Shown: piece by piece, positions 1 through 64,000 of the stretch
Numbering within the stretch: the first letter of the stretch is position 1
How the letters are laid out: each line of letters begins with the position of its first letter
Source of the DNA: a bacterium
GTDB taxonomy: Bacteria; Zhuqueibacterota; Zhuqueibacteria; Residuimicrobiales; Krinioviventaceae
DNA: 64,000 bases
NCBI GenBank assembly: GCA_029561455.1
Contig: JAKQIY010000034.1
Span: 62,001-126,000, forward strand
Reading direction: 5' to 3'
Notes under the pieces: generated by a model
The model's input: the letters and a program-made list of their open reading frames with translations, nothing else
Databases searched by the model: none
Told to the model about the DNA's origin: nothing
Position numbers and translations under genes: made by a program

Positions 1-1
1 A

Positions 2-346
2 ATTACCCTGGTCGTTATCGCCGCCTTTTTAACAATTGTTGGTTATTCGCTGAATGATACGATTGTAGTATTCGACCGAATTCGTGAGAACATGAAGGTA
101 TTACGCCGCGAACCGTTTGCCAGTATGGTAAATATCAGCATCAATCAAACTTTGAGCCGCACGATCATCACCTCGTTCACTACTCTGATTGTGGTTATTG
201 TGCTTCTCATTATGGGCGGAGAAGTAACATTTAGTTTTGCTTTTGCCATGTTTGTCGGTATTATCATAGGAACATATTCATCCATCTATGTTGCCAGCCC
301 GATTGTTATCGAATGGCATAAACGAGCGGAATTGAAAAAGAGATAA
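2..346 (+). CDS. secF: Protein translocase subunit SecF, C-terminal part (5' truncated by window edge)
   Basis: This is the last 114 residues of SecF, the inner-membrane partner of SecD that uses the proton gradient to help late steps of Sec export. The reading frame is open from base 2. Visible are the conserved segment VFDRIREN after a membrane helix, then the stretch [15 protein letters not shown] followed by two more hydrophobic segments and a short basic tail ending AELKKR, the usual layout of the SecF C-terminus. The start and the upstream secD lie outside the window. The STAS gene follows 27 bases after the stop, so the two may be co-transcribed. Confidence 0.93.
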
Positions 347-373
347 TAAATCTTTTTTTTGTGGAGAAAAATC

Positions 374-715
374 ATGGAAATGAAAGAACACATAGAAAAT
401 GGTGTTGTGGTCATAGAGTTATCGGGAAAGATTATGGGCGGCCCGGATGCGACTACTCTTAATGACAAATTACATGATTTAATTGAAGCTGGAAATACCC
501 AGGTCGTAGCCGATCTGGCCAATGTTAACTGGATGAACAGTTCCGGCCTGGGTATATTGATCAGCGCCCTGACAACCATTCGCAATGCCGGCGGCGACCT
601 GAAACTGGCGGCGGTTACTGAAAAAATTCTCAGTCTTTTAAAAATTACCAAACTCCTGGCAATTTTTAACACTTATGACAATACCGAAGCGGCAGTAAAA
701 AGTTTTTTAGATTGA
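374..715 (+). CDS. STAS-domain anti-sigma factor antagonist (SpoIIAA/RsbV-like)
   Basis: A 113-residue single STAS domain protein. Family members bind an anti-sigma kinase (RsbW/SpoIIAB type) and are switched off by phosphorylation of a serine in the conserved loop. That loop is visible as NSSGLGIL at about residues 55-62, with the phosphorylatable serine present. I chose ATG at 374 because GGAG at 363-366 sits at ribosome-binding distance; a TTG 15 bases upstream has no such site, and a second in-frame ATG is at 380. No anti-sigma kinase gene is adjacent, so the partner is unknown. It follows secF closely. Confidence 0.85.
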   Translation: MEMKEHIENGVVVIELSGKIMGGPDATTLNDKLHDLIEAGNTQVVADLANVNWMNSSGLGILISALTTIRNAGGDLKLAAVTEKILSLLKITKLLAIFNTYDNTEAAVKSFLD

Positions 716-834
716 AAAGCGCCGCTGTATATACCATGTTCACAGGGGGTGTGTATTTTAATTTGCCTTTATTTAAATTCAATGTGATCATGATAAATTG
801 AGTATAGCGCCGGATGACCGGCTATAGCGTTTAA

Positions 835-2166
<1,332 letters not shown>

Positions 2167-2244
2167 GCAAAGTCATACCAGGCGCAATTTATTGCTTACC
2201 AGTAGTTTGATGATTGAGTAGCTCCGTTTACGCGAACGCAGGAT

Positions 2245-2613
2245 CTAGTCATTCAATAATGATTTGACCATATTGAGAAATAAATTCAAATCAAAGGGTT
2301 TGGCAATCGTCATATTCGCCCCCATTTTTTCTGCCATATCAAGATAAACAGTTGAAGCGGAATGACCGCCCCCGGAAATGGCGATTATTTTCAGGCGCGT
2401 ATTTTTCTTACGCAATTCCTGAATCGTTTGAATTCCTTCCTTCCCAGGCATGATGATATCGGTGACCACCAAATCGAAAATATGTTTTTGATTCAGCTTT
2501 AATGCTTCTTCACCGTTTGCAGCTTCTTCTACCTGGTAACCGTTTTGTTCCAGCAAATCACGCAGCAGATGCAAAATTTGTGGTTCGTCGTCTACAACAA
2601 GTATGCGATTCAT
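2245..2613 (-). CDS. Single-domain response regulator (CheY-like receiver)
   Basis: 122 residues forming one receiver domain with no output domain. Acidic pair DDE at residues 8-10, phospho-acceptor Asp52 in VVTDIIMP, the conserved Ser80 in IAISGG and Lys105 in AKPF are all intact, so the protein should be phosphorylatable. It lies 11 bases downstream of the hybrid kinase on the same strand and is very likely co-transcribed with it. It may act as a diffusible phospho-acceptor or relay; the output is not evident from sequence. Confidence 0.9.
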   Translation of the reverse strand: MNRILVVDDEPQILHLLRDLLEQNGYQVEEAANGEEALKLNQKHIFDLVVTDIIMPGKEGIQTIQELRKKNTRLKIIAISGGGHSASTVYLDMAEKMGANMTIAKPFDLNLFLNMVKSLLND

Positions 2614-2624
2614 AATTCCCCTGT

Positions 2625-4919
2625 TTACCTTTCATCCAGTAAATTACGAATTACAAAAGCAATTTCTTTCATAAATATTGGTTTCATAATAAATTCTCGT
2701 ATACCGATCGCTTTGGCTTTCTCTTCGGAAATGACCTCGCTGAATCCGGTACAAAGTACGATTGGAATATCAGGACGCATAGCAACTATTTTTTGCGCCA
2801 GTTCCGCACCAGTCATTACAGGCATAGTTTGGTCGGTCACTACCAGATCGAACTTTTGCGGCGCTTTAATAAATTCTTCCAGTGCTTCAATACTATCGGT
2901 TTTGGCAATAACCGTATAACCCAATTGCTCCAGCATTTCTTTGCCAATCGTTACCAACGAGCTTTCATCATCGACAAAAAGGATTGTGCCCTCGCCGTGC
3001 GGCATGGGTGACGACTCGTTTTTTTCGTTATCCGTTTCACTTTCGATACAGGGCAATAAAACATGAAAACTTGTACCCCGGCCCGGCTCGCTATATACAG
3101 TAATATCTCCGTCATGACTTTTGACAATTCCATGCACTACAGAAAGCCCCATACCTGTGCCTTCACCGGGCTTCTTAGTGGTAAAGTACGGTTCGAAAAT
3201 TCGCTCTATAATTTCCGGCGTCATCCCGTGACCGGTATCGCTTACGGATAATTTTAAATGAACCCCGGGTTTAATACCATGATAATGGGCAATCTCTTCC
3301 GGTGAGATCACCACTTCGCGCAAACTGACATCAAGGATACCGCCTTTTTCCAACATGGCATGAGCGGCATTGGTACATAAATTCATCAGCACCTGGTGCA
3401 TCTGGGTTGGATCGGCCATAACCAGGTTGTTTTTAGCGGTAATATTTTGACGCATTTCTATAGTAGCCGGCAATGAAGCCCGCAATAATTTCAATGCTTC
3501 CTTGATGATCAAACTGATTTGTAACGGCTTTTTTTCCTGCTGGTTGAGCCGGCTAAAGGCGAGGATCTGTTTGATAAGGTCTTTGGCGCGGTACCCGGCC
3601 TGTAGTACTTGTTCCAGGTTACGATGCAGACGGGCGCCTTCTTTTACCTCCCGCAGCGAAAGTTCGGTATAGCCCAAAATTGCGGCGAGGATATTATTAA
3701 AGTCATGAGCAATACCCCCGGCCAGGGTACCGATAGCTTCCATTTTTTGCGCCTGGTGCAATTGTCTTTCCAAACGGGTTTCTTCGGTAATATCCTTTTT
3801 TACCGCTACAAAATTAATGATCATACCGTTTTTATCGCGGATGGGGGAGATGGTGACTTTTTCTTCATAGATAGTGCCATCTTTTTTGCGGTTGAATAAC
3901 CGACCGGTCCATATTTTACCGCTAAGAATTACTTTCCACAAGTTTTTGTAAAACAGCGTATCATGTCTGCCGCTTTTAAATATCCGGCAGTTCTGGTTGA
4001 GTAACTCTTCGGTTGTAAACCCGGTTATCTGTTCTACCGCTTTATTCACATAAATAATATTCGCATAAGTATCAGTTATTATTATGCATTCGGCAACCTG
4101 TTCAAAGGCTGTGGAAAGTTGGGTGCGGTCTACCTCTGCTCTTTTGCGGTTGGTAATATCCAGTAAAAACCCAACTACTCCAATGATCTCCCCGGCGGGG
4201 TTTTTCATCGGTGTAAGGGAGGTATCATGCCAGTACGAACCATTTGGAAAACGGGTGAGGTTTTCTTCGCGTATCGCCATGCCGGTGCTAAAGATCTTTT
4301 TAATATCGTTGATCCGTTTGATGGCGTCTGCCGGTGAATAAAGTTTGGAAACAGATTGTCCAAGAAGTTGACTGTATGTTATACCATAGCGTTCATCGAG
4401 TTCGGGACTGGCCCAGACAAATTTATGAATACCCTCGGCGTCGTAAACAACAATCAGCGTTTCACGGAGAGAACCGAGAATACCTTGCAGTTGAGTGATA
4501 TTTTCTATCAGGGCGCTTTCGGCATGTTCTTTTTTTTCTTTTTCTTCTTTTAAAAGCAGGGCATTGGTAACGGCTTTGCCCAGGCGGGTGATGTGCTGCT
4601 TTAAGATATAATCCCAGGCGCCGGCTTTGATACATTCTGCTGCCGTTTCTTCATCTATCGAACCGGTAACGATCAGGATCGGGGTTTTGGGCGCCATTTC
4701 TTTTACTATATGCAGTGCCTCGAGGCCGGAAAATTGCGGCATGCGGAAATCGGATAAGATCAGGTCCGGTGCAAAGGAAGATATTGCATCAATAAAATCT
4801 TGCCGGTTATCCACTTTTTTGATATTGAATTCAATATTCTCATTTTTTAATTCATGTACCATTAATTCCGCATCGGACGGAACATCATCTAAAATTAACA
4901 CACGAACGTGATTTGCCAT
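2625..4919 (-). CDS. Hybrid PAS sensor histidine kinase with N- and C-terminal receiver domains
   Basis: 764 residues with no membrane segment, so a cytoplasmic kinase. Domains in order: receiver 1 (about 5-125, Asp57, Lys107), PAS 1 (about 140-260), PAS 2 (about 265-380), HisKA dimerisation domain with phospho-accepting His405 in IAHDFNN, HATPase (Asn513/Asn517 N-box, DTGHGM at 561-566, GTGMGLSVV near 587) and receiver 2 (about 645-764, Asp696, Lys746). The HDFNN box is typical of PAS hybrid kinases found with stand-alone receivers. An N-terminal receiver means its sensing may itself be gated by another kinase. It is followed by a single-domain receiver gene, suggesting a phosphorelay. The PAS ligands are unknown. 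Confidence 0.93.
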   Translation of the reverse strand: MANHVRVLILDDVPSDAELMVHELKNENIEFNIKKVDNRQDFIDAISSFAPDLILSDFRMPQFSGLEALHIVKEMAPKTPILIVTGSIDEETAAECIKAGAWDYILKQHITRLGKAVTNALLLKEEKEKKEHAESALIENITQLQGILGSLRETLIVVYDAEGIHKFVWASPELDERYGITYSQLLGQSVSKLYSPADAIKRINDIKKIFSTGMAIREENLTRFPNGSYWHDTSLTPMKNPAGEIIGVVGFLLDITNRKRAEVDRTQLSTAFEQVAECIIITDTYANIIYVNKAVEQITGFTTEELLNQNCRIFKSGRHDTLFYKNLWKVILSGKIWTGRLFNRKKDGTIYEEKVTISPIRDKNGMIINFVAVKKDITEETRLERQLHQAQKMEAIGTLAGGIAHDFNNILAAILGYTELSLREVKEGARLHRNLEQVLQAGYRAKDLIKQILAFSRLNQQEKKPLQISLIIKEALKLLRASLPATIEMRQNITAKNNLVMADPTQMHQVLMNLCTNAAHAMLEKGGILDVSLREVVISPEEIAHYHGIKPGVHLKLSVSDTGHGMTPEIIERIFEPYFTTKKPGEGTGMGLSVVHGIVKSHDGDITVYSEPGRGTSFHVLLPCIESETDNEKNESSPMPHGEGTILFVDDESSLVTIGKEMLEQLGYTVIAKTDSIEALEEFIKAPQKFDLVVTDQTMPVMTGAELAQKIVAMRPDIPIVLCTGFSEVISEEKAKAIGIREFIMKPIFMKEIAFVIRNLLDER

Positions 4920-5416
4920 CTATTCCTCAAAGTAAGACCGGGATTGTACAGGAAGCCCGGTGTTCAAGTAAAAAATTTTCCTGGTTTTTCCGGTTACGTC
5001 TTTCATTGCATCAGTCTCATTAATTCGCGGCAAGTATTAACCTTTATAACGGTTAATCTTGCCGGAAAATATCGGCAGTAGTTTTTAAATTTTTGATGAC
5101 TCTTTACAGATTATTTTGTATTTTCTTTTATGCAATTTTTTGTAAGAACTGAAACGTTTGAGACCTTAATGTGAAAATAATATATAAAATATTATATAAA
5201 AAGAAAAGGATTATTCGTTATTACTAAAACAATTTTAATTTCGTATAGATAATTACAATATTTTAATTACAGATAATTTAAAAATAATTTTAAAAATATC
5301 AAGTTATAAATACCGGTATTTAATTTTGTAATGGACGTTTTTTAAACTGAGGGTTTTACATACCGGCACGTTTAAAAGGTGAGGTTTAAACAGTAAAGTT
5401 ATTATAAAGGGAAAAT
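4920..5416. other. 497-base AT-rich intergenic region between divergent genes
   Basis: This gap separates the kinase (minus) from the DUF1015 gene (plus). No coding signature is seen on either strand. A weak sigma-70-like match, TTGAGA at 5158-5163, 17-base spacer, TATATA at 5181-5186, could serve the plus-strand gene with a long leader. A GC-rich inverted repeat (CCGGG/CCCGG) lies at about 4938-4960 in front of the kinase. Beyond this I see only AT-rich sequence. Confidence 0.4.
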
Positions 5417-6661
5417 ATGGCAAAGATACTTCCATTTCGTGGGTTGCGGCCCGCACAGGATATTATTCACCGCGTCGCCTCGTTACCTTATGATGTTATC
5501 GATTCAGAAGAAGCCAGGGTATTGGCGCAAGACAATCCATGCTCTTTTTTACATATCAGCAAACCGGAAATTGATGTCGAGCCGGGCATATCCCAGTATG
5601 ATCCCATTGTTTATGCCAAAGGCAGGGAAAACCTGGACAAGTTCAGGCGGGAAAAAATCCTGCTTCAGGATGAGAAACCATGTTTTTATGTTTATAAACA
5701 AATTATGGGCAATCATCAGCAAGTGGGACTGGTCGCCTGCACCTCGGTTGATGAATATTTGCAGAACAAGATTAAAAAGCATGAACATACCCGTCCCGAA
5801 AAAGTGCAAGACCGGCTGAACCTGATGAATTCGCTGGCAGCGCAAACCGGGCCGATCTTTATTGCTTATCGCCAGCCTGACGCATTAAAAACATTAATCG
5901 CAAAGGTATTGCAGCAGGAACCGGTTTGTGATTTTGTCAGCTTTAATGATATCCGGCATATCTTTTATGTGGTGAAAAATGAAAGTATTATTAAAGAAAT
6001 ACAAACCGCTTTTGCAAAAGTGGATGCCATGTATATTGCCGACGGGCATCACCGCTCCGAGTGCGCAGCGCAGTATTGCCTGCAACAACGCCAAAAACTG
6101 GGGAATTGGACCGGCGATGAAGAGTTTAATTACTTTTTATCCGTCATTTTCCCTTATGATGAACTGTTGATCCTGGCTTATAACCGGGCAGTCAAAGATC
6201 TGTATGGTCTTTCAGTGGAGCAGTTTTTAATCAGGGTCAATGAAAAATTTGTTGTGGAAGAGGTTAAAGGCGCTTTTAACGGGCCGACTTCCGGCAATCA
6301 GTTTGGCTTGTATATTGATGGAAAATGGTATACTCTCACCGCTCCGGCATCATTGAGCAAAACCGGCGATGCCGTTGCCCGGCTCGATGTATCGTTGTTA
6401 CAGAACAATATTCTCGATCCATTACTGGGCATTAAAGACCCGCGTACCGATACCCGCATTAAATTTGTCGGCGGCATTGGCGGTATAAAAGCATTGGAAA
6501 ACCTGGTCAACAACGGCAATTACGCGGCAGCGTTTGCCCTGTATCCCACCGCAATGCAACAGGTCATGGATGTCGCCGACGCCGGTAAGGTGATGCCGCC
6601 CAAATCGACCTGGTTCGAACCGAAATTGCTGAGCGGCATGGTCATCCATACACTCGACTGA
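5417..6661 (+). CDS. DUF1015 family protein
   Basis: 414 residues, matching the full-length DUF1015 family (PF06245), a widespread cytoplasmic protein whose reaction is not established. Recognisable conserved blocks are the N-terminal PFRGLRP and ASLPYDVIDSEEAR, the KHEHTRPEKVQDRL segment near residues 120-133, and the ADGHHRSECA motif near residues 208-217, which looks like an active or metal/phosphate site. GGGAAAA precedes the ATG. Only 5 bases separate it from the next gene, so the two form an operon. I assign family membership confidently but no function. Confidence 0.88.
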   Translation: MAKILPFRGLRPAQDIIHRVASLPYDVIDSEEARVLAQDNPCSFLHISKPEIDVEPGISQYDPIVYAKGRENLDKFRREKILLQDEKPCFYVYKQIMGNHQQVGLVACTSVDEYLQNKIKKHEHTRPEKVQDRLNLMNSLAAQTGPIFIAYRQPDALKTLIAKVLQQEPVCDFVSFNDIRHIFYVVKNESIIKEIQTAFAKVDAMYIADGHHRSECAAQYCLQQRQKLGNWTGDEEFNYFLSVIFPYDELLILAYNRAVKDLYGLSVEQFLIRVNEKFVVEEVKGAFNGPTSGNQFGLYIDGKWYTLTAPASLSKTGDAVARLDVSLLQNNILDPLLGIKDPRTDTRIKFVGGIGGIKALENLVNNGNYAAAFALYPTAMQQVMDVADAGKVMPPKSTWFEPKLLSGMVIHTLD

Positions 6662-6666
6662 GCATT

Positions 6667-7431
6667 ATGATCCAGGTTTACCCGCTGATTATGCACATGC
6701 CCGAATTCGGGGGCAATCGTAAAATAAAGATGCCGCTCACCGCTGCTGTGGTTGTCGCCGGTGACCAGCGCATTATTATCGACACCGGTTATGCCGGTTA
6801 TACGGAAATTTTCGATCTTTTAGCCGGGCTTGATTTTTCCCCGCCAAGTTTTGACCTGGTCATCAATACCCACGTGCATCCCGACCACGCCGGCAACAAC
6901 CTGGCGTTCAGCAATGCGCATATCGTTGTCAGCAAAATGGATTATGAATTTGCGCGGGATTTTGCCCATGCCATGCAGAAAGCAGTTGATCCCATGCAGG
7001 TTTTTGAGCGATTTTACCAGGAATACCAACTCAAGCAGGCGCAGCGCCATGCCCTTTCTTCACAACGGACTGTGCAAAGATTCTGGCAGGATGGACAGAT
7101 TGGCCGGCCGGAGCAGCTTTGCTGGATTGAAGATAATCCTGAATTACCGGAATTTATTGAATTGTGGCCCACACCCGGCCATACACCCGGCCATTATTCC
7201 GTAGAGGTGACCGGCGCTTCACGCTCCATGTTAATTGCCGGGGATGCCATGCCCAGTCGTTTGTTCTGGAAAAAGAACCTGCGAGAAACCACGCCGCGCT
7301 TTGATTCGCTGCAAACCGAAACCAGCCGCAACAGAATTGAGCAGTTCAAGGGGATTATCCTTACCGGGCACGATCGGCCCTTTGATACGCAGAGCGGGGA
7401 ATATGTACAGGATAGAGTTATCGAGTTGTGA
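6667..7431 (+). CDS. Metallo-beta-lactamase-fold hydrolase (lactonase-like)
   Basis: 254 residues with the zinc-binding motif HVHPDHAG (His69, His71, Asp73, His74), then PGHTPGHY near residue 178, GDAMPS near 195 and TGHDRPF near 236, completing the di-zinc ligand set of the MBL fold. The arrangement resembles N-acyl homoserine lactonases and related quorum-quenching or general lactone hydrolases, but substrate cannot be set from sequence. No signal peptide is visible, so it is cytoplasmic. It is translationally close to the DUF1015 gene. A long perfect hairpin starts 2 bases after its stop. Confidence 0.85.
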   Translation: MIQVYPLIMHMPEFGGNRKIKMPLTAAVVVAGDQRIIIDTGYAGYTEIFDLLAGLDFSPPSFDLVINTHVHPDHAGNNLAFSNAHIVVSKMDYEFARDFAHAMQKAVDPMQVFERFYQEYQLKQAQRHALSSQRTVQRFWQDGQIGRPEQLCWIEDNPELPEFIELWPTPGHTPGHYSVEVTGASRSMLIAGDAMPSRLFWKKNLRETTPRFDSLQTETSRNRIEQFKGIILTGHDRPFDTQSGEYVQDRVIEL

Positions 7432-7432
7432 T

Positions 7433-7474
7433 ATTTTGATCGCACTGGATTTCGTAATCCAGGGCGATCAAAAT
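7433..7474. terminator. Hairpin at the end of the DUF1015-MBL operon
   Basis: An 11-bp outer stem (7433-7443 with 7464-7474) and a 7-bp inner stem (7445-7451 with 7456-7462) enclose a 4-base loop with only one unpaired A/G position between them. It begins 2 bases after the stop codon. There is no T-tract after it, so it is not a classic intrinsic terminator; it may instead act as an mRNA end-stabilising hairpin or belong to the palindrome cluster that follows. Confidence 0.5.
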
Positions 7475-7890
7475 AGAATGTATGTAGTATCGCCTTCAGG
7501 CGGTTTTTTATTTAACCGCCTAAAGCCGGGACTACAAACTACTCATTTTATCTGGTTCCGGGTCTCCGGCCCGGAATCACAACCGTCCGGCTCTGCCGGG
7601 GTAACGGAAAAAGTATGCAAATTTCTCCCTTTGCACAATTTCCCAGCCGGAGGCTGGCAACTTGCGTCCCAAGCCGGGAGACTTGGGACGAGGAAATATT
7701 GGAATTTCCAATCCCATAACGGATAGAATCCCGTTTCTAAATTTGGCCCTGGCTGGCAAGTCCGGGGCTATCAAGTTTTTGCTTTGGCACATCGTCTCGA
7801 TACGTCCTGTCTCGCATCGCTCGACAGGCCTACTCGACGACCGGTTTTGTTTTTTTCCTCATCCAGCCGGGCCACAGGCCCGACCTACAT
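7433..7890. repeat. Cluster of short extragenic palindromes
   Basis: The gap between the MBL hydrolase and the creatininase-like gene is packed with unrelated hairpins: 7433-7474; a GGCGGTT/AACCGCC pair at about 7499-7520 flanked by GTAGT/ACTAC; TTCCGGG/CCCGGAA at 7556-7576; CCAGCC/GGCTGG at 7643-7657; CGTCCCAAG/CTTGGGACG at 7665-7690; CCTGTC/GACAGG at 7806-7828; CGGGCC/GGCCCG at 7868-7882. They look like REP-type extragenic palindromes gathered in one site. Short open frames on both strands here overlap the palindromes and carry no protein signature. Confidence 0.65.
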
Positions 7891-8009
7891 GCAAATATTA
7901 TTTTCTTTAAAAGTTCGGTTCTAATGCTTATATTGAAACGCCGGTTGTTACCACAGCCGCCCCGATTGCATTGCCTGTGAATAAGAGAATAATACAAAGG
8001 AGATACACC

Positions 8010-8777
8010 GTGAATGCCCGTCCTTACATACTGCGTGAAATAAACTGGAAAACTGTTAAAGATACGGAATACCAGGTCGCCGTTCTGCCCTGGGGCGCTA
8101 CCGAAGCGCATAATTATCATTTACCCTATGGAACTGATGTTATTGAAAGCGAATACATTGCCGCCGAATCCGCGCGCCTGGCCTGGGAAGCAGGGGCAAA
8201 AGTGATTGTTTTGCCAACCATACCCTTTGGCGTCAATACCGGGCAACTTGATATTAAACTGGATATAAATATGAATCCCTCTACCCAGGCGGCGGTATTG
8301 CAGGATGTTATCGTCTCCCTGGCGCATCAAAATATTGGCAAACTGGTCATCTTGAACGGTCATGGCGGTAATGATTTCCGGCAGATGGTGCGCGAACTGC
8401 AACCCCAACACCCGGATATATTTATTTCCACAATGGAATGGTATAGAATCCTGGACATAAAATCCTATTTTGACGATCCCGGCGACCACGGCGCCGAGAT
8501 GGAAACCAGCATCATGCTGCATATTGCGCCGGAGTTGGTATTACCGCTGGAAGAGGCCGGTTCCGGCAAAGCCAAAAAATCCCGGCTGCGGGCAATCCGT
8601 GAAGGTATTGCCTGGGCGCCGCGTGAATGGCCGCTGGTAACGGAAGACACCGGCATCGGTAATCCGGCCAAAGCCACTGCCCGTAAAGGCGCTGCCTATT
8701 TAAAAGATATGCTGGTAAAAATAGCCGATTACTATATAGAACTGGCTGCTTGCGATATTAATGATCTGTATGAATGA
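8010..8777 (+). CDS. Creatininase family amidohydrolase
   Basis: 255 residues of the creatininase superfamily (PF02633), metal-dependent cytoplasmic amidohydrolases that include creatininase, formamide hydrolases such as ArfB, and mycofactocin MftE. Metal-binding and catalytic motifs are visible: PWGATEAHNYHLPYGTD near the N-terminus (Glu and His ligands), NGHGGND near residue 115 and GDHGAEMETS near 155. I chose GTG at 8010 because AAAGGAGA at 7996-8002 is well spaced; the in-frame ATG at 7971 lacks a site. It precedes the rhamnosidase gene by 124 bases; the substrate cannot be told from context. Confidence 0.85.
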   Translation: MNARPYILREINWKTVKDTEYQVAVLPWGATEAHNYHLPYGTDVIESEYIAAESARLAWEAGAKVIVLPTIPFGVNTGQLDIKLDINMNPSTQAAVLQDVIVSLAHQNIGKLVILNGHGGNDFRQMVRELQPQHPDIFISTMEWYRILDIKSYFDDPGDHGAEMETSIMLHIAPELVLPLEEAGSGKAKKSRLRAIREGIAWAPREWPLVTEDTGIGNPAKATARKGAAYLKDMLVKIADYYIELAACDINDLYE

Positions 8778-8901
8778 CCCATGTTTCATGTCTGACTGAT
8801 ATTTTGTCCGTTTAATTTTTGGTTGCGGCAGGGAAAGAAACAAAATCAAAACCAAATTATTTTAGCGAACAATCACATCACAGACACACAGGAGGTAAGA
8901 T

Positions 8902-11295
8902 ATGAAAAAGGTGATCTTGTTATTACTGGGTTTATTGACTGGTATGGGTTTGGCCGGAGACGCGGTCAAACCTGCCATCAACCCCGTGTTGCTACAATGG
9001 CGCTGGCAGGCGAACTGGATTGCGCCGTCGAATGTTTCATTGTATGAATATGGCATTTATCATTTCCGGCGTACTTTTGATCTGCAGGAAAAACCGCAAT
9101 CATTTATCATCCATGTTTCTGCAGATAACCGCTACCGGTTATTTGTGAACGGCGCCCCGGTGAGCGTCGGCCCGGCGCGCGGCGATTTGCCGCACTGGCG
9201 TTTTGAAACTGTGGACATTGCCCCCCAGTTAAAAGCGGGTAAAAACGTGTTAGCCGCCCAGGTCTGGAATTTTGCCGAATATGCGCCGGTAGCGCAAATG
9301 ACCTACAAAACTGCCTTTATCCTGCAGGGCGATACCGAACGCGAGGCTGTGGTCAACACCAATAAAAGCTGGAAGGTGTTGGTCAACTGCGCATATTCAC
9401 CGACCTGGAAAGAACGCTCGGAACCTGGCCAGTACCAGGTGGTGGGCCCGGGCGACCGGGTGGACGGCGCATTGTACCCGTGGGGATGGACTGACGCTGA
9501 TTATAATGATGATACATGGGGCGCCCCCATCGGACTGGGAAACGGAACGCCGCGCGGCTTTCACGACGCCGGCATGAAGTGGCTGCTGGTACCGCGCAGT
9601 ATTCCGCCCATGGAAGAGAAAAAGCAGCGGATTCCGGTCATCAGGCGAAGCGAAGGATTGACAGCCAATGATGGATTTCTTAAAGGAGAAAAGGATCTGG
9701 TCGTTCCGGCTAACACCAGTGGCGTATTTTTACTGGATCAATCCTTTTTGACAATCGGCTATCCGGAACTTTTGGTCAGTAAAGGTCAGGGAAGCAAGCT
9801 GACCATACTTTATGCCGAAGCCTTGTTCGATAAGAATAATAACAAGGCTAATCGTAATGACATCGACAATCGTAAAATTTATGGCTTTTACGATGTGTTT
9901 GTACCGGATGGCGGGGAAAATCGCTTGTTCCGGCCATTGTGGCTGCGCACCTGGCGCTATATGCAGGTGGAAATAGAAACCGCCGCAGAACCGCTGGTCA
10001 TTCATGACCTGTATGGAATATTTACGGCCTATCCGTTTATCGAAAAAGCCGCATTTACCGGCAACGATCCGTCGCTTGAAAAAATATGGGAAACCGGCTG
10101 GCGCACGGCGCGGCTTTGCGCCGGGGAAAATTATTTTGATTGTCCCTATTATGAACAATTGCAATACGTTGGCGATACCCGCATTCAGGCGCTTATATCC
10201 CTGTATGTAACCGGCGACGACCGGCTGATGCGCAATGCCATAAGGCATTTTGATGATTCGCGCATTCCCGACGGGTTAACTGCCAGCCGCTATCCTTCGG
10301 AAACGCCGCAGATCATTCCACCATTCTCCCTGTTCTGGGTCGCCATGATTCACGATTACTGGATGCACCGGCCGGATACGGAATTTGTCGGTGAGTTTTT
10401 AATGGGCATTCAGGGTGTGCTGGACTGGTATGAAAAACATATCGACAATACCGGGATGCTCGGCCCCATGCCGTTCTGGAATTTTGTGGACTGGCCGGAT
10501 CAATGGGCCTGGGATACTGAAAAAGGGATTGGCGGCATTCCCGCCGGCGCCGAGGACGGCAATTCTTCAATACTCACTTTGCAGTTTGCCTATACACTGA
10601 ATTTAGCCGCCGAATTGTTCGATGCTTATCAAAAACCTGCGGTTGCAGTGCATTATCGTCAATTATCCGCATCGGTAATTGCAGCTACCCGCAACCTGTG
10701 TCGCGATGAAAACCGCGCTATTTACGCCGATACTCCGGAGAAAAAAGAGTTCAGTCAGCATGCCAATATAATGGTCGTTTTATCCGGATCGGAGTCAGGC
10801 GAGCCGGCCAAAAAGCTGTTACAAAATATCATGCAGGACAAAAGCCTGATTCCGTGCACCTTGTATTATCGTTTTTACATGATCAGGGCGATGAAAAAAG
10901 CCGGACTGGCCGATCTTTATGTCGATCAGTTACAATACTGGCGCGATATGATCAATATCGGGCTGACCACTTTTGCGGAACGCCCGGAGCCGAGCCGTTC
11001 GGACTGCCATGCCTGGAGCGCCAGTCCAAACTATGACCTGCTGGCTACTGTCTGCGGTATAATGCCGGATACACCGGGTTTTAAAACAGTTCTTATCGAA
11101 CCCCATTTGGGTTCGCTGCAATGGATCAAGGGCGCAATGCCGCACCCGCAGGGCATGATAAATGTTGACCTGCAGCGCAAGAGCAATAACGGAATAACCG
11201 GTCAAGTGACATTACCGGCAGGCGTGCAGGGTCGGTTTGTATGGAATGGTAAGGAAATTCCTCTTAAAGCAGGAAACCAGGACATCAGCTTGTAA
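8902..11295 (+). CDS. Secreted GH78-type alpha-L-rhamnosidase
   Basis: 797 residues with a signal peptide (about 1-18, cleavage near LAG-D). An N-terminal beta-sandwich region (SADNRYRLFVNG near residue 75) is followed by a large helical-barrel catalytic domain. The stretch FDCPYYEQLQYVGDTR near residues 411-426 matches the GH78 signature that carries the acidic catalytic residues, and DCHAWSASPNY near 696 is another family block before the C-terminal beta domain. GH78 enzymes release alpha-L-rhamnose from plant and bacterial glycans. GGAGG at 8891-8895 supports the start. No transporter is adjacent. Specificity is inferred from family only. Confidence 0.85.
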   Translation: MKKVILLLLGLLTGMGLAGDAVKPAINPVLLQWRWQANWIAPSNVSLYEYGIYHFRRTFDLQEKPQSFIIHVSADNRYRLFVNGAPVSVGPARGDLPHWRFETVDIAPQLKAGKNVLAAQVWNFAEYAPVAQMTYKTAFILQGDTEREAVVNTNKSWKVLVNCAYSPTWKERSEPGQYQVVGPGDRVDGALYPWGWTDADYNDDTWGAPIGLGNGTPRGFHDAGMKWLLVPRSIPPMEEKKQRIPVIRRSEGLTANDGFLKGEKDLVVPANTSGVFLLDQSFLTIGYPELLVSKGQGSKLTILYAEALFDKNNNKANRNDIDNRKIYGFYDVFVPDGGENRLFRPLWLRTWRYMQVEIETAAEPLVIHDLYGIFTAYPFIEKAAFTGNDPSLEKIWETGWRTARLCAGENYFDCPYYEQLQYVGDTRIQALISLYVTGDDRLMRNAIRHFDDSRIPDGLTASRYPSETPQIIPPFSLFWVAMIHDYWMHRPDTEFVGEFLMGIQGVLDWYEKHIDNTGMLGPMPFWNFVDWPDQWAWDTEKGIGGIPAGAEDGNSSILTLQFAYTLNLAAELFDAYQKPAVAVHYRQLSASVIAATRNLCRDENRAIYADTPEKKEFSQHANIMVVLSGSESGEPAKKLLQNIMQDKSLIPCTLYYRFYMIRAMKKAGLADLYVDQLQYWRDMINIGLTTFAERPEPSRSDCHAWSASPNYDLLATVCGIMPDTPGFKTVLIEPHLGSLQWIKGAMPHPQGMINVDLQRKSNNGITGQVTLPAGVQGRFVWNGKEIPLKAGNQDISL

Positions 11296-11308
11296 TTCGT
11301 GTTAAAAC

Positions 11309-11347
11309 CAAAAAGGCCGTAATTCCAGTTAGTTTTAATTACGGCCT
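11309..11347 (-). terminator. Rho-independent terminator for the sigma-54 regulator gene
   Basis: An 11-bp perfect stem (11314-11324 with 11337-11347, AGGCCGTAATT and its complement) lies between convergent genes. Read on the minus strand it is followed by a run of T residues (plus-strand AAAAA at 11310-11314), so it is a good intrinsic terminator for the minus-strand gene. It may also stop plus-strand transcripts, though no T-tract is present in that direction. Confidence 0.75.
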
Positions 11348-11375
11348 CTGAGGAGAGATGAAATTTGCCAGGTTG

Positions 11376-12791
11376 TTATACCTTAATGGGGGTATCCGTA
11401 TCCGGTTTGATGGGGGAGTAGATACGGGTATCAATTTTATGTTTATTAATTTTCAAATACAAATTCTGGCGCGGCATTTTGGCAATTTCCGCAGCACGGG
11501 TCATATTGCCGCCGGCGCTTTGCAATAACTGGTCGAGATAATTCAATTCAAACAGCTTTTTCGCTTCCGGGTAGGGCAGGGGCGGTACATTTTCTGTAAT
11601 GATGTGACGGTGATTGACGGTACTGTATTCCTGCGGTAGTTCAGTCGGCCCGATCCAATCCGTATCGGTGAGCGCTACAAGCCGCTCGATAACATGTTCC
11701 AGTTCACGCACATTGCCGGGCCAGGTATAGCGCGTCAATAACTCGATGGTCTCCGGTTTCAGATACACGCCCAGATGGTTGTGTTTTTTGGAATAGAGTT
11801 GCACAAAATGCCGGATCAATAGCTGAATATCTTCGGGGCGTTCGCGCAGCGGCGGGATGTGCAGAGAAATGACATTGAGACGGTAATATAAATCCCTGCG
11901 GAATTTATTTTTCTCTACCATCTTGAGAAGGTTGCGATGCGTAGCGGCAATTACCCGCGCCCCGGATTTCAGGGTATCGTTGCCGCCAACCCGGCGAAAG
12001 GTTTTATCCTGTAAAATACGTAATAGTTTGATCTGCATGGCCGGCGACGTATCGCCTATTTCATCGAGAAAGATCGTGCCCTGACCGGCAATCTCAAAAT
12101 ACCCCTTATGTTCTTTACATGCGCCGGTAAAGGCGCCCTTTTCATGTCCAAACAATGCACTTTCAAGCAGGGTATCCGGTATGCCGCCGCAATGTACGGC
12201 AATAAATTCATGGTATTTGACGGGACTCCCGGCGTGGATCATCCGGGCCAACACTTCTTTGCCGGTACCGGTTTCGCCGGTTATGAGTATTGTCGCATCG
12301 ATGGGCGCCGCTTTAATGGCCAGTTTTTTCAAATCGAGCACGGCAGCGCTGTTGCCAAGAAAGGAACCGGTTTCCCGGCCTAACGGATTGATCTCTTTGT
12401 GATAGACTACCGCCCGTTCATTTTCTTTTCTCTGGTGCAGGGAGTGGATCGTATTTCGCAACTCTTCCGGGTTTGCCGCGGGATTGTCGAAATAATCATC
12501 CACGCCAAATTTTATATATTGAATCAATGTATCGGTCGGCAGGGGGCCGGTGACGATGATGATAATATCTGAGCGAATAGCTTTGATGTGCGATACTATA
12601 CTGTCCCGGGCATTTTGCAGGCTGTTGGAATTGAGCAGCACACATTCAATTTCCGGGTTTTCTGTGATGAGTTCTGGAATTCTGTTAATATCATTCTGGA
12701 TGGAGATATTGGCGCAATCGTTCTGGAACAGGTTAATATAGAGATCTTTAACAGCGGGGTTGTCTTCAATTATAAGTATAGAGTCGAGCAT
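11376..12791 (-). CDS. Sigma-54-dependent NtrC-family activator with degenerate receiver
   Basis: 471 residues: receiver-like domain (1-115), AAA+ sigma-54 interaction domain with Walker A GETGTGKE and the sigma-54 contact loop GAFTGA, Walker B GTIFLDEIG, then a C-terminal Fis-type HTH (NMTRAAEIAKMPRQNLYLKI near 431-450). The receiver keeps the acidic EDN at 9-11 but has Asn54 where the phospho-acceptor Asp sits (VLLNSNS) and Asn103 where the conserved Lys is expected (FDNP). It therefore cannot be phosphorylated in the usual way. No partner kinase is adjacent. I found no convincing -24/-12 promoter nearby, so its targets are unknown. Confidence 0.9.
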   Translation of the reverse strand: MLDSILIIEDNPAVKDLYINLFQNDCANISIQNDINRIPELITENPEIECVLLNSNSLQNARDSIVSHIKAIRSDIIIIVTGPLPTDTLIQYIKFGVDDYFDNPAANPEELRNTIHSLHQRKENERAVVYHKEINPLGRETGSFLGNSAAVLDLKKLAIKAAPIDATILITGETGTGKEVLARMIHAGSPVKYHEFIAVHCGGIPDTLLESALFGHEKGAFTGACKEHKGYFEIAGQGTIFLDEIGDTSPAMQIKLLRILQDKTFRRVGGNDTLKSGARVIAATHRNLLKMVEKNKFRRDLYYRLNVISLHIPPLRERPEDIQLLIRHFVQLYSKKHNHLGVYLKPETIELLTRYTWPGNVRELEHVIERLVALTDTDWIGPTELPQEYSTVNHRHIITENVPPLPYPEAKKLFELNYLDQLLQSAGGNMTRAAEIAKMPRQNLYLKINKHKIDTRIYSPIKPDTDTPIKV

Positions 12792-13111
12792 GGGAATCCT
12801 ATGATCAGACTAGGTGCCGTTAATTATTTATACCTGGTATTGCGCAAAGATTGTGCCTGATTTTTCAAACGATCTATGAAATATTTAAATTGTTTTAATA
12901 CCTTGAATTTTAGTGAGTTATATTGATGCGATAGTGGGTTGTATTTCCCTGATTATAATATTATGTTCGGTGAATCTGTATAAAAGGTAATTTTGTGTGG
13001 CATGGCTGCCACAATTCCGCAAATTCTCCATACTTGACTAGGAAAAACAATCTTGTTATATTGCATAGTATTTTTCAGGTTCAGCTTCTTGCGCAAAAGT
13101 AAGGTAATGCA
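12792..13111. other. 320-base divergent intergenic region with palindrome
   Basis: The gap between the sigma-54 activator (minus) and sbcD (plus) holds an 18-base perfect palindrome at 12996-13013 (TGTGGCA, 4-base spacer, TGCCACA) and a strong sigma-70 type promoter at 13034-13062. The rest is AT-rich without visible genes. The palindrome is a candidate operator for either divergent gene. Confidence 0.5.
13034..13062 (+). promoter_or_regulatory. Sigma-70 type promoter for sbcD
   Basis: TTGACT at 13034-13039 and TATATT at 13057-13062 are separated by exactly 17 bases. The start of transcription would be about 13069, some 43 bases before the GTG start of sbcD. Confidence 0.7.
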
Positions 13112-14236
13112 GTGGTCAAGTTATTACATTTTTCCGATACCCATCTTGGTTACGCCGAATACAATCGCATCGATCCGGTAACCGGCATTAATCAGCGCGA
13201 ACAGGATTTCTATAATGCCTGGCAACAGGTTATCGACGCCATTTTTATCCATCATCCCGATATTGTTGTACATACCGGCGACCTGTTCCACACGCCGCGC
13301 CCCAGCAACCGGGCGATCCGTATCGCCCTGGAGAGCATCCAGAAGATTAGCGAGGCCGGCATTCCCCTGGTGATCATTTCCGGCAACCACGAAACCCCGC
13401 GCATCAAAGCTACAGGCTCCATTTTTGAGTCCATTGCGCTTTTTAATAATGTATATACCGCTTACAATAGCGTCTATGAACGGTTTCGGGTTAAAGGATG
13501 TGATTTTCACTGCGTTCCGCATTGTTCGCTCAGCGAAGAACTGGAAGCGGCATTTGCCGCAGTCACACTAGCGCCGGATGCCGCTAAAAATGTTTTTTTA
13601 ACTCATGGCGCCTGGAGCGGCAAGCAGGTATATGAAATGGGTGAATTTAATGAACAGCGTATTCCGGATGTCGAAGGCGCGCTGGGCATTCATTTTGATT
13701 ATGTCGCCCTGGGCCATTATCATAAGCGTCTGGAGGTAACGCCGAATGCCTGTTATTGCGGCTCTACCGAGCGTACCAGCATGAACGAGGCCGGTAATAC
13801 GTGCGGCTACCTGCTGGTCGACCTGGAAAACGGCGCAAGAACCTACCATGAAATAAATACCCGGCCCATGTTCCGTCTTCCGGCGGTGAATTGCCAGGGC
13901 AAAACCGCAGCGCTGATCTATGCAGAATTACAACAACTGATGCGGCCGGAGATGGAACAGGCAATGGTCAGCCTGACGCTGGAGAATATCGAAAGCAGCG
14001 CTTTTTTAAAACTGGATATGCGCGAGATCGATGCAATCTTTGCCCCGGTATTTTATTTACAGAAAACAATCCTGCGGGAAACCACCGGGAATGAGCAGTT
14101 GGTGACCGGTTCCCGCATCGAGTCCCTGGCGGTTGAATTTGACCGTTACCTTGACAGTATTGAAATGCCCGATTTGAATAAAAAACGGCTGCGCGAACTG
14201 GGTTTGAGATATTTAACCGGTTCCGGCCAGGTTTGA
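13112..14236 (+). CDS. sbcD: Exonuclease SbcCD subunit D (Mre11-like nuclease)
   Basis: 374 residues of the SbcD/Mre11 calcineurin-like nuclease family, the manganese-dependent nuclease half of the SbcCD complex that opens hairpins and processes DNA ends. Motifs in order: FSDTHLG (Asp9, His11), TGDLFHTPRPSN near 52, SGNHETP near 90, HGAWSG near 167 and GHYHKR near 202. The start is GTG, supported by the promoter just upstream and AAGG at 13101-13104. The SbcC ATPase, usually directly downstream, is absent; the following genes encode a HAD hydrolase and a nitroreductase. SbcC may be encoded elsewhere. Confidence 0.88.
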   Translation: MVKLLHFSDTHLGYAEYNRIDPVTGINQREQDFYNAWQQVIDAIFIHHPDIVVHTGDLFHTPRPSNRAIRIALESIQKISEAGIPLVIISGNHETPRIKATGSIFESIALFNNVYTAYNSVYERFRVKGCDFHCVPHCSLSEELEAAFAAVTLAPDAAKNVFLTHGAWSGKQVYEMGEFNEQRIPDVEGALGIHFDYVALGHYHKRLEVTPNACYCGSTERTSMNEAGNTCGYLLVDLENGARTYHEINTRPMFRLPAVNCQGKTAALIYAELQQLMRPEMEQAMVSLTLENIESSAFLKLDMREIDAIFAPVFYLQKTILRETTGNEQLVTGSRIESLAVEFDRYLDSIEMPDLNKKRLRELGLRYLTGSGQV

Positions 14237-14267
14237 TAATTAATTTGAATTAATGAACTGAACCCTG

Positions 14268-14879
14268 ATGACGATTGTATTCGATCTGTTTGGCGTGCTG
14301 CTTTCATCCAGCTTTAGCTCGGCGCAGGAAAAGTTAGGTCTATTGCTGAACCGTCCGATTGCTGAAATTGCCCCGGTGTACCGCAAGTGGGAAGCGGATT
14401 TCGATCTTGGCCGCATCGATGCCCGCGAGTTCTGGCAGCGTGTTAATACCGATCTGGGCACTAATATCGATTGGCAGGAACTGGATAGCGCGGTTTTGAA
14501 CGCTATCAAACCGCTGCCGGGCAGCTTTGCATTGCTGCAAGAGTTGCAGGCACACCCTTTGGCGCTGTTGAGCAATACCCGGCGGGAATGGTATGAACAA
14601 CTCGACGGCCGTTATCATTTTTCGCAGTTTTTCAATGCCATTTTTTTGTCGTATCAACTGCGCCTGTGCAAGCCCGATCCGCGCATCTATGCGAGGGTGC
14701 AACAAGAATTATCCTTACCCCCGCAGCAGATACTCTGCATAGATGACAGCGCGCAGAATATAGCTGCGGCTGCGGCGCTGGGAATGCCCGGAATTCTGTT
14801 CACAAGCGCAACCAAAATCCGCAGAGAGTTATTAAAATATATTTCGTTTGATCAATGTGTTAAACTGGAGACGCAATGA
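14268..14879 (+). CDS. HAD-superfamily hydrolase (HAD-IA type)
   Basis: 203 residues. Motif I is VFDLFGVLL with nucleophile Asp6, but the usual second Asp two residues on is Phe8, as in a subset of HAD-IA proteins. Motif II appears as LLSNTRR near 103, motif III lysine as CKPDPRIY near 136, and motif IV as CIDDSAQN near 158. These place it in the YihX/epoxide-hydrolase-N-like branch of small phosphatases or dehalogenase-like hydrolases. Substrate is unknown. Its stop overlaps the nitroreductase start by 4 bases, so the two are translationally coupled. Confidence 0.8.
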   Translation: MTIVFDLFGVLLSSSFSSAQEKLGLLLNRPIAEIAPVYRKWEADFDLGRIDAREFWQRVNTDLGTNIDWQELDSAVLNAIKPLPGSFALLQELQAHPLALLSNTRREWYEQLDGRYHFSQFFNAIFLSYQLRLCKPDPRIYARVQQELSLPPQQILCIDDSAQNIAAAAALGMPGILFTSATKIRRELLKYISFDQCVKLETQ

Positions 14880-15898
14880 AAGATAAATCAATGACCAACC
14901 TGCTGTCCCGCATCCGTGTGCAACTGGGCGATACTTACCGGTTAGTCAAAGAAAACCTGCAAGTGCCGCTGGATTTCCTTTATGATGCCGCTATATACAG
15001 TCGCTGGTCCGGCACTTTTAGTTGGTCCCGCACACAGCGCACGCTGCAAGCCTATATCATCCGTATGTATCACGGCATTGAAGTCGGATTGTCTTATCCC
15101 GATCCCAAGCCGGGATTCGGCATGAAGACCGTGAACCGGCTGGTGAGCGCGTTGGAAAAATACGCAAAAAAATATCAACTCGATTTTTTCTGTAAAATTG
15201 CCCTGAATGTCTTGCAGAGTTATGTTGAATTTAACCACAAGCTGGGCATTGAATTCGAGAATTTAAATCGACGGCTGCAGGCGCTGCACAAGCAAGTGCC
15301 GGCCGCATTACAGGGCGAGACCGGCGGCGGTTATATCAATATTAAATCGACAGATATTTTCCTTCCCGGCGAACCGGGATTTGCCCATGTCATCGCCACC
15401 CGGCACAGCTTTCGCCAATATACTTCCGCACCTGTGGATATGGCGATCATTGAAAAGGCAGTGCAAATGGCTATCCAGTCGCCTTCGGCATGTAATCGCC
15501 AGCCGGTGCGGGTGCATGTTTTGCAGGACAAGGTGGTGCGCGACAAGATATTAAAATTACAGAATAACCAGCGCGGCTGGCGCGATCAGCCCGATAAAAT
15601 GCTGCTGGTCACCTCCAGCGTTGAGTTTTACCGCGAGAGCCGTGAGCGGTACGCCCCGTTTATCGACGGGGGGTTGTTCGCCATGACCCTGGTGTGGGCG
15701 CTGCACGCCCAGGGGGTGGGCACCTGCTGTCTTAACCTCAACCTGGATCGCGCGGGTATTCGCCGCTTAAAGAAAGCGGCGGGACTGCACCAGGCCGATG
15801 TGCCGATTATGCTGATTGCCGCGGGTATGCTGCCGGAGGAAAACACTGTCGCCGTTTCCACCCGCCGTAGTGTGGACCAGGTAATGCGAATTTTATAA
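14876..15898 (+). CDS. Nitroreductase-family flavoprotein with N-terminal extension
   Basis: 340 residues. The C-terminal half (from about 165) is a nitroreductase fold: TRHSFRQYT near 174 is the FMN-phosphate-binding arginine motif, SPSACNRQP near 203 and the GTCCLNL segment near 282 are family blocks. The first 160 residues are a helical extension without a family I can name; similar extended nitroreductases occur in polysaccharide loci, from memory. These enzymes use FMN and NAD(P)H, but the substrate here is unknown. ATGA overlap with the HAD gene; the CBM9-like lipoprotein follows after 40 bases. Confidence 0.75.
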   Translation: MKDKSMTNLLSRIRVQLGDTYRLVKENLQVPLDFLYDAAIYSRWSGTFSWSRTQRTLQAYIIRMYHGIEVGLSYPDPKPGFGMKTVNRLVSALEKYAKKYQLDFFCKIALNVLQSYVEFNHKLGIEFENLNRRLQALHKQVPAALQGETGGGYINIKSTDIFLPGEPGFAHVIATRHSFRQYTSAPVDMAIIEKAVQMAIQSPSACNRQPVRVHVLQDKVVRDKILKLQNNQRGWRDQPDKMLLVTSSVEFYRESRERYAPFIDGGLFAMTLVWALHAQGVGTCCLNLNLDRAGIRRLKKAAGLHQADVPIMLIAAGMLPEENTVAVSTRRSVDQVMRIL

Positions 15899-15938
15899 CC
15901 CTAAAAGATATTCAAGATAGAGTAAAGAAAGGAAAAGC

Positions 15939-16712
15939 ATGAAACGATATTTTCAAATTCCACTGATGGTTTGCATGGGCTTGTCGATTTTGTTTTCGGG
16001 ATGTTCTCAAGATGAACCAACCAAACCCAAAACTGTCAAGCCTGTTACTGCCGATTACACCGCCCCGCTGGCGGCTACCGCGCCGGTCATCGACGGCAAT
16101 GGCAATGACGCCTGCTGGGCAGATGCAGAATGGGCCGATCTTGACCAACTCTGGCTGGGCGTTGCGCCTGCGGCGGCAGATTTTACAGGTCGCTATAAAT
16201 TTGTGTGGACGGCGGATAAACTATACCTGCTGGCGGAAATTACCGATGATGTGTTGATGGACAGCCGCACCAATCCGCTCAGTTCCTATTGGGAAGACGA
16301 TTGCCTGGAATTTTTTATCGACGAAAATAATTCGGACGGCGATCATCAGAACAATTATAACGCCTTTGCATACCATGTGTCCGTATTATACGATGCCGTG
16401 GATCTTGGCGCCGATGGCCAACCGCATTTATTCAATGATCATGTTTCCGTGATCCGTACGAAATCCAATACCCGTTATACCTGGGAATTCGCTTTTACAG
16501 TTTACAATGATACTTTTGTGTATGGGGCGACTAATAATCCTACAGTTACTTTGACACAGGGCAAGAAACTCGGTTATGCCCTCGCTTATTGTGACAGTGA
16601 CAACAGCAAAACCAGGGAAAGTTTTATCGGGTCAATAGCTATTGCCGGTGTGGACAAAAACCGCGCCTATATTGACGCCGGAATATTCGGTACTATGGAA
16701 CTGGTAGAATAA
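15939..16712 (+). CDS. CBM9-like sugar-binding lipoprotein
   Basis: 257 residues with a lipoprotein signal peptide; lipobox LFSGC places the lipidated Cys at residue 22. The mature protein is a single CBM9-like beta-sandwich (PF06452 type): AAAPVIDG-like opening (APVIDGNGNDACWADAEW), then FTGRYKFVWTADKLYLLAEITDD and DDCLEFFIDENN. Such domains bind xylan or other glycan ends and often occur alone as surface lipoproteins. AGGA precedes the ATG. It is 24 bases from the DUF1080 gene and shares its terminator, so the two likely work together on a glycan. Confidence 0.82.
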   Translation: MKRYFQIPLMVCMGLSILFSGCSQDEPTKPKTVKPVTADYTAPLAATAPVIDGNGNDACWADAEWADLDQLWLGVAPAAADFTGRYKFVWTADKLYLLAEITDDVLMDSRTNPLSSYWEDDCLEFFIDENNSDGDHQNNYNAFAYHVSVLYDAVDLGADGQPHLFNDHVSVIRTKSNTRYTWEFAFTVYNDTFVYGATNNPTVTLTQGKKLGYALAYCDSDNSKTRESFIGSIAIAGVDKNRAYIDAGIFGTMELVE

Positions 16713-16736
16713 ATATTTAAAAAAGGAGAGAACACA

Positions 16737-17804
16737 ATGAAAAGTACTAAAAAAGCCGTTTTATTAATTACAATATTACTGTTAACCCTATTCGCCATGT
16801 CTTTTGCCGGGCCAAAATGGCGGATTCATGACCTGAACCGTCCAAACCCGGTGATCATTAACCCCGGTACGTCTAGTACCCAGGATAAACCCGGCCTGCC
16901 GCCTTCCGATGCTATAGTATTGTTTGACGGCAAGGACTTGTCCCAATGGCGCAGCATGGACGGCTCGGCGGCCAAATGGATTGTTAAAGAAGGCCGGATG
17001 GAATGTGTGCGCGGCAGCGGCTATATCCGCACGGCGCGTAATTTTGGCGATTGCCAGTTACATGTGGAATTTGCCACGCCAACCCCGCCGGAAGGCAGCA
17101 GCCAGGGGCGCGGCAATAGCGGCGTGTTCCTGATGGGTATTTATGAAGTGCAGGTGCTGGATAACTATGACAATGTTACTTATGCCGACGGTCAATGCTC
17201 CGCCCTGTACGGCCAGTATCCGCCGCAGGTGAACGCCTGCCGGAAACCGGGCGAATGGCAGAGCTATGATATTATTTTCCACGCCCCGGTGTTCAATGTT
17301 AACAAAGAACTGGTGAAACCGGCAATTATCACAGTCTTCCAAAATGGCGTTCTGACCCAGGATCATGTGGAACTGATGGGCCCGACCAACTGGCTGCGCC
17401 GTGACGCTTATACCTATCATGCTGAAAAGCTGCCGTTATCGTTGCAGGATCATGGCAACCCGGTGTTGTACCGCAATATCTGGGTACGGGAATTACCGGC
17501 GCCCGGCCCCGGAGAAAAAGCGCCGCGCGCTACCTATACCCTGTCCCCGGAAACCTTAAAGAGCTATACCGGCTCTTATAGCATGGGCGGGCCGAATGCG
17601 TTTTTAAAAGTCAAGCTGGAAAATGATGAATTGCTGGCCGCGGTAAGCAGCGATGATTTTAATCCCATTTACGCCGAAACCGACACGAAATTCTTTTCCC
17701 AAAAGATTAACCTGGAATTTGAATTTATTGTAAGTAATGGCAAGGTGACCGGCGCTGATATTTGGGTTGCCGGCGGTAAAATGTCGGTTAAAAAAATGGA
17801 ATAG
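16737..17804 (+). CDS. Secreted DUF1080 (3-keto-disaccharide hydrolase-type) protein
   Basis: 355 residues with a signal peptide (about 1-24, ending SFAG). The central domain (about 58-255) is DUF1080/PF06439, a concanavalin-like fold seen in secreted proteins, some of which hydrolyse 3-keto-glycosides: VLFDGKDLSQW, GRGNSGVFLMGIYEVQVLD, PGEWQSYDIIFHAP and LQDHGNPVLYRNIWVRE are typical blocks. The last 80 residues form an extra beta-rich segment. GGAGAG precedes the start. Cotranscribed with the CBM9-like lipoprotein. Activity is inferred from the family only. Confidence 0.82.
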   Translation: MKSTKKAVLLITILLLTLFAMSFAGPKWRIHDLNRPNPVIINPGTSSTQDKPGLPPSDAIVLFDGKDLSQWRSMDGSAAKWIVKEGRMECVRGSGYIRTARNFGDCQLHVEFATPTPPEGSSQGRGNSGVFLMGIYEVQVLDNYDNVTYADGQCSALYGQYPPQVNACRKPGEWQSYDIIFHAPVFNVNKELVKPAIITVFQNGVLTQDHVELMGPTNWLRRDAYTYHAEKLPLSLQDHGNPVLYRNIWVRELPAPGPGEKAPRATYTLSPETLKSYTGSYSMGGPNAFLKVKLENDELLAAVSSDDFNPIYAETDTKFFSQKINLEFEFIVSNGKVTGADIWVAGGKMSVKKME

Positions 17805-17839
17805 AATTAAAACAAATCTATTCAAGATAGTATTTTGCT

Positions 17840-17881
17840 AAAAACCCCGCTGGTTGTGAAAAACGGGCGGGGTTTTTGTTT
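17840..17881 (+). terminator. Rho-independent terminator after the CBM9/DUF1080 operon
   Basis: Perfect 11-bp stem AAAAACCCCGC at 17840-17850 with GCGGGGTTTTT at 17867-17877, followed by GTTTGG. It sits 36 bases after the DUF1080 stop codon and defines the operon end. Confidence 0.85.
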
Positions 17882-17924
17882 GGTTGGTTATTTTAAGTTA
17901 TTGGTAAGATTTACGGAGGAGCAG

Positions 17925-18929
17925 ATGCGTTACTTTTTGATGATATTATGTATTGCCTGTTTGTGCGGATGTGACCGGTTTTCGCAACAGCCGGTACGGA
18001 TAGTTGCAATCGGCGATTCGATTACCCAGGGACGGGCCGCAGAGCCGGCAACCCAGAGTTTTCGTTACCCGTTATGGAAAAAACTGGTCGACGCCGGGGT
18101 TAAGTTTGATTTTGTCGGCTCGCTGAGCGGCGGATTTGAAGGCGACCCGGACTGGCCGGATTATAAAGGGCTGTCTTTCGACCGCGACCATGAAGGTCAC
18201 TGGGGCTGGAAAGCGGATAATATTCTGGAAAAATTACCGGGTTGGTTAGCAGGCTATACGCCGGATATGGCGTTGCTGCTGCTCGGTTCCAACGACCTGG
18301 ATAATACCGAAAGTGTTGCGCAAACAGGTGAAGAAATGAGCCAAATCATCGACCTGCTGCGCGCCGATAATCCTGATGTCATTATCTTTTTAGGATTGTC
18401 TATCAGTGAATGGAAAGCGTACCCGGCGCTGAGCGAGGCGTATATTGAACTGACGCGGCTAAAGACCACGGACAAATCGCCTGTCATCCCGGTGCGGCAT
18501 CATACCGGCTGGATTAGTGACCCGCAACAGCCGGGCACGCATACGGTGGACTGGGTGCATCCCAACCAGGCCGGGGATTTGAAACTGGCGCAGAACTGGT
18601 TCCGGGCGATGGCGCCGTATTTAAAAGTAAAAATTACCAATCATCCGCCTGTAGCGCAAATTATGACCAATACGATCAAGGGCCCGGCGCCGTTGGCGGT
18701 GGAATTTAATGCTTCGGGTTCCGCCGATCCCGATGGAAACATCACTTCATTCGGCTGGCAGTTTGGCGACGGCAGCAACCACGCCGGCGGAGAAAGTGTA
18801 AGTTATACATACAACACCCCCGGCGTCTATCAGGTCGAGTTAGGCGTTACCGATAACGTCGGCGATGAGGGTTTGGCGCGGGTGACAATAACGGTGAGCG
18901 AGTCGAAAGAAACATTATCCGTAGATTAA
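17925..18929 (+). CDS. SGNH/GDSL-family hydrolase lipoprotein with C-terminal PKD domain
   Basis: 334 residues. The start is ATG 17925, with GGAGGA at 17915-17920; an in-frame ATG 90 bases upstream lies inside the terminator stem region and is not credible. Signal peptide with lipobox-like LCGC (Cys16). SGNH blocks: AIGDSITQGR (nucleophile Ser), LLLGSNDLDN, and DWVHPNQAG with the catalytic Asp-His. A PKD domain follows (about 245-330, NASGSADPDGNITSFGWQFGDG). Likely a surface carbohydrate esterase, for example a deacetylase; exact substrate unknown. It converges with the next gene, 18 bases away. Confidence 0.85.
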   Translation: MRYFLMILCIACLCGCDRFSQQPVRIVAIGDSITQGRAAEPATQSFRYPLWKKLVDAGVKFDFVGSLSGGFEGDPDWPDYKGLSFDRDHEGHWGWKADNILEKLPGWLAGYTPDMALLLLGSNDLDNTESVAQTGEEMSQIIDLLRADNPDVIIFLGLSISEWKAYPALSEAYIELTRLKTTDKSPVIPVRHHTGWISDPQQPGTHTVDWVHPNQAGDLKLAQNWFRAMAPYLKVKITNHPPVAQIMTNTIKGPAPLAVEFNASGSADPDGNITSFGWQFGDGSNHAGGESVSYTYNTPGVYQVELGVTDNVGDEGLARVTITVSESKETLSVD

Positions 18930-18947
18930 ACAGGTGAAAATATCAGC

Positions 18948-19868
18948 TTACCTGATGAGTAGCATTTTTTTTATATCTGATTGTCCCTGGGTTGCCAGGT
19001 GATAAAAATACAATCCGGCGGGCAGAGAACGGGCATCGAGTTGGATGGAGTACATGCCGGGATGATAATAATGCCTGTTCAATAAACAAACTGTTTGCCT
19101 GCCGGATATATCTATAATAGACAGGGTAACCTCGCCGGGGTCAATTACTTCAAAGGGAATTAATGTTGCTGCATTAAAGGGATTGGGATAGTTTTGCAGC
19201 AATTTAAAAGTCTTGCACTTAAAAGTCCGTTCAGAAATACCTGTCGATATTTTTTCACCATATTCTTTGCCATTAACTCTGGCATAAACCATTTCAAACC
19301 TTCTGGAACTAATTTCTCCCCAATTTGTTAGTTGATATAACCCTAAATTTTCAGCCAGTTGATAACTGTACCCCGGAATAAAACTTTCCTGGTAAAAATG
19401 TTTCACTTTTGTCTGTTGATTAAATATAAATTCTACTTCTATCGCACCGAAAACATTCAACGGTGTAGACTCACAAACTGACGAACGCTGCGCCGCGCTG
19501 GAATCGCCAATCTCTGATTTCAAGCTGTCGATCAGGTATTCGTCTTTATAATACTTGGGATATTTATCGTTGTATCTGTAAACATTTCCGGTCAGCGAAT
19601 CCACTCTTTCGAATGTTAAAGTGATTTCGGGGTTATGCAGGTATTGTTTGGCAAGGATTTGATAGCTCTTACCGTTGGTCAGCAGCGTATCCCCGGTAAT
19701 GGTAACAGTAAAAGAATCTCTGTCAAATATATATGACATTTCAAATGTCGTTTCCACGTATTCCCAATAATTACCTGTGTGTAAGGGGTAAAAGGATAGG
19801 GCAGTGGTATCGATCTGAGCCAAACAGTTGGTGGTTAGAATTGCTAATAACACGATGATTTTTTTCAT
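18948..19868 (-). CDS. Secreted protein of unknown function with type IX secretion sorting domain
   Basis: 306 residues with a signal peptide (about 1-17, ending CLAQ). The body (20-215) has no family I recognise; it opens FYPLHTGNYWEYVET, a pattern seen in short secreted proteins of FCB bacteria. The last 80 residues are a Por-type C-terminal sorting domain: LLQNYPNPFNAATLIPFEV, then SIIDISGRQT, LPAGLYFYHLAT and the end KKMLLIR. This predicts export by the type IX system and surface attachment. GGAGGG is well placed before the minus-strand ATG. Confidence 0.75.
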   Translation of the reverse strand: MKKIIVLLAILTTNCLAQIDTTALSFYPLHTGNYWEYVETTFEMSYIFDRDSFTVTITGDTLLTNGKSYQILAKQYLHNPEITLTFERVDSLTGNVYRYNDKYPKYYKDEYLIDSLKSEIGDSSAAQRSSVCESTPLNVFGAIEVEFIFNQQTKVKHFYQESFIPGYSYQLAENLGLYQLTNWGEISSRRFEMVYARVNGKEYGEKISTGISERTFKCKTFKLLQNYPNPFNAATLIPFEVIDPGEVTLSIIDISGRQTVCLLNRHYYHPGMYSIQLDARSLPAGLYFYHLATQGQSDIKKMLLIR

Positions 19869-20706
19869 TATTTCCCTCCGTTACCAGCTTTAACCTGAAA
19901 GATGTATTTGTCTCGATTCAATGTCTATCACTTTCCACCCGGCGTGGCTGCAGTGAAATGCAAGTCTGTATTCTCAGTTCTGTATCTAGTTTATATGATT
20001 TTTTTGTAATTTTCAAGTGAAAACTAATAAAGGAGTAATATTAGTGAAAAATTGGCATCAGCATGATAAAAAATTGCAGATTGGATTTTAACCCATCATT
20101 CAGTTAATAAATAAATAATATTTTCGTAAAGAGCAAAGCAGCTGATCCCGGATTAATTTTATTTTTAAAAATACTTGTGCAAAAAGGCATACTCCGGTCA
20201 GAAATTATCATTATCCCGCTTTGCAACCCTCGGTGGAATTATTGTAAAAATTTCGCTATCAGTTCATTTCACGCAAAAACCAACCTTTGAAAACCTCGTT
20301 AGCTCCATAATGGACAATATCTTTTTTTTATAACAATACCAACATACAATTACAACTTGCTCATCCTGAATAAGGTTAGCAATTGTATGTGTTGCGCAAT
20401 ATGGTTATTAAAATGTAAAAAATGGCTTTTAACCTGTTAATAAAATTATTATTATTAAATGATAAAATTTATCAAGGACTAAAGGAAAAGTATTTGGAGT
20501 AACATACAATCCTGATATATCCTTGATGTAAAAACAAACTCCTTATCATTACTTGATTTTTTTTTAATAAATCCAAACCCTGAATTGAAGAGATGAATCG
20601 CAAGCTGGCAAATATATATTGATATCGACATTTTTCACCGTAAATAGAGTAATCTTTAAATACCTGTTTTCATTTCGTTAAATATTAATCAAAAAGGAGA
20701 AACCAA
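19869..20706. other. 838-base AT-rich gene-free region
   Basis: No convincing gene on either strand. It contains spaced inverted repeats: ACATACAATT at 20342-20351 with AATTGTATGT at 20381-20390, and ATCAAGGA at 20471-20478 with TCCTTGAT at 20520-20527. The 10-mer AACATACAAT at 20341-20350 recurs at 20501-20510, exactly 160 bases later. It presumably carries the promoters for the divergent secreted-protein genes; it may also be the remnant of a lost gene. Confidence 0.4.
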
Positions 20707-21747
20707 ATGAAATTTTTACAAACAGTTTTTGTCTTTGTATTAATGACAGCTTTTGCTGTTACGGCACAGGTCGATCCGGGGTCGGAAAATTTAAAACATT
20801 GGTGGCCGTTTGATGACGGCACCGCCAACGATCAAGCAGGTGAAGCCGATGGATATGTAAACGGCGACGCCGTCATCTCCGGTGGTTCTCTTCATATCAC
20901 TGATCTTGATGACTGGGTAGAAGTTTCCGGTGATGAAGTAGCCGTTAATAGTTTTATCGGTATTACTGTAGCTACCTGGTTTACAAGCATGGCCGACTCT
21001 AATAACGGTTACCACATGATTGTCTATTTTGGCGATTCTGTGAACGATTTGGGCTCCAATGGCTTGTTTATTTCACCCTGCAGAGGTAATGATGTCAGCC
21101 GTGCTGCTATTTCTTGCGGTAATGTATCCGCTCCCTATAATGCTGAAACTGGCGTGGATGGCCCGGAGACCAATGATGGACTATTGCATCATATGGCTAT
21201 GAGAATAAACGAAACGCAACTCTCATTTTTTGTTGATGGTGAATGGTTGGGCACTGCTGACCTGTCCGCTGCTAATACACTGGCAAGTATAAGTCCCAAT
21301 TTCGGTTATATCGGACGGGGCGGTTATAATGGCGACCCTGTATTCCGCAGCGTCGTTCATGACGTCCGGGTATACGACAGAGCGCTGGACGATGAAGAAA
21401 TCCTTTTTCTTTTTGAAAGCGGCCCTGGTGATTTAACCCAAATCGAAAATAACCCGGGTGAACAGCCGCAGGATTTTAACCTGGCTCAAAATTATCCCAA
21501 TCCCTTTAATCCAACTACTACGATAGAGTACTCGCTACCGGTTGCATCGAAAGCTACGCTGTCTGTTTATAATATGAGCGGCCAAAAAGTAGCCACATTG
21601 TCAAACGGTCTGCAGCAAGCAGGAACCTACAGCGTAACCTGGAACGGCGCCGATGATTTTGGCCGCCAGGTAAGCAGCGGGCTTTATATCTACAAGTTGG
21701 AAACAGAAACCTTTAGCCGCTCGGAAAAGATGTTATTAATGAAGTAA
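20707..21747 (+). CDS. LamG-domain secreted protein with type IX secretion sorting domain
   Basis: 346 residues with signal peptide (about 1-20, ending VTAQ). Residues about 25-235 form a LamG/concanavalin-like jelly roll (LKHWWPFDDGTANDQAGEAD, YIGRGGYNGDPVFRSVVHDV, VYDRALDDEEI), a fold that binds glycans or proteins. The C-terminal 80 residues are a Por sorting module: NYPNPFNPTTTIEYSLP, VYNMSGQKVATL, GLYIYKLETETF, SEKMLLMK. Predicted to be exported by the type IX system. AAAAGGAGA is ideally placed. A terminator follows the gene. Confidence 0.85.
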   Translation: MKFLQTVFVFVLMTAFAVTAQVDPGSENLKHWWPFDDGTANDQAGEADGYVNGDAVISGGSLHITDLDDWVEVSGDEVAVNSFIGITVATWFTSMADSNNGYHMIVYFGDSVNDLGSNGLFISPCRGNDVSRAAISCGNVSAPYNAETGVDGPETNDGLLHHMAMRINETQLSFFVDGEWLGTADLSAANTLASISPNFGYIGRGGYNGDPVFRSVVHDVRVYDRALDDEEILFLFESGPGDLTQIENNPGEQPQDFNLAQNYPNPFNPTTTIEYSLPVASKATLSVYNMSGQKVATLSNGLQQAGTYSVTWNGADDFGRQVSSGLYIYKLETETFSRSEKMLLMK

Positions 21748-21846
21748 AGCGCAAAAGTGCTGTTTTGGATGTAAATATAGTTTGGAGTTAAGATAATTCG
21801 GGTTTGAAACCTACCTGAATTAAGAAAAATATTCGCAGGGAATAAT

Positions 21847-21882
21847 ACAAGGGCGGCTTTTCAGTCGCCCTTGTATTTTGTT
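21847..21882 (+). terminator. Rho-independent terminator after the LamG gene
   Basis: Stem ACAAGGGCG at 21847-21855 pairs with CGCCCTTGT at 21866-21874, followed by ATTTTGTTT. It lies 100 bases after the stop codon. Confidence 0.8.
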
Positions 21883-22098
21883 TATATAAACAACCGACCT
21901 GAGCTTGACAAGATCAGCAGGGTGGGTTAACTTTTTATGCATCAATAATCAACCACAGTGGTAATGGGGAACTGGCAGATATTTGTAAATATCAGTTAAT
22001 GCTATTATTTACAATATTTTAAAAGCAATTAACCATTTCACGACGATAATTAGCTATCAATTTTTACTCAGCAAAGCGGAATATTTTTAAAAAATCAC

Positions 22099-22127
22099 TT
22101 GACAGGAGAGAAGAATTTTTGTAAATT
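22099..22127 (+). promoter_or_regulatory. Sigma-70 type promoter of the membrane protein/HTH operon
   Basis: A consensus -35 TTGACA at 22099-22104 is separated by 17 bases from TAAATT at 22122-22127. It lies 54 bases before the ATG at 22182 and directly abuts the candidate operator. Confidence 0.6.
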
Positions 22128-22128
22128 A

Positions 22129-22145
22129 ACTTTGTGATGCAAAGT
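22129..22145. promoter_or_regulatory. Candidate operator: 17-base inverted repeat
   Basis: ACTTTG at 22129-22134 and CAAAGT at 22140-22145 are separated by TGATG. The site covers the expected transcription start of the operon that encodes its own winged-helix regulator, so autorepression is a natural reading. Confidence 0.55.
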
Positions 22146-22181
22146 ACTTTAATATAAAAATAACTTTACAAGGAGTTAATT

Positions 22182-22775
22182 ATGGATCATCAACAAGTTC
22201 AGCAGGACCTTGCGATCATCAAGGATATGATCGAGAAAACCAAAAAAGAAACTGCCGATTCCGGGTACTTTTTTATTGGGCTGGGGCTTTTGTCCATTTT
22301 ATGTGTTATTGTCATCAGTTTTCTGGAATACAAAAGCATGGAACATCTGGTAGTCCCTATGTTTTTAGTAATGTTTTTTGCTTCCGGCGCTATCGGTTAT
22401 TTTACTGTTAACCGGCGTGAACAAAAGGATAAAGTAAAATCATACCCGAAAACAATATGTTACAGTGTGTGGTTTGCCTGTTCAGTACCGGTCGTAATAA
22501 CCGGTTTTCTGTTACCGATGCTCAAAGTAATTCCCTATAGCCTGGTACCGGTTCTTACTACGTTAATTTTAGGTATAGGTGTATTTGCTACCGGAGTAAT
22601 CTTTGAATCTCGTTATATTTACTGGAGCAGCGCTTTTTGGTGGGGCGGTGCAGTTGCAATTGCGTTAGTTCCTGGTTACGGGCGGGCGTTTATCATGGTA
22701 GGCATACTTTTATTTGGCTGGGTTTTACCCGGTATAATTTTAAACCGCCAATATAAAAAATATGGAGCGCGTTGA
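22182..22775 (+). CDS. Multi-pass membrane protein of unknown function
   Basis: 197 residues with a charged N-terminal helix (about 1-27) and about six hydrophobic segments (roughly 28-48, 57-73, 92-113, 118-137, 143-160, 168-186). I recognise no catalytic motif. AAGGAG is well placed before the ATG. It is the first gene of an operon with a small winged-helix regulator, a pairing common in Bacteroidota-type genomes, where the regulator often controls a membrane protein of unknown role. The promoter and operator upstream indicate regulated expression. Confidence 0.7.
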   Translation: MDHQQVQQDLAIIKDMIEKTKKETADSGYFFIGLGLLSILCVIVISFLEYKSMEHLVVPMFLVMFFASGAIGYFTVNRREQKDKVKSYPKTICYSVWFACSVPVVITGFLLPMLKVIPYSLVPVLTTLILGIGVFATGVIFESRYIYWSSAFWWGGAVAIALVPGYGRAFIMVGILLFGWVLPGIILNRQYKKYGAR

Positions 22776-22776
22776 C

Positions 22777-23091
22777 ATGAGCCATGAAGAATTACTGCAA
22801 TTGGACCCATTAATACATGCTCCGATCCGGCTGGCGATCCTGTCGATTCTGTGCACCGTAGATAACGCCAATTTCACTTTTTTAAAAGATTCTATAAACG
22901 TAACTGATGGGAATTTGAGCGCTCATTTAACAAAACTGCAAGAAGCGGGTTATATCGACATTCAAAAAACCTTTCGCGATAAAAAACCGCTTACCCTGTG
23001 CAGCGTTACCGGCGCCGGGCGCAAAGCTTTCCAAAACTATCTTGAACATATTCAACGTTTTGTGGAATCGCAAAAGCATGATGTTAAATAA
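22777..23091 (+). CDS. Winged helix-turn-helix transcriptional regulator (HTH_34 type)
   Basis: 104 residues. It matches the small PF13601-like winged-helix family: LDPLIHAPIRLAILSIL near the N-terminus, then FTFLKDSINVTDGNLSAHLTKLQEAGYI, the recognition helix and wing. I chose ATG 22777 (one base after the upstream stop), served by GGAG at 22764-22767 inside the previous gene; an in-frame ATG at 22762 would overlap that gene by 14 bases. It probably represses its own operon through the inverted repeat at 22129-22145. No sensor domain is present, so the inducing signal is unclear. Confidence 0.85.
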   Translation: MSHEELLQLDPLIHAPIRLAILSILCTVDNANFTFLKDSINVTDGNLSAHLTKLQEAGYIDIQKTFRDKKPLTLCSVTGAGRKAFQNYLEHIQRFVESQKHDVK

Positions 23092-23110
23092 GATGGCCGA
23101 TCAATTATCA

Positions 23111-23144
23111 AGAGGACAGATTTTGTAAACCTGTCCTCTTTTTT
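23111..23144 (+). terminator. Rho-independent terminator after the HTH gene
   Basis: Perfect 9-bp stem AGAGGACAG at 23111-23119 with CTGTCCTCT at 23131-23139, followed by five T residues. Confidence 0.88.
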
Positions 23145-23265
23145 AAAATTTATCAAGGGGAAATGGATTTAAACCATTAAATTATTGCTAAAATTCAGCG
23201 CTTTATAAAAAAGTGGTTTATTGTGAATAAAATTTTTATATTAAAAAAATAGAGAGAGGATTACT

Positions 23266-24099
23266 ATGCGCACGATGGGTGTTTTTGTACTTTTTCTGAT
23301 TATTGTATTATTTTACGGTTGTAAAGAACCCGCCGGTACTGAAAAAAAAGCTCCTCCGGTGGACAAAGACGGCTGGAAACTGGTGTGGTACGATGAATTC
23401 GACGGCAGCGGCGCGCCGAATTCCAAAAAGTGGGATCGCCCGGAATATAATCGCCGCAGCAATGATAACGGGCCTGATGGCTGGTGGCTCAAAGAAGACA
23501 GCTACCTGGACGGCGCCGGTAACCTGGTACTGCGCGCTAAAAAAATCAATAATCGCAATAGCGATAAGGATAGCTTTGATTATTCTACCGGCGCTATTCG
23601 TTCGTTCGGCAAGTTTGAACAGCAATTCGGCAAGTTCGAGATCCGCTGCCAGTTGCCCACCCAGCCGGGTTGGTGGGTAGCGTTCTGGCTCATGTCCGAA
23701 TCTGTAACAAATGTGGATAACAGCGGCCGTGATGGCACCGAGATTGACATTATGGAAGGATTCGGCTGGACCGACAAGATCAATTTTGCGCTGCATTGGG
23801 ATGGCTATGGCGATGCCCATAAAACCGATGGCAAAATGCTGCCCTTTGCGGGAATTCGCACCGGATTTCACACCTTTACCCTGGAATGGAGCGATTCGTT
23901 GTATGTGTTCTATGTCGATAGCCTGGAAGCGTGGCGCAGTAACGCCGGCGGAGTTTCCCAGGTGCCCGCGTATGTGAAAATTACCGGCGAGCTTTCCACA
24001 GAATCATGGGCCATCGGCCAATACTGGTCTAACAATCCGGCTCAGGCGGTGTTCCCGGATTCCTTTCTGGTCGATTATGTGCGGGTGTACAAAAAGTAG
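23266..24099 (+). CDS. GH16-family endo-glycanase lipoprotein
   Basis: 277 residues with an N-terminal hydrophobic segment ending FYGC (Cys19), read as a lipoprotein signal. The mature part is one GH16 jelly-roll domain: LVWYDEFDGSGAPNSKKW, then the catalytic signature EIDIME with nucleophile Glu159, Asp161 and acid/base Glu164, and the closing strand VDYVRVYKK. GH16 enzymes cut beta-1,3/1,4-glucans, agarose, carrageenan or similar; the subfamily cannot be set by eye, though the GRDGTEIDIMEGFG context resembles marine agarase/porphyranase-type members. GAGAGAGG precedes the ATG. Confidence 0.88.
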   Translation: MRTMGVFVLFLIIVLFYGCKEPAGTEKKAPPVDKDGWKLVWYDEFDGSGAPNSKKWDRPEYNRRSNDNGPDGWWLKEDSYLDGAGNLVLRAKKINNRNSDKDSFDYSTGAIRSFGKFEQQFGKFEIRCQLPTQPGWWVAFWLMSESVTNVDNSGRDGTEIDIMEGFGWTDKINFALHWDGYGDAHKTDGKMLPFAGIRTGFHTFTLEWSDSLYVFYVDSLEAWRSNAGGVSQVPAYVKITGELSTESWAIGQYWSNNPAQAVFPDSFLVDYVRVYKK

Positions 24100-24208
24100 T
24101 TGAGACGATTACCTGGTAATATCAGCTTTTTACGGCAGTGAACATCAGAATTTATTTGAAAAAAAATGTCATATTGTAGACCGGTGGTACAAATTTTAAG
24201 GATAGACT

Positions 24209-26344
24209 ATGAAGATTGCCAATAATTTCCGGCGCGTTTGTGTGTTCCTCTGCGGACTAGTTTGTTTTACTACAGCATCCTTTGCCGATGACGGCTACGA
24301 CCTGTGGCTCAAGTACACACCGATTACCAATACAGCGAAACTGCACCAATACCGGCAGTTCCTTAAATATATTGTAACGGGCGCCAGGACCTCAACTACT
24401 AACATTGCCATAAATGAACTGGAAAATGCACTGCAAGCTATGCTGGGTGTGAAAATCAAATCGGTAGGTTCCGTTAAAAAGGACGGCGCCCTGGTTATCG
24501 GCACACCGGCCAGTTCTTCAATTATAAAAAATCTCAATTACGGCACACGACTGGATTCGCTAGGCGCTGAAGGCTATATCCTGGCTGCGGAGAAAATCAA
24601 CGGCAAGCGAACCCTGGCGCTCGCAGCCAACAGTGATATTGGTTTACTGTATGGTGTATTTAATTTATTGCGGCTTATTCAGACCGGCGCGGATATAACC
24701 AATATCAATATTACTTCGAAACCGAAAATTCAGTTCCGCTTGCTCAACCACTGGGATAACCTGAACGGCAGCGTGGAACGCGGTTATGCCGGGAAATCCC
24801 TGTGGAACTGGAACGACCTGCCGGGCAAGCTTGATCCGCGCTATACCGATTATGCGCGCGCTAACGCCTCGCTGGGCATAAACGGTACGGTTATCAATAA
24901 TGTTAACGCCACGCCGCGTATCCTCACCGCCGAATATATTGAAAAGGTTGCCGCCCTGGCTAAGGTGTTTCGTCCGTACGGCATAAAAATGTTCCTTTCC
25001 ATTAATTTTTCCTCGCCGCTAAAGCCGGCATCCGGCCCGAATCAGCGCGGTGGCGTCGGCAATCTGGAGACTTCCGATCCGCTCGACCCGCAGGTGCGGC
25101 AGTGGTGGAAAGAAAAAGCGCACGAGCTGTACGCTGCGATACCGGATTTCGGTGGTTTTTTGGTCAAGGCCAATTCCGAAGGCCAGCCCGGCCCGAATGA
25201 TTACGGCCGCACCCAGGTGGATGGCGCCAATATGCTGGCCGAAGCGCTGGCTCCTTACAATGGCATTGTCATGTGGCGCTCGTTTGTGTACGACGCCGAA
25301 GTCGATCCCGACCGCGCCAAACGCGCTTACCTGGAATTTCAACCCAAAGACGGATTGTTCATGGAAAATGTATTTGTGCAGTCTAAAAATGGGCCGATAG
25401 ATTTTCAACCGCGCGAACCGGTGAGCCCCCTGTTCGGCGCCATGCCCAAAACTCCGTTGATGCTGGAACTGCAAATTACTCAGGAATACCTCGGTCATTC
25501 CAAGCACCTGGTTTACCTGGCGCCCATGTGGAAGGAATATTTAGAGTTCGATACTTTTGCGAACGGCAAAGGCTCGACCCTCGCCGGGATTGTGGACGGC
25601 TCGGTGCAGCATCAACACATGACAGGCATCGCCGGGGTGACCAACATCGGCAACGACCGCAACTGGTGCGGGCATTTGTTTGCCCAGGCGAACTGGTACG
25701 CTTTCGGACGGCTGGCCTGGGATCATTCGCTTCCGGCAGATCAGATCGCCGATGAGTGGATTCCCATGACCCTGAGTAAAGACGACCAGGTCATAGCCGC
25801 CATTAAAGCGATGATGCTTGGTTCGTGGGAGGCGTGCATAAATTATATGACTCCGCTGGGACTGCATCATATCATGCAGGAAGGTTTTCACTATGGCCCG
25901 CAGCCGGATTTTGCTAACAGCCGCGAAGACTGGACGTCGGTATATTATCACAAAGCGGACAGCATTGGCATTGGCTATGACCGCAGTTCTACAGGCAGCG
26001 CCTTTACCGCGCAGTACTTGCCGCCGGTGCGCGATCTGTTTGATAATATCGATACTTGTCCCGAAAAATACCTGCTGTGGTTCCATCATACGCCCTGGGA
26101 TCATCAAATGTCCTCCGGCCGGACCCTGTGGCATGAAATGTGTTTCCGCTATTACGCCGGTGTGGATTATGTATACAAAATGCAGCGGGACTGGCAATCG
26201 CTGGAAAAGCGCATTGACCCGGAAATCTTTGCCCATGTGCAAAAGAAATTGCAGGTTCAGGCCCAGGATGCCGCAATTTGGCGGGATACCTGTATTAACT
26301 ATTTTCAAAAATTTAGTAAAAGGCCGGTTACTGAGTTTAAATGA
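24209..26344 (+). CDS. GH67 alpha-glucuronidase, secreted
   Basis: 711 residues with a signal peptide (about 1-26, ending SFAD). All GH67 hallmarks are present: YDLWLKYTPI at the N-terminus, LLNHWDNLNGSVERGYAG near 178, KANSEGQPGPNDYGR near 320 holding the general acid Glu, and further acidic residues in GPIDFQPREP near 397 and LELQITQEYLG near 417. The enzyme removes 4-O-methyl-glucuronic acid from glucuronoxylan oligosaccharides. Many homologues are intracellular; this one carries an export signal. No xylanase or xylosidase is in the window. AAGGAT precedes the start. Confidence 0.92.
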   Translation: MKIANNFRRVCVFLCGLVCFTTASFADDGYDLWLKYTPITNTAKLHQYRQFLKYIVTGARTSTTNIAINELENALQAMLGVKIKSVGSVKKDGALVIGTPASSSIIKNLNYGTRLDSLGAEGYILAAEKINGKRTLALAANSDIGLLYGVFNLLRLIQTGADITNINITSKPKIQFRLLNHWDNLNGSVERGYAGKSLWNWNDLPGKLDPRYTDYARANASLGINGTVINNVNATPRILTAEYIEKVAALAKVFRPYGIKMFLSINFSSPLKPASGPNQRGGVGNLETSDPLDPQVRQWWKEKAHELYAAIPDFGGFLVKANSEGQPGPNDYGRTQVDGANMLAEALAPYNGIVMWRSFVYDAEVDPDRAKRAYLEFQPKDGLFMENVFVQSKNGPIDFQPREPVSPLFGAMPKTPLMLELQITQEYLGHSKHLVYLAPMWKEYLEFDTFANGKGSTLAGIVDGSVQHQHMTGIAGVTNIGNDRNWCGHLFAQANWYAFGRLAWDHSLPADQIADEWIPMTLSKDDQVIAAIKAMMLGSWEACINYMTPLGLHHIMQEGFHYGPQPDFANSREDWTSVYYHKADSIGIGYDRSSTGSAFTAQYLPPVRDLFDNIDTCPEKYLLWFHHTPWDHQMSSGRTLWHEMCFRYYAGVDYVYKMQRDWQSLEKRIDPEIFAHVQKKLQVQAQDAAIWRDTCINYFQKFSKRPVTEFK

Positions 26345-26354
26345 TCAAGTTGTT

Positions 26355-26442
26355 GGAGCGCATCCCTTTTATAGGATGCTATAAAAGCATCGCATAAAGG
26401 CGATGCACTCCGGAAAGTGTTGGGTGGGTCTTGACCTACCAC
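26355..26442. repeat. Three short hairpins within an outer inverted repeat
   Basis: GCATCC/GGATGC at 26360-26379 and GCATCG/CGATGC at 26387-26406 are enclosed by GGAG at 26355-26358 and CTCC at 26408-26411. A third hairpin, GTGGGTC/GACCTAC with one G-T pair, lies at about 26426-26441. They follow the GH67 gene but have no T-tract. They resemble the extragenic palindromes at 7433-7890 in style, not in exact sequence. Confidence 0.5.
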
Positions 26443-26472
26443 TTGAACATATTATCACCCTGGAAAGAAAAA

Positions 26473-27213
26473 ATGAAAAACAGCGCAAGCTGGGCTCCCA
26501 GTAAATTCATCTATAAAAAAGGCCGGCTGACAGCTTCTAAAAATAAGAAGGAGGTCAACGTCGGCTCGAGACTAAACGCCAATCTCCTGGCCGGTTTTTA
26601 CGACGCCAACATCAAAAAACATGTGCGCGGCCGGCTGGTCGATCTCGGCTGCGGCAAGGTACCGCTCTACGCCGCCTACAAGGATTACATCACCGAAAAC
26701 ATCTGCGTGGATTGGGGGCATTCGCCACACGAAACCAGTTACCTGGACTATGAATGCGACCTTTCCAAACCTCTGCCGTTTAAAGATGGGGAATTCAACA
26801 CCATCATTCTTTCCGATGTGCTTGAACACATTCCCGAACCGCAATTGCTGTGGGCGGAAATGGGCCGCATACTGGACAAGGGCGGCCGGTTATTAATGAG
26901 CGCGCCATTCTGTTACCAGTTGCATGAACCGCCGTATGATTTCTATCGTTATACCGAATTTGCTTTGCGCCGCCTGGCCGAATCTAATGGATTCAAAATT
27001 CTGCTACTGGAACCTCTCGGCGGCTCGGTGGAAGTGTTGACCGATTTTTGCGCCAAGCATTTGCAATACCTGCCGGTATTGGGCAAGCCGCTGGCATTGT
27101 GCATTCAATCCACAACCCTGTGGTTCGGCAAAACCCGGCTGGGAAAACGCATTGCCAGGCGCACCAGCAAATTCTTCCCGCTCGGTTATTTTTTGGTGGC
27201 GGAAAAGCAATAA
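26473..27213 (+). CDS. Class I SAM-dependent methyltransferase
   Basis: 246 residues. Motif I of the Rossmann fold is LVDLGCGKVPLY near residue 58, followed by the acidic residue in ICVDWG, motif II-like LSDVLEHIPEP near 115 and motif III GGRLLMSAPF. The C-terminal half (HEPPYDFYRYTEFALRRL) is typical of methyltransferases from glycan or lipid loci. I prefer ATG 26473 with GGAAAG 10 bases upstream over a TTG at 26431, which lies inside the palindromic sequence. The substrate is unknown. Confidence 0.8.
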   Translation: MKNSASWAPSKFIYKKGRLTASKNKKEVNVGSRLNANLLAGFYDANIKKHVRGRLVDLGCGKVPLYAAYKDYITENICVDWGHSPHETSYLDYECDLSKPLPFKDGEFNTIILSDVLEHIPEPQLLWAEMGRILDKGGRLLMSAPFCYQLHEPPYDFYRYTEFALRRLAESNGFKILLLEPLGGSVEVLTDFCAKHLQYLPVLGKPLALCIQSTTLWFGKTRLGKRIARRTSKFFPLGYFLVAEKQ

Positions 27214-27331
27214 AATTTTTGTATTGATATGTTTATTTAATACTTGTTCATTTCGACTTAACCAATTCGTAATAAAAGTGTTCATTTTTCATTTATCGTT
27301 TGAAAGAATAATCTTGTCCACACAGTCTATT

Positions 27332-28426
27332 ATGTCAATAAAACAACAGACACAGAGAACTATTTTGTGCCTGTTGCTTTTTACTTGCCTGACGGCAGCC
27401 CAGGAAAAATCTTACTATTTTTATCACCCGGAAATTCAATCCGGCACGGAATTGGCCTTTAATCCGTTATCGGTGTTGGTCAGCGGCAGCTTTGATATTC
27501 TCCGCAACGGTACGGACAGCAGAGATGTATTCGACCAGCCTTACCGTACCGGCATGAGCAATCTGTGGGAGAATCTCACCCACCCGGTGAGCAGTGTTAA
27601 AGCCTATGGCAGCAAGGATTTTTTTGCCAACGAGGTCCTGAACTTAAAACTTGATCCCAATTCCAGCCAGTTTCTGGCTAATTATACCCTGCATGTGCTC
27701 GGCAACGGTATGCAGTACGTGAAAATGGCGGAATGGTACGATCATCACCGCTACCCATACCCCAAATTGTGGTCGTTGGCCACCACCCTCAGTTACCAGT
27801 ATATGAACGAAGTTTTGGAGAACGGCGCATATACCGGCGCCAATGTAGACCCGATTGCGGATATGTGGATTTTCAATCCCATCGGGTTTACTTTGTTTTC
27901 TACTGCTTGGGGCAAACATTTTTTTTCGCAAACCGTACCGTTGTACGACTGGTCCCCGCCGGCGTATTACAATCCCGCCAACCGGGAAATCCTGAACACG
28001 GGACAACAATATGCCACCAAAGTAAAATTAGGTTCCAGTCGTTATGCGTTTTTTGCGTACTGGGGCGTGCAAACATTGTTCGGCGGCTGTTATCGACTGG
28101 ATGATGAACGCTCCCTGTCCCTCGGAGTGGGGAGTATGGTTTACCATGTTGAAGAGCATATCATGGGTAACGGCAGGGCCAGAAAAATGACCCCGGATAC
28201 TATACAAGCCATCGGCCTGTTCTATGACGTCAACAACTCATTGCTGGCTTCGCTGTATCTCAGCGGCAAACGATACGAACACATCCGTCTCGATGTTTAT
28301 ACGGGAATGTTTAAGTCAGGCCGCTTTTCACCGGGCATCTTTGCCGGGTATGGGGAATGGGATAAATTACAGTTAGGCATTACCGCCTCATGGTCGCCCA
28401 TTGGGGTGGTTGGGAATTTAAAATAA
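27332..28426 (+). CDS. Secreted or outer-membrane protein of unknown function
   Basis: 364 residues. ATG 27332 begins a signal peptide (about 1-24, TILCLLLFTCLTAAQEK); the frame stays open further upstream but the extra sequence overlaps the methyltransferase gene and lacks a signal. The mature protein is rich in aromatic residues and alternating polar/nonpolar strands, with helical blocks LWENLTHPVSSVKAYG and LSYQYMNEVLENGAYTGANVDP in the middle, and ends in strand-like repeats. A beta-barrel outer-membrane protein is plausible, perhaps related to DUF3943-type proteins, but I cannot name a family. It sits between two methyltransferase genes. Confidence 0.6.
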   Translation: MSIKQQTQRTILCLLLFTCLTAAQEKSYYFYHPEIQSGTELAFNPLSVLVSGSFDILRNGTDSRDVFDQPYRTGMSNLWENLTHPVSSVKAYGSKDFFANEVLNLKLDPNSSQFLANYTLHVLGNGMQYVKMAEWYDHHRYPYPKLWSLATTLSYQYMNEVLENGAYTGANVDPIADMWIFNPIGFTLFSTAWGKHFFSQTVPLYDWSPPAYYNPANREILNTGQQYATKVKLGSSRYAFFAYWGVQTLFGGCYRLDDERSLSLGVGSMVYHVEEHIMGNGRARKMTPDTIQAIGLFYDVNNSLLASLYLSGKRYEHIRLDVYTGMFKSGRFSPGIFAGYGEWDKLQLGITASWSPIGVVGNLK

Positions 28427-28459
28427 TTATGCGACTTGTTTCTTACAGCAGGGTGTTTA

Positions 28460-29296
28460 ATGAATGTTGAAAAACTATTAACGCACGCCCAAAAGCCGGC
28501 GCTATATGCACCCGGCACGGCGGTAATGTGGACCGATCCTTATATCGCGCAGCAATTACTAGCCTGTCATATCAATCCCGATCACGACATTGCCAGTCGT
28601 AGTAATACAAAAATCGAGCTGGTGGTGAACTGGATGCTGACGCAAACCCCAAAGGAGCGGATGAGTATCCTCGATCTGGGCTGCGGGCCGGGGTTGTATG
28701 CGGAAAAACTGGCCCGTCTCGGCCATCGCGTCACCGGGGTGGACTTTTCGCAAACCTCGATTGACCATGCCTGTCAACAGACTGCCGCCAATCAGTCCGG
28801 TATTACTTATTATTGCAATAATTATCTGAACATTACATTCGAAAACGAGTTTGACCTGGTGATTCTCATCTATATGGATTTTTGCGTGCTCAAACCGGCG
28901 GAACGAAAAATTGTGCTGGACAATGTGTACAGAGCCTTAAAGCCAGGCGGCACGTTCATTTTTGATGTGGTGAACAGTAAAAATATTGCCGAAAAGACTT
29001 TAAAGCCCTCCTGGGAAGTCTGTGAGCAGAGTTTTTGGAGTAACAAACCCTACCTGGCGCTTAATACCGGCTATTATTATGCCGAACACAAGGTATTGCT
29101 GAATCAGCATATTGTCATAAACGAACAGGATGAGATCAAAACCTACCTGTTCTGGAGTACCTGTTATGATGACGGTGATTTACAGCCGCTTCTTGCCGCC
29201 AGTCATTTTAAAACAGTCGGCCATTTTGACAATGTCCTGCCGGCCGGCGATGTCTGGAATGGCGACAATGTGACGTTTTATGTGGCGGAGAAATAA
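28460..29296 (+). CDS. Class I SAM-dependent methyltransferase
   Basis: 278 residues. The SAM-binding fold is clear: ILDLGCGPGLYAEKLARLGHRVTGVDFS near residues 66-93, then DLVILIYMDFCVL near 134 and ALKPGGTFIFDVVNS near 163. The N-terminal 60 residues are a helical cap (PYIAQQLLACHINPDHDIASR) common in small-molecule methyltransferases. I chose ATG 28460; a TTG at 28436 is possible. It starts 33 bases after the putative outer-membrane protein gene, so the two may be cotranscribed. No substrate is suggested. Confidence 0.82.
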   Translation: MNVEKLLTHAQKPALYAPGTAVMWTDPYIAQQLLACHINPDHDIASRSNTKIELVVNWMLTQTPKERMSILDLGCGPGLYAEKLARLGHRVTGVDFSQTSIDHACQQTAANQSGITYYCNNYLNITFENEFDLVILIYMDFCVLKPAERKIVLDNVYRALKPGGTFIFDVVNSKNIAEKTLKPSWEVCEQSFWSNKPYLALNTGYYYAEHKVLLNQHIVINEQDEIKTYLFWSTCYDDGDLQPLLAASHFKTVGHFDNVLPAGDVWNGDNVTFYVAEK

Positions 29297-29326
29297 TTAC
29301 TAGTCGGAGCGCTTTGCTTTTCTTCT

Positions 29327-29460
29327 GGTTCCAATCTCCTGATTGGAACCTGCTTGTATAAAATCTCTGATTTGCAAGAGCCGGACAGTCAATTTTATCA
29401 TGATTATAAGGAATCAGAGATTCCTGGCCAATTGCGTTCCTAATCAGGAGATTAAGAACG
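29327..29460. repeat. Palindrome cluster built on AATCTC(C)TGATT
   Basis: Hairpin 1: perfect 10-bp stem 29327-29336 with 29341-29350, loop TCCT. Pair 2: AATCTCTGATT at 29362-29372 with AATCAGAGATT at 29412-29422. Hairpin 3: 11-bp stem with one mismatch, 29435-29445 with 29450-29460, loop AGGA. The core AATCTCCTGATT of hairpin 1 is the reverse complement of the core of hairpin 3, and pair 2 is the same core with one C missing, so the three are related copies. Confidence 0.6.
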
Positions 29461-29592
29461 AGATATACAGCTCGCTCTAAGCATTCCCAGGCGAGTCATG
29501 CGTGCAAAGGCTGTTTCAAGTTGTATTATTCTAAAATGCTGCTTATATTTACATCGGTCAGCAAATCATTAATTTACCCCAGCGGAGAATCC

Positions 29593-30522
29593 ATGAAACC
29601 CATCCCTATTTTTTTACTCTTCGTTTTAACATTATTCACAGCACTCCCGCTTTTCCCGCAAACCCCCGGTGTTGAAAAACAAGTATTTACCTACAAAACC
29701 GTCGACGGCCATGCGGTTAAAGCCAATATATTTATCCCAAAAACAGAAGGTCTGCATCCCGTGGTCATTTACTTTCATGGCGGATTCTTTTTCGGCAACC
29801 GCGACCAGGGACTGCATAGCAGTCTGCGAGAGAAATTACCGGCTGCCGGGTATGCGCTGGTGTCGGCAGATTATCGATTGGCTCCGGAAACCAAACTCGC
29901 CGGCATGCTGCAAGATGTTCAAAATGTAACAACCTGGCTGCGGGTTAACGGCAAGCGGGAATTCAACATCGATCCCGATAAAATCGTGGTATCCGGCGGT
30001 TCGGCCGGCGGCTACCTGGCGCTGACCAGCGGCTTTGATGCCAAAACTGCACCGAATGCCATCGTTGCCATTTCTGCGCCAACCGGATTCACTACCGTTA
30101 CGCCGATGGGGGATTTGTCCGTACTCAACCAACCCGGCCCTTACGATGTAGTGCAGGATTCGACAGTTTCGTATGGCGATTATGATACCCGTATTACCTT
30201 ATGGCGATTTCTGGCCCGCAGCGGTCTGGGGAATTATGAACTGTTCGGCTTTGATCCGGCTGTGCATCCGGAAAAACTGCCGCAATACACCTTGACGGAT
30301 AATGTCACCGCCGCTTATCCACCCGTGTTGTTGATCCATGCCCGCTATGATAACCTGGTCAATTTACAACAGGCGGTTGATTTCAAAGCCTTGTTGGATG
30401 AAAAGCAAGTAGTAAATGAATTGGTGGTTGTGGATAACGGCCATAACGATGAACTGCTTAACCAGAATCCTCAAGTTGTTGATAAAATAATTGCATTTAT
30501 AAATAGCCGGTTTGGCAGATAA
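29593..30522 (+). CDS. Exported alpha/beta hydrolase (HSL-type esterase)
   Basis: 309 residues with a signal peptide (about 1-22, ending LFPQ). The hormone-sensitive-lipase family signature HGGFFFG (oxyanion hole) is near residue 61, nucleophile motif SGGSAGGYLAL near 136, the Asp in HARYDNL near 256 and the His in NGHNDE near 281, so the Ser-Asp-His triad is complete. Likely hydrolyses short acyl or acetyl esters in the periplasm. ATG 29593 is preferred, with GGAG at 29584-29587; the longer frame from 29521 lacks a site. SigZ-like gene follows after 30 bases. Confidence 0.82.
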   Translation: MKPIPIFLLFVLTLFTALPLFPQTPGVEKQVFTYKTVDGHAVKANIFIPKTEGLHPVVIYFHGGFFFGNRDQGLHSSLREKLPAAGYALVSADYRLAPETKLAGMLQDVQNVTTWLRVNGKREFNIDPDKIVVSGGSAGGYLALTSGFDAKTAPNAIVAISAPTGFTTVTPMGDLSVLNQPGPYDVVQDSTVSYGDYDTRITLWRFLARSGLGNYELFGFDPAVHPEKLPQYTLTDNVTAAYPPVLLIHARYDNLVNLQQAVDFKALLDEKQVVNELVVVDNGHNDELLNQNPQVVDKIIAFINSRFGR

Positions 30523-30552
30523 AAATCAATAAACATAAAACAAATTACTACC

Positions 30553-31101
30553 ATGCCCCCAACCACAGAATCAATCTGGCAAGCGTGCAGCCAAACCCTG
30601 AAAGTTTTTATTCAGCGTCGCACTAATGATCCCACGCTGGCGGATGATATTTTGCAGGATGTGTTCATCAAGGTGCACAATAATATTGCCGGTGTAAAGG
30701 ATGAGCAGAAAATATGCAGTTGGCTCTACCAGATCACCCGCAATACCATCATCGATTATTACCGCAAACATAAAAAGCTAGAAGGGGAACCCTTGCCTGA
30801 AATACCCGATTGCGAAGAGCCGGATACCGGCGCTGCAGATGAGGTGGCGAACGGCCTGAAGGATATGGTAATGGACTTGCCGGAAATGTATGCGCAGGCG
30901 TTGTTACAGGTCGAGTTTGCCGGTTTGACGCAAAAGGAATATGCGCTAAAGACCGGCATCAGCGTCTCCGGGGCTAAATCGCGTGTGCAGCGCGCCCGGC
31001 AGATGTTAAAGGACAACCTCATGCGCTGTTGCCATTTTGAATTCGACCACTATGGCACGATCATCGACAGTTGTCCCGCCTGTTGTTGTTGTAAAAATTA
31101 A
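30553..31101 (+). CDS. sigZ: ECF-type RNA polymerase sigma factor, SigZ-like, with Cys-rich tail
   Basis: 182 residues. Region 2 is visible as DPTLADDILQDVFIKVHNNI and QKICSWLYQITRNTIIDYYRKHK, region 4 as LPEMYAQALLQVEFAGLTQKEYALKTGISVSGAKSRVQRARQ. The last 26 residues hold seven cysteines (CC near 158 and CPACCCC at the end), the feature that separates SigZ-like factors from other ECF sigmas and suggests direct thiol or metal/metalloid sensing. No anti-sigma factor is adjacent. The next gene is an ArsP-type permease with its own cysteine cluster, so the sigma factor probably controls it. Start is ATG; no strong ribosome-binding site is seen. Confidence 0.85.
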   Translation: MPPTTESIWQACSQTLKVFIQRRTNDPTLADDILQDVFIKVHNNIAGVKDEQKICSWLYQITRNTIIDYYRKHKKLEGEPLPEIPDCEEPDTGAADEVANGLKDMVMDLPEMYAQALLQVEFAGLTQKEYALKTGISVSGAKSRVQRARQMLKDNLMRCCHFEFDHYGTIIDSCPACCCCKN

Positions 31102-31203
31102 ACTCACCCCAATTCGCAATTCACATTATGCGTCCTTTTTGTGGTTTCCTCGTCTCCAGATATGACAGGAAACCATATTTTATTACAAAAAGGAGTAGGC
31201 AAA

Positions 31204-32334
31204 ATGATGGATCAAATCACCCTGGTACTAAACTCTATAATTGCCAGTTTTATACACATCTGGCCTTATTTGTTGATAACCATACCGCTGGCAGTAGCCG
31301 TGCAAATGTCCGGGGCTGCCCGTTATATTAGGCAAGTGTTTCAGGCCAAACCGGTCATCGCAATTTTTCTGGCGACGGCTATAGGAGCATTCAGTCCGTT
31401 CTGTTCCTGCGGAGTCATACCGGTCATTGCCGCTTTGCTCATCAGCGGAGTGCCTCTGGCGCCGGTCATGTCCTTCTGGATTGCATCACCGTCGATGGAC
31501 CCGGAAATGTTCTTTTTGAGCGTCTCCACCCTGGGCTGGAACCTGGCGTTGTGGCGGCTGGGAGCAACCCTGGGTATGAGTCTCGCCGCCGGGTTCATCG
31601 CCCACTTTGCCGTAAAATATAACTGGCTGGGCGATAATATACTAAGAACACAACAAACTCCGCAGGTAAAAAGTTATTCCAAGATGGTAAAGCAATGGTT
31701 CGTCGCCCGTTTAAACAGCATTCAACAGTATACCGGTAACCGGATTTTATTTACACAGCAACAAATATCTGTTGCCGGACCCGATGGCTGCGGCAATAAT
31801 ATTTGCTGTACTGCCGCTGTGAGTTGTGAGTATTTGAATGACTCCCGGTCGGCAGTGAATACGGAACCGGTTCAGGATCAAGCAACGCAGTGCGGCTGTA
31901 ATACTATTTCGCATAATGAATCTTTTATACAACGATTGATACCGGAAATTATTAAATCCACTACGATGGTCATCAGATTCATGACGTTGGCTTTTTTCAT
32001 ACAGGCGCTCATAACATTGTATGTCCCTGCTAATTTGGTAGTTCGGGTGCTGGGCTCCGGCAATGCGTTTTCAATTGTTATCGCCGCTTTGGTCGGCATC
32101 CCGATGTACACCGGCAATATGACGGCCTTACCCATGATGAGCGGCTTGTTGGCGCAGGGAATGAGTCCCGCCGCTGTGCTGGCATTTCTCATCGCCGGGC
32201 CGACCACTACCTTACCGGCAATGGCGGCTGTGTGGGGAATTGCCCATCGCCGGGTGTTCATTCTTTATTTGGGTATCGCCCTGTTCAACGCTTTGTTTTT
32301 TGGTTTTTTATATTATTTTGTAGTGTTGTTGTAA
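31204..32334 (+). CDS. ArsP/PF03773-family permease with cysteine-rich loop
   Basis: 376 residues with about eight to ten membrane segments in two halves. The conserved family motif GAFSPFCSCGVIP is near residue 60, and the matching half-motif GPTTTLPAMAAVWG near 338. The central cytoplasmic loop (about 195-240) carries a cysteine cluster (GC, ICC, SC, QCGC). Related ArsP proteins export trivalent organoarsenicals using cysteine coordination; other family members move unknown ions. Start ATG 31204 (or 31207) with AGGAG at 31191-31195. It lies 102 bases after the SigZ-like gene. The metalloid role is inferred. Confidence 0.85.
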   Translation: MMDQITLVLNSIIASFIHIWPYLLITIPLAVAVQMSGAARYIRQVFQAKPVIAIFLATAIGAFSPFCSCGVIPVIAALLISGVPLAPVMSFWIASPSMDPEMFFLSVSTLGWNLALWRLGATLGMSLAAGFIAHFAVKYNWLGDNILRTQQTPQVKSYSKMVKQWFVARLNSIQQYTGNRILFTQQQISVAGPDGCGNNICCTAAVSCEYLNDSRSAVNTEPVQDQATQCGCNTISHNESFIQRLIPEIIKSTTMVIRFMTLAFFIQALITLYVPANLVVRVLGSGNAFSIVIAALVGIPMYTGNMTALPMMSGLLAQGMSPAAVLAFLIAGPTTTLPAMAAVWGIAHRRVFILYLGIALFNALFFGFLYYFVVLL

Positions 32335-32362
32335 ACCATCCCCCGGTTATCTTTTGATAGCA

Positions 32363-32392
32363 CCCGGGCTGTTGTATTTTTCACAGCCCGGG
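32363..32392. terminator. Hairpin between convergent genes
   Basis: Perfect 10-bp stem CCCGGGCTGT at 32363-32372 with ACAGCCCGGG at 32383-32392, between the convergent permease and deacetylase genes. No T-tract follows in either direction, so terminator function is likely by position only. Confidence 0.5.
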
Positions 32393-32400
32393 AAATGCCT

Positions 32401-33285
32401 TTATTTCGCTGGTTTTACTTTGATTTCATTTTTCATATCCGCATAACTCACCAGTTTGATGCCACGTTTCGCAACAGCTTCTTTAACGAGCGGACTGGTA
32501 AAAATATCGGTCACCGCCTGGCGGTCTTTGCCGACGTTATCATATCCGATATGTCCGTACCCATCCATTTCCTGCACATCCAGAGCCGGGTGTTCCACAA
32601 ACAACCAGATGCCCGGTTGTAAATTATTGAGCATGTCGATGAAATTATTGATTTTATCGCCAGTCGTTTCTGTCTTTTTTGTCCCATACTCGCCGGCGTA
32701 CTGCACGCCATATTCTTCCAGGTCGATATCCAGGTTATATTCAATGGCCAGTCTTTTAGTCATAGCCGCAACTTCCGGCGTGATATTGGCGCAGCCCATG
32801 TGGTCGGAAAGATGCGACACGGCGGGGATTTTGCTTTTCACCAGTTCAATTTGCGCGCGAAATTCTTTTTCCACATCTGCCACTTTCCAGTCTGCTTCCA
32901 GTAAAGCATTACCGGGGGGATAGTTCTTATTGGTCCACAGAAACGGGAAAAAGTAGCCTTCCTTGCCGGTGAGACTGGGTGTGCAGGCAACCGGCCGCCA
33001 TTTAATGTACGACCATTCGCTGGTTATAGTTAAATGTACGCCGACATCGAGGCCGGGAGTATCATTCAGCATGAGTACAGCCTCTTCAAACCAGGCGCAG
33101 GGTACCATGATCTCTGTAGATCTCACGATCCCTTCGTTAAACGACTTGATACAGGCAATATTTGCAGCATGCGCCGAACCAATGTCATCGGCGCGAATGA
33201 TGAGTTTAATATCGTTATTTTCTGCCATTACCACCCAGGGTAATAAAAGCAGTAATACAACAAACAACCGGGTTCTCTTTTTCAT
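32401..33285 (-). CDS. YdjC/ChbG-family carbohydrate deacetylase, exported
   Basis: 294 residues with a signal peptide (about 1-21, ending VVMA). The YdjC family (PF04794) metal-binding motif IIRADDIG lies at the start of the mature protein, followed by GVHLTITSEW near 94 and SHLSDHMGC near 155, which supply the Asp and His metal ligands. Characterised members deacetylate chitooligosaccharides or similar sugars. Start ATG 33285 is preferred because GGAGG sits 8 bases upstream on the minus strand; a TTG one codon earlier is possible. Most homologues are cytoplasmic, so the signal peptide here is notable. Confidence 0.85.
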   Translation of the reverse strand: MKKRTRLFVVLLLLLPWVVMAENNDIKLIIRADDIGSAHAANIACIKSFNEGIVRSTEIMVPCAWFEEAVLMLNDTPGLDVGVHLTITSEWSYIKWRPVACTPSLTGKEGYFFPFLWTNKNYPPGNALLEADWKVADVEKEFRAQIELVKSKIPAVSHLSDHMGCANITPEVAAMTKRLAIEYNLDIDLEEYGVQYAGEYGTKKTETTGDKINNFIDMLNNLQPGIWLFVEHPALDVQEMDGYGHIGYDNVGKDRQAVTDIFTSPLVKEAVAKRGIKLVSYADMKNEIKVKPAK

Positions 33286-33508
33286 CAATATCCTCCATTT
33301 ATCGTTTGTTATTTTTCTATCAAGTTTATGAATAATATTGATATAATGCTACATTTTTTTATCGGGGTAGAGCGCCCATATTAAGCTCCAGATAAGAAAA
33401 ATTCAATTCTTCGGTCTTAATTGTCAAATTTTCTTTGAAAAAACAACAAAAACCTGTACCTTTTATAAAATTCAACTATCAAGGTCAATTTTTACAGAAA
33501 AATAACAT

Positions 33509-34021
33509 TTGACATTAATACTACGAAATATGTCGGCGGATGACTGGCCGGCAGTAAAAGAAATTTATGAGCAGGGTATTGCTACCCATAATGCCACTTT
33601 TGAGAAACATGCGCCGGACTGGGAGCACTGGAACCGTGAACATCTGGCAGTCTGCCGCCTGGTTTGTACAAACAATCACAAATTGGTTGGGTGGGCAGCG
33701 CTTTGCCCGGTATCCAGCCGGTGTGTCTATGAAGGGGTTGCGGAGTTGAGCGTGTATGTCGCTCATGATTACCGTGGACAGGGTGTGGGTAAAATGTTAT
33801 TGCAAAATTTGATTATCGAATCGGAAAAATGCGGGATATGGACGTTGCAGGCCGGCATATTTCCGGAAAATATCGTCAGCATCGAGTTACATAGAAAATC
33901 AGGATTTCGGGTGGTCGGTTATCGCGATAAAATTGGTAAAATGGGAAAATATTGGCGGGATGTGGTACTGCTGGAACGCCGCAGTAAAACTGTCGGAATT
34001 CTCAATCAAAATCGGGAATAA
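33509..34021 (+). CDS. GNAT-family N-acetyltransferase (PAT/YncA-like)
   Basis: 170 residues. The N-terminus LILRNMSADDWPAVKEIYEQGI matches the phosphinothricin/methionine sulfoximine-type acetyltransferases, with the acetyl-CoA loop YRGQGVGKMLL near 87-97 and the C-terminal LHRKSGFRVVGYRDKIGKM block. The family acetylates amino groups of small toxic amino-acid analogues or other amines. The start appears to be TTG at 33509; the only later ATG (33530) would remove the first beta strand. It stands alone before the glycan locus. Confidence 0.82.
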   Translation: MTLILRNMSADDWPAVKEIYEQGIATHNATFEKHAPDWEHWNREHLAVCRLVCTNNHKLVGWAALCPVSSRCVYEGVAELSVYVAHDYRGQGVGKMLLQNLIIESEKCGIWTLQAGIFPENIVSIELHRKSGFRVVGYRDKIGKMGKYWRDVVLLERRSKTVGILNQNRE

Positions 34022-34414
34022 AGTATTTTGTTTTTATGTATTTGATTATTATATTATTACAGAAAATAGACGATGTGATGGGATACCGGGGTGTGTGGTC
34101 TGTAGAATTTTTATCTAACTCAAAAGTTTGTGATATAACCATAAATGTTGAATAATTAATATTTTAACTGATGCGCATTATCGCCTTGGAATACAAGATT
34201 GAACTGATAATATTTTGGTTTTTTTTGTTTAAATAGTAAGAAATATTTATTATATTGCAAGACTTGATTTGTTCTGCAGTTTTTGTAATTTAAATGTATG
34301 AATAATTCAAGATTTTGAAATGTTGAATTAGTATTGAAATATAAAAACTATCCGGTTACGATCTAAAATTGTCTAGTTAATAAAAGTAAAATTGAAAATT
34401 TAAAGGCGTCTTTG
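34022..34414. other. 393-base AT-rich leader of the surface-glycan locus
   Basis: No gene is visible. A promoter candidate at 34228-34256 is listed separately; it would give a leader of about 150 bases before the first gene. No JUMPstart/ops element was found. Confidence 0.45.
34228..34256 (+). promoter_or_regulatory. Candidate promoter of the surface-glycan locus
   Basis: TTTAAA at 34228-34233, 17-base spacer, TATATT at 34251-34256, followed by GCAAG. The -10 element and its next three bases (TATATTGCA) are identical to the sbcD promoter at 13057-13065. Confidence 0.5.
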
Positions 34415-34915
34415 ATGAAGAAATTTTTTTGCTGTATAATCATTATGTTACTTTCAGTATACCATGTCTCGGCCCAGGTGCCCAATGCCTCATCATCATC
34501 CCAGGCAGGCGCTGCGCAATATGTGTTGGGCAGCAAAGACCAGGTATTAATGGCTGTTAATGTGTGGGGATTTGTTGCCAAACCGGGTCAGTACCTGGTG
34601 CCTTATGGTACGGATTTAATTTCTTTATTATCGTATGCCGGCGGCCCCAGAGAAGAGGCAAAAATTCAAAGCATCAAAGTTGTACGTGGCGGCGATGGTG
34701 ATAAAAAAGAGGGTGAAGTTATTGATGTGAATGTTAAAGAGTATATTGAATTAGGCAACAACAAAACAATACCGGTGTTAAAACCTGGCGATACGGTCGT
34801 TGTTACCGGTACGACTTTTAATTATGTCCGCAACAGCCTGGAATTTATTAGCCGGCTGGCCGCTTTAGTACAAATATATGCTCTGGTAGATTACTATACT
34901 TCGCCAAAAAAATAA
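34415..34915 (+). CDS. SLBB-domain polysaccharide export protein
   Basis: 166 residues with a signal peptide (about 1-21, ending VSAQ). The mature protein contains one SLBB domain (about 45-130): AVNVWGFVAKPGQYLVPYGTDLISLLSYAGG, then VLKPGDTVVVTG. It lacks the N-terminal Poly_export domain of full-length Wza, so it is a short relative. A C-terminal segment (NSLEFISRLAALVQIYALV) is hydrophobic and may be membrane-associated. Start ATG 34415. It heads the locus and directly precedes the Wzc-like kinase, consistent with a role in the export channel. Confidence 0.82.
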   Translation: MKKFFCCIIIMLLSVYHVSAQVPNASSSSQAGAAQYVLGSKDQVLMAVNVWGFVAKPGQYLVPYGTDLISLLSYAGGPREEAKIQSIKVVRGGDGDKKEGEVIDVNVKEYIELGNNKTIPVLKPGDTVVVTGTTFNYVRNSLEFISRLAALVQIYALVDYYTSPKK

Positions 34916-34946
34916 TAGTCACTGTTTTTAAATTGGGATTATAAAA

Positions 34947-37358
34947 ATGATGCAAAATATGAAACCTGTAAATCCCCAAAACGGAAATGGAGCATTTCCC
35001 GGCCATTCAATTACTGACCAGAACTCTCAATTCAAGTTGAATGATTATATCCGGGTTTTTTATAAAGGTCGTTGGGTCATCCTTATCTCATTTTTGTTGG
35101 TTATGATAGCGACGGTCTACTATACCTTTACAACCGAACCGGTTTATGAAGCCGGCGCCAAGATCATGATCGAACAACAAGCCGGTGTTGGCGAATCATT
35201 GTTTGATATTACATCCATGATGAAAAAAGAAACCATGATCAATAACCAGGTAGAAATATTAAAAAGCCGTACCCTGGCCGAACAGGTGATAGAAAAATTA
35301 CGTTCGTCAGAGTATGCGGGCGAATTAAGGATATTGGGTAATCTACCGGAGGGGGTTAAAGCTAAAAAAGATATTTTGGGATCAATAAAAAGTTTTATTA
35401 AAAACATCATCAATAAAGAACAAAATACAGGAATTACTGAAGAGGATACCTTTAATAGTCAGGTACAGGAATTACGAAATGTTATTAGTATTACTCCAAT
35501 TCGTAATACCGATATGATAGAAATTAAAATGAGCGCTTTTTCTCCCAAAGAAGCCGCTTATTTAACCAATGCGGTTGCATCTGTGTATGAAAGCACCAAT
35601 CAAACTCAAAGTCAGGCTGAAGTAAGGCAGGTAAAAGATTTTTTAGAAACGCAGTTAAAAGAATATGAACGCGACCTCACCCAGTCCGAAGAAGATTTAA
35701 AAGACTATCGTGAAACCGCCAAAGTCGTGGCGCTGGATCAGGAAACCCAGGAGTTGATTTCCAAACTGGCTGAATTTGAAACTTTATATAATGAAGCCAA
35801 AACCGACATGGAAGCCGCCAGACAGAGGCTGACTTATATTGACGGTCAACTGGATAAACAACAGGTGAACCTGGATATGGAGGCAATTTCCTCCCGGCCT
35901 TACCTGGAAGAATTGCGTCGTCAGATTGCTGAAAAGGAAGTAACTTTACAATCATTAACTGCATCGATGATCATGGTGGGTGTTAATGAAAAAGAAAATA
36001 TAGATATCCAGTTACAACAAAAGCAAATTGATGCTTTAAAGCAAAAGTTCAAAGAGGAAGCGACTAAAATTGCCGCTACTGAATTTGTTGATCCTTCCAT
36101 TTTATCGGGTTCGCTGGTTACCAGTAAAATAGAAGTGGAAACGGAATTGCAGGCTTTAAAGCCCAAGGTTACTGAACTGGAAAAAATTTTGAAAAGGTAT
36201 AACAAGCAGCTTGATTCTTTACCTGAGAAAAGCCTTAAATTGGCACGACTTGTACGCTCAGCCCAGGTGCAGGAAAAAATTTATATCATGTTGCAGGAAA
36301 AGTACCAGGAATCGCGTATCACCGAAGTCGGCCAGCTTGGAAATGTTCGCATTATAGATTGGGCCAAGGAACCGGAAGAACCGGTAAAACCCAAGAAAAA
36401 AGTGAATCTTATCTTAGGATTCTTTTTAGGACTTGGTTTGGGTATTGGTATTGCCTTTGTAATGGATTACCTGGATAACTCTATTAATACTATGGAAGAT
36501 GTTGAGCGACTACGCTTACCGCTCATGGCAACTATTCCATTTATCAAGCCTGAACAGTCTAATGGCGTTCTTGATAAGATCCTTACGGCCGAAGATGAGG
36601 AAGCGCAGGATATTAACGAACGGCTAATTACTCATCTGAAACCCAAATCTCCAATATCCGAAGCCTACCGGACACTGCGCACCAATATAACATTCACAGC
36701 GCCGGATAATCCTAAACAGGTTATAATGGTTACCAGTAGCGGACCCAAAGAAGGGAAATCCACTTCAATATCAAATTTGGCTATTACCTTTGCGCAAATG
36801 GGAACCAGAACATTGCTGATCGATTCGGATCTGCGTCGCCCAATGTTGCATAAATTGTTTGGTATGGAAAAGCAATCCGGCCTTACCAACATTCTGGTAG
36901 GTAAAGATACTCTTGATAAAGCAGTCAAGGAAGTAAAACATCTGCCAAATCTTGATATATTGACATGCGGAATTTTACCCCCGAATCCTGCTGAGTTACT
37001 TGGCTCCGAGCAGATGAAACAATTATTGATTGAAACCAAAGCAAAATATGGAATGGTGTTGATTGATACGCCGCCAATTATCGCAGTAACCGATTCTTCT
37101 GTGCTTTCTACTATGGTAGATGGCGTCATTCTGGTCATTCGTTCCGGTCAAAGCAAACAGGATACTGTAATTCATGCCCTGGAACAACTTCACCGGGTTG
37201 AGGCCCCCTTACTTGGTGTTTTATTGAATGGTATCCAGGTTTCGAATGTATATGGTTCATATTATTATTATAATTATTACCATTACTATTATGGCGCTGA
37301 TGGAGAAAAGAAAAAGAAAAAAGTCGAACGGCGTAAACGGAAAAAGAATGCTTATTAA
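34947..37358 (+). CDS. Wzc-type polysaccharide co-polymerase and tyrosine autokinase
   Basis: 803 residues. Order: Wzz domain with first membrane helix (about 50-70), a long periplasmic coiled-coil region, second helix near 490 (LILGFFLGLGLGIGIAFVMDY), then a BY-kinase domain with Walker A GPKEGKST near 594, Walker A' LLIDSDLRRP near 625 and Walker B MVLIDTPP near 705. The C-terminus has a tyrosine cluster (SYYYYNYYHYYYG) followed by a lysine/arginine-rich tail; the tyrosines are the expected autophosphorylation sites. This protein sets chain length and couples polymerisation to export. It follows the SLBB gene by 31 bases. Confidence 0.93.
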   Translation: MMQNMKPVNPQNGNGAFPGHSITDQNSQFKLNDYIRVFYKGRWVILISFLLVMIATVYYTFTTEPVYEAGAKIMIEQQAGVGESLFDITSMMKKETMINNQVEILKSRTLAEQVIEKLRSSEYAGELRILGNLPEGVKAKKDILGSIKSFIKNIINKEQNTGITEEDTFNSQVQELRNVISITPIRNTDMIEIKMSAFSPKEAAYLTNAVASVYESTNQTQSQAEVRQVKDFLETQLKEYERDLTQSEEDLKDYRETAKVVALDQETQELISKLAEFETLYNEAKTDMEAARQRLTYIDGQLDKQQVNLDMEAISSRPYLEELRRQIAEKEVTLQSLTASMIMVGVNEKENIDIQLQQKQIDALKQKFKEEATKIAATEFVDPSILSGSLVTSKIEVETELQALKPKVTELEKILKRYNKQLDSLPEKSLKLARLVRSAQVQEKIYIMLQEKYQESRITEVGQLGNVRIIDWAKEPEEPVKPKKKVNLILGFFLGLGLGIGIAFVMDYLDNSINTMEDVERLRLPLMATIPFIKPEQSNGVLDKILTAEDEEAQDINERLITHLKPKSPISEAYRTLRTNITFTAPDNPKQVIMVTSSGPKEGKSTSISNLAITFAQMGTRTLLIDSDLRRPMLHKLFGMEKQSGLTNILVGKDTLDKAVKEVKHLPNLDILTCGILPPNPAELLGSEQMKQLLIETKAKYGMVLIDTPPIIAVTDSSVLSTMVDGVILVIRSGQSKQDTVIHALEQLHRVEAPLLGVLLNGIQVSNVYGSYYYYNYYHYYYGADGEKKKKKVERRKRKKNAY

Positions 37359-37407
37359 TAGAAATTCATATCAATTTTTATTATGAAAAGTGAAGAAAGG
37401 GTAAAGT

Positions 37408-38367
37408 ATTAAAAATTTTGCATTAATTGGCGCCGCCGGTTATATAGCCCCACGCCATCTGAAAGCGATCAAGGAGACCGGTAATCGTCTCGTATGTGCG
37501 GTTGATAAAAGCGATTCGGTTGGGATACTGGACAAGTATTTTGATGATGTTGATTTTTTTACTGAATTTGAACGATTTGATCGTCACATTGAAATGTTAC
37601 GGCGACTGGATTCTAATAAAAAAATTGATTATGTAAGCATTTGCTCTCCCAATTATTTACATGATGCGCATATTCGCTTTGCCCTGCGCGCCGATGCCGA
37701 TGCAATTTGTGAAAAACCGCTCATGTTAAATCCCTGGAACTGCGACGCTCTTGAAGAAGTTGAAAATCATTTTGGGCATAAAGTCTATAACATACTACAG
37801 TTACGTGTGCATCCGGTTATTTTGCAGCTAAAAAATAAAATTGACCGGCAGAAAGAAAAACGCTATTCTATTGATTTGTCATATATTACTTCACGAGGTA
37901 ACTGGTATCATTATTCCTGGAAAGGCGATGAAAGTAAATCCGGCGGTGTAGCGACCAATATCGGTATCCATTTCTTTGATATGCTGATCTGGATATTCGG
38001 TAAGGTTGTCAAGTCGGACGTCCATTATACGGATGAGAATAAAGCCGGTGGTTTTATAGAACTTGAAAAAGCCGATGTACGCTGGTTTTTGTCGATTGAT
38101 AAACATGATCTGCCGGCCGAGGTCCGTAATGCCGGGAAAACCACTTTTCGCTCTATTACAATGGATAAAGAAGAAATAGAGTTTTCCGATGGTTTTACAG
38201 ATTTACATACCGTTGTCTATAAAGACATTCTGGATGGCAAGGGCTATGGTGTATCTGCAGCCCGGCCATCAATAGAACTGGCTTATAATATTCGTCATGC
38301 GCAAATAGTTCAATTACACAATAATGAAATTCATCCGTTTTTAAAAGGCATTATTAAAAATAATTAA
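37408..38367 (+). CDS. wlbA: WlbA/WbpB-type UDP-N-acetyl-glucosaminuronate 3-dehydrogenase, apparent ATT start
   Basis: 319 residues of the Gfo/Idh/MocA family. From ATT at 37408 the protein reads KNFALIGAAGYIAPRHLKAI, the exact N-terminus of this family including the NAD-binding glycines. An in-frame stop at 37402-37404 lies six bases before, and no ATG, GTG or TTG occurs in frame before 37594, which would delete the whole nucleotide-binding site. GAAAGGG at 37396-37401 is a suitable ribosome-binding site. Other blocks: CEKPLM, YITSRGNWYHYSWKGD, GVATNIGIHFFDML. Family members oxidise UDP-GlcNAcA at C3 on the way to 2,3-diamino-uronic acids. A sequencing frameshift is the alternative. Confidence 0.85.
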   Translation: MKNFALIGAAGYIAPRHLKAIKETGNRLVCAVDKSDSVGILDKYFDDVDFFTEFERFDRHIEMLRRLDSNKKIDYVSICSPNYLHDAHIRFALRADADAICEKPLMLNPWNCDALEEVENHFGHKVYNILQLRVHPVILQLKNKIDRQKEKRYSIDLSYITSRGNWYHYSWKGDESKSGGVATNIGIHFFDMLIWIFGKVVKSDVHYTDENKAGGFIELEKADVRWFLSIDKHDLPAEVRNAGKTTFRSITMDKEEIEFSDGFTDLHTVVYKDILDGKGYGVSAARPSIELAYNIRHAQIVQLHNNEIHPFLKGIIKNN

Positions 38368-38403
38368 TATATTGGAACAGGGAATTTCTGGAAGGTAAAG
38401 AGT

Positions 38404-39339
38404 ATGGCACTGTACCTGGTAACCGGTGGCGCCGGATTTATCGGTTCAAATATTGTAGAAGAGCTTGTAAGAAGAGGAGAAAAAGTCCGGGTTTTGGATA
38501 ATTTTGCCACTGGTAAACGTGAGAACCTTGTTCCTTTCATGGAAAAAATTGAATTGATCGAAGGTGATATTCGCAGTTATCACATTGTCCGTGAAGCCGT
38601 GCAGGGTGTTGATTTTATCTTACACCAGGCCGCCTTACCCTCGGTACCGCGCTCGATCAAAGACCCCATCACCACCAATGAAGTGAACGTTACCGGCGTT
38701 CTGCACATACTCGACGCCGCTAAAGACGCCAAAGTAAAACGCGTGGTATTTGCCTCTTCATCATCCATTTACGGCGATGTCGATGTGCTGCCCAAAACCG
38801 AGGATATGCTGCCCAGACCGTTGTCTCCCTATGCAGTTTCCAAGTATTCTGGCGAAAGATATTGCCAGGTATTTAACAAATTATATGGACTCGAAACGGT
38901 TTGTTTACGTTATTTTAATGTATTTGGCCCGCGCCAGGACCCATCTTCCCAATATTCCGCGGTCATTCCCAAGTTTATTAAAACCATCAAATCAGGAGAA
39001 TCGCCGGTTATTTTTGGCGATGGCGAGCAGTCCCGCGATTTTACCTTTATTGAAAATGTGGTGCAGGCAAACCTACTGGCCTGTGAAAAGAGCGATGAAG
39101 ATATTACCGGCGAAGTTTTTAACATTGCCTGCGGCAAGCGGGTAACTGTGAATGAAATGGTTAAATCGATAAAAAAATTACTCAACTCGGATGTGGAGAT
39201 TAAATACAATAAACAGCGTATGGGCGATGTAAAACATTCACTGGCCAACATTGGCAAAGCGCAGCAATTCCTCGGTTACCGTGTCCTGGTCGATTTTAAT
39301 GAAGGTTTGAAACGACTTATTCAATCATTTAAATTTTAA
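38404..39339 (+). CDS. NAD-dependent epimerase/dehydratase (UDP-hexose 4-epimerase-like)
   Basis: 311 residues of the extended SDR family. NAD-binding motif GGAGFIGSN at 8-16, LPSVPRSIKDP near 80, the catalytic Ser/Tyr/Lys in FASSSSIYGD and YAVSKYSGE near 142, then NVFGPRQDPSSQYSAVIPKF and GDGEQSRDF. This pattern is closest to WbpP/Gne-type UDP-GlcNAc(A) or UDP-Glc 4-epimerases. It is cytoplasmic and probably supplies a galacto-configured nucleotide sugar. Base composition is less AT-rich than neighbouring genes. GGAAGG precedes the start. Confidence 0.85.
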   Translation: MALYLVTGGAGFIGSNIVEELVRRGEKVRVLDNFATGKRENLVPFMEKIELIEGDIRSYHIVREAVQGVDFILHQAALPSVPRSIKDPITTNEVNVTGVLHILDAAKDAKVKRVVFASSSSIYGDVDVLPKTEDMLPRPLSPYAVSKYSGERYCQVFNKLYGLETVCLRYFNVFGPRQDPSSQYSAVIPKFIKTIKSGESPVIFGDGEQSRDFTFIENVVQANLLACEKSDEDITGEVFNIACGKRVTVNEMVKSIKKLLNSDVEIKYNKQRMGDVKHSLANIGKAQQFLGYRVLVDFNEGLKRLIQSFKF

Positions 39340-39345
39340 AAAATT

Positions 39346-40794
39346 ATGAAAAGATATAAATATATTACAATAGCGTTTTTTCTACTTTGTGGAATGATTA
39401 CACTTTTTTCATGCACAAAAAACCTGACCGATGCTGAAACATTCATCATTTCCGGCCTAGTTACCCTGGATGCGGAAAGCGATTTCAGCGATATAACAGT
39501 AGCATTATACGCCCCGGTTACTCCCGATACGGCTATTGCCAATACCTATAAGCGTTTTCCTGCTGTGGGTTTTGAATTGACACAAGCCGTATTGTTTGAT
39601 CACCGCCAGGCTAACCCGGTTTACACCACCAAAACCGATAAAGAAGGCAAATACAATTTTTCGGGTTTACCTGGCGGAGAATACAACCTGGTTGCATTGA
39701 AAGAAGGATTTGGTTGGCGGTATTTATATAATATCAACAATAATACTCAACCTGAAGCGATCAAGTTATTACCCGAAATTGAAGTGCAGGGCACTCTTGA
39801 TCTGTACACAATTTGGGATGCGTACCAACATGTGATCGTAAAAGGTGATGTGATAGTACCTGACGGCGGACTGCTGATGATCGACAAAGGTGTTGTGGTG
39901 AGATTCTTTGGCTATTATGGGTTCGAGGTGCGTGGTCAGATTAAGACAAATGGCGATGCCGTGAGTTTTATTGTCTTTACCGGTAGTACACTGATGAATG
40001 AAACTCTTGTCTGGAACGGCATCAGATTTTCCGGAACCGATAATTTGACTTTTAATTACATCAAGCTGGGTAACAGCACCACCGGTATATCGTTTAAAGA
40101 CGCCAAGAATATACAATTTAATAATAGTTACCTGTTCAAAAATAAATATGAAGCCTTTTCTGCATCGCAATGTAACAATGTTAATTTTACAAACAATATT
40201 TGTGTGGACAATGAAAAAGGATTATTCATACAAAGTTGCGAATCAGTACTGGTAGAAAAGAATATTTTTATTGACAACAAAGAAGGTTTTGAAAATGAAG
40301 CAACTGCTGCACAGATAAAAAATAATTACTTGGCGAATAGTGAAGTCGGGTTACATGTGCAGTTCCGGCCGAGTCCGATAATACAAAATAATCAATTTAG
40401 CAATAATGGGAAAGGGATGTTTTGTGCTGGCTCCGATCCGGAGGTTGTAAATAACAATTTTTACAAAAATATACAGGCCATTAATCTCGGTATTGAGTAT
40501 AATAGTACAGATTCACAACCTCCAGTAAATCATAACAATTTCCTGGCAAATGACTATACTTTTTTTATTAACGGATATCCCGGTAGTACTAATATTAAGG
40601 ATATTGATGGTAAAAATAATTATTGGGGAACTGTAATTATTGAAGATATTACAAGATTGATTTGGGATAAATATGATATTACTACCCTTCCATTATATAT
40701 TGGTGAGGTGTTTTATCAACCATTTGAAAATCTTTTATTTCTTCTGCTGGTATTCAAAGTTATCGTTGAAATTATTACGGTTATAATTCCATAA
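39346..40794 (+). CDS. Lipoprotein with carboxypeptidase-regulatory-like domain and right-handed beta-helix
   Basis: 482 residues. Signal peptide with lipobox LFSC (Cys23). Residues about 34-125 resemble a carboxypeptidase-regulatory/Cna-B-like fold (TKTDKEGKYNFSGLPGGEYNLVALKEGF). From about 165 to 430 there are repeated asparagine-rich coils (NNYL, NNQF, NNNF, NNYWG), the NosD/PbH1-type parallel beta-helix. The last 25 residues (LLFLLLVFKVIVEIITVIIP) are strongly hydrophobic, which is unusual for a lipoprotein. Beta-helix proteins in glycan loci are often lyases or epimerases, but I see no catalytic signature. Six bases after the epimerase gene. Confidence 0.75.
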   Translation: MKRYKYITIAFFLLCGMITLFSCTKNLTDAETFIISGLVTLDAESDFSDITVALYAPVTPDTAIANTYKRFPAVGFELTQAVLFDHRQANPVYTTKTDKEGKYNFSGLPGGEYNLVALKEGFGWRYLYNINNNTQPEAIKLLPEIEVQGTLDLYTIWDAYQHVIVKGDVIVPDGGLLMIDKGVVVRFFGYYGFEVRGQIKTNGDAVSFIVFTGSTLMNETLVWNGIRFSGTDNLTFNYIKLGNSTTGISFKDAKNIQFNNSYLFKNKYEAFSASQCNNVNFTNNICVDNEKGLFIQSCESVLVEKNIFIDNKEGFENEATAAQIKNNYLANSEVGLHVQFRPSPIIQNNQFSNNGKGMFCAGSDPEVVNNNFYKNIQAINLGIEYNSTDSQPPVNHNNFLANDYTFFINGYPGSTNIKDIDGKNNYWGTVIIEDITRLIWDKYDITTLPLYIGEVFYQPFENLLFLLLVFKVIVEIITVIIP

Positions 40795-40805
40795 AGTAAA
40801 ATTTT

Positions 40806-40833
40806 TTGATTTTTTTGTAAACCACTTTATAAT
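40806..40833 (+). promoter_or_regulatory. Candidate internal promoter in the glycan locus
   Basis: TTGATT at 40806-40811 and a consensus TATAAT at 40828-40833, with a 16-base spacer, lie in the 62-base gap before the bi-domain oxidoreductase gene. Transcription would begin about 17 bases before its ATG. Confidence 0.5.
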
Positions 40834-40856
40834 AATATCATGTAAATACAGGGAAT

Positions 40857-43016
40857 ATGATACAAGCGATTATTAAAAAGGGGCAGGTTATTTCAGAAAC
40901 TATTCCGGCGCCGATGGTTTCCCCCAATTCGGTTTTAATTAAAGTTGTTAATAGTTGTATTTCCGCAGGGACCGAAGTAAGTGGTATGATGGCTGCACGC
41001 CAATCTTTCATTCAAAAGACCCTCATGCAACCGGAGAAGATTCAAAAAGCTGTTAATAAAATCAAATCTGATGGCTTTAATTATGTTTATAGACAAGTCA
41101 GAGGGATGGCGGTTCAGGAAAAGCAAAAAGCAGAAACAGGCGCACCAACGGGTTATTCTATCGCCGGAATTGTATTAGCCGTCGGCGAAGCGGTCACCAA
41201 ATTTAAACCGGGTGATCATGTGGCTGCTGCTGGCGCCGGTTTTGCCAATCATGCAGAATATGTCGATGTCCCGGAAAACCTGGTCATTCCAATGCCTGTC
41301 GATATGAGTTTTGTAGATGCATCTACAGTAACTTTGGGCGGAATAGCCATGCAAGGAGTGCGGCGGGCAGATCTTAAATTGGGGGAATTTTGTGTTGTTA
41401 TCGGCGCGGGAATTCTGGGTTTATTAGCTATTCAAATACTGCGCATTTCCGGTATACGTGTAATTGCTCTTGATTTTAGTAATAACAGATTGTCGGTTGC
41501 CCAAAGTTTCGGGGTTGAAAATACTATTAATCCCGCTAACGAGAATCCGGTTAAAGCTGTGGAAAATATTACGGGGGGATATGGTACCGATGCTGTTTTA
41601 TTTACAGCTGCAACCTCTGATAATAATGCTTTGTCTCAGGCTTTCAAGATGTGTAAAAAGAAAGGAAAAGTCATTCTTGTTGGTGTAGCCGGTAATGAAG
41701 TTAAAAGAGATGATATGTATCAAAAGGAATTAGATTTTTTAATATCCACTTCTTATGGTCCTGGACGGTATGATAAAAATTATGAGGAAAAAGGTCTTGA
41801 TTATCCTTACGCTTATATCAGATGGACTGAAAATCGAAACATGCAGGAATATCTCCGTTTAGTTAATTCCAGACAAATTGTTTTAGACAAGATGATCAAT
41901 GCTATTTATCCAATTGAAAAAGTTACAGACGCTTTTGCAGCTTTGAGCGCCCCAGACAACAAACCATTGATGGTTATATTGGATTATGGAAAAATTGAAC
42001 AGGAACTGATTAATTATAAAAACCATACCCGGAAAATATCAATTAATTCTGAACCGGTTAATAAGGATGTTATTAATGTTGCACTCATCGGCGCCGGTGG
42101 TTTTGCTTCCACTTTTCATTTGCCCAATATTGAAAAATTAAATAAAAAATTCCGGTTACAAGCAGTGATGGATCAATCGGGATTAAAAGCGAAAAATATT
42201 GCAGAAAAATTTAATGCCGGATATGCCACTACCAATATTGAAGAGATATTATCGGATAGTGATGTGGATTTGGTCATGATCTGTACACGGCATGACAGTC
42301 ATGCACCCTTGACACTCCAGGCTCTACATGCCGGAAAACATGTTTTTGTTGAAAAACCCCTTGCTACTAATCAAAACGAACTGGATGGTATTGTCACTTA
42401 TTATCAATCCCTGCAAAATACTTTAATCAAACCGAACCTGATGGTAGGATTTAACCGGCGTTTCAGTAAATATGCCCTTGAAATAAAAAAACATGTCGAT
42501 AAACGGATTAATCCACTATTTATTCATTACCGAATGAATGCCGGGTATTTACCATTGGATCATTGGGTTCATGAAAACGGCGGGCGCATGGTTGGTGAAA
42601 TGTGCCATATCATCGATCTAATGTCTTTTCTAACCAATTCCGTCGTTGAAAGTATCAATTGTGAATCATTGTATCCTGTTAATAACAAGTTCAGTGATAA
42701 AGACAATAAATCAATTACCCTAAAATACAAAGACGGTTCAATTTGTAGTATAGACTATTTTGCCGTTGGCAGTACGAAATTCCCCAAAGAGTACATGGAA
42801 GTACACTTTGATGAAAAAACAATCATTATGGATGATTACAAATCATTGCAATCCTTTGGTTTTCAGATTAATAATATTACGTCCAGGACCAGTGAAAAAG
42901 GCCATTTTGAAGAACTGGAAGCTCTTTATCAGATTTTAAAAACCGGCAATATGATAACTTTTATTGATTTTCAGGATATGGTCAGAACAACTGAAATTAC
43001 TTTTTTGATTAGTTGA
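40857..43016 (+). CDS. Bi-domain oxidoreductase (zinc-type alcohol dehydrogenase fused to Gfo/Idh/MocA)
   Basis: 719 residues. The N-terminal half (1-375) is a medium-chain dehydrogenase/reductase: GYSIAGIVLAVGEAV, KFKPGDHVAAAG and the Rossmann motif VIGAGILGLLAIQ near 176. The C-terminal half (from about 400) is Gfo/Idh/MocA: VALIGAGGFASTFH near 405 and VEKPLATN near 497, FNRRFSKYA near 533. Such fusions recur in exopolysaccharide loci next to heparinase-family proteins, from memory of the family; the substrate is not known. CAGGGA precedes the ATG. The CapK-like gene follows after 3 bases. Confidence 0.88.
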   Translation: MIQAIIKKGQVISETIPAPMVSPNSVLIKVVNSCISAGTEVSGMMAARQSFIQKTLMQPEKIQKAVNKIKSDGFNYVYRQVRGMAVQEKQKAETGAPTGYSIAGIVLAVGEAVTKFKPGDHVAAAGAGFANHAEYVDVPENLVIPMPVDMSFVDASTVTLGGIAMQGVRRADLKLGEFCVVIGAGILGLLAIQILRISGIRVIALDFSNNRLSVAQSFGVENTINPANENPVKAVENITGGYGTDAVLFTAATSDNNALSQAFKMCKKKGKVILVGVAGNEVKRDDMYQKELDFLISTSYGPGRYDKNYEEKGLDYPYAYIRWTENRNMQEYLRLVNSRQIVLDKMINAIYPIEKVTDAFAALSAPDNKPLMVILDYGKIEQELINYKNHTRKISINSEPVNKDVINVALIGAGGFASTFHLPNIEKLNKKFRLQAVMDQSGLKAKNIAEKFNAGYATTNIEEILSDSDVDLVMICTRHDSHAPLTLQALHAGKHVFVEKPLATNQNELDGIVTYYQSLQNTLIKPNLMVGFNRRFSKYALEIKKHVDKRINPLFIHYRMNAGYLPLDHWVHENGGRMVGEMCHIIDLMSFLTNSVVESINCESLYPVNNKFSDKDNKSITLKYKDGSICSIDYFAVGSTKFPKEYMEVHFDEKTIIMDDYKSLQSFGFQINNITSRTSEKGHFEELEALYQILKTGNMITFIDFQDMVRTTEITFLIS

Positions 43017-43019
43017 TTA

Positions 43020-44390
43020 ATGAAAAATACCCTTTTAAAAAATAATTTTTCACGTTACTTGTATTCCCGATTACCGCAGCAATTTTATCCTGGTTATTAT
43101 ACATATAAAAAGTTCAGGTCGTTAATTTCTGCTACCGAAAAAAGTTCAGATGCACAAATTAATGAATTTCAATATTTTCATTTAAAAAAAATTATTAATT
43201 ACACATGGAGCCATGTTTGTGGTTATCGTGAATTATGGGAAGAAAATAATTTTAATCCGGAAAAGTTAAAATCCATCGAGGATATCCAGCTAATTCCCTT
43301 TATAACTAAAGAACTGTTGCGCGATAATCTGGACAAGTTTACAAATAAAAATTTAAAAAGTATCAAGTATTGCACTACCGGTGGTTCTACCGCCATACCA
43401 TTTGGTTTTTATGAACAAAGAGACAATCAGTATATTGAAAATGCTTTTATATTTGATATCTGGAACCGCAAGAATAATAAATTAAAGTTAAATACATTGA
43501 CGACTATTTTACGAGGGGCAAAAATTGATAATGGTTACCATTATAATCCCAGGTCCGGGTTAATTTTATCAAGTTATGATCTAAACCCAGATAATGTAAA
43601 ACTATATATACAACAAATTGAAAAATATAAAACTCTTTTTTTTCAGGCGTACCCCTCTGCCATTTATTTACTTGCTAAAATAATGCAGGATAACAATCTA
43701 AAATTAAAACATAAATTCAAATCATTAATGCTTGGCTCAGAACCGCTCTATGAGTTTCAAAGGGAACTCTTGAATAAAATTTTTAATACTGCAATTTCTC
43801 ATTGGTACGGTCATGCTGAAAAAGTTGTATTGGCCGGTAATTGTGAGTATAATGATTATTTTCACATTTTCCCTCAGTATGGGATAACAGAAATTTTAGG
43901 CAGTGAAAATCAACCGGTTACTGATGGTAATGTAGGCGAACTAGTTGGAACCGGATTTTGGAATTTTGCTACCCCATTCATACGCTATAGAACTAAAGAT
44001 TTTGCTGAATTGGCGGGGAAAAAATGCCCGCAATGTCACAGGAATTACCGGCTTTTAAAAAAGGTAGATGGTAGAGCACAGGAATTTATTATTAGCAAGT
44101 CCGGCAAATTGATCTCTATGACCGCGATCAATATGCATGATGATATTTTTGATGATCTGTTACAGTTTCGTTTTTACCAGGATACCAGGGGCGTAGTAGC
44201 TTTTCAGTATGTTCCCAAACACCCTGGAAAAGTGCGGGTTGAACGAATTTATAACGGATTAAAAGCCAAGCTGACTGATTTTGATTTATCATTAAATCAA
44301 GTTACGGAAATTCCCAGAACTGGAAATGGCAAATTACGTTTTCTCGATCAAAAACTTTCATTACAAAATTGGGGTTTCCCTTTAGGTTGA
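43020..44390 (+). CDS. CapK-like adenylate-forming enzyme (phenylacetate-CoA ligase family)
   Basis: 456 residues. It belongs to the CapK/PaaK branch of adenylate-forming enzymes: YCTTGGSTAIPFGFY near 118 is the phosphate-binding loop, SHWYGHAEKV near 261 the adenine/carboxylate region, FIRYRTKDFAE near 320 the ribose-binding part, and a CPQCHR motif near 340 is typical of CapK proteins. The C-terminal IPRTGNGKLRFL supplies the catalytic lysine. CapK proteins occur in capsule loci and are thought to activate acyl groups. It is flanked tightly by the bi-domain oxidoreductase (3 bases) and DUF362 (1 base). A second CapK is at 59465. Confidence 0.85.
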   Translation: MKNTLLKNNFSRYLYSRLPQQFYPGYYTYKKFRSLISATEKSSDAQINEFQYFHLKKIINYTWSHVCGYRELWEENNFNPEKLKSIEDIQLIPFITKELLRDNLDKFTNKNLKSIKYCTTGGSTAIPFGFYEQRDNQYIENAFIFDIWNRKNNKLKLNTLTTILRGAKIDNGYHYNPRSGLILSSYDLNPDNVKLYIQQIEKYKTLFFQAYPSAIYLLAKIMQDNNLKLKHKFKSLMLGSEPLYEFQRELLNKIFNTAISHWYGHAEKVVLAGNCEYNDYFHIFPQYGITEILGSENQPVTDGNVGELVGTGFWNFATPFIRYRTKDFAELAGKKCPQCHRNYRLLKKVDGRAQEFIISKSGKLISMTAINMHDDIFDDLLQFRFYQDTRGVVAFQYVPKHPGKVRVERIYNGLKAKLTDFDLSLNQVTEIPRTGNGKLRFLDQKLSLQNWGFPLG

Positions 44391-44391
44391 T

Positions 44392-45945
44392 ATGAAAACA
44401 GAAAATCATCATAAAGAGTTACTGAATAGCTCTGAGGTTGCAATATTCTCTGATGAAAATTGTCATTATTCAACAATTCCGCCTTTTCATCCCGGGACGA
44501 TGTACCCTGAGTATATGTTTGGTGATGCTAATACTGCTATAAACCAACACAAAGTCGATGCTTATCATGCTGTAAGAGAGATATTCCGGTTATTGGAATA
44601 TGATAAAAAACATTATAACACCAAAACCTGGAATCCATTAAGTGAAATTATAGAGCCCGGGCAAACGGTGGTAATAAAACCGAACTTTGTTTTGCATTTG
44701 AATTACGCCGGGCATGATATTTTTTCAAGTCTTACCCATCCCTCGATCATCCGGGCTGTTGCCGATTATTGTTATATTGCTTTAAAAGGAACTGGCTCCG
44801 TTTCAATTGTTGAAAATCCGCAAATGGATTGTGATTTTAATGAAATTGAGCGCCTGATGTCATTAAGATCTTTGACACAATTTTATAAACAAACGGCCGG
44901 ACTGGATTTTAAAATATATGATACCCGACGCTTACAATGTAAAATGGCTCTTAATAAAGGGTATTACCCTGCTGAAAGTTTTATTTATAATGATAAAGCA
45001 GATCCGGCTGGTTATGTGACCATTGATCTGGGCATGGATAGTTTCCTTGACAGGCTGTCGGGTATTGAAAATCTGTATGGCGCCGATTATGACCGAAAAT
45101 TTACAGTAGAAAACCATACCAATGGTGTGCACAAGTATTGTGTTTCCAGATCGATATTGAAGGCCGATACCGTAATATGTATACCCAAAATGAAAACCCA
45201 TAAAAAGGTTGGAGTTACCCTGAATATTAAATTACTGGTCGGAATAAATGGTGATAAAAATTACCTGGCCCATTATCGTGTTGGTTCACCCAATAATAAA
45301 GGTGATGAGTATCCCGATCAGTTGCAAAACACCACAAAAGCCAGGCGTAAAATATACAGGTGGATGTACGATCATTTATTGACCAAGCGGCGCCCATTTT
45401 TTGACAAATTATTCTTATCAATAAAATTCATTGAAACACAAGTAATAAATTTCCTGCGCCTAGTTACCTTTCGTAAAAAGAAAGCGATAGCAGAAAAAAT
45501 CGGTGGCGGTAACTGGTATGGTAATGATACGGCGTGGCGCATGTCTGCAGATTTATCGAAAATACTATTATATGCAAACAGTGAGGGAATAATGCAGGAA
45601 AAACCACAACGTAAGGTTTTTTCTATTATTGATGGTATTGTTGCCGGGGAGGGCGACGGCCCAATGTCACCGGAACCAAAGCATGTTGGTACACTTGTCG
45701 CCGGAAAAAATATTTTAGCGGTCGATACTGCTGCTGTAACATTTATGGGTTTTGATTATAAAAAAATTAAAATGCTGGCTTTATTGTGGGATAATAAAAA
45801 ATATCCGATCACCCGTTTCCCTGTTTCCGACACTTACATTTACTCCAATGATGAATCATTAGCCGGGAAGAGAAGCGACACTTGTGAAAAGTATCAATTC
45901 AAACCGCACAAGAATTGGGTAGGGCATATTGAAATCCGGCAATGA
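44392..45945 (+). CDS. DUF362 domain-containing protein
   Basis: 517 residues of the DUF362 family (PF04015), function unknown. Recognisable blocks: GQTVVIKPNFVL near 88, SIIRAVADYCY near 120, ICIPKMKTHKKVGVTLNIK near 262, and DGIVAGEGDGPMSPEPK near 415. Unlike many DUF362 proteins it has no ferredoxin-type cysteine cluster. It starts one base after the CapK stop, implying a shared function in glycan modification. No signal peptide or membrane segment is visible, so it is cytoplasmic. Confidence 0.82.
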   Translation: MKTENHHKELLNSSEVAIFSDENCHYSTIPPFHPGTMYPEYMFGDANTAINQHKVDAYHAVREIFRLLEYDKKHYNTKTWNPLSEIIEPGQTVVIKPNFVLHLNYAGHDIFSSLTHPSIIRAVADYCYIALKGTGSVSIVENPQMDCDFNEIERLMSLRSLTQFYKQTAGLDFKIYDTRRLQCKMALNKGYYPAESFIYNDKADPAGYVTIDLGMDSFLDRLSGIENLYGADYDRKFTVENHTNGVHKYCVSRSILKADTVICIPKMKTHKKVGVTLNIKLLVGINGDKNYLAHYRVGSPNNKGDEYPDQLQNTTKARRKIYRWMYDHLLTKRRPFFDKLFLSIKFIETQVINFLRLVTFRKKKAIAEKIGGGNWYGNDTAWRMSADLSKILLYANSEGIMQEKPQRKVFSIIDGIVAGEGDGPMSPEPKHVGTLVAGKNILAVDTAAVTFMGFDYKKIKMLALLWDNKKYPITRFPVSDTYIYSNDESLAGKRSDTCEKYQFKPHKNWVGHIEIRQ

Positions 45946-45965
45946 ATAATAACCAGGAGTGATTA

Positions 45966-47255
45966 GTGATATCAATTTCCAAACTTTCAGCTATTAAAAA
46001 GACACCCTGGATATTTAATATTGTCAAAGTATTTTCCGGAGATATAATTACAAAATTATTAGGCGTTATCATTTCTCTGATTTTGATCCGTACTTTAACA
46101 ATTGACGATTACGCCTATTTTACAACCTTTGATGTTATGTCCCTCTGGCTGCCCAGTTTGTTTGGCGGGGGAATAAATACGGTCATGATTCGTTATTCGG
46201 CCGAACAATATTCTGTAACCAAACAGCGAACTGTAAATCTGTTTTTATTCAATTTTCTATTCCAGATTTTTTTATATGTGATTTTTGCTTTAATCTTTGT
46301 TATGTTTTTAGATAAGTTTATGATGTTACTCTTTAAAAGTCTGCAATATAAAAATTCTTTTTTTTATGGTATAATCGGAGGATTTGCAATATTGCTTTCT
46401 AACGCCAGCCTGGCAATTTTCCAGGCTGAAGAAAAATTTTCCAAATTAATATTCAGGAACTGGCTAAAGCAGCTTTTAAATATTATATTTATCGGTACAT
46501 TATTCTGGTTAGGTTATCTGAACTTTAGCCTGGCCGCGGTATCTGTTATATCTGTAAATTTTCTTATATCTTTTTTAATTATATATTATGTTTTCCGGGA
46601 TTATAATTTTTTTGAGTTATTAGCTCATCTCAAAGAGTTTTCCAATATTTTTAAAAAATTTGTCACATCATCGGGCTGGTTGATATTATATTTTTTTACA
46701 CTCAGTTTGATGTCTAGAATTGACGTTCTCATGTTAACCAAATTTTCTCCCAAAGAGGAATTGGCTAATTATGGCGTAGCTTTAAAATATTATTCTTTAG
46801 CTTTGCTGATATTGAACTCGATTAATATAGTCTTGCTCCCCAGGTTTGCCAATATCAGTATGCAGGAAGAATCCAGGCAAGTTCAATTTGTCCGCAACTG
46901 GATAAAACATACACTATGGATAATTATCCCCGTATTAATTTTTGCTTTTTTTGGTAAAGGACTTTATGTATTTATTAATGGCGCTCAATATGCAAAATCA
47001 TTTAATATATTTCTAATATTCACTTTTGGAGTATATTTAAGCCTTATGTTTAGTCCTATTGTAAATGTATTAATTGCAAGAAAATTATATAGCTTTTTAT
47101 TCTTTGTTTCACTTGTTGCTCTTGTATCAAGTTATTCATTGTGTTATTTTTTAATACCTCATTGGGCAAGTTATGCCGCTGCTACAATAGCTATTGGTGG
47201 GCATGCCCTAATAAATATAACAGCTTTTATTAAGATAGTTAAAGAAAAGATATAA
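45966..47255 (+). CDS. Wzx-like oligosaccharide flippase
   Basis: 429 residues with about 12 hydrophobic segments and the polysaccharide-synthesis MATE/MOP family architecture. The N-terminus shows FSGDIITKLLGVIISLILIRTLTIDDYAYFTT, and a middle block SRIDVLMLTKFSPKEELANYGVALKYYSL is typical of family members. It moves lipid-linked repeat units across the inner membrane. The start is GTG 45966 with CAGGAG just upstream. Strongly AT-rich. It precedes the heparinase-family gene. Confidence 0.88.
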   Translation: MISISKLSAIKKTPWIFNIVKVFSGDIITKLLGVIISLILIRTLTIDDYAYFTTFDVMSLWLPSLFGGGINTVMIRYSAEQYSVTKQRTVNLFLFNFLFQIFLYVIFALIFVMFLDKFMMLLFKSLQYKNSFFYGIIGGFAILLSNASLAIFQAEEKFSKLIFRNWLKQLLNIIFIGTLFWLGYLNFSLAAVSVISVNFLISFLIIYYVFRDYNFFELLAHLKEFSNIFKKFVTSSGWLILYFFTLSLMSRIDVLMLTKFSPKEELANYGVALKYYSLALLILNSINIVLLPRFANISMQEESRQVQFVRNWIKHTLWIIIPVLIFAFFGKGLYVFINGAQYAKSFNIFLIFTFGVYLSLMFSPIVNVLIARKLYSFLFFVSLVALVSSYSLCYFLIPHWASYAAATIAIGGHALINITAFIKIVKEKI

Positions 47256-47302
47256 TAATTGTAAAAATATTTTTATTCAATTATCCGGTAATTTTTTATT
47301 AT

Positions 47303-49132
47303 ATGAAAATAAAAAAAGTATTTATAATTAGTTCCTATTTGAATTTTATAAAAAAATTATCTCTTCAAATTCGTATTTCAATATTAAAAATCAGCATGTA
47401 TCAATCTGTACCGGTAACCATGATTTGGAATGTAAAAATTGAAAGAAGAGAGCCTGGTTTTTTATATAATGAAATAGGAAAAATTTTCAACGTCTCTATT
47501 GATATGTCTGATATCTCTTGGCATAAAGATTATATTTCAGATTTTGAATACCCACACAAACGTTTTGATAAAATATCAATTAGCGATTGGTTTGATCAAG
47601 GTATTGATGTCAAATTTCCCTGGGAAGTATCCCGTTTTTATTTTGCCATCCCTTTGGCGCAAAATTATTTGACAACACATGATAAAATATTTTATTTAAA
47701 GTTCAAAAAGTTAGTATTGGATTGGATAGATAAAAATCCTTTTCTTTATGGTGTTAATTGGCTATGTACCATGGAAGTGGCAATACGGGCTATAAACTGG
47801 ATTGTGGCAGTTAATTTATTTAAAGAGTTGTTCAGCCGGGATAAACAATTTCAGCAAATTTTATCCAAATCACTGGTTCAGCATACCGAATATATTGCGC
47901 ATTTCCCTGAACGGGGACAAAACGGTTTTACAAATAATCATACAACTGCCGATTATACCGGGCTGTTATTTCTGGCCTTAACATTAAAGGCTCATCCTAA
48001 ATCAGGTAAATGGCTGCAACAAGCACAAAACGGCTTGATCGAGTGTATGGATAAGCAGGTTTATGGAGATGGCGTTAATTTCGAAAATTCAATTCCTTAT
48101 CACCGCCTGGTTGCGGAATTGTTCGGTTTTAGCGCTGTACTTTGTTTAGCGAATGATATTAAATTACCCGCAAAATATTACTCCAGTTTGTTCAAAATGT
48201 TTGAATTCACCGCTGCTTATATTGATAGCAACGGCAACGCTCCACAAGTTGGCGATAATGATAGCGGACGGGTATTGATTTTTCATAATGCGAATGAACA
48301 GGATCATTCCTGCCTGCTGGATTTGGGGGAACATATTTTCGATTATCATTTTTTATCGCAGTGTAATAAAAGAAATACTCATTTTATAAGCTGCCTGCCC
48401 TCTATTACCTGGATCAAACCGGAATCAATTCAGGTTATGCCCCGTCCAACCGATACCAGCATGCAATTTACTGAAGGTGGATATATAATTTTAAAAGCCA
48501 GACCATTCCAGGTTTTTTTCTGCTCTTTTCCCAATGGTAGGTATGGTAAAACCGGACACAGTCATCTGGATATTGGCAGTGTATGTATGTCGATACTGGG
48601 GCAGCCTGTTCTGGTCGATCCCGGTACTTTAACTTACACCCGTTCTAAAAAAGACCGGGATCAATTCCGCGCTTTTAACTATCATAATGTATCTATAACT
48701 AAAGAGTATCAAAATTTCTCAAGTAATGGTTTTTTTGCATTAAAGATCGATAATAATTCTCAGTTATATCATTTTTCAAACCATGAAATAAATTTTGGAT
48801 ACAATTATTTTAATTCAAATATTAAAAGAAGAATTACAATCGAAAATGATGCTATGAATATTATTGACAGGTGTGATCATGAATTTATAACGTTATTCCA
48901 TTTGCACCCTGACATAAAAATTATCAAATCGTCTGAAAATGATATAGTAGTTGATTTGAATTTGTCGAAAATGATTCTTATATTGCATTCCATGAATGCG
49001 ATGGCAATTGAAAAATATCTCTATTCTCCGGCTTATGGAGCCGCGATACCCGGTTCAAAAATAATTATATCCGGGCAAAGCGAGATAGCCCTTGAATTTA
49101 AAGTTATGGTAAACAAAGATAAAGGTGTATAA
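47303..49132 (+). CDS. Heparinase II/III-family protein
   Basis: 609 residues. The N-terminal alpha/alpha toroid contains PWEVSRFYFAIPLA near 106, NWLCTMEVAIRAINW near 147 and NHTTADYTGLLFLAL near 212; the C-terminal beta-sandwich begins near 390 with the catalytic-region block GRYGKTGHSHLDIGSVCMSI and ends in DRCDHEF. The family are polysaccharide lyases acting on uronic-acid glycans. No signal peptide is evident, although the first 30 residues are hydrophobic and basic. In exopolysaccharide loci such proteins may trim or modify the nascent chain. Its stop directly abuts the wzy start. Confidence 0.87.
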   Translation: MKIKKVFIISSYLNFIKKLSLQIRISILKISMYQSVPVTMIWNVKIERREPGFLYNEIGKIFNVSIDMSDISWHKDYISDFEYPHKRFDKISISDWFDQGIDVKFPWEVSRFYFAIPLAQNYLTTHDKIFYLKFKKLVLDWIDKNPFLYGVNWLCTMEVAIRAINWIVAVNLFKELFSRDKQFQQILSKSLVQHTEYIAHFPERGQNGFTNNHTTADYTGLLFLALTLKAHPKSGKWLQQAQNGLIECMDKQVYGDGVNFENSIPYHRLVAELFGFSAVLCLANDIKLPAKYYSSLFKMFEFTAAYIDSNGNAPQVGDNDSGRVLIFHNANEQDHSCLLDLGEHIFDYHFLSQCNKRNTHFISCLPSITWIKPESIQVMPRPTDTSMQFTEGGYIILKARPFQVFFCSFPNGRYGKTGHSHLDIGSVCMSILGQPVLVDPGTLTYTRSKKDRDQFRAFNYHNVSITKEYQNFSSNGFFALKIDNNSQLYHFSNHEINFGYNYFNSNIKRRITIENDAMNIIDRCDHEFITLFHLHPDIKIIKSSENDIVVDLNLSKMILILHSMNAMAIEKYLYSPAYGAAIPGSKIIISGQSEIALEFKVMVNKDKGV

Positions 49133-50563
49133 ATGCTTGCCGTTAACCGAAATGCTGTGGTATATCCATTTTTATTTTTAATTATACTCATTTTTGCATT
49201 ATTTTTAAGTTATTTGTCTGTAAATCTCAATTTAAATGTTATGGTTAGCATCAGTTTTTTGGTGCTATTTGGGATATTATTTTTATTTTACGAGCCCAAT
49301 GTTTACATCTATCCCTTAATTTTTTATGTTATAACTGCCCCTTATAGTGTTATGCTGATTGATGCTATATCGCCAATTACCGGCAGAAACCTGATTAATG
49401 GTTCACTTGGCCTGATAATTTTTCTCATGTGGTTTGTTGTAATTATTAAAGATAAGCAGCTTTTTACAAAAATGGGCAATATCGGCAAGTTGATGCTCGG
49501 TTATTTTTTATTGAACGTTCTGTTTCTATTCGTGTTAACGAAAGAACTTGATGCCGGCAGGAAAGCCATACAAAGCGAACAGCTTTTATTGTCCTTTTAT
49601 TTTTTGGGGTTGGTATATTTTACCAGTGAAAAACGGGTGGTAACTTTTTTTAAGATTGTTTTGATATTTTATATTTTTAATATTTTGTTCGCTCTCTATC
49701 AGCAAATTATAGGCCTGCCCGAGTTTCATAAAGAATACTTGTATAAAACCGCCGGCACGATTGCTTTTTATGATGAACTGGATTATTGGACCGGACAGAT
49801 TTATTATAAAGTTTCCGGGTTTAGTAGTTGTAATTACGATCTGTTTTATATACTCACCATGTTGTCAATTATAATACTGTCCGGTTGGCATTATTTTAAA
49901 GAAAAGCTTGGTAAGGCTATAATTGTGATCTTTATGGTATCTTATGCTTTATTATTATTTTTGACCCTGGAACGGGGCCCCATCATGATGTTTGCGGCAT
50001 TACCCCTGGCTTTTATCAACCGAAAACGTAAATTGGCATTATACTTGTTTTTGTTGATATTTTTTGTTTTATTCATTTCCTACCTGGAACCGATCCTGAC
50101 TTCCTATGGTTCAATGCGGCTAACACGACTTGCTGAAATCACTCATCCCCTGGAAGATACCACCATGAACTATCGTATGGAAAACCGTTATGCCTTTTCA
50201 ATACCATTGATCTTTAAAAGCCCTTTCGGTGTAGGTTTGGATCATGAACTGGCTTTAACCGCCCACAACAGTTATATCAAAGTATTTTTACAATTGGGCT
50301 GGTTAGGCGGAATTTTATTTCTCTATATTATCTATTCTTCTCTCCGCCTGTGTTTTAAGAATGCCAAACTAGTGGACAGCCTGGAACATAAAAATTTAAT
50401 CTATGGTATCGCGGCGGCTCTTGTATCCATGCTGCTTATCGGTATTCCCAATATCCCATTTTCAAATGATTCCGGTATTTTTTACTGGCTGTTTTTGGCA
50501 ATGGTGGTCAAAATGCCCGTTATTACCCGGGATAAGCCATATCTTGATAGAGTTATGCAATGA
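49133..50563 (+). CDS. O-antigen polymerase/ligase-like membrane protein (Wzy)
   Basis: 476 residues with ten or more hydrophobic segments and one large extracytoplasmic loop (about 190-235). The Wzy_C/O-antigen ligase region is visible as RGPIMMFAALPLAF near 283 and, near 380, the AHNSYIKVFLQLGWLGG block that marks the family. It joins repeat units in the periplasm. The ATG abuts the heparinase stop, and its own stop overlaps the next gene by 4 bases (ATGA), indicating translational coupling. Confidence 0.87.
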   Translation: MLAVNRNAVVYPFLFLIILIFALFLSYLSVNLNLNVMVSISFLVLFGILFLFYEPNVYIYPLIFYVITAPYSVMLIDAISPITGRNLINGSLGLIIFLMWFVVIIKDKQLFTKMGNIGKLMLGYFLLNVLFLFVLTKELDAGRKAIQSEQLLLSFYFLGLVYFTSEKRVVTFFKIVLIFYIFNILFALYQQIIGLPEFHKEYLYKTAGTIAFYDELDYWTGQIYYKVSGFSSCNYDLFYILTMLSIIILSGWHYFKEKLGKAIIVIFMVSYALLLFLTLERGPIMMFAALPLAFINRKRKLALYLFLLIFFVLFISYLEPILTSYGSMRLTRLAEITHPLEDTTMNYRMENRYAFSIPLIFKSPFGVGLDHELALTAHNSYIKVFLQLGWLGGILFLYIIYSSLRLCFKNAKLVDSLEHKNLIYGIAAALVSMLLIGIPNIPFSNDSGIFYWLFLAMVVKMPVITRDKPYLDRVMQ

Positions 50564-51828
50564 AAAAGGTATTAATTATAGCCTACCATTTTCCCCCGTC
50601 CAATGAAGTGGCCATTCACCGGGTTCTACGCATGGGCAAGTGGCTGCCGAACTATAACTGGATACCTGTGATCCTGACAACTGAGAGTGGTTTTTTTTAC
50701 CGCAATGACGAAACAAACCGGAATATGAGCAATAAATATTTCAAGCATATTTATAAGGTCTCATCCCTGCTTGAAAAAATGATCGTCAAAAATGGTCATT
50801 TGGTTAAAAAAAACCGGTTTGCCAAAGCTATCCGTTTTTTTTTAAATAATATCCTCATCCCCGACCGCTATGCTTTATGGTATAACCCGGCAGTAAAAAA
50901 AGGCCTGGAAATTATTGAAAAAGAAAAAATTGATGCAATCTGGGCTACTCTTAACCCATATACATCCGGTCTGGTCGGCGCTGCCCTGCATAGAAAAACC
51001 GGTGTTCCTTTGCTGATCGATTACCGTGATCCATGGACTTTGAGTGAATTTCACCGGCAGCATTTTATTAAACAAAAAATTAATACTTTTTTTGAAAAAC
51101 ACATGCTCAAAGCCACATCGGCAATTAGCGCCACTTCTGAACCGATGCGACAACTTTTTATTAAAAGTGATTACTTTCCTGAAGAGAGCTCATTTGTTTT
51201 AACCAATTGTTATGATGAAGAGCTGCAATATGTTAAAAATAATAATGAAATAATTTCGTTGCCTAATGATAAAATAAATATTACCTATACAGGTACTTTT
51301 TACAAGGATAGACAACCATTTACTTTTATCGAAGGAATTAAAGAATTATTTTTTGAAAATCCGGAATATGTAAATAAGATCAGGATTAATTTTGTTGGAA
51401 ATATAAATAATGATGAAATAATCTCATTTTGTAAAAAACATGACATTATCAGTAATTGTTATTTTGAATCAGTACTACCCTATACTAAAGCAATTAAATT
51501 TCTTCTGGAATCTGATATCTTGTTATTATTAAATGGAGTCGCAGATTTCAATGAAATTTTTATTCCCGGTAAACTTTTTGATTACCTTGCAGTTAAAAAA
51601 CCAATTTTATTTATTGGTGGTAATGGCGCGCCGGCAGAAATTATTAAAAAATGCAATATTGGAGAATGTTGCACACATGATAAGACTGCAATAAAGAATA
51701 GTCTTTTGAAAATTTTGGAAAGAATAAACAAGTATGATAATTATCATACAAACAATTCTGAGCTTAACAAATATAACGCTAGCGCAACTACCTTAAAATT
51801 AGTTAATATTTTTGACTCTATTATATAA
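50560..51828 (+). CDS. GT4-type glycosyltransferase
   Basis: 422 residues with GT-B fold. The N-terminal YHFPPSNEVAIHRVLRMGKWL and LIDYRDPWTL near 154 are typical of GT4 relatives from O-antigen and capsule loci. The C-terminal half has ITYTGTFYKDRQPF near 243, and KLFDYLAVKKPILFIGG near 337 with the nucleotide-sugar-binding region after it. Donor and acceptor cannot be told. It overlaps wzy by 4 bases. Confidence 0.85.
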   Translation: MKKVLIIAYHFPPSNEVAIHRVLRMGKWLPNYNWIPVILTTESGFFYRNDETNRNMSNKYFKHIYKVSSLLEKMIVKNGHLVKKNRFAKAIRFFLNNILIPDRYALWYNPAVKKGLEIIEKEKIDAIWATLNPYTSGLVGAALHRKTGVPLLIDYRDPWTLSEFHRQHFIKQKINTFFEKHMLKATSAISATSEPMRQLFIKSDYFPEESSFVLTNCYDEELQYVKNNNEIISLPNDKINITYTGTFYKDRQPFTFIEGIKELFFENPEYVNKIRINFVGNINNDEIISFCKKHDIISNCYFESVLPYTKAIKFLLESDILLLLNGVADFNEIFIPGKLFDYLAVKKPILFIGGNGAPAEIIKKCNIGECCTHDKTAIKNSLLKILERINKYDNYHTNNSELNKYNASATTLKLVNIFDSII

Positions 51829-51870
51829 AATATATCTTTATAAAAGCCAAGTTAAGGTCTGTTTTTCATT

Positions 51871-52974
51871 ATGAAAATACTTTATATTATTAATGGTTTG
51901 GATATTGGCGGTTCTGAGAATTATGCCATTTCTTTATTAAATGGTTTTTATAATAAAGGGATTAAAGTCGCTTTAATTATTCTCTCGAATAAAACAGCAT
52001 TGAAACATAGACTGAATCCAAATATTCCTGTATATATCTACCCCAGGCAAAAAAAGCTAGATTTCTCAGTAATTAAAAGGATTCGCCAGGTAATTATTGC
52101 AGGAGAATATAATGTTATTATTTCCTCTTATATTTTATATACGAGGTTAGCTCTTTTAAATACCCAAATCTTAACATTATATCCGGTGCATATAACACAA
52201 GAATTAAATATAAAAGAATTTATCCTAAATTATATTGATTTTCATCTAAAGCGGAAAAATGAGATTTTCCTTACTACAATAAATAAACAAACCGAGTATC
52301 TTGTTAAGCATTATTATTTGAATAAAGATTTTTTTACAATGATATTTAATGGAGTTGATACTGATAAATTTACTTATTCCCCAAATGATTTTGACAGGAA
52401 AAGTTTTTTAATAAAAGCCGGAATAAACCCTGAACATATTATAATATTAAAAGTAGCAGGTTTTAGAAAAGAAAAGCGTCATATAGACGCAATCAATGCT
52501 TTTAGCAAATTGTCAATACTATATAATAATATCTCCTTGGTGATAGTTGGTGATAATAGAATTGAATTATATAACCAACTCAAGAGTTATATTAGTGATA
52601 GTAAAATAAAAAATGTGCATCTCTTCCCCAATCAACTTGTTCAAGATATTCGCTTTTTTTATTGGGCTTCCGATTTTTTTGTGTTAACTTCCAATAAAGT
52701 TGAAACTTTTTCTATTTCTGCACTTGAGGCAATGTCTACCGGTCTTCCATGCGTTCTCACGGATATTGGAGGCGCTGCAGATATTATTCATGAGGGAATT
52801 AATGGTTACTTGGTCAAACCGGACAATATTGAATCAATTCAGAATGGTTGGACCAGAATGATAAATAATTTGCAAAACATTGATAAATCAACAATTAGAA
52901 AATATATTATTGATAATTATTCTATCGAAAGATCACGAAAAGCTTTTTTAAATGTAATAAATAATCATCTGTAA
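51871..52974 (+). CDS. GT4-family glycosyltransferase
   Basis: 367 residues, classic GT4 pattern: INGLDIGGSENYAISLLNGF at the N-terminus, IFNGVDTDKF near 162, VAGFRKEKRHIDAINAFSKL near 190 and VETFSISALEAMSTGLPCVLTDIGGAADII near 274 containing the E-x7-E motif region. Cytoplasmic or membrane-associated, adding a sugar to the lipid-linked repeat. Very AT-rich. The specificity is unknown. Confidence 0.9.
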   Translation: MKILYIINGLDIGGSENYAISLLNGFYNKGIKVALIILSNKTALKHRLNPNIPVYIYPRQKKLDFSVIKRIRQVIIAGEYNVIISSYILYTRLALLNTQILTLYPVHITQELNIKEFILNYIDFHLKRKNEIFLTTINKQTEYLVKHYYLNKDFFTMIFNGVDTDKFTYSPNDFDRKSFLIKAGINPEHIIILKVAGFRKEKRHIDAINAFSKLSILYNNISLVIVGDNRIELYNQLKSYISDSKIKNVHLFPNQLVQDIRFFYWASDFFVLTSNKVETFSISALEAMSTGLPCVLTDIGGAADIIHEGINGYLVKPDNIESIQNGWTRMINNLQNIDKSTIRKYIIDNYSIERSRKAFLNVINNHL

Positions 52975-53026
52975 ATTTAATATTTTTGATATTTAAATAA
53001 AATTACATTTTATAAGTGAAAATAGT

Positions 53027-53803
53027 ATGAAAGTTTTGATTCTTGCCGGCGGTTTTGGCACCCGGTTGAGTGAAGAAACGCAAAATATTCCCAAACCGAT
53101 GGTGACTATCGGGAATAAACCCATACTGTGGCATATTTTAAAAGGTTATTCTTTTTATGGTTTTAATGAATTTATCATTTTACTGGGTTACAAAGGATAC
53201 GTGATAAAGGAATATTTTGCCAATTATTTATTACATCAGAGCGATGTAACGATTGATTTGCAAAACAATAAAATTCAGGTTTTGAACAACCAGAGCGAAT
53301 CATGGCAGGTTACTTTAATCGACACCGGTCTCGATACAATGACCGGGGGAAGAATAAAGCGGGTTGAAAATTTGCTTGACAATGAACCCTTTATGTTGAC
53401 CTATGGCGATGGTGTGGCGGATATAAATATTAAACAGTTAGTAGAGTTTCATAAAAACCACAAGAAAATTCTGACCATGACCACAGTACAACCGGAAGGA
53501 CGCTTTGGTTCAGTACAAATTTCTGAAAACGAAATTGTGACTCAATTTAATGAAAAACCAAAAGGGGATAATGCCTGGATTAATGGCGGCTTTTTTGTCT
53601 GTGAGCCGCGGGTGCTCGATTACATTACCGAAGGTGATAAAACCGTCTTTGAACGCAAGCCGCTGGAAGATTTGGCGCTAGCCGGAGAATTGGTCGCCTT
53701 TAAACATTATGGCTTTTGGCGTCCAATGGATACTTTGAGAGATAATATCTTGTTAAATGATCTTTGGAACAAAAATCAGGCAAAATGGAAAGTATGGGCA
53801 TGA
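53027..53803 (+). CDS. rfbF: Glucose-1-phosphate cytidylyltransferase
   Basis: 258 residues, the normal length of RfbF/DdhA. It makes CDP-glucose from glucose-1-phosphate and CTP. Nucleotidyl-transfer motif LAGGFGTRLSEETQNIPKPM at 6-25, LTYGDGVADI near 124 for metal binding, GRFGSVQI near 158 and FKHYGFWRPMDTLRDN near 225 are diagnostic. Its stop overlaps the rfbG start (ATGA), so the two enzymes are made together. It opens the CDP-6-deoxyhexose branch. Confidence 0.94.
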   Translation: MKVLILAGGFGTRLSEETQNIPKPMVTIGNKPILWHILKGYSFYGFNEFIILLGYKGYVIKEYFANYLLHQSDVTIDLQNNKIQVLNNQSESWQVTLIDTGLDTMTGGRIKRVENLLDNEPFMLTYGDGVADINIKQLVEFHKNHKKILTMTTVQPEGRFGSVQISENEIVTQFNEKPKGDNAWINGGFFVCEPRVLDYITEGDKTVFERKPLEDLALAGELVAFKHYGFWRPMDTLRDNILLNDLWNKNQAKWKVWA

Positions 53804-54897
53804 AACCATTATTTGGCAATATTTATAAAGATAAAGTCTGTCTGGTTACCGGGCATACCGGTTTTAAAGGTTCATGGCTGGCATTCTGGTTGACCACCCT
53901 GGGGGCAAAAGTTATTGGCTTTTCTTTACAGCCACCCACCCGGCCTAATCATTTTGAATTATTAAATACAGACTATATATCCATAATCGGCGATATCCGT
54001 AATAAAGTGGCAATCGATAATGCTGTTATTAAAAACCAGCCGGATATTGTCTTTCATCTCGCCGCCCAGCCCCTGGTAAGAAGATCATATCAGGACCCGG
54101 TTGAGACTTTTGAGACCAATGTTCTGGGGGTATTGAATGTTTTTGAAGCGTGTAAAAAGGCTCAGTGTGTTAAGGCAATAATAAATATTACCAGCGATAA
54201 ATGCTATGAGAATAAAGAATGGATTTGGGGCTACCGGGAAACCGACCCTATGGGTGGGCATGATCCATACAGCGCCTCTAAAGGATGTTCAGAAATTTTA
54301 ACTTCATCTTACCGGCGGTCTTTTTTTAACCCGGAGTATTATGGTTCACGTCATAATACCCTGCTGGCCAGCGTGCGGGCGGGGAATGTTATCGGTGGTG
54401 GCGATTGGGCTGAAGATAGAATAGTGCCGGATATTATCAGGGCAGCATCCCAAAAAGCCTGTGTTTCCATCCGCAACCCCAAAGCAGTACGACCCTGGCA
54501 GCATGTGCTTGAACCCTTGAGCGGTTATTTAACTTTGGGGTGGAAATTACTTGAAGGTCAAAAGGAATACGCTGCCGAATGGAATTTCGGACCGGATTCT
54601 AAAAGTAATTCAAGTGTTAAAGAGTTGGTAAAATTGGCGCAAACCTATTGGCCGGTGATTAATTATAGTGAAGCACATGAGGCGCAGGCAGTGCATGAAG
54701 CCAATCTTTTGATGCTGGATTGTACCAAAGCCGCGAAAATTTTACATTGGCAGCCTGTTTGGGATTTTCAGCAAACGATACAAAAGACGATTGTTTGGTA
54801 TAAAGAATATTATGATTCACATGTCGTTAATTCGGAAAAGGATTTGCAGGCTTTTATTAACGATGCCCGGGAAAAAGGTATTTCATGGAGTCTTTAA
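53800..54897 (+). CDS. rfbG: CDP-glucose 4,6-dehydratase
   Basis: 365 residues of the RfbG/DdhB family, which converts CDP-glucose to CDP-4-keto-6-deoxyglucose using bound NAD. TGHTGFKGSWLAFWL near 18 is the coenzyme motif; NITSDKCYENKEW holds the catalytic Thr/Ser region and DPYSASKGCSE the Tyr/Lys; RAGNVIGGGDWAEDRIVPD is diagnostic. Start: three in-frame ATGs occur (53785, 53794, 53800); I prefer 53800, which makes an ATGA overlap with rfbF and has GGAAAG at 53787-53792. Upstream starts would overlap more. Confidence 0.94.
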   Translation: MKPLFGNIYKDKVCLVTGHTGFKGSWLAFWLTTLGAKVIGFSLQPPTRPNHFELLNTDYISIIGDIRNKVAIDNAVIKNQPDIVFHLAAQPLVRRSYQDPVETFETNVLGVLNVFEACKKAQCVKAIINITSDKCYENKEWIWGYRETDPMGGHDPYSASKGCSEILTSSYRRSFFNPEYYGSRHNTLLASVRAGNVIGGGDWAEDRIVPDIIRAASQKACVSIRNPKAVRPWQHVLEPLSGYLTLGWKLLEGQKEYAAEWNFGPDSKSNSSVKELVKLAQTYWPVINYSEAHEAQAVHEANLLMLDCTKAAKILHWQPVWDFQQTIQKTIVWYKEYYDSHVVNSEKDLQAFINDAREKGISWSL

Positions 54898-55808
54898 AAA
54901 ATTCGCAAATACTGATCACCGGAGGTTTGGGATACCTGGGAAAATTTTTAACCGGGAAATTGCTGGAACTCGGCGCCAACGTGGCTATATTTGATCTGGC
55001 AGTTCCTGTAAATAAAATTAACGGTGTAAAATATTACCAGGTGAATCTGTTGAATTATGAGAAAACCTGTGAATATATTCAAGAAATTAAACCGCATAAA
55101 ATTTTTCATTTGGCCGCTTCTATCAACAGAACCAGAGATTATCAATACATTGATGAAATATTGGATAGCAATCTTAAAGGGACCAACAATCTTTTGCGCG
55201 CTCTGACATGTATTGATTTTACTTCATTTATTTATGCCAGCACCGGTGAAGTGTATGGCAATCAGCCAAGCGTTCCGTTTGATGAAGATATGGCATTAAA
55301 GCCAATTTCTCCATATTCGGTATCCAAAGCTGCTGCTGAATTATCCATTCAAACTTTTGCCGATATTTATAAAAAGCCTTTTACCATATTGAGAATATTT
55401 AATATATTAGGTCCCGGCTTGCCGGCAAGTTTCTTTTTTTCGCAACTTGTATCTGCATTAAAAGAAAACAAACCTTTCGATATGACCGGAGGAGAACAAA
55501 AACGGGATTTTGTTTTTAGCGATGATACTATCAATGCGATGATCCTTGCCGCATCCAATAATAAAGCCAATAAACAAATATTTAATGTTTGCAGTGGTCA
55601 AAGCATTACCTTGCGTGAGGTGACGGAAATATGCAAACACGCTTTAAAGTCAGATTCGAAAATTAATTTTGGCGCTATTCCTTATCGGGATACGGAAATC
55701 TGGAATATGCTGGGTAGTAATGAAAAAATTAGGAAACTTTTATTTTATAATAATACAATAGATATTACCAAAGGCATACAGAGTATAATTTTAAATAATG
55801 TTTACTAG
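54885..55808 (+). CDS. NAD-dependent epimerase/dehydratase, probable CDP-4-keto-6-deoxyhexose enzyme
   Basis: 307 residues of the extended SDR family: ITGGLGYLGKFL near 10, IYASTGEVYGN near 112, SPYSVSKAAAE near 138 with the Tyr-Lys pair, and GGEQKRDFVFSDD near 207. It overlaps rfbG by 13 bases, so it probably acts on the rfbG product as a 4-reductase or epimerase, giving a CDP-6-deoxyhexose. No RfbH-type dehydrase is present, which argues against a 3,6-dideoxy sugar. This substrate is inferred from gene order. Confidence 0.75.
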   Translation: MESLKNSQILITGGLGYLGKFLTGKLLELGANVAIFDLAVPVNKINGVKYYQVNLLNYEKTCEYIQEIKPHKIFHLAASINRTRDYQYIDEILDSNLKGTNNLLRALTCIDFTSFIYASTGEVYGNQPSVPFDEDMALKPISPYSVSKAAAELSIQTFADIYKKPFTILRIFNILGPGLPASFFFSQLVSALKENKPFDMTGGEQKRDFVFSDDTINAMILAASNNKANKQIFNVCSGQSITLREVTEICKHALKSDSKINFGAIPYRDTEIWNMLGSNEKIRKLLFYNNTIDITKGIQSIILNNVY

Positions 55809-55861
55809 ATGAGTATTTTGTATAAATAGTAAAATATCTTTAGAAATGGAATAAACCTGAA

Positions 55862-56935
55862 ATGAAAATATCTCTCAATTGTAAACTAGATACCGCCGGT
55901 TCTTTTGGCTTTATCAAGCCTATTGCCGACAGCGTTCTGGTTGATTCAATAGAGGTGTTCCGGGATAGCAGGTCTTTGGCATATCCCAAAATCAGATATC
56001 AATTACCCTTAATTAAAACAGGGGGTATAACCGGTCAATTTTCAAAGTTTTTACTAATGTTGGCAAAAGTAAAACCGGATTTTGATTTAGCTATAGGGAT
56101 ATATGAAATTCCTCATGGTTTATTAGCATTTTTAATTGGTAAAATTAAAAGAATACCTGTAATAATTTCTATTATTGGCAATCCCGGTTATGAAAAAATC
56201 CGCAAGGGGCTGTGGAAAAAGTTGTCTCATTATATGTATCAACGAATTGCTGCAGTGACTGTCACAGGAACAAATTCCAGGCAATTTCTGATAACTAACG
56301 GCATTAGCCCGGAACGTATTTATATTTTACCCAATTCTATAGATATTGATTATTTTAAACCAAATCCAATTGTGCAAAAACAATATGATTTAATTAATCT
56401 GGGCAGGTTATGTAGTGAAAAGGAATTAGATATTTTATTATATATTGTTTCAGAAATTAAAAAAAGCATACCTTTTATTAAAGTTGGTATAGCTGGTAAA
56501 GGGCCAGATAAAAATAAACTGGAATTATTAATAAAAGCACTTGATTTGCAGCATAATGTAGAATTACTTGGTTTTGTGGAAAACAGTGCGGACTTTAATA
56601 ATGCCGGAAAGATATTTGTAATAACATCCTCTACTGAAGGTTTGCCAAGAAGTGTTATTGAGGCAATGGCTTGTGGTGTCCCCGCGATTGGTTCCAATGT
56701 AGGGGATATGGCAGATATTATTGTTGATGGAGAAAATGGGTATATAATTAATGATTATCATGATATTGATGATTATACAAAAAAAATTTCCAGGTTATTA
56801 ACAGATAAAGAATTATACGAGTCATTCTCTGATCGCGCTATAAAGTATAGCCGGGAAAGATTTTCACACCAGGCAGCTACGCGAGTATGGGAAATGATTT
56901 TCAAAAATATTTATGGAGATAAAAAACTTGGATAA
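55862..56935 (+). CDS. GT4-family glycosyltransferase
   Basis: 357 residues. GT4 features: ILPNSIDIDYFKPNP near 159, INLGRLCSEKELDILL near 179, VGIAGKGPDKNKLELL near 202 and ITSSTEGLPRSVIEAMACGVPAIGSNVGD near 258 with the conserved acidic residues. Sugar specificity is unknown. Its 3' end overlaps the next gene by up to 23 bases. AT-rich. Confidence 0.9.
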   Translation: MKISLNCKLDTAGSFGFIKPIADSVLVDSIEVFRDSRSLAYPKIRYQLPLIKTGGITGQFSKFLLMLAKVKPDFDLAIGIYEIPHGLLAFLIGKIKRIPVIISIIGNPGYEKIRKGLWKKLSHYMYQRIAAVTVTGTNSRQFLITNGISPERIYILPNSIDIDYFKPNPIVQKQYDLINLGRLCSEKELDILLYIVSEIKKSIPFIKVGIAGKGPDKNKLELLIKALDLQHNVELLGFVENSADFNNAGKIFVITSSTEGLPRSVIEAMACGVPAIGSNVGDMADIIVDGENGYIINDYHDIDDYTKKISRLLTDKELYESFSDRAIKYSRERFSHQAATRVWEMIFKNIYGDKKLG

Positions 56936-57902
56936 AATTTTAATTACAGGCGCTGCAGGTTTTATTGGTTCGCATTTAACTGAATTGCTTGTACAAAAAG
57001 GCTATCAGGTAAAAGCCTTTGTTCATTATAATTCCCGCAATAGCTGGGGATGGCTCGAAAATTCAGCAGTTAAAGATGATGTTGAGGTTATTGCCGGTGA
57101 TATCCGTGATTTTGATTCTGTATCAATGGCAATTAAAGGATGTAAAACAGTTTATCATTTAGCTGCCCTCATAGGTATACCCTATTCTTATATATCCCCT
57201 TTGGCATATATAAAAACAAATATTGAGGGTACTTATAATATTTTACAGACATGCCGATATGAAGATGTTGATAATGTTTTAATCACTTCCACAAGCGAAA
57301 CTTTTGGTACTGCTCAATATATCCCTATTGATGAGAAGCATCCACTGGCAGGTCAATCGCCATATTCCGCAACTAAAATAGGTGCTGACCAACTTGCATT
57401 TAGTTATTATAGTTCTTTTAATTTACCAGTAAAAATCGTGAGGCCATTTAATACCTATGGGCCAAGACAATCTGCCCGGGCTATTATACCAACAGTTATA
57501 TCTCAAATTCTTGAAGGAAACCGGGAAATTAAACTCGGGAATTTAGCACCAACCCGTGATTTGACTTTTGTTAAAGATACGGTAAAAGGTTTTTATGAAA
57601 TATCCTTATCAACTAAATTATTTGGTGAAATTACAAATATTGGCATGAATAATGAAATATCGATTGGCGATTTGGTGCAATTAATTGCCAAATTAATGGA
57701 TGTTGAAATTAAAGTCCTTGCCGATACGCAAAGAGTGCGACCAGGAAAAAGCGAAGTGGAAAGGTTATATTGTGATAATTCAAAGATATTAAACAACACC
57801 AACTGGAAGCCGGATTATAATTTAAAAAAAGGGCTTTTAGAAACAATTCCATGGATTAAAGACAATTTAAGCTATTATAAATCAGAGATTTACAATGTCT
57901 AA
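56913..57902 (+). CDS. LegB-like NAD-dependent 4,6-dehydratase
   Basis: 329 residues of the extended SDR family. The blocks VHYNSRNSWGWLENS near 41, GDIRDFDSV, HLAALIGIPYSYISP near 88, YGTAQYIPIDEKHPL-like FGTAQYIPIDEKHPLAGQSP near 133 and FNTYGPRQSARAIIPT near 177 match the LegB group, which dehydrates NDP-GlcNAc at C4/C6 (GDP-linked in legionaminic acid synthesis). A TTG start at 56928 with GGAG at 56915-56918 is an attractive alternative to ATG 56913, which has no ribosome-binding site. No aminotransferase or sialic-acid-type synthase follows, so the end product is probably not legionaminic acid. Confidence 0.8.
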   Translation: MEIKNLDKILITGAAGFIGSHLTELLVQKGYQVKAFVHYNSRNSWGWLENSAVKDDVEVIAGDIRDFDSVSMAIKGCKTVYHLAALIGIPYSYISPLAYIKTNIEGTYNILQTCRYEDVDNVLITSTSETFGTAQYIPIDEKHPLAGQSPYSATKIGADQLAFSYYSSFNLPVKIVRPFNTYGPRQSARAIIPTVISQILEGNREIKLGNLAPTRDLTFVKDTVKGFYEISLSTKLFGEITNIGMNNEISIGDLVQLIAKLMDVEIKVLADTQRVRPGKSEVERLYCDNSKILNNTNWKPDYNLKKGLLETIPWIKDNLSYYKSEIYNV

Positions 57903-58602
57903 GAGAGCTATCATTCTTGCCGGTGGTAAAGGAACCAGGTTGAAACCCTTTACTATTGCTTTACCCAAACCTCTTGTTCCGATCGGTGAAAAACCAGTTT
58001 TGGGAATAATCATCGAACAATTGGTAAATAATGATTTTGATCATATAACTCTTGCTATTAATCATTTAGCCGATATTATCAAGGCTGTTTTTGGTACGGG
58101 AGAAAAATGGGGTGTAAAAATTGATTATTCACTAGAAAATAAAGCCTTGTCCACAATGGGCCCATTAAGCCTCATTAATGATCTTCCGGAAAATTTTTTA
58201 ATTATGAATGGCGATGTATTGTCTGATATTAATTATAAAGAATTTTATAATAGTCATGTTAGCGAGCAAAATATTTTTACGATATCTTCTTATAAAAGAA
58301 TCCAGTTAACCGATTATGGCGTTTTAGAGATTGGCGGAGATGATTTACTAACAGGGTTTAAAGAAAAACCCAAGGTTGAATATGAGGTTAGCATGGGTAT
58401 TTACATGGCTAATAAAGAAATATTAAAATATATTCCCAAAAACCAACCTTATGGTTTTGATAATTTAATGATCGACTTGATTAAAAACAGGAAACCAGCC
58501 AAAGTTAAACGGCATAATGGTTATTGGTTAGATATCGGGCGACCTGATGATTATGAAAAAGCGTGCGACGACATTGAACAATTATTTACTGGTGTTAAAT
58601 GA
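57895..58602 (+). CDS. Sugar-phosphate nucleotidyltransferase
   Basis: 235 residues, a minimal NTP_transferase domain: AIILAGGKGTRLKPFTIALPKPLVPIG at the N-terminus (signature and catalytic Lys), FLIMNGDVLSD near 101 for metal binding, and KRHNGYWLDIGRPDDYEKA near the end. It resembles GDP-mannose pyrophosphorylase-like and PtmE-type proteins without the CBS domains. It overlaps the LegB-like dehydratase by 8 bases and is overlapped by the next SDR gene (ATGA), so it probably makes the nucleotide sugar used by that pair. Nucleotide and sugar are unknown. Confidence 0.82.
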   Translation: MSKRAIILAGGKGTRLKPFTIALPKPLVPIGEKPVLGIIIEQLVNNDFDHITLAINHLADIIKAVFGTGEKWGVKIDYSLENKALSTMGPLSLINDLPENFLIMNGDVLSDINYKEFYNSHVSEQNIFTISSYKRIQLTDYGVLEIGGDDLLTGFKEKPKVEYEVSMGIYMANKEILKYIPKNQPYGFDNLMIDLIKNRKPAKVKRHNGYWLDIGRPDDYEKACDDIEQLFTGVK

Positions 58603-59438
58603 AGATCATTGTTACCGGCAGTAAAGGATTTATTGGTTCTTATCTGGTTCCAAAGCTCATCAGTGCCGGGCATAAAGTTATAGAAATAGATTTACAATAT
58701 GGTATTGATATTACTAACTGGCAGGATATAAAAAATATAAAAGAGTTTGATTGGATTATACATTTAGCCGCTGTTACTTTTGTGCCATCATCCTGGGAAA
58801 AAGCTAGGGAGATGTATCAAGTAAACATACAGGGTACGCTGAATATATTAGAACTTTGTAGAATAAATAATGCAAAATTCATTTTTACTAGTTCATATGT
58901 TTATGGTGTTCCACAATATTTGCCGATTGATGAAAAGCATCCGGTATTTCCATTCAATCCATATTGTCGTTCGAAATTGATTGGCGAAGAATTGTGCAGG
59001 GGATATAATAGTGATTTCCAGGTTCCGGTGATTATTTTTAGGCCTTTTAATATTTATGGTAAAGGACAGGCAGATTCTTTTTTAATTTCCACAATATTTA
59101 AACAAATATCCGAAAATGGCAAGATAACTCTAAAAGATCCTAATCCAAAACGTGATTTTGTTCATGTAACAGATGTTGTAGAGGCATATTGTAATGTATT
59201 GAATTTATCGAAATTTGATTTTGAAATTTTTAATTTAGGCTGTGGAAAAAGTTATTCTGTTCAGGAAATTGTACAATTAATAAAACAAAATTCTATTAAA
59301 GATTTTGACGTTGTATATGCTAATGAAAAAAGACATAATGAAGTGGCAGATACTATTGCAGATATTTCTTACGCGCAAAAAATATTAAATTGGGAACCTA
59401 AAGTAGACATAGTTAAGGGACTTTGTTCTTTATTATAA
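58599..59438 (+). CDS. NAD-dependent epimerase/dehydratase (SDR)
   Basis: 279 residues, short extended SDR: VTGSKGFIGSYLVPKL at 5-20, IIHLAAVTFVPSSWEKA near 52, TSSYVYGVPQYLPIDEKHPV near 98, PYCRSKLIGEE near 122 (catalytic Tyr and Lys), GKGQADSFLISTIF and PNPKRDFVHVTDV. It may epimerise or reduce the 4-keto sugar from the LegB-like enzyme. ATGA overlap with the nucleotidyltransferase gene. Confidence 0.82.
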   Translation: MKIIVTGSKGFIGSYLVPKLISAGHKVIEIDLQYGIDITNWQDIKNIKEFDWIIHLAAVTFVPSSWEKAREMYQVNIQGTLNILELCRINNAKFIFTSSYVYGVPQYLPIDEKHPVFPFNPYCRSKLIGEELCRGYNSDFQVPVIIFRPFNIYGKGQADSFLISTIFKQISENGKITLKDPNPKRDFVHVTDVVEAYCNVLNLSKFDFEIFNLGCGKSYSVQEIVQLIKQNSIKDFDVVYANEKRHNEVADTIADISYAQKILNWEPKVDIVKGLCSLL

Positions 59439-59464
59439 TTTTTTTGACATGAGATTAGAAAAAC

Positions 59465-60817
59465 ATGAGTGTTTACAATACATTTTCAGAAAAGATAATT
59501 TTACCCACAAGTGATTTCCTGTTAGGAAATTCAATAGCTAAAAATTTTAAATTTCTTGAAGAGTCTCAATGGTGGTCTCGTGAAGAAATAGATAATTGGC
59601 AGAATATAAATTTACAAAAGTTAATCAAGCATGCATATACAAATGTGCCCTATTATCACAATTTATTTAAAAAATTGAAATTAATGCCTGATGATATTCT
59701 CACCAAGGACGATTTATATAAATTACCAATATTAACTAAAAAGGATATCAGAGTCAATTTCCCCGAATTTATTGTAGCAAAGAATATTCCTAAATCCCAG
59801 CTGATTTTTCAAAGTTCAAGTGGTTCAACTGGTGAACCTCTTCAATTTTATATTACAAAAGCAGCAGAATCTTTTCATAAAGCTTGTGCAATTCGTGCCT
59901 GGTACTGGATGGGATATAGGTTAGGGGATAAATATGTAAAAATTAGCCAAAATCCCAGGGATTCTTTGATCAAAAGAATTCAAGATAGGAGTAATAATTG
60001 CAGATATGTTTTTTTTCAGCAGCACACTCATAATAATTTAAAAAAAATTGTAGAAGTGATTTTAGCTTTCAAACCAAAAATATTGAGAGGATATCCTGAT
60101 CCGTTATTTTTTTTGGCACAATATTTAAAAAAAAATAATATTTTCATAAATTCAATATTTGCAATTAATAGCACTGGCAATGTTTTATTTGAAAATAACA
60201 GGAATCTCATTGAAGAACAATTTAATTGCAAGATTTATGATTCTTATAGTTGTGAAGGAGGAGCAAATGTCGCTCAATGTGAAAATCTGGCCAGCTATCA
60301 TTCTGCTGAAGAATATGCTATTTCTGAATTCATCAGAAATGAAAATGATGATAACGCAGTGGCCGGTGAGCGGTTAATTGTAACAGATTTATTTAATTAT
60401 GCGGTTCCTTTTATTCGATATGATAGCCAGGATTATATTATTCGAAAAAATAAAATCTGTTCTTGTGGTCGCTCATTGCATAATTTCGAAAAAATAAATG
60501 GCAGAGATAGTGATATTTTAATAACTCCTAGTGGAAAATATTTAATAGTACATAATTTTACCGGATATTTTGAATGGATTGAATCAATTGAACAATTTCA
60601 GGTTTGGCAGAATCAGATTGATGATATTGTGATTAAAATAAAAGTAAATAAAAAGTTTACAGACAAAGAATTTAAAAAAGTTTTAAATTATTGGAAAAAT
60701 TACATTGGTAATGATGTAAATGTTAACCTTCAAATAGTTGATGAAATACCTTTGACTGCTTCTGGTAAACGCAGGTTCTTAATACGGAATGATAACCTGC
60801 AATTATTTGATTTTTGA
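59465..60817 (+). CDS. Second CapK-like adenylate-forming enzyme
   Basis: 450 residues of the same CapK/PaaK family as the protein at 43020 but clearly divergent. Phosphate-binding loop FQSSSGSTGEPLQFY near 116, YDSYSCEGGANVAQCEN near 257, PFIRYDSQDYI near 315, a CSCGRSLHNFEKINGRDSD motif near 333 and C-terminal IPLTASGKRRFLIR with the catalytic Lys. It could activate a carboxylate for transfer to a sugar of the preceding pathway. Gap of 26 bases after the SDR gene. Strongly AT-rich. Confidence 0.83.
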   Translation: MSVYNTFSEKIILPTSDFLLGNSIAKNFKFLEESQWWSREEIDNWQNINLQKLIKHAYTNVPYYHNLFKKLKLMPDDILTKDDLYKLPILTKKDIRVNFPEFIVAKNIPKSQLIFQSSSGSTGEPLQFYITKAAESFHKACAIRAWYWMGYRLGDKYVKISQNPRDSLIKRIQDRSNNCRYVFFQQHTHNNLKKIVEVILAFKPKILRGYPDPLFFLAQYLKKNNIFINSIFAINSTGNVLFENNRNLIEEQFNCKIYDSYSCEGGANVAQCENLASYHSAEEYAISEFIRNENDDNAVAGERLIVTDLFNYAVPFIRYDSQDYIIRKNKICSCGRSLHNFEKINGRDSDILITPSGKYLIVHNFTGYFEWIESIEQFQVWQNQIDDIVIKIKVNKKFTDKEFKKVLNYWKNYIGNDVNVNLQIVDEIPLTASGKRRFLIRNDNLQLFDF

Positions 60818-60866
60818 AAATATAATTATATCCCAAGTTTCATTGTTTTCTAGACAAAAGTAGTAT

Positions 60867-60895
60867 TTGTAATTATCTTTAAAAAATATTATGTT
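60867..60895 (+). promoter_or_regulatory. Candidate promoter of the amidotransferase block
   Basis: TTGTAA at 60867-60872, 17-base spacer, TATGTT at 60890-60895, in the 123-base gap before the WbpG-like gene. The match is moderate. Confidence 0.35.
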
Positions 60896-60940
60896 ATCAT
60901 AGTTTTTTATGATTTTTATTTTGAACAACAGGATGAATAC

Positions 60941-62077
60941 ATGAAAAGTATGCAAATTTGTACCCGCTGTGTTTCCGATACCACGATGCAGGATATTGTA
61001 TTCGATGAAAACGGGATGTGTAATTTTTGCAAATTACATGATAAATTTATTGATATGCACCCTTTGGGCGAGAAAGGTGAGAGCATTATCAATAACCTCG
61101 TCGAAAAAATAAAAAGAGCAGGAAAGAATAAAAAGTATGACTGTATCATCGGTTTAAGCGGCGGTTCGGACAGTACCTATTTGCTGTATTGGGCTTGTAA
61201 ACAGGGTCTGCGGCCCCTGGCGGTAACTTTTGATAACGGCTGGAACACTGAAATATCTGTAAAAAATATTAAAAACGCCACCGATAAACTTGGTGTTGAT
61301 TTACATACGGTGGTAGCGGATTGGGAAGAAATGAAAGACCTGCAGCGCAGCTTTTTGGAGGCTTCCGTTTCCGACGCCGACGCGCCAAGCGATTATGCCA
61401 TTTATTCGGTTCTCTATACCGAAGCCATTAAAGCCGGTGTTCGATATTCCCTGAATGGCCATTCTTTCCGCGCAGAAGGAACGGTGCCCAAAAGCTGGTC
61501 CTATTTTGACGGGCGCTATGTTAAAAGTGTGTTAAAATTATATGGCACCCGAAAGAAAATTAAAAGCTTTCCGATCATGTCGTTGTTACAGTTTGTCTAT
61601 TATGTGCTGGTAAAACGGATCAAAGATGTGCGTGTTTTTGATTATATTGAATACAACAAGGCAAAAGCCAAAGAGATCATTACCCGTGAACTGGACTGGA
61701 AAGATTATAGCGGTCATCACCATGAAAATGTTTTTACCCGATTCTTTCAATCCTATTTTTTGCCGGTCAAATTTAATATTGATAAACGTAAAGTGGAATA
61801 TAGCGCCCTGATCCGGTCGAATCAACTAGATCGCAACAAAGCCTTGCAGGAATTGGCAAGCGCTTATCCTTATGATGTTAATGATGTTGAATATGTTATC
61901 AAAAAACTGGGTTATACTGAACAAGAGTTTGAGCGCATATTGCATTTACCGAAAAGAACTTTTCATGATTATCCAACATATCATTCCATGATGAAAAAAT
62001 TGAAATTCCCTATAAAAATTGCCGCACAATTGAACCTGATCCCTAAAATCCTCTACGAAAAATATGCGGAAATGTAA
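60941..62077 (+). CDS. N-acetyl sugar amidotransferase (WbpG/PseA-like)
   Basis: 378 residues of the WbpG/PseA family, which converts an N-acetyl group of a nucleotide sugar or glycan precursor to an acetamidino group using ammonia and ATP. N-terminal cysteine motif CTRCVSDTTMQDIVFDENGMCNFC, then the PP-loop GLSGGSDSTY near 68 that binds ATP, and the conserved DNGWNTEISVKNI near 97. Directly followed by hisH and hisF paralogues, the ammonia source in WbpG systems. Less AT-rich than the preceding genes. Confidence 0.92.
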   Translation: MKSMQICTRCVSDTTMQDIVFDENGMCNFCKLHDKFIDMHPLGEKGESIINNLVEKIKRAGKNKKYDCIIGLSGGSDSTYLLYWACKQGLRPLAVTFDNGWNTEISVKNIKNATDKLGVDLHTVVADWEEMKDLQRSFLEASVSDADAPSDYAIYSVLYTEAIKAGVRYSLNGHSFRAEGTVPKSWSYFDGRYVKSVLKLYGTRKKIKSFPIMSLLQFVYYVLVKRIKDVRVFDYIEYNKAKAKEIITRELDWKDYSGHHHENVFTRFFQSYFLPVKFNIDKRKVEYSALIRSNQLDRNKALQELASAYPYDVNDVEYVIKKLGYTEQEFERILHLPKRTFHDYPTYHSMMKKLKFPIKIAAQLNLIPKILYEKYAEM

Positions 62078-62082
62078 CTGCG

Positions 62083-62700
62083 ATGATAGTTATTATTGAT
62101 TATGGAATGGGTAATCTACATTCGATCCAGTATAAATTAAAAAAATTGGGCGTAGAAACAATTGTTACCGCCGACAGCGATATTATTTCTCAGGCCGATA
62201 AAATTGTATTGCCGGGGGTTGGGCATTTTGCCAAAGGAATGCAGAATTTACACACCCTCGGTTTGATCGATATTTTAAATTATAAAGTAATTAAAGAGAA
62301 TACCCCGGTGTTAGGAATTTGTCTGGGAATGCAATTGTTAACAGATTTTAGTGAAGAAGGGAATGCAAAGGGTTTGGGGTGGATTAAAGGGAAAACAGTA
62401 CGTTTCAACTTTAATCATTATCCTGAGCAACTCAAAGTCCCGCATATCGGTTGGAATACTCTTAATTTAAAAAAAACGAACCCGTTGATAAATAAAATTG
62501 ATGAAGAAAATTTGTTTTATTTTGTTCATAGCTATTATGTGCAATGTGAAAATGCAAAAGATATAGTTGCAACGACGACGTATGGCATTGAATTTCATTC
62601 TGTGATTCATAGTAACAATATTTTTGGCACTCAATTTCATCCGGAAAAAAGTCACGATTGTGGAATGGTAATGCTTAAAAATTTTATTATGCTGGATTAA
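62083..62700 (+). CDS. hisH: HisH-type glutamine amidotransferase paralogue
   Basis: 205 residues, class I glutamine amidotransferase. IIDYGMGNLHSI at 4-15, the nucleophile motif LGICLGMQLL near 77 with Cys, and the His-Glu pair in TQFHPEKS near 186, so the triad is complete. It releases ammonia from glutamine for the HisF partner. It lies 5 bases after the WbpG-like gene and 1 base before hisF, as in lipopolysaccharide loci of Pseudomonas aeruginosa O5-type, where it serves sugar amidation rather than histidine synthesis. Confidence 0.9.
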   Translation: MIVIIDYGMGNLHSIQYKLKKLGVETIVTADSDIISQADKIVLPGVGHFAKGMQNLHTLGLIDILNYKVIKENTPVLGICLGMQLLTDFSEEGNAKGLGWIKGKTVRFNFNHYPEQLKVPHIGWNTLNLKKTNPLINKIDEENLFYFVHSYYVQCENAKDIVATTTYGIEFHSVIHSNNIFGTQFHPEKSHDCGMVMLKNFIMLD

Positions 62701-62701
62701 T

Positions 62702-63463
62702 ATGTTTAGACCCAGAGTAATACCTTGTTTATTATTAAAAAATTCCGGTCTGGTAAAATCAATTCAATTTAAAAATCATCGTTATATAGGCGATCCGATA
62801 AATGCGGTAAAACTATTTAACGACCACAAAGCAGATGAACTGGTTTTTCTGGATATTACCGCCACTAATGAGAAAAAGCATATACCCCTTGACCTGGTGC
62901 AAAAACTGGGCGAGGAGTGTAATATGCCATTTACGGTAGGCGGGGGTATACAAAGTATTGAAGAAATAAAAGCGATATTGAGCGCCGGAGCCGAGAAGGT
63001 CTGTATAAACACCCAGGCTATAAAAAATCCGGATTTTATCCGGCAGGCCGCCGATACATTTGGCAGTTCCACGATTGTTGTTTCTATTGATGTTAAAAAA
63101 AATATGTGGGGCAAGTATGAAATATACAGTAATAGTGGAACTAAAAAGACTGGGTTGGAGCCTCTCGCTTTTGCTTTGAATATGGAAAAAATGGGCGCAG
63201 GAGAGATATTGATAAATTCAATTGACTTGGATGGCACAATGTCGGGATATGATTTGAATATAATATACAAAATATGTAAAAATTTATCCGTACCGGTCAT
63301 AGCCTGCGGCGGCGCCGGAAAACTTGCGGATTTACGGGATGCTAATAAAATCGGCAAAGCATCGGCTGTTGCTGCCGGAAGTTTATTTGTTTATCATGGC
63401 CCCCGTAAAGCCGTGTTGATCAGTTTCCCGTCGCGACAAGAATTAATTGAACTTTTTAAATAG
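62702..63463 (+). CDS. hisF: HisF-type paralogue lacking the Asp11 catalytic base
   Basis: 253 residues with the HisF (beta-alpha)8 barrel: IPCLLLKNSGLVKSIQF, DELVFLDITATNEKKH, FTVGGGIQS, SIDVKKNMW, NSIDLDGTMSGYDL and ACGGAGKL. In histidine-pathway HisF the position after IPCL is Asp11, a catalytic base; here it is Leu11. The second catalytic Asp (SIDVKK) is kept. This fits paralogues that only channel ammonia from HisH to a WbpG-type amidotransferase. One base after hisH. Confidence 0.9.
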   Translation: MFRPRVIPCLLLKNSGLVKSIQFKNHRYIGDPINAVKLFNDHKADELVFLDITATNEKKHIPLDLVQKLGEECNMPFTVGGGIQSIEEIKAILSAGAEKVCINTQAIKNPDFIRQAADTFGSSTIVVSIDVKKNMWGKYEIYSNSGTKKTGLEPLAFALNMEKMGAGEILINSIDLDGTMSGYDLNIIYKICKNLSVPVIACGGAGKLADLRDANKIGKASAVAAGSLFVYHGPRKAVLISFPSRQELIELFK

Positions 63464-63512
63464 TATTATCTCTATCCCTGGAAATTTTGAGAAATTAAAT
63501 GAAAACAAATCT

Positions 63513-64000
63513 ATGAGAGTATTATTTTTTTTAGGACATCCGGCACATTATCATCTGTTCAAATATATAATAAAAGAACTGAACAGAAAAAACAACCAAT
63601 GTTTAATTGTAATTAAAGAAAAAGAGATGCTGGAGAGTTTGTTAATTAATGACAATTTGAAATATTCAAATGTTTTACCTGCTGCTAATAAAAGAAGGAA
63701 ACACAGTAAACTTGCTATATTATATGCAAGCGGCAGAGATTTACTAATCAAAGATTTCAAATTATTCAATTTTGTTAAAAATAATAAACCCGATATAATG
63801 ATAGGCACAGAAACATCCATCACCCATATTGGTCGTTTGTTAAATGTTCCCTCCTTGGTTCTGAATGAAGATGATGCCGTCAGTCAACCGGAGTTCTGTT
63901 ACCCGACTTATACTTTTGTGAATCATATTATCACGCCCCATATCTGTAATAATGGCAAGTGGAAAAACAAACAAATTCTATATAACGGCTATCACGAGTT
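63513..64000 (+). CDS. DUF354-family putative glycosyltransferase (3' truncated by window edge)
   Basis: The first 162 residues of a DUF354 protein. It begins MRVLFFLGHPAHYHLFKYII, the typical opening of this GT-B-like family related to UDP-GlcNAc 2-epimerases, with DIMIGTETSITHIGRLLNVPSLVLNEDDA near 90-118, the family's conserved core. DUF354 genes are common in loci that make acetamidino or diamino sugars. It lies 49 bases after hisF and runs off the window. Confidence 0.78.
   Translation, partial: MRVLFFLGHPAHYHLFKYIIKELNRKNNQCLIVIKEKEMLESLLINDNLKYSNVLPAANKRRKHSKLAILYASGRDLLIKDFKLFNFVKNNKPDIMIGTETSITHIGRLLNVPSLVLNEDDAVSQPEFCYPTYTFVNHIITPHICNNGKWKNKQILYNGYHE

Follow-up and report, generated by a model that had tools for sequence, protein, structure and literature searches.

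The window analysed here, a stretch of 64,000 nucleotides of bacterial DNA, carries a gene for a SigZ-family ECF sigma factor (30553..31101; all window coordinates are given for the forward strand) followed by the gene for a permease with an ArsP_1 domain (31204..32334), and the reading that we favour, as the rather likelier account of this pair, is that SigZ is a one-component ECF factor whose cysteine-rich tail senses a trivalent (methyl)arsenical and drives expression of the permease. In the proposed mechanism, the cysteine tail would keep SigZ inactive in unstressed cells until its clustered thiols capture a thiol-reactive toxicant, of which a trivalent (methyl)arsenical is the likeliest. 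Toxicant-bound SigZ, together with RNA polymerase, would then start transcription at TGCGTC-N16-CGTC promoters, and the sole exact promoter of this kind in the window's genome would drive the ArsP_1 permease, leading to export of the toxicant. Trivalent arsenicals react with thiols, and it is from this chemistry, the gene company of SigZ and the conservation of its thiols that we infer arsenicals to be the ligand; the tail is the putative sensor and the toxicant the putative substrate of the permease. SigZ would probably be, in other words, a self-contained sensor of arsenic compounds.

The sigma factor gene encodes a protein of 182 amino acids with Sigma70_r2 and Sigma70_r4_2 domains, which scores 189.2 bits against the SigZ model TIGR02959 (cut-off 168.65) and 207.7 bits against a further SigZ model, NF007215 (PRK09637), below its cut-off of 212. 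Among the 21 ECF matches detected genome-wide, it is the only one to exceed the TIGR02959 cut-off. Upstream, an alpha/beta hydrolase gene (29521-30522) is separated from sigZ by a gap of 30 nt, and downstream lies the permease; no anti-sigma factor gene adjoins sigZ between these two flanks. An earlier, sequence-only reading had placed a SigZ-like sigma factor beside an ArsP-type permease and had noted the absence of an anti-sigma factor, and both observations hold, with the two genes at the positions it gave and with matches above the cut-offs of TIGR02959 and PF03773.

The permease (376 amino acids), a predicted SigZ target, scores 149.8 bits against PF03773 ArsP_1 when scanned from 31141 (Pfam gathering cut-off 32.3). 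Its start appears better placed at ATG 31204 than at GTG 31141, since a Shine-Dalgarno sequence, AAGGAG (31190..31195), precedes the former and the latter falls inside the promoter motif described below. The best NCBIfam model is that of the SO_0444 Cu/Zn efflux family, NF033936 (125.1 bits, below the cut-off of 300), and scores were also below cut-off for SaoE, NF040736 (93.8 bits, cut-off 325), and for the arsenic efflux protein arsenic_eff, NF037962 (24.4 bits, cut-off 100). Eight other SigZ-linked permeases reach 82-131 bits against the SO_0444 model. A transmembrane CxC (FCSCG, residues 67/69; 31402..31410) is kept in all 18 SigZ-linked ArsP_1 permeases. The six cysteines that the sequence-only reading had drawn attention to in the soluble loop (31651..31938) are present, but they are not conserved across SigZ-linked permeases, so that the loop can be ruled out as a conserved signature and the transmembrane CxC is the sole common cysteine feature. 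Two genes downstream is a gene (33509..34021) for an ArsN1-like GNAT acetyltransferase (NF040503, 137.5 bits, below the cut-off of 170). No SigZ motif precedes it; GNATs like it neighbour SigZ in 5 of the 80 named loci, against none of 40 ECF paralog controls, and the gene is a possible functional neighbour.

The predicted SigZ promoter (31129..31154) consists of the -35 element TGCGTCCTTT at 31129-31138, a 12-nt spacer and the -10 element CGTC at 31151-31154. The motif originated as TGCGTC-N16-CGTC, common to the region between sigZ and the permease in the window and in the locus L016, and was refined to TGCRTCYTTT-N12-CGTC; a 16-nt spacing to a CGTC -10 element is consistent with ECF promoters. 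The 5.85-Mb genome contains one exact copy, at 31129 ahead of the permease, and four one-mismatch sites elsewhere, whose nearby genes have no evident arsenic link. The window holds no further copies with 0 or 1 mismatch, and no motif with 0 to 2 mismatches was found ahead of sigZ itself.

Three sets of SigZ loci were used: 80 named loci, loci from the phylum to which the window belongs, and a fresh draw from another one, in which 398 genomes of a single phylum gave 27 additional SigZ-like loci (L267, which duplicates L083, was dropped, and L266, which has a broken frame, was counted as a miss). Protein comparisons used 109 SigZ sequences, excluding L266 and the partial L016, L110, L140 and L141. 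As controls we used 40 ECF paralog loci from 24 SigZ genomes, taken by rank and hand spread, among which the paralog G093, located beside SigZ, was not used. The 80 named loci contain 54 exact sites distributed over 47 loci, 52 of them on the sigZ strand, compared with one site for the backwards pattern and an average of 0 in Markov-simulated loci. Allowing a spacing of 11-13 nt gives 62 sites in 50 of the 80 loci and none in the 40 paralog loci. On the sigZ strand and no more than 200 bp from the gene's ends, 37 of 109 loci have an exact copy and 15 more a one-mismatch copy, whereas 80 control windows have neither; the remaining 57 loci lack a motif with 0-1 mismatch in this interval, and several of them carry it further off. 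Exact sites are present in 37 of 50 SigZ-bearing genomes (58 sites versus 6 for the backwards pattern, summed over the table) and in 9 of the 27 freshly drawn loci. Among 60 relatives from the same phylum, the motif occurs in all five SigZ carriers (four over the SigZ cut-off and one cut by a contig end), always beside sigZ, and in 8 of 55 non-carriers, which are at background since the backwards motif has 10 sites (summed) in the same 60 genomes. The distance from CGTC to the start codon has a median of 42 nt, and an ORF starts within 120 nt in 83 of 96 distinct sites. Ten exact sites lie just upstream of sigZ in the named loci, making autoregulation likely in those loci, and a GST-linked SigZ subgroup has a promoter variant starting TTCGTC. 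The shared promoter motif that had been suggested as a check is common across phyla and precedes the window permease, and SigZ itself would be the factor that reads TGCRTCYTTT-N12-CGTC.

Genes that neighbour SigZ or follow the motif belong mostly to arsenical or thiol-stress functions (ArsM, ArsP_1, ArsI, ACR3, ArsN-like, GST, GshA and C-S lyase), and the arsenical company of SigZ extends across many phyla. Neighbours and targets in the 80 named loci include ArsM (23), ArsP_1 (10), ArsI (10), ACR3 (5), DUF2703 (5) and ArsN-like proteins (5). At least one of these six families is found within about 6 kb in 49 of 80 SigZ loci and in none of the 40 ECF paralog loci, a comparison that is post hoc because the families were picked from the SigZ loci themselves; in 31 of the 80 loci all six are absent. 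This concern is eased in part by the fresh draw: with neighbour profiles built from SigZ loci and applied at 0.6 of their thresholds, 14 of the 27 loci lie within about 1.5 kb of ArsP_1, ArsM, ArsI or ACR3 and 6 more are near a GST family member. Several assignments exceed family cut-offs, including ArsM (376 and 350.9; cut-off 263), ArsI/CadI (145.9; 116), ACR3 (379.5; 282.8), GshA (500.9; 393.3) and PatB C-S lyase (349; 340). The ORFs that come first after the motif encode SigZ, ArsM, DUF2703, ArsP_1, ArsI/CadI, GST with cysteine-rich ends, PatB C-S lyase and GshA, among others. Motif sites also precede genes without an evident link (PAP2, LysE and a hydrolase), and some sites are likely to reflect chance.

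DUF2703-type cysteine-rich proteins are located beside SigZ in L072, L077, L083, L087, L039 and L010, several of them behind the motif, and may be regarded as candidates for arsenical handling. GST-like proteins are encoded next to SigZ or after the motif in L256, L257, L258, L260, L265, L269, L114, L128, L187 and L190, which belong to gammaproteobacteria and relatives; some end in extra cysteines and some have the TTCGTC variant. In L068 (6649-8061), ArsM is fused to a second methyltransferase-like domain in one protein. SigZ is also found on plasmids, for which six records, annotated by others, were examined among 18 matches. In the Ideonella record, SigZ is inside an ars operon with the order HTH gene, ArsI, ArsC, ArsC, ACR3, SigZ, permease, thioredoxin, ArsA, and the motif is ahead of the permease. 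According to the record annotation, ArsC and ACR3 are about 2 kb from SigZ on the Hymenobacter plasmid, and thioredoxin and permease genes directly follow SigZ on the Arenibacter plasmid. No annotated ars genes were found near SigZ in the Priestia, Rhodococcus and Vibrio cortegadensis plasmid records; on the Priestia plasmid the motif precedes a divergent aldo/keto reductase gene.

The cysteine-rich C-terminal tail of the window SigZ (31027..31098) comprises C159, C160, C174 and C177-C180, confirming the seven cysteines previously counted in the last 26 residues (157-182). Across the 109 aligned SigZ proteins, cysteine occupies window position 160 in 107 proteins, position 159 in 91 and position 180 in 74, and the feature that we derive here for membership of SigZ, a CC pair after region 4 plus a C-terminal cysteine, is present in the window protein as C159, C160 and C180. 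A linker cysteine at window position 101 is found in 85 of the 109 proteins, the window residue being glycine. The tail contains at least three cysteines in 98 of 109 proteins, two or fewer in 11 and zero in none, and the last 30 residues contain at least three in 85. By comparison, among 54 lower-scoring ECF ORFs of the fetched loci, a set that includes duplicates, the last 30 residues have no cysteine in 38, one in 7, two in 2 and five in 7, the last group being mostly another cysteine-tailed ECF family. An ECF family of the window's phylum, seen in L012, L014, L036, L044 and L062, ends like CRVCAxHGCLDCTC, a tail unlike that of SigZ, and in a proteobacterial subgroup (L271-L282) SigZ-like tails have the arrangement C...CC instead of CC...C, with three thiols kept in most. 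These counts indicate that the tail exceeds chance and is a feature of the SigZ family which is enlarged in the window's clade, rather than the mark of a sigma factor/permease pair for which it had been taken.

An AlphaFold2 model of the window SigZ (73 sequences; mean pLDDT 87.8, pTM 0.54, at which domain orientation is unreliable) has the sigma-4 helix followed by a beta-hairpin (160-164/170-175), with pLDDT of about 84 at residues 161-170 and 72 at residues 171-180. Judging from the strand positions in this model, the CC pair and the terminal cysteine would face each other. The gene pair recurs with the same tail type in L009, L016 and L066. SigZ of L144, beside an ArsP_1 permease, has one tail cysteine, as does that of L281, beside ACR3; these two proteins argue against a strict cysteine requirement, and so does the glycine at the linker position in the window.

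At the junction with the permease, a long, tentative inverted repeat (31120..31209) would let the surroundings of the -35 element base-pair with those of the Shine-Dalgarno sequence. The window RNA from before the -35 element to the start codon is predicted to fold so that the Shine-Dalgarno sequence is buried (-30.6 kcal/mol, z -4.55), whereas RNA from just after the -10 element gives a weak fold. The same hairpin is predicted in the relatives L009 (z -4.00) and L016 (z -5.29), with matching inverted repeats in the RNA folds at L009:2135-2228 and L016:256-349, and weakly in L066 (z -1.56); in the consensus of four sequences, 3 of 13 pairs are changed on both sides. As a general SigZ feature the hairpin found no support, 24 motif junctions having a mean z of -1.00 compared with -0.79 in 109 others (Mann-Whitney p 0.20). 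Tentatively, and as a secondary idea, the predicted hairpin is strong in the window's clade only, and read-through transcripts alone would have their ribosome site masked by it; a transcript started by SigZ would be without the upstream strand of the hairpin.

In the tree of 109 SigZ proteins, the one from the window clusters with those of L009 and L066 (support 100/94), all of them permease-linked, and the sister pair L067/L068 carries ArsM (97/73, under the strict support mark). The ArsP_1 neighbour label requires 14 changes on this tree, at least 10 of the changes being forced by well-supported branches, which implies that permease linkage was made or lost repeatedly; shuffled labels give a mean of 16.0 changes, so the linkage is weakly clustered. 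The window's genome has four ArsP_1 proteins, and the window permease gene alone among them has the exact motif. Its one ArsM over the cut-off is encoded away from sigZ, beside an ArsR-like gene, and no motif precedes this arsM by exact or one-mismatch search. With the sole exact motif at the window permease, SigZ appears to run one exporter in this genome, beside ArsR-type control elsewhere.

The sequence-only reading is partly upheld: the recurring pair, the motif, the arsenical neighbours and the absence of an anti-sigma factor speak for it, but as stated it finds no support in the loop cysteines or in a pair-specific tail. A rival account would have SigZ sense general thiol-redox or electrophile stress, arsenicals being one inducer of several and the tail a switch thrown by redox change or alkylation. 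In its favour, motif copies in Vibrio and Ferrimonas precede genes for a PatB-type C-S lyase, GshA, a symporter-family protein and GSTs, and the GST family is near SigZ in 7 of 80 named and 6 of 27 fresh loci; yet the arsenic-directed ArsM, ArsI, ArsP_1 and ACR3 dominate, SigZ of the Ideonella plasmid is inside an ars operon, and glutathione genes also serve arsenical defence. We consider it unlikely.

About as improbable is the suggestion that the tail has the structural role of a zinc knuckle and that SigZ is controlled through its own transcription, by autoregulation, ArsR or an upstream operon. The compact hairpin of the AlphaFold2 model, the ten exact motif sites just upstream of sigZ and the recurrence of ArsR-like genes near SigZ are in keeping with it. 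On the other hand, the window sigZ has no motif ahead of it and lies 30 nt behind the hydrolase gene, and the conserved tail and linker cysteines resemble those of CorE (PMC8999054). Less likely still is a soft-metal sensor (for Cu, Zn or Cd, say), in which case SigZ would drive a metal exporter of the SO_0444 type and the permease loop cysteines would carry the metal. CorE, which senses copper (PMC8999054), would be a precedent, and the SO_0444 Cu/Zn efflux model is the best NCBIfam match of the permease at 125.1 bits; this score is nevertheless far under the cut-off of 300, as are the 82-131 bits of the eight other SigZ-linked permeases, and none of the recurrent SigZ neighbour clusters could be recognised as a family for resistance to copper or zinc. 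Our preferred reading remains that of an arsenical-sensing SigZ driving the permease. Its extension, in which SigZ is a phylum-spanning arsenical sensor with direct binding by tail thiols and a TGCRTCYTTT-N12-CGTC regulon, and in which -35/ribosome-site pairing silences read-through in the window's clade and leaves translation to the transcripts begun by SigZ, is put forward more cautiously, as falling somewhat short of probable.

With a motif and a gene set that hangs together around defence against arsenicals and thiol toxicants, the role of SigZ becomes testable in several lineages. If the reading is true, bacteria can activate their arsenic defence by way of a sigma factor devoted to it, in addition to relying on ArsR repressors, and unknown genes behind the motif (DUF2703, PAP2 and the GST variant) become candidates for roles with arsenicals. 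The SigZ family (TIGR02959/NF007215), which includes Bacillus subtilis SigZ and which the window protein matches over its full length including the CC...C tail, is already named, yet no inducer, promoter or regulon for it was found in the literature searched (on SigZ, ECF factors and ars operons), and passages of PMC8999054, PMC3107203, PMC12607644 and PMC3022917 contain no link between SigZ and arsenic, an earlier mention being possible; a signal, a promoter and a regulon are proposed here.

The precedent for the mechanism is provided by the Myxococcus xanthus factors CorE and CorE2 (ECF44/ECF238), which, like SigZ, have no anti-sigma factor and a cysteine-rich C-terminal extension, one that in their case responds to metal (PMC8999054). 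In CorE/CorE2 (PMC8999054), the C-terminal cysteine-rich domain and a CXC in the sigma2-sigma4 linker are needed for activity, the linker CXC holding as a criterion for the former ECF44 only; the window SigZ has no such CXC. SigZ differs in belonging to another sigma family and in its proposed signal, arsenicals, and would work like them in outline. The window permease resembles the ArsP methylarsenite permease in its ArsP_1 domain and transmembrane CxC, and SigZ loci likewise bring ArsM, ArsI and ArsN-like company, but it has an extra cysteine loop and scores 24.4 of 100 bits for arsenic_eff. Its best curated matches, SO_0444 (NF033936) and SaoE (NF040736), fall far below their cut-offs of 300 and 325. 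Finally, ArsR-controlled ars operons have the same kinds of target genes, and ArsR-like genes are found near some SigZ loci; those operons are repressed, however, whereas SigZ, an alternative sigma factor, would switch its targets on from a promoter dedicated to it.
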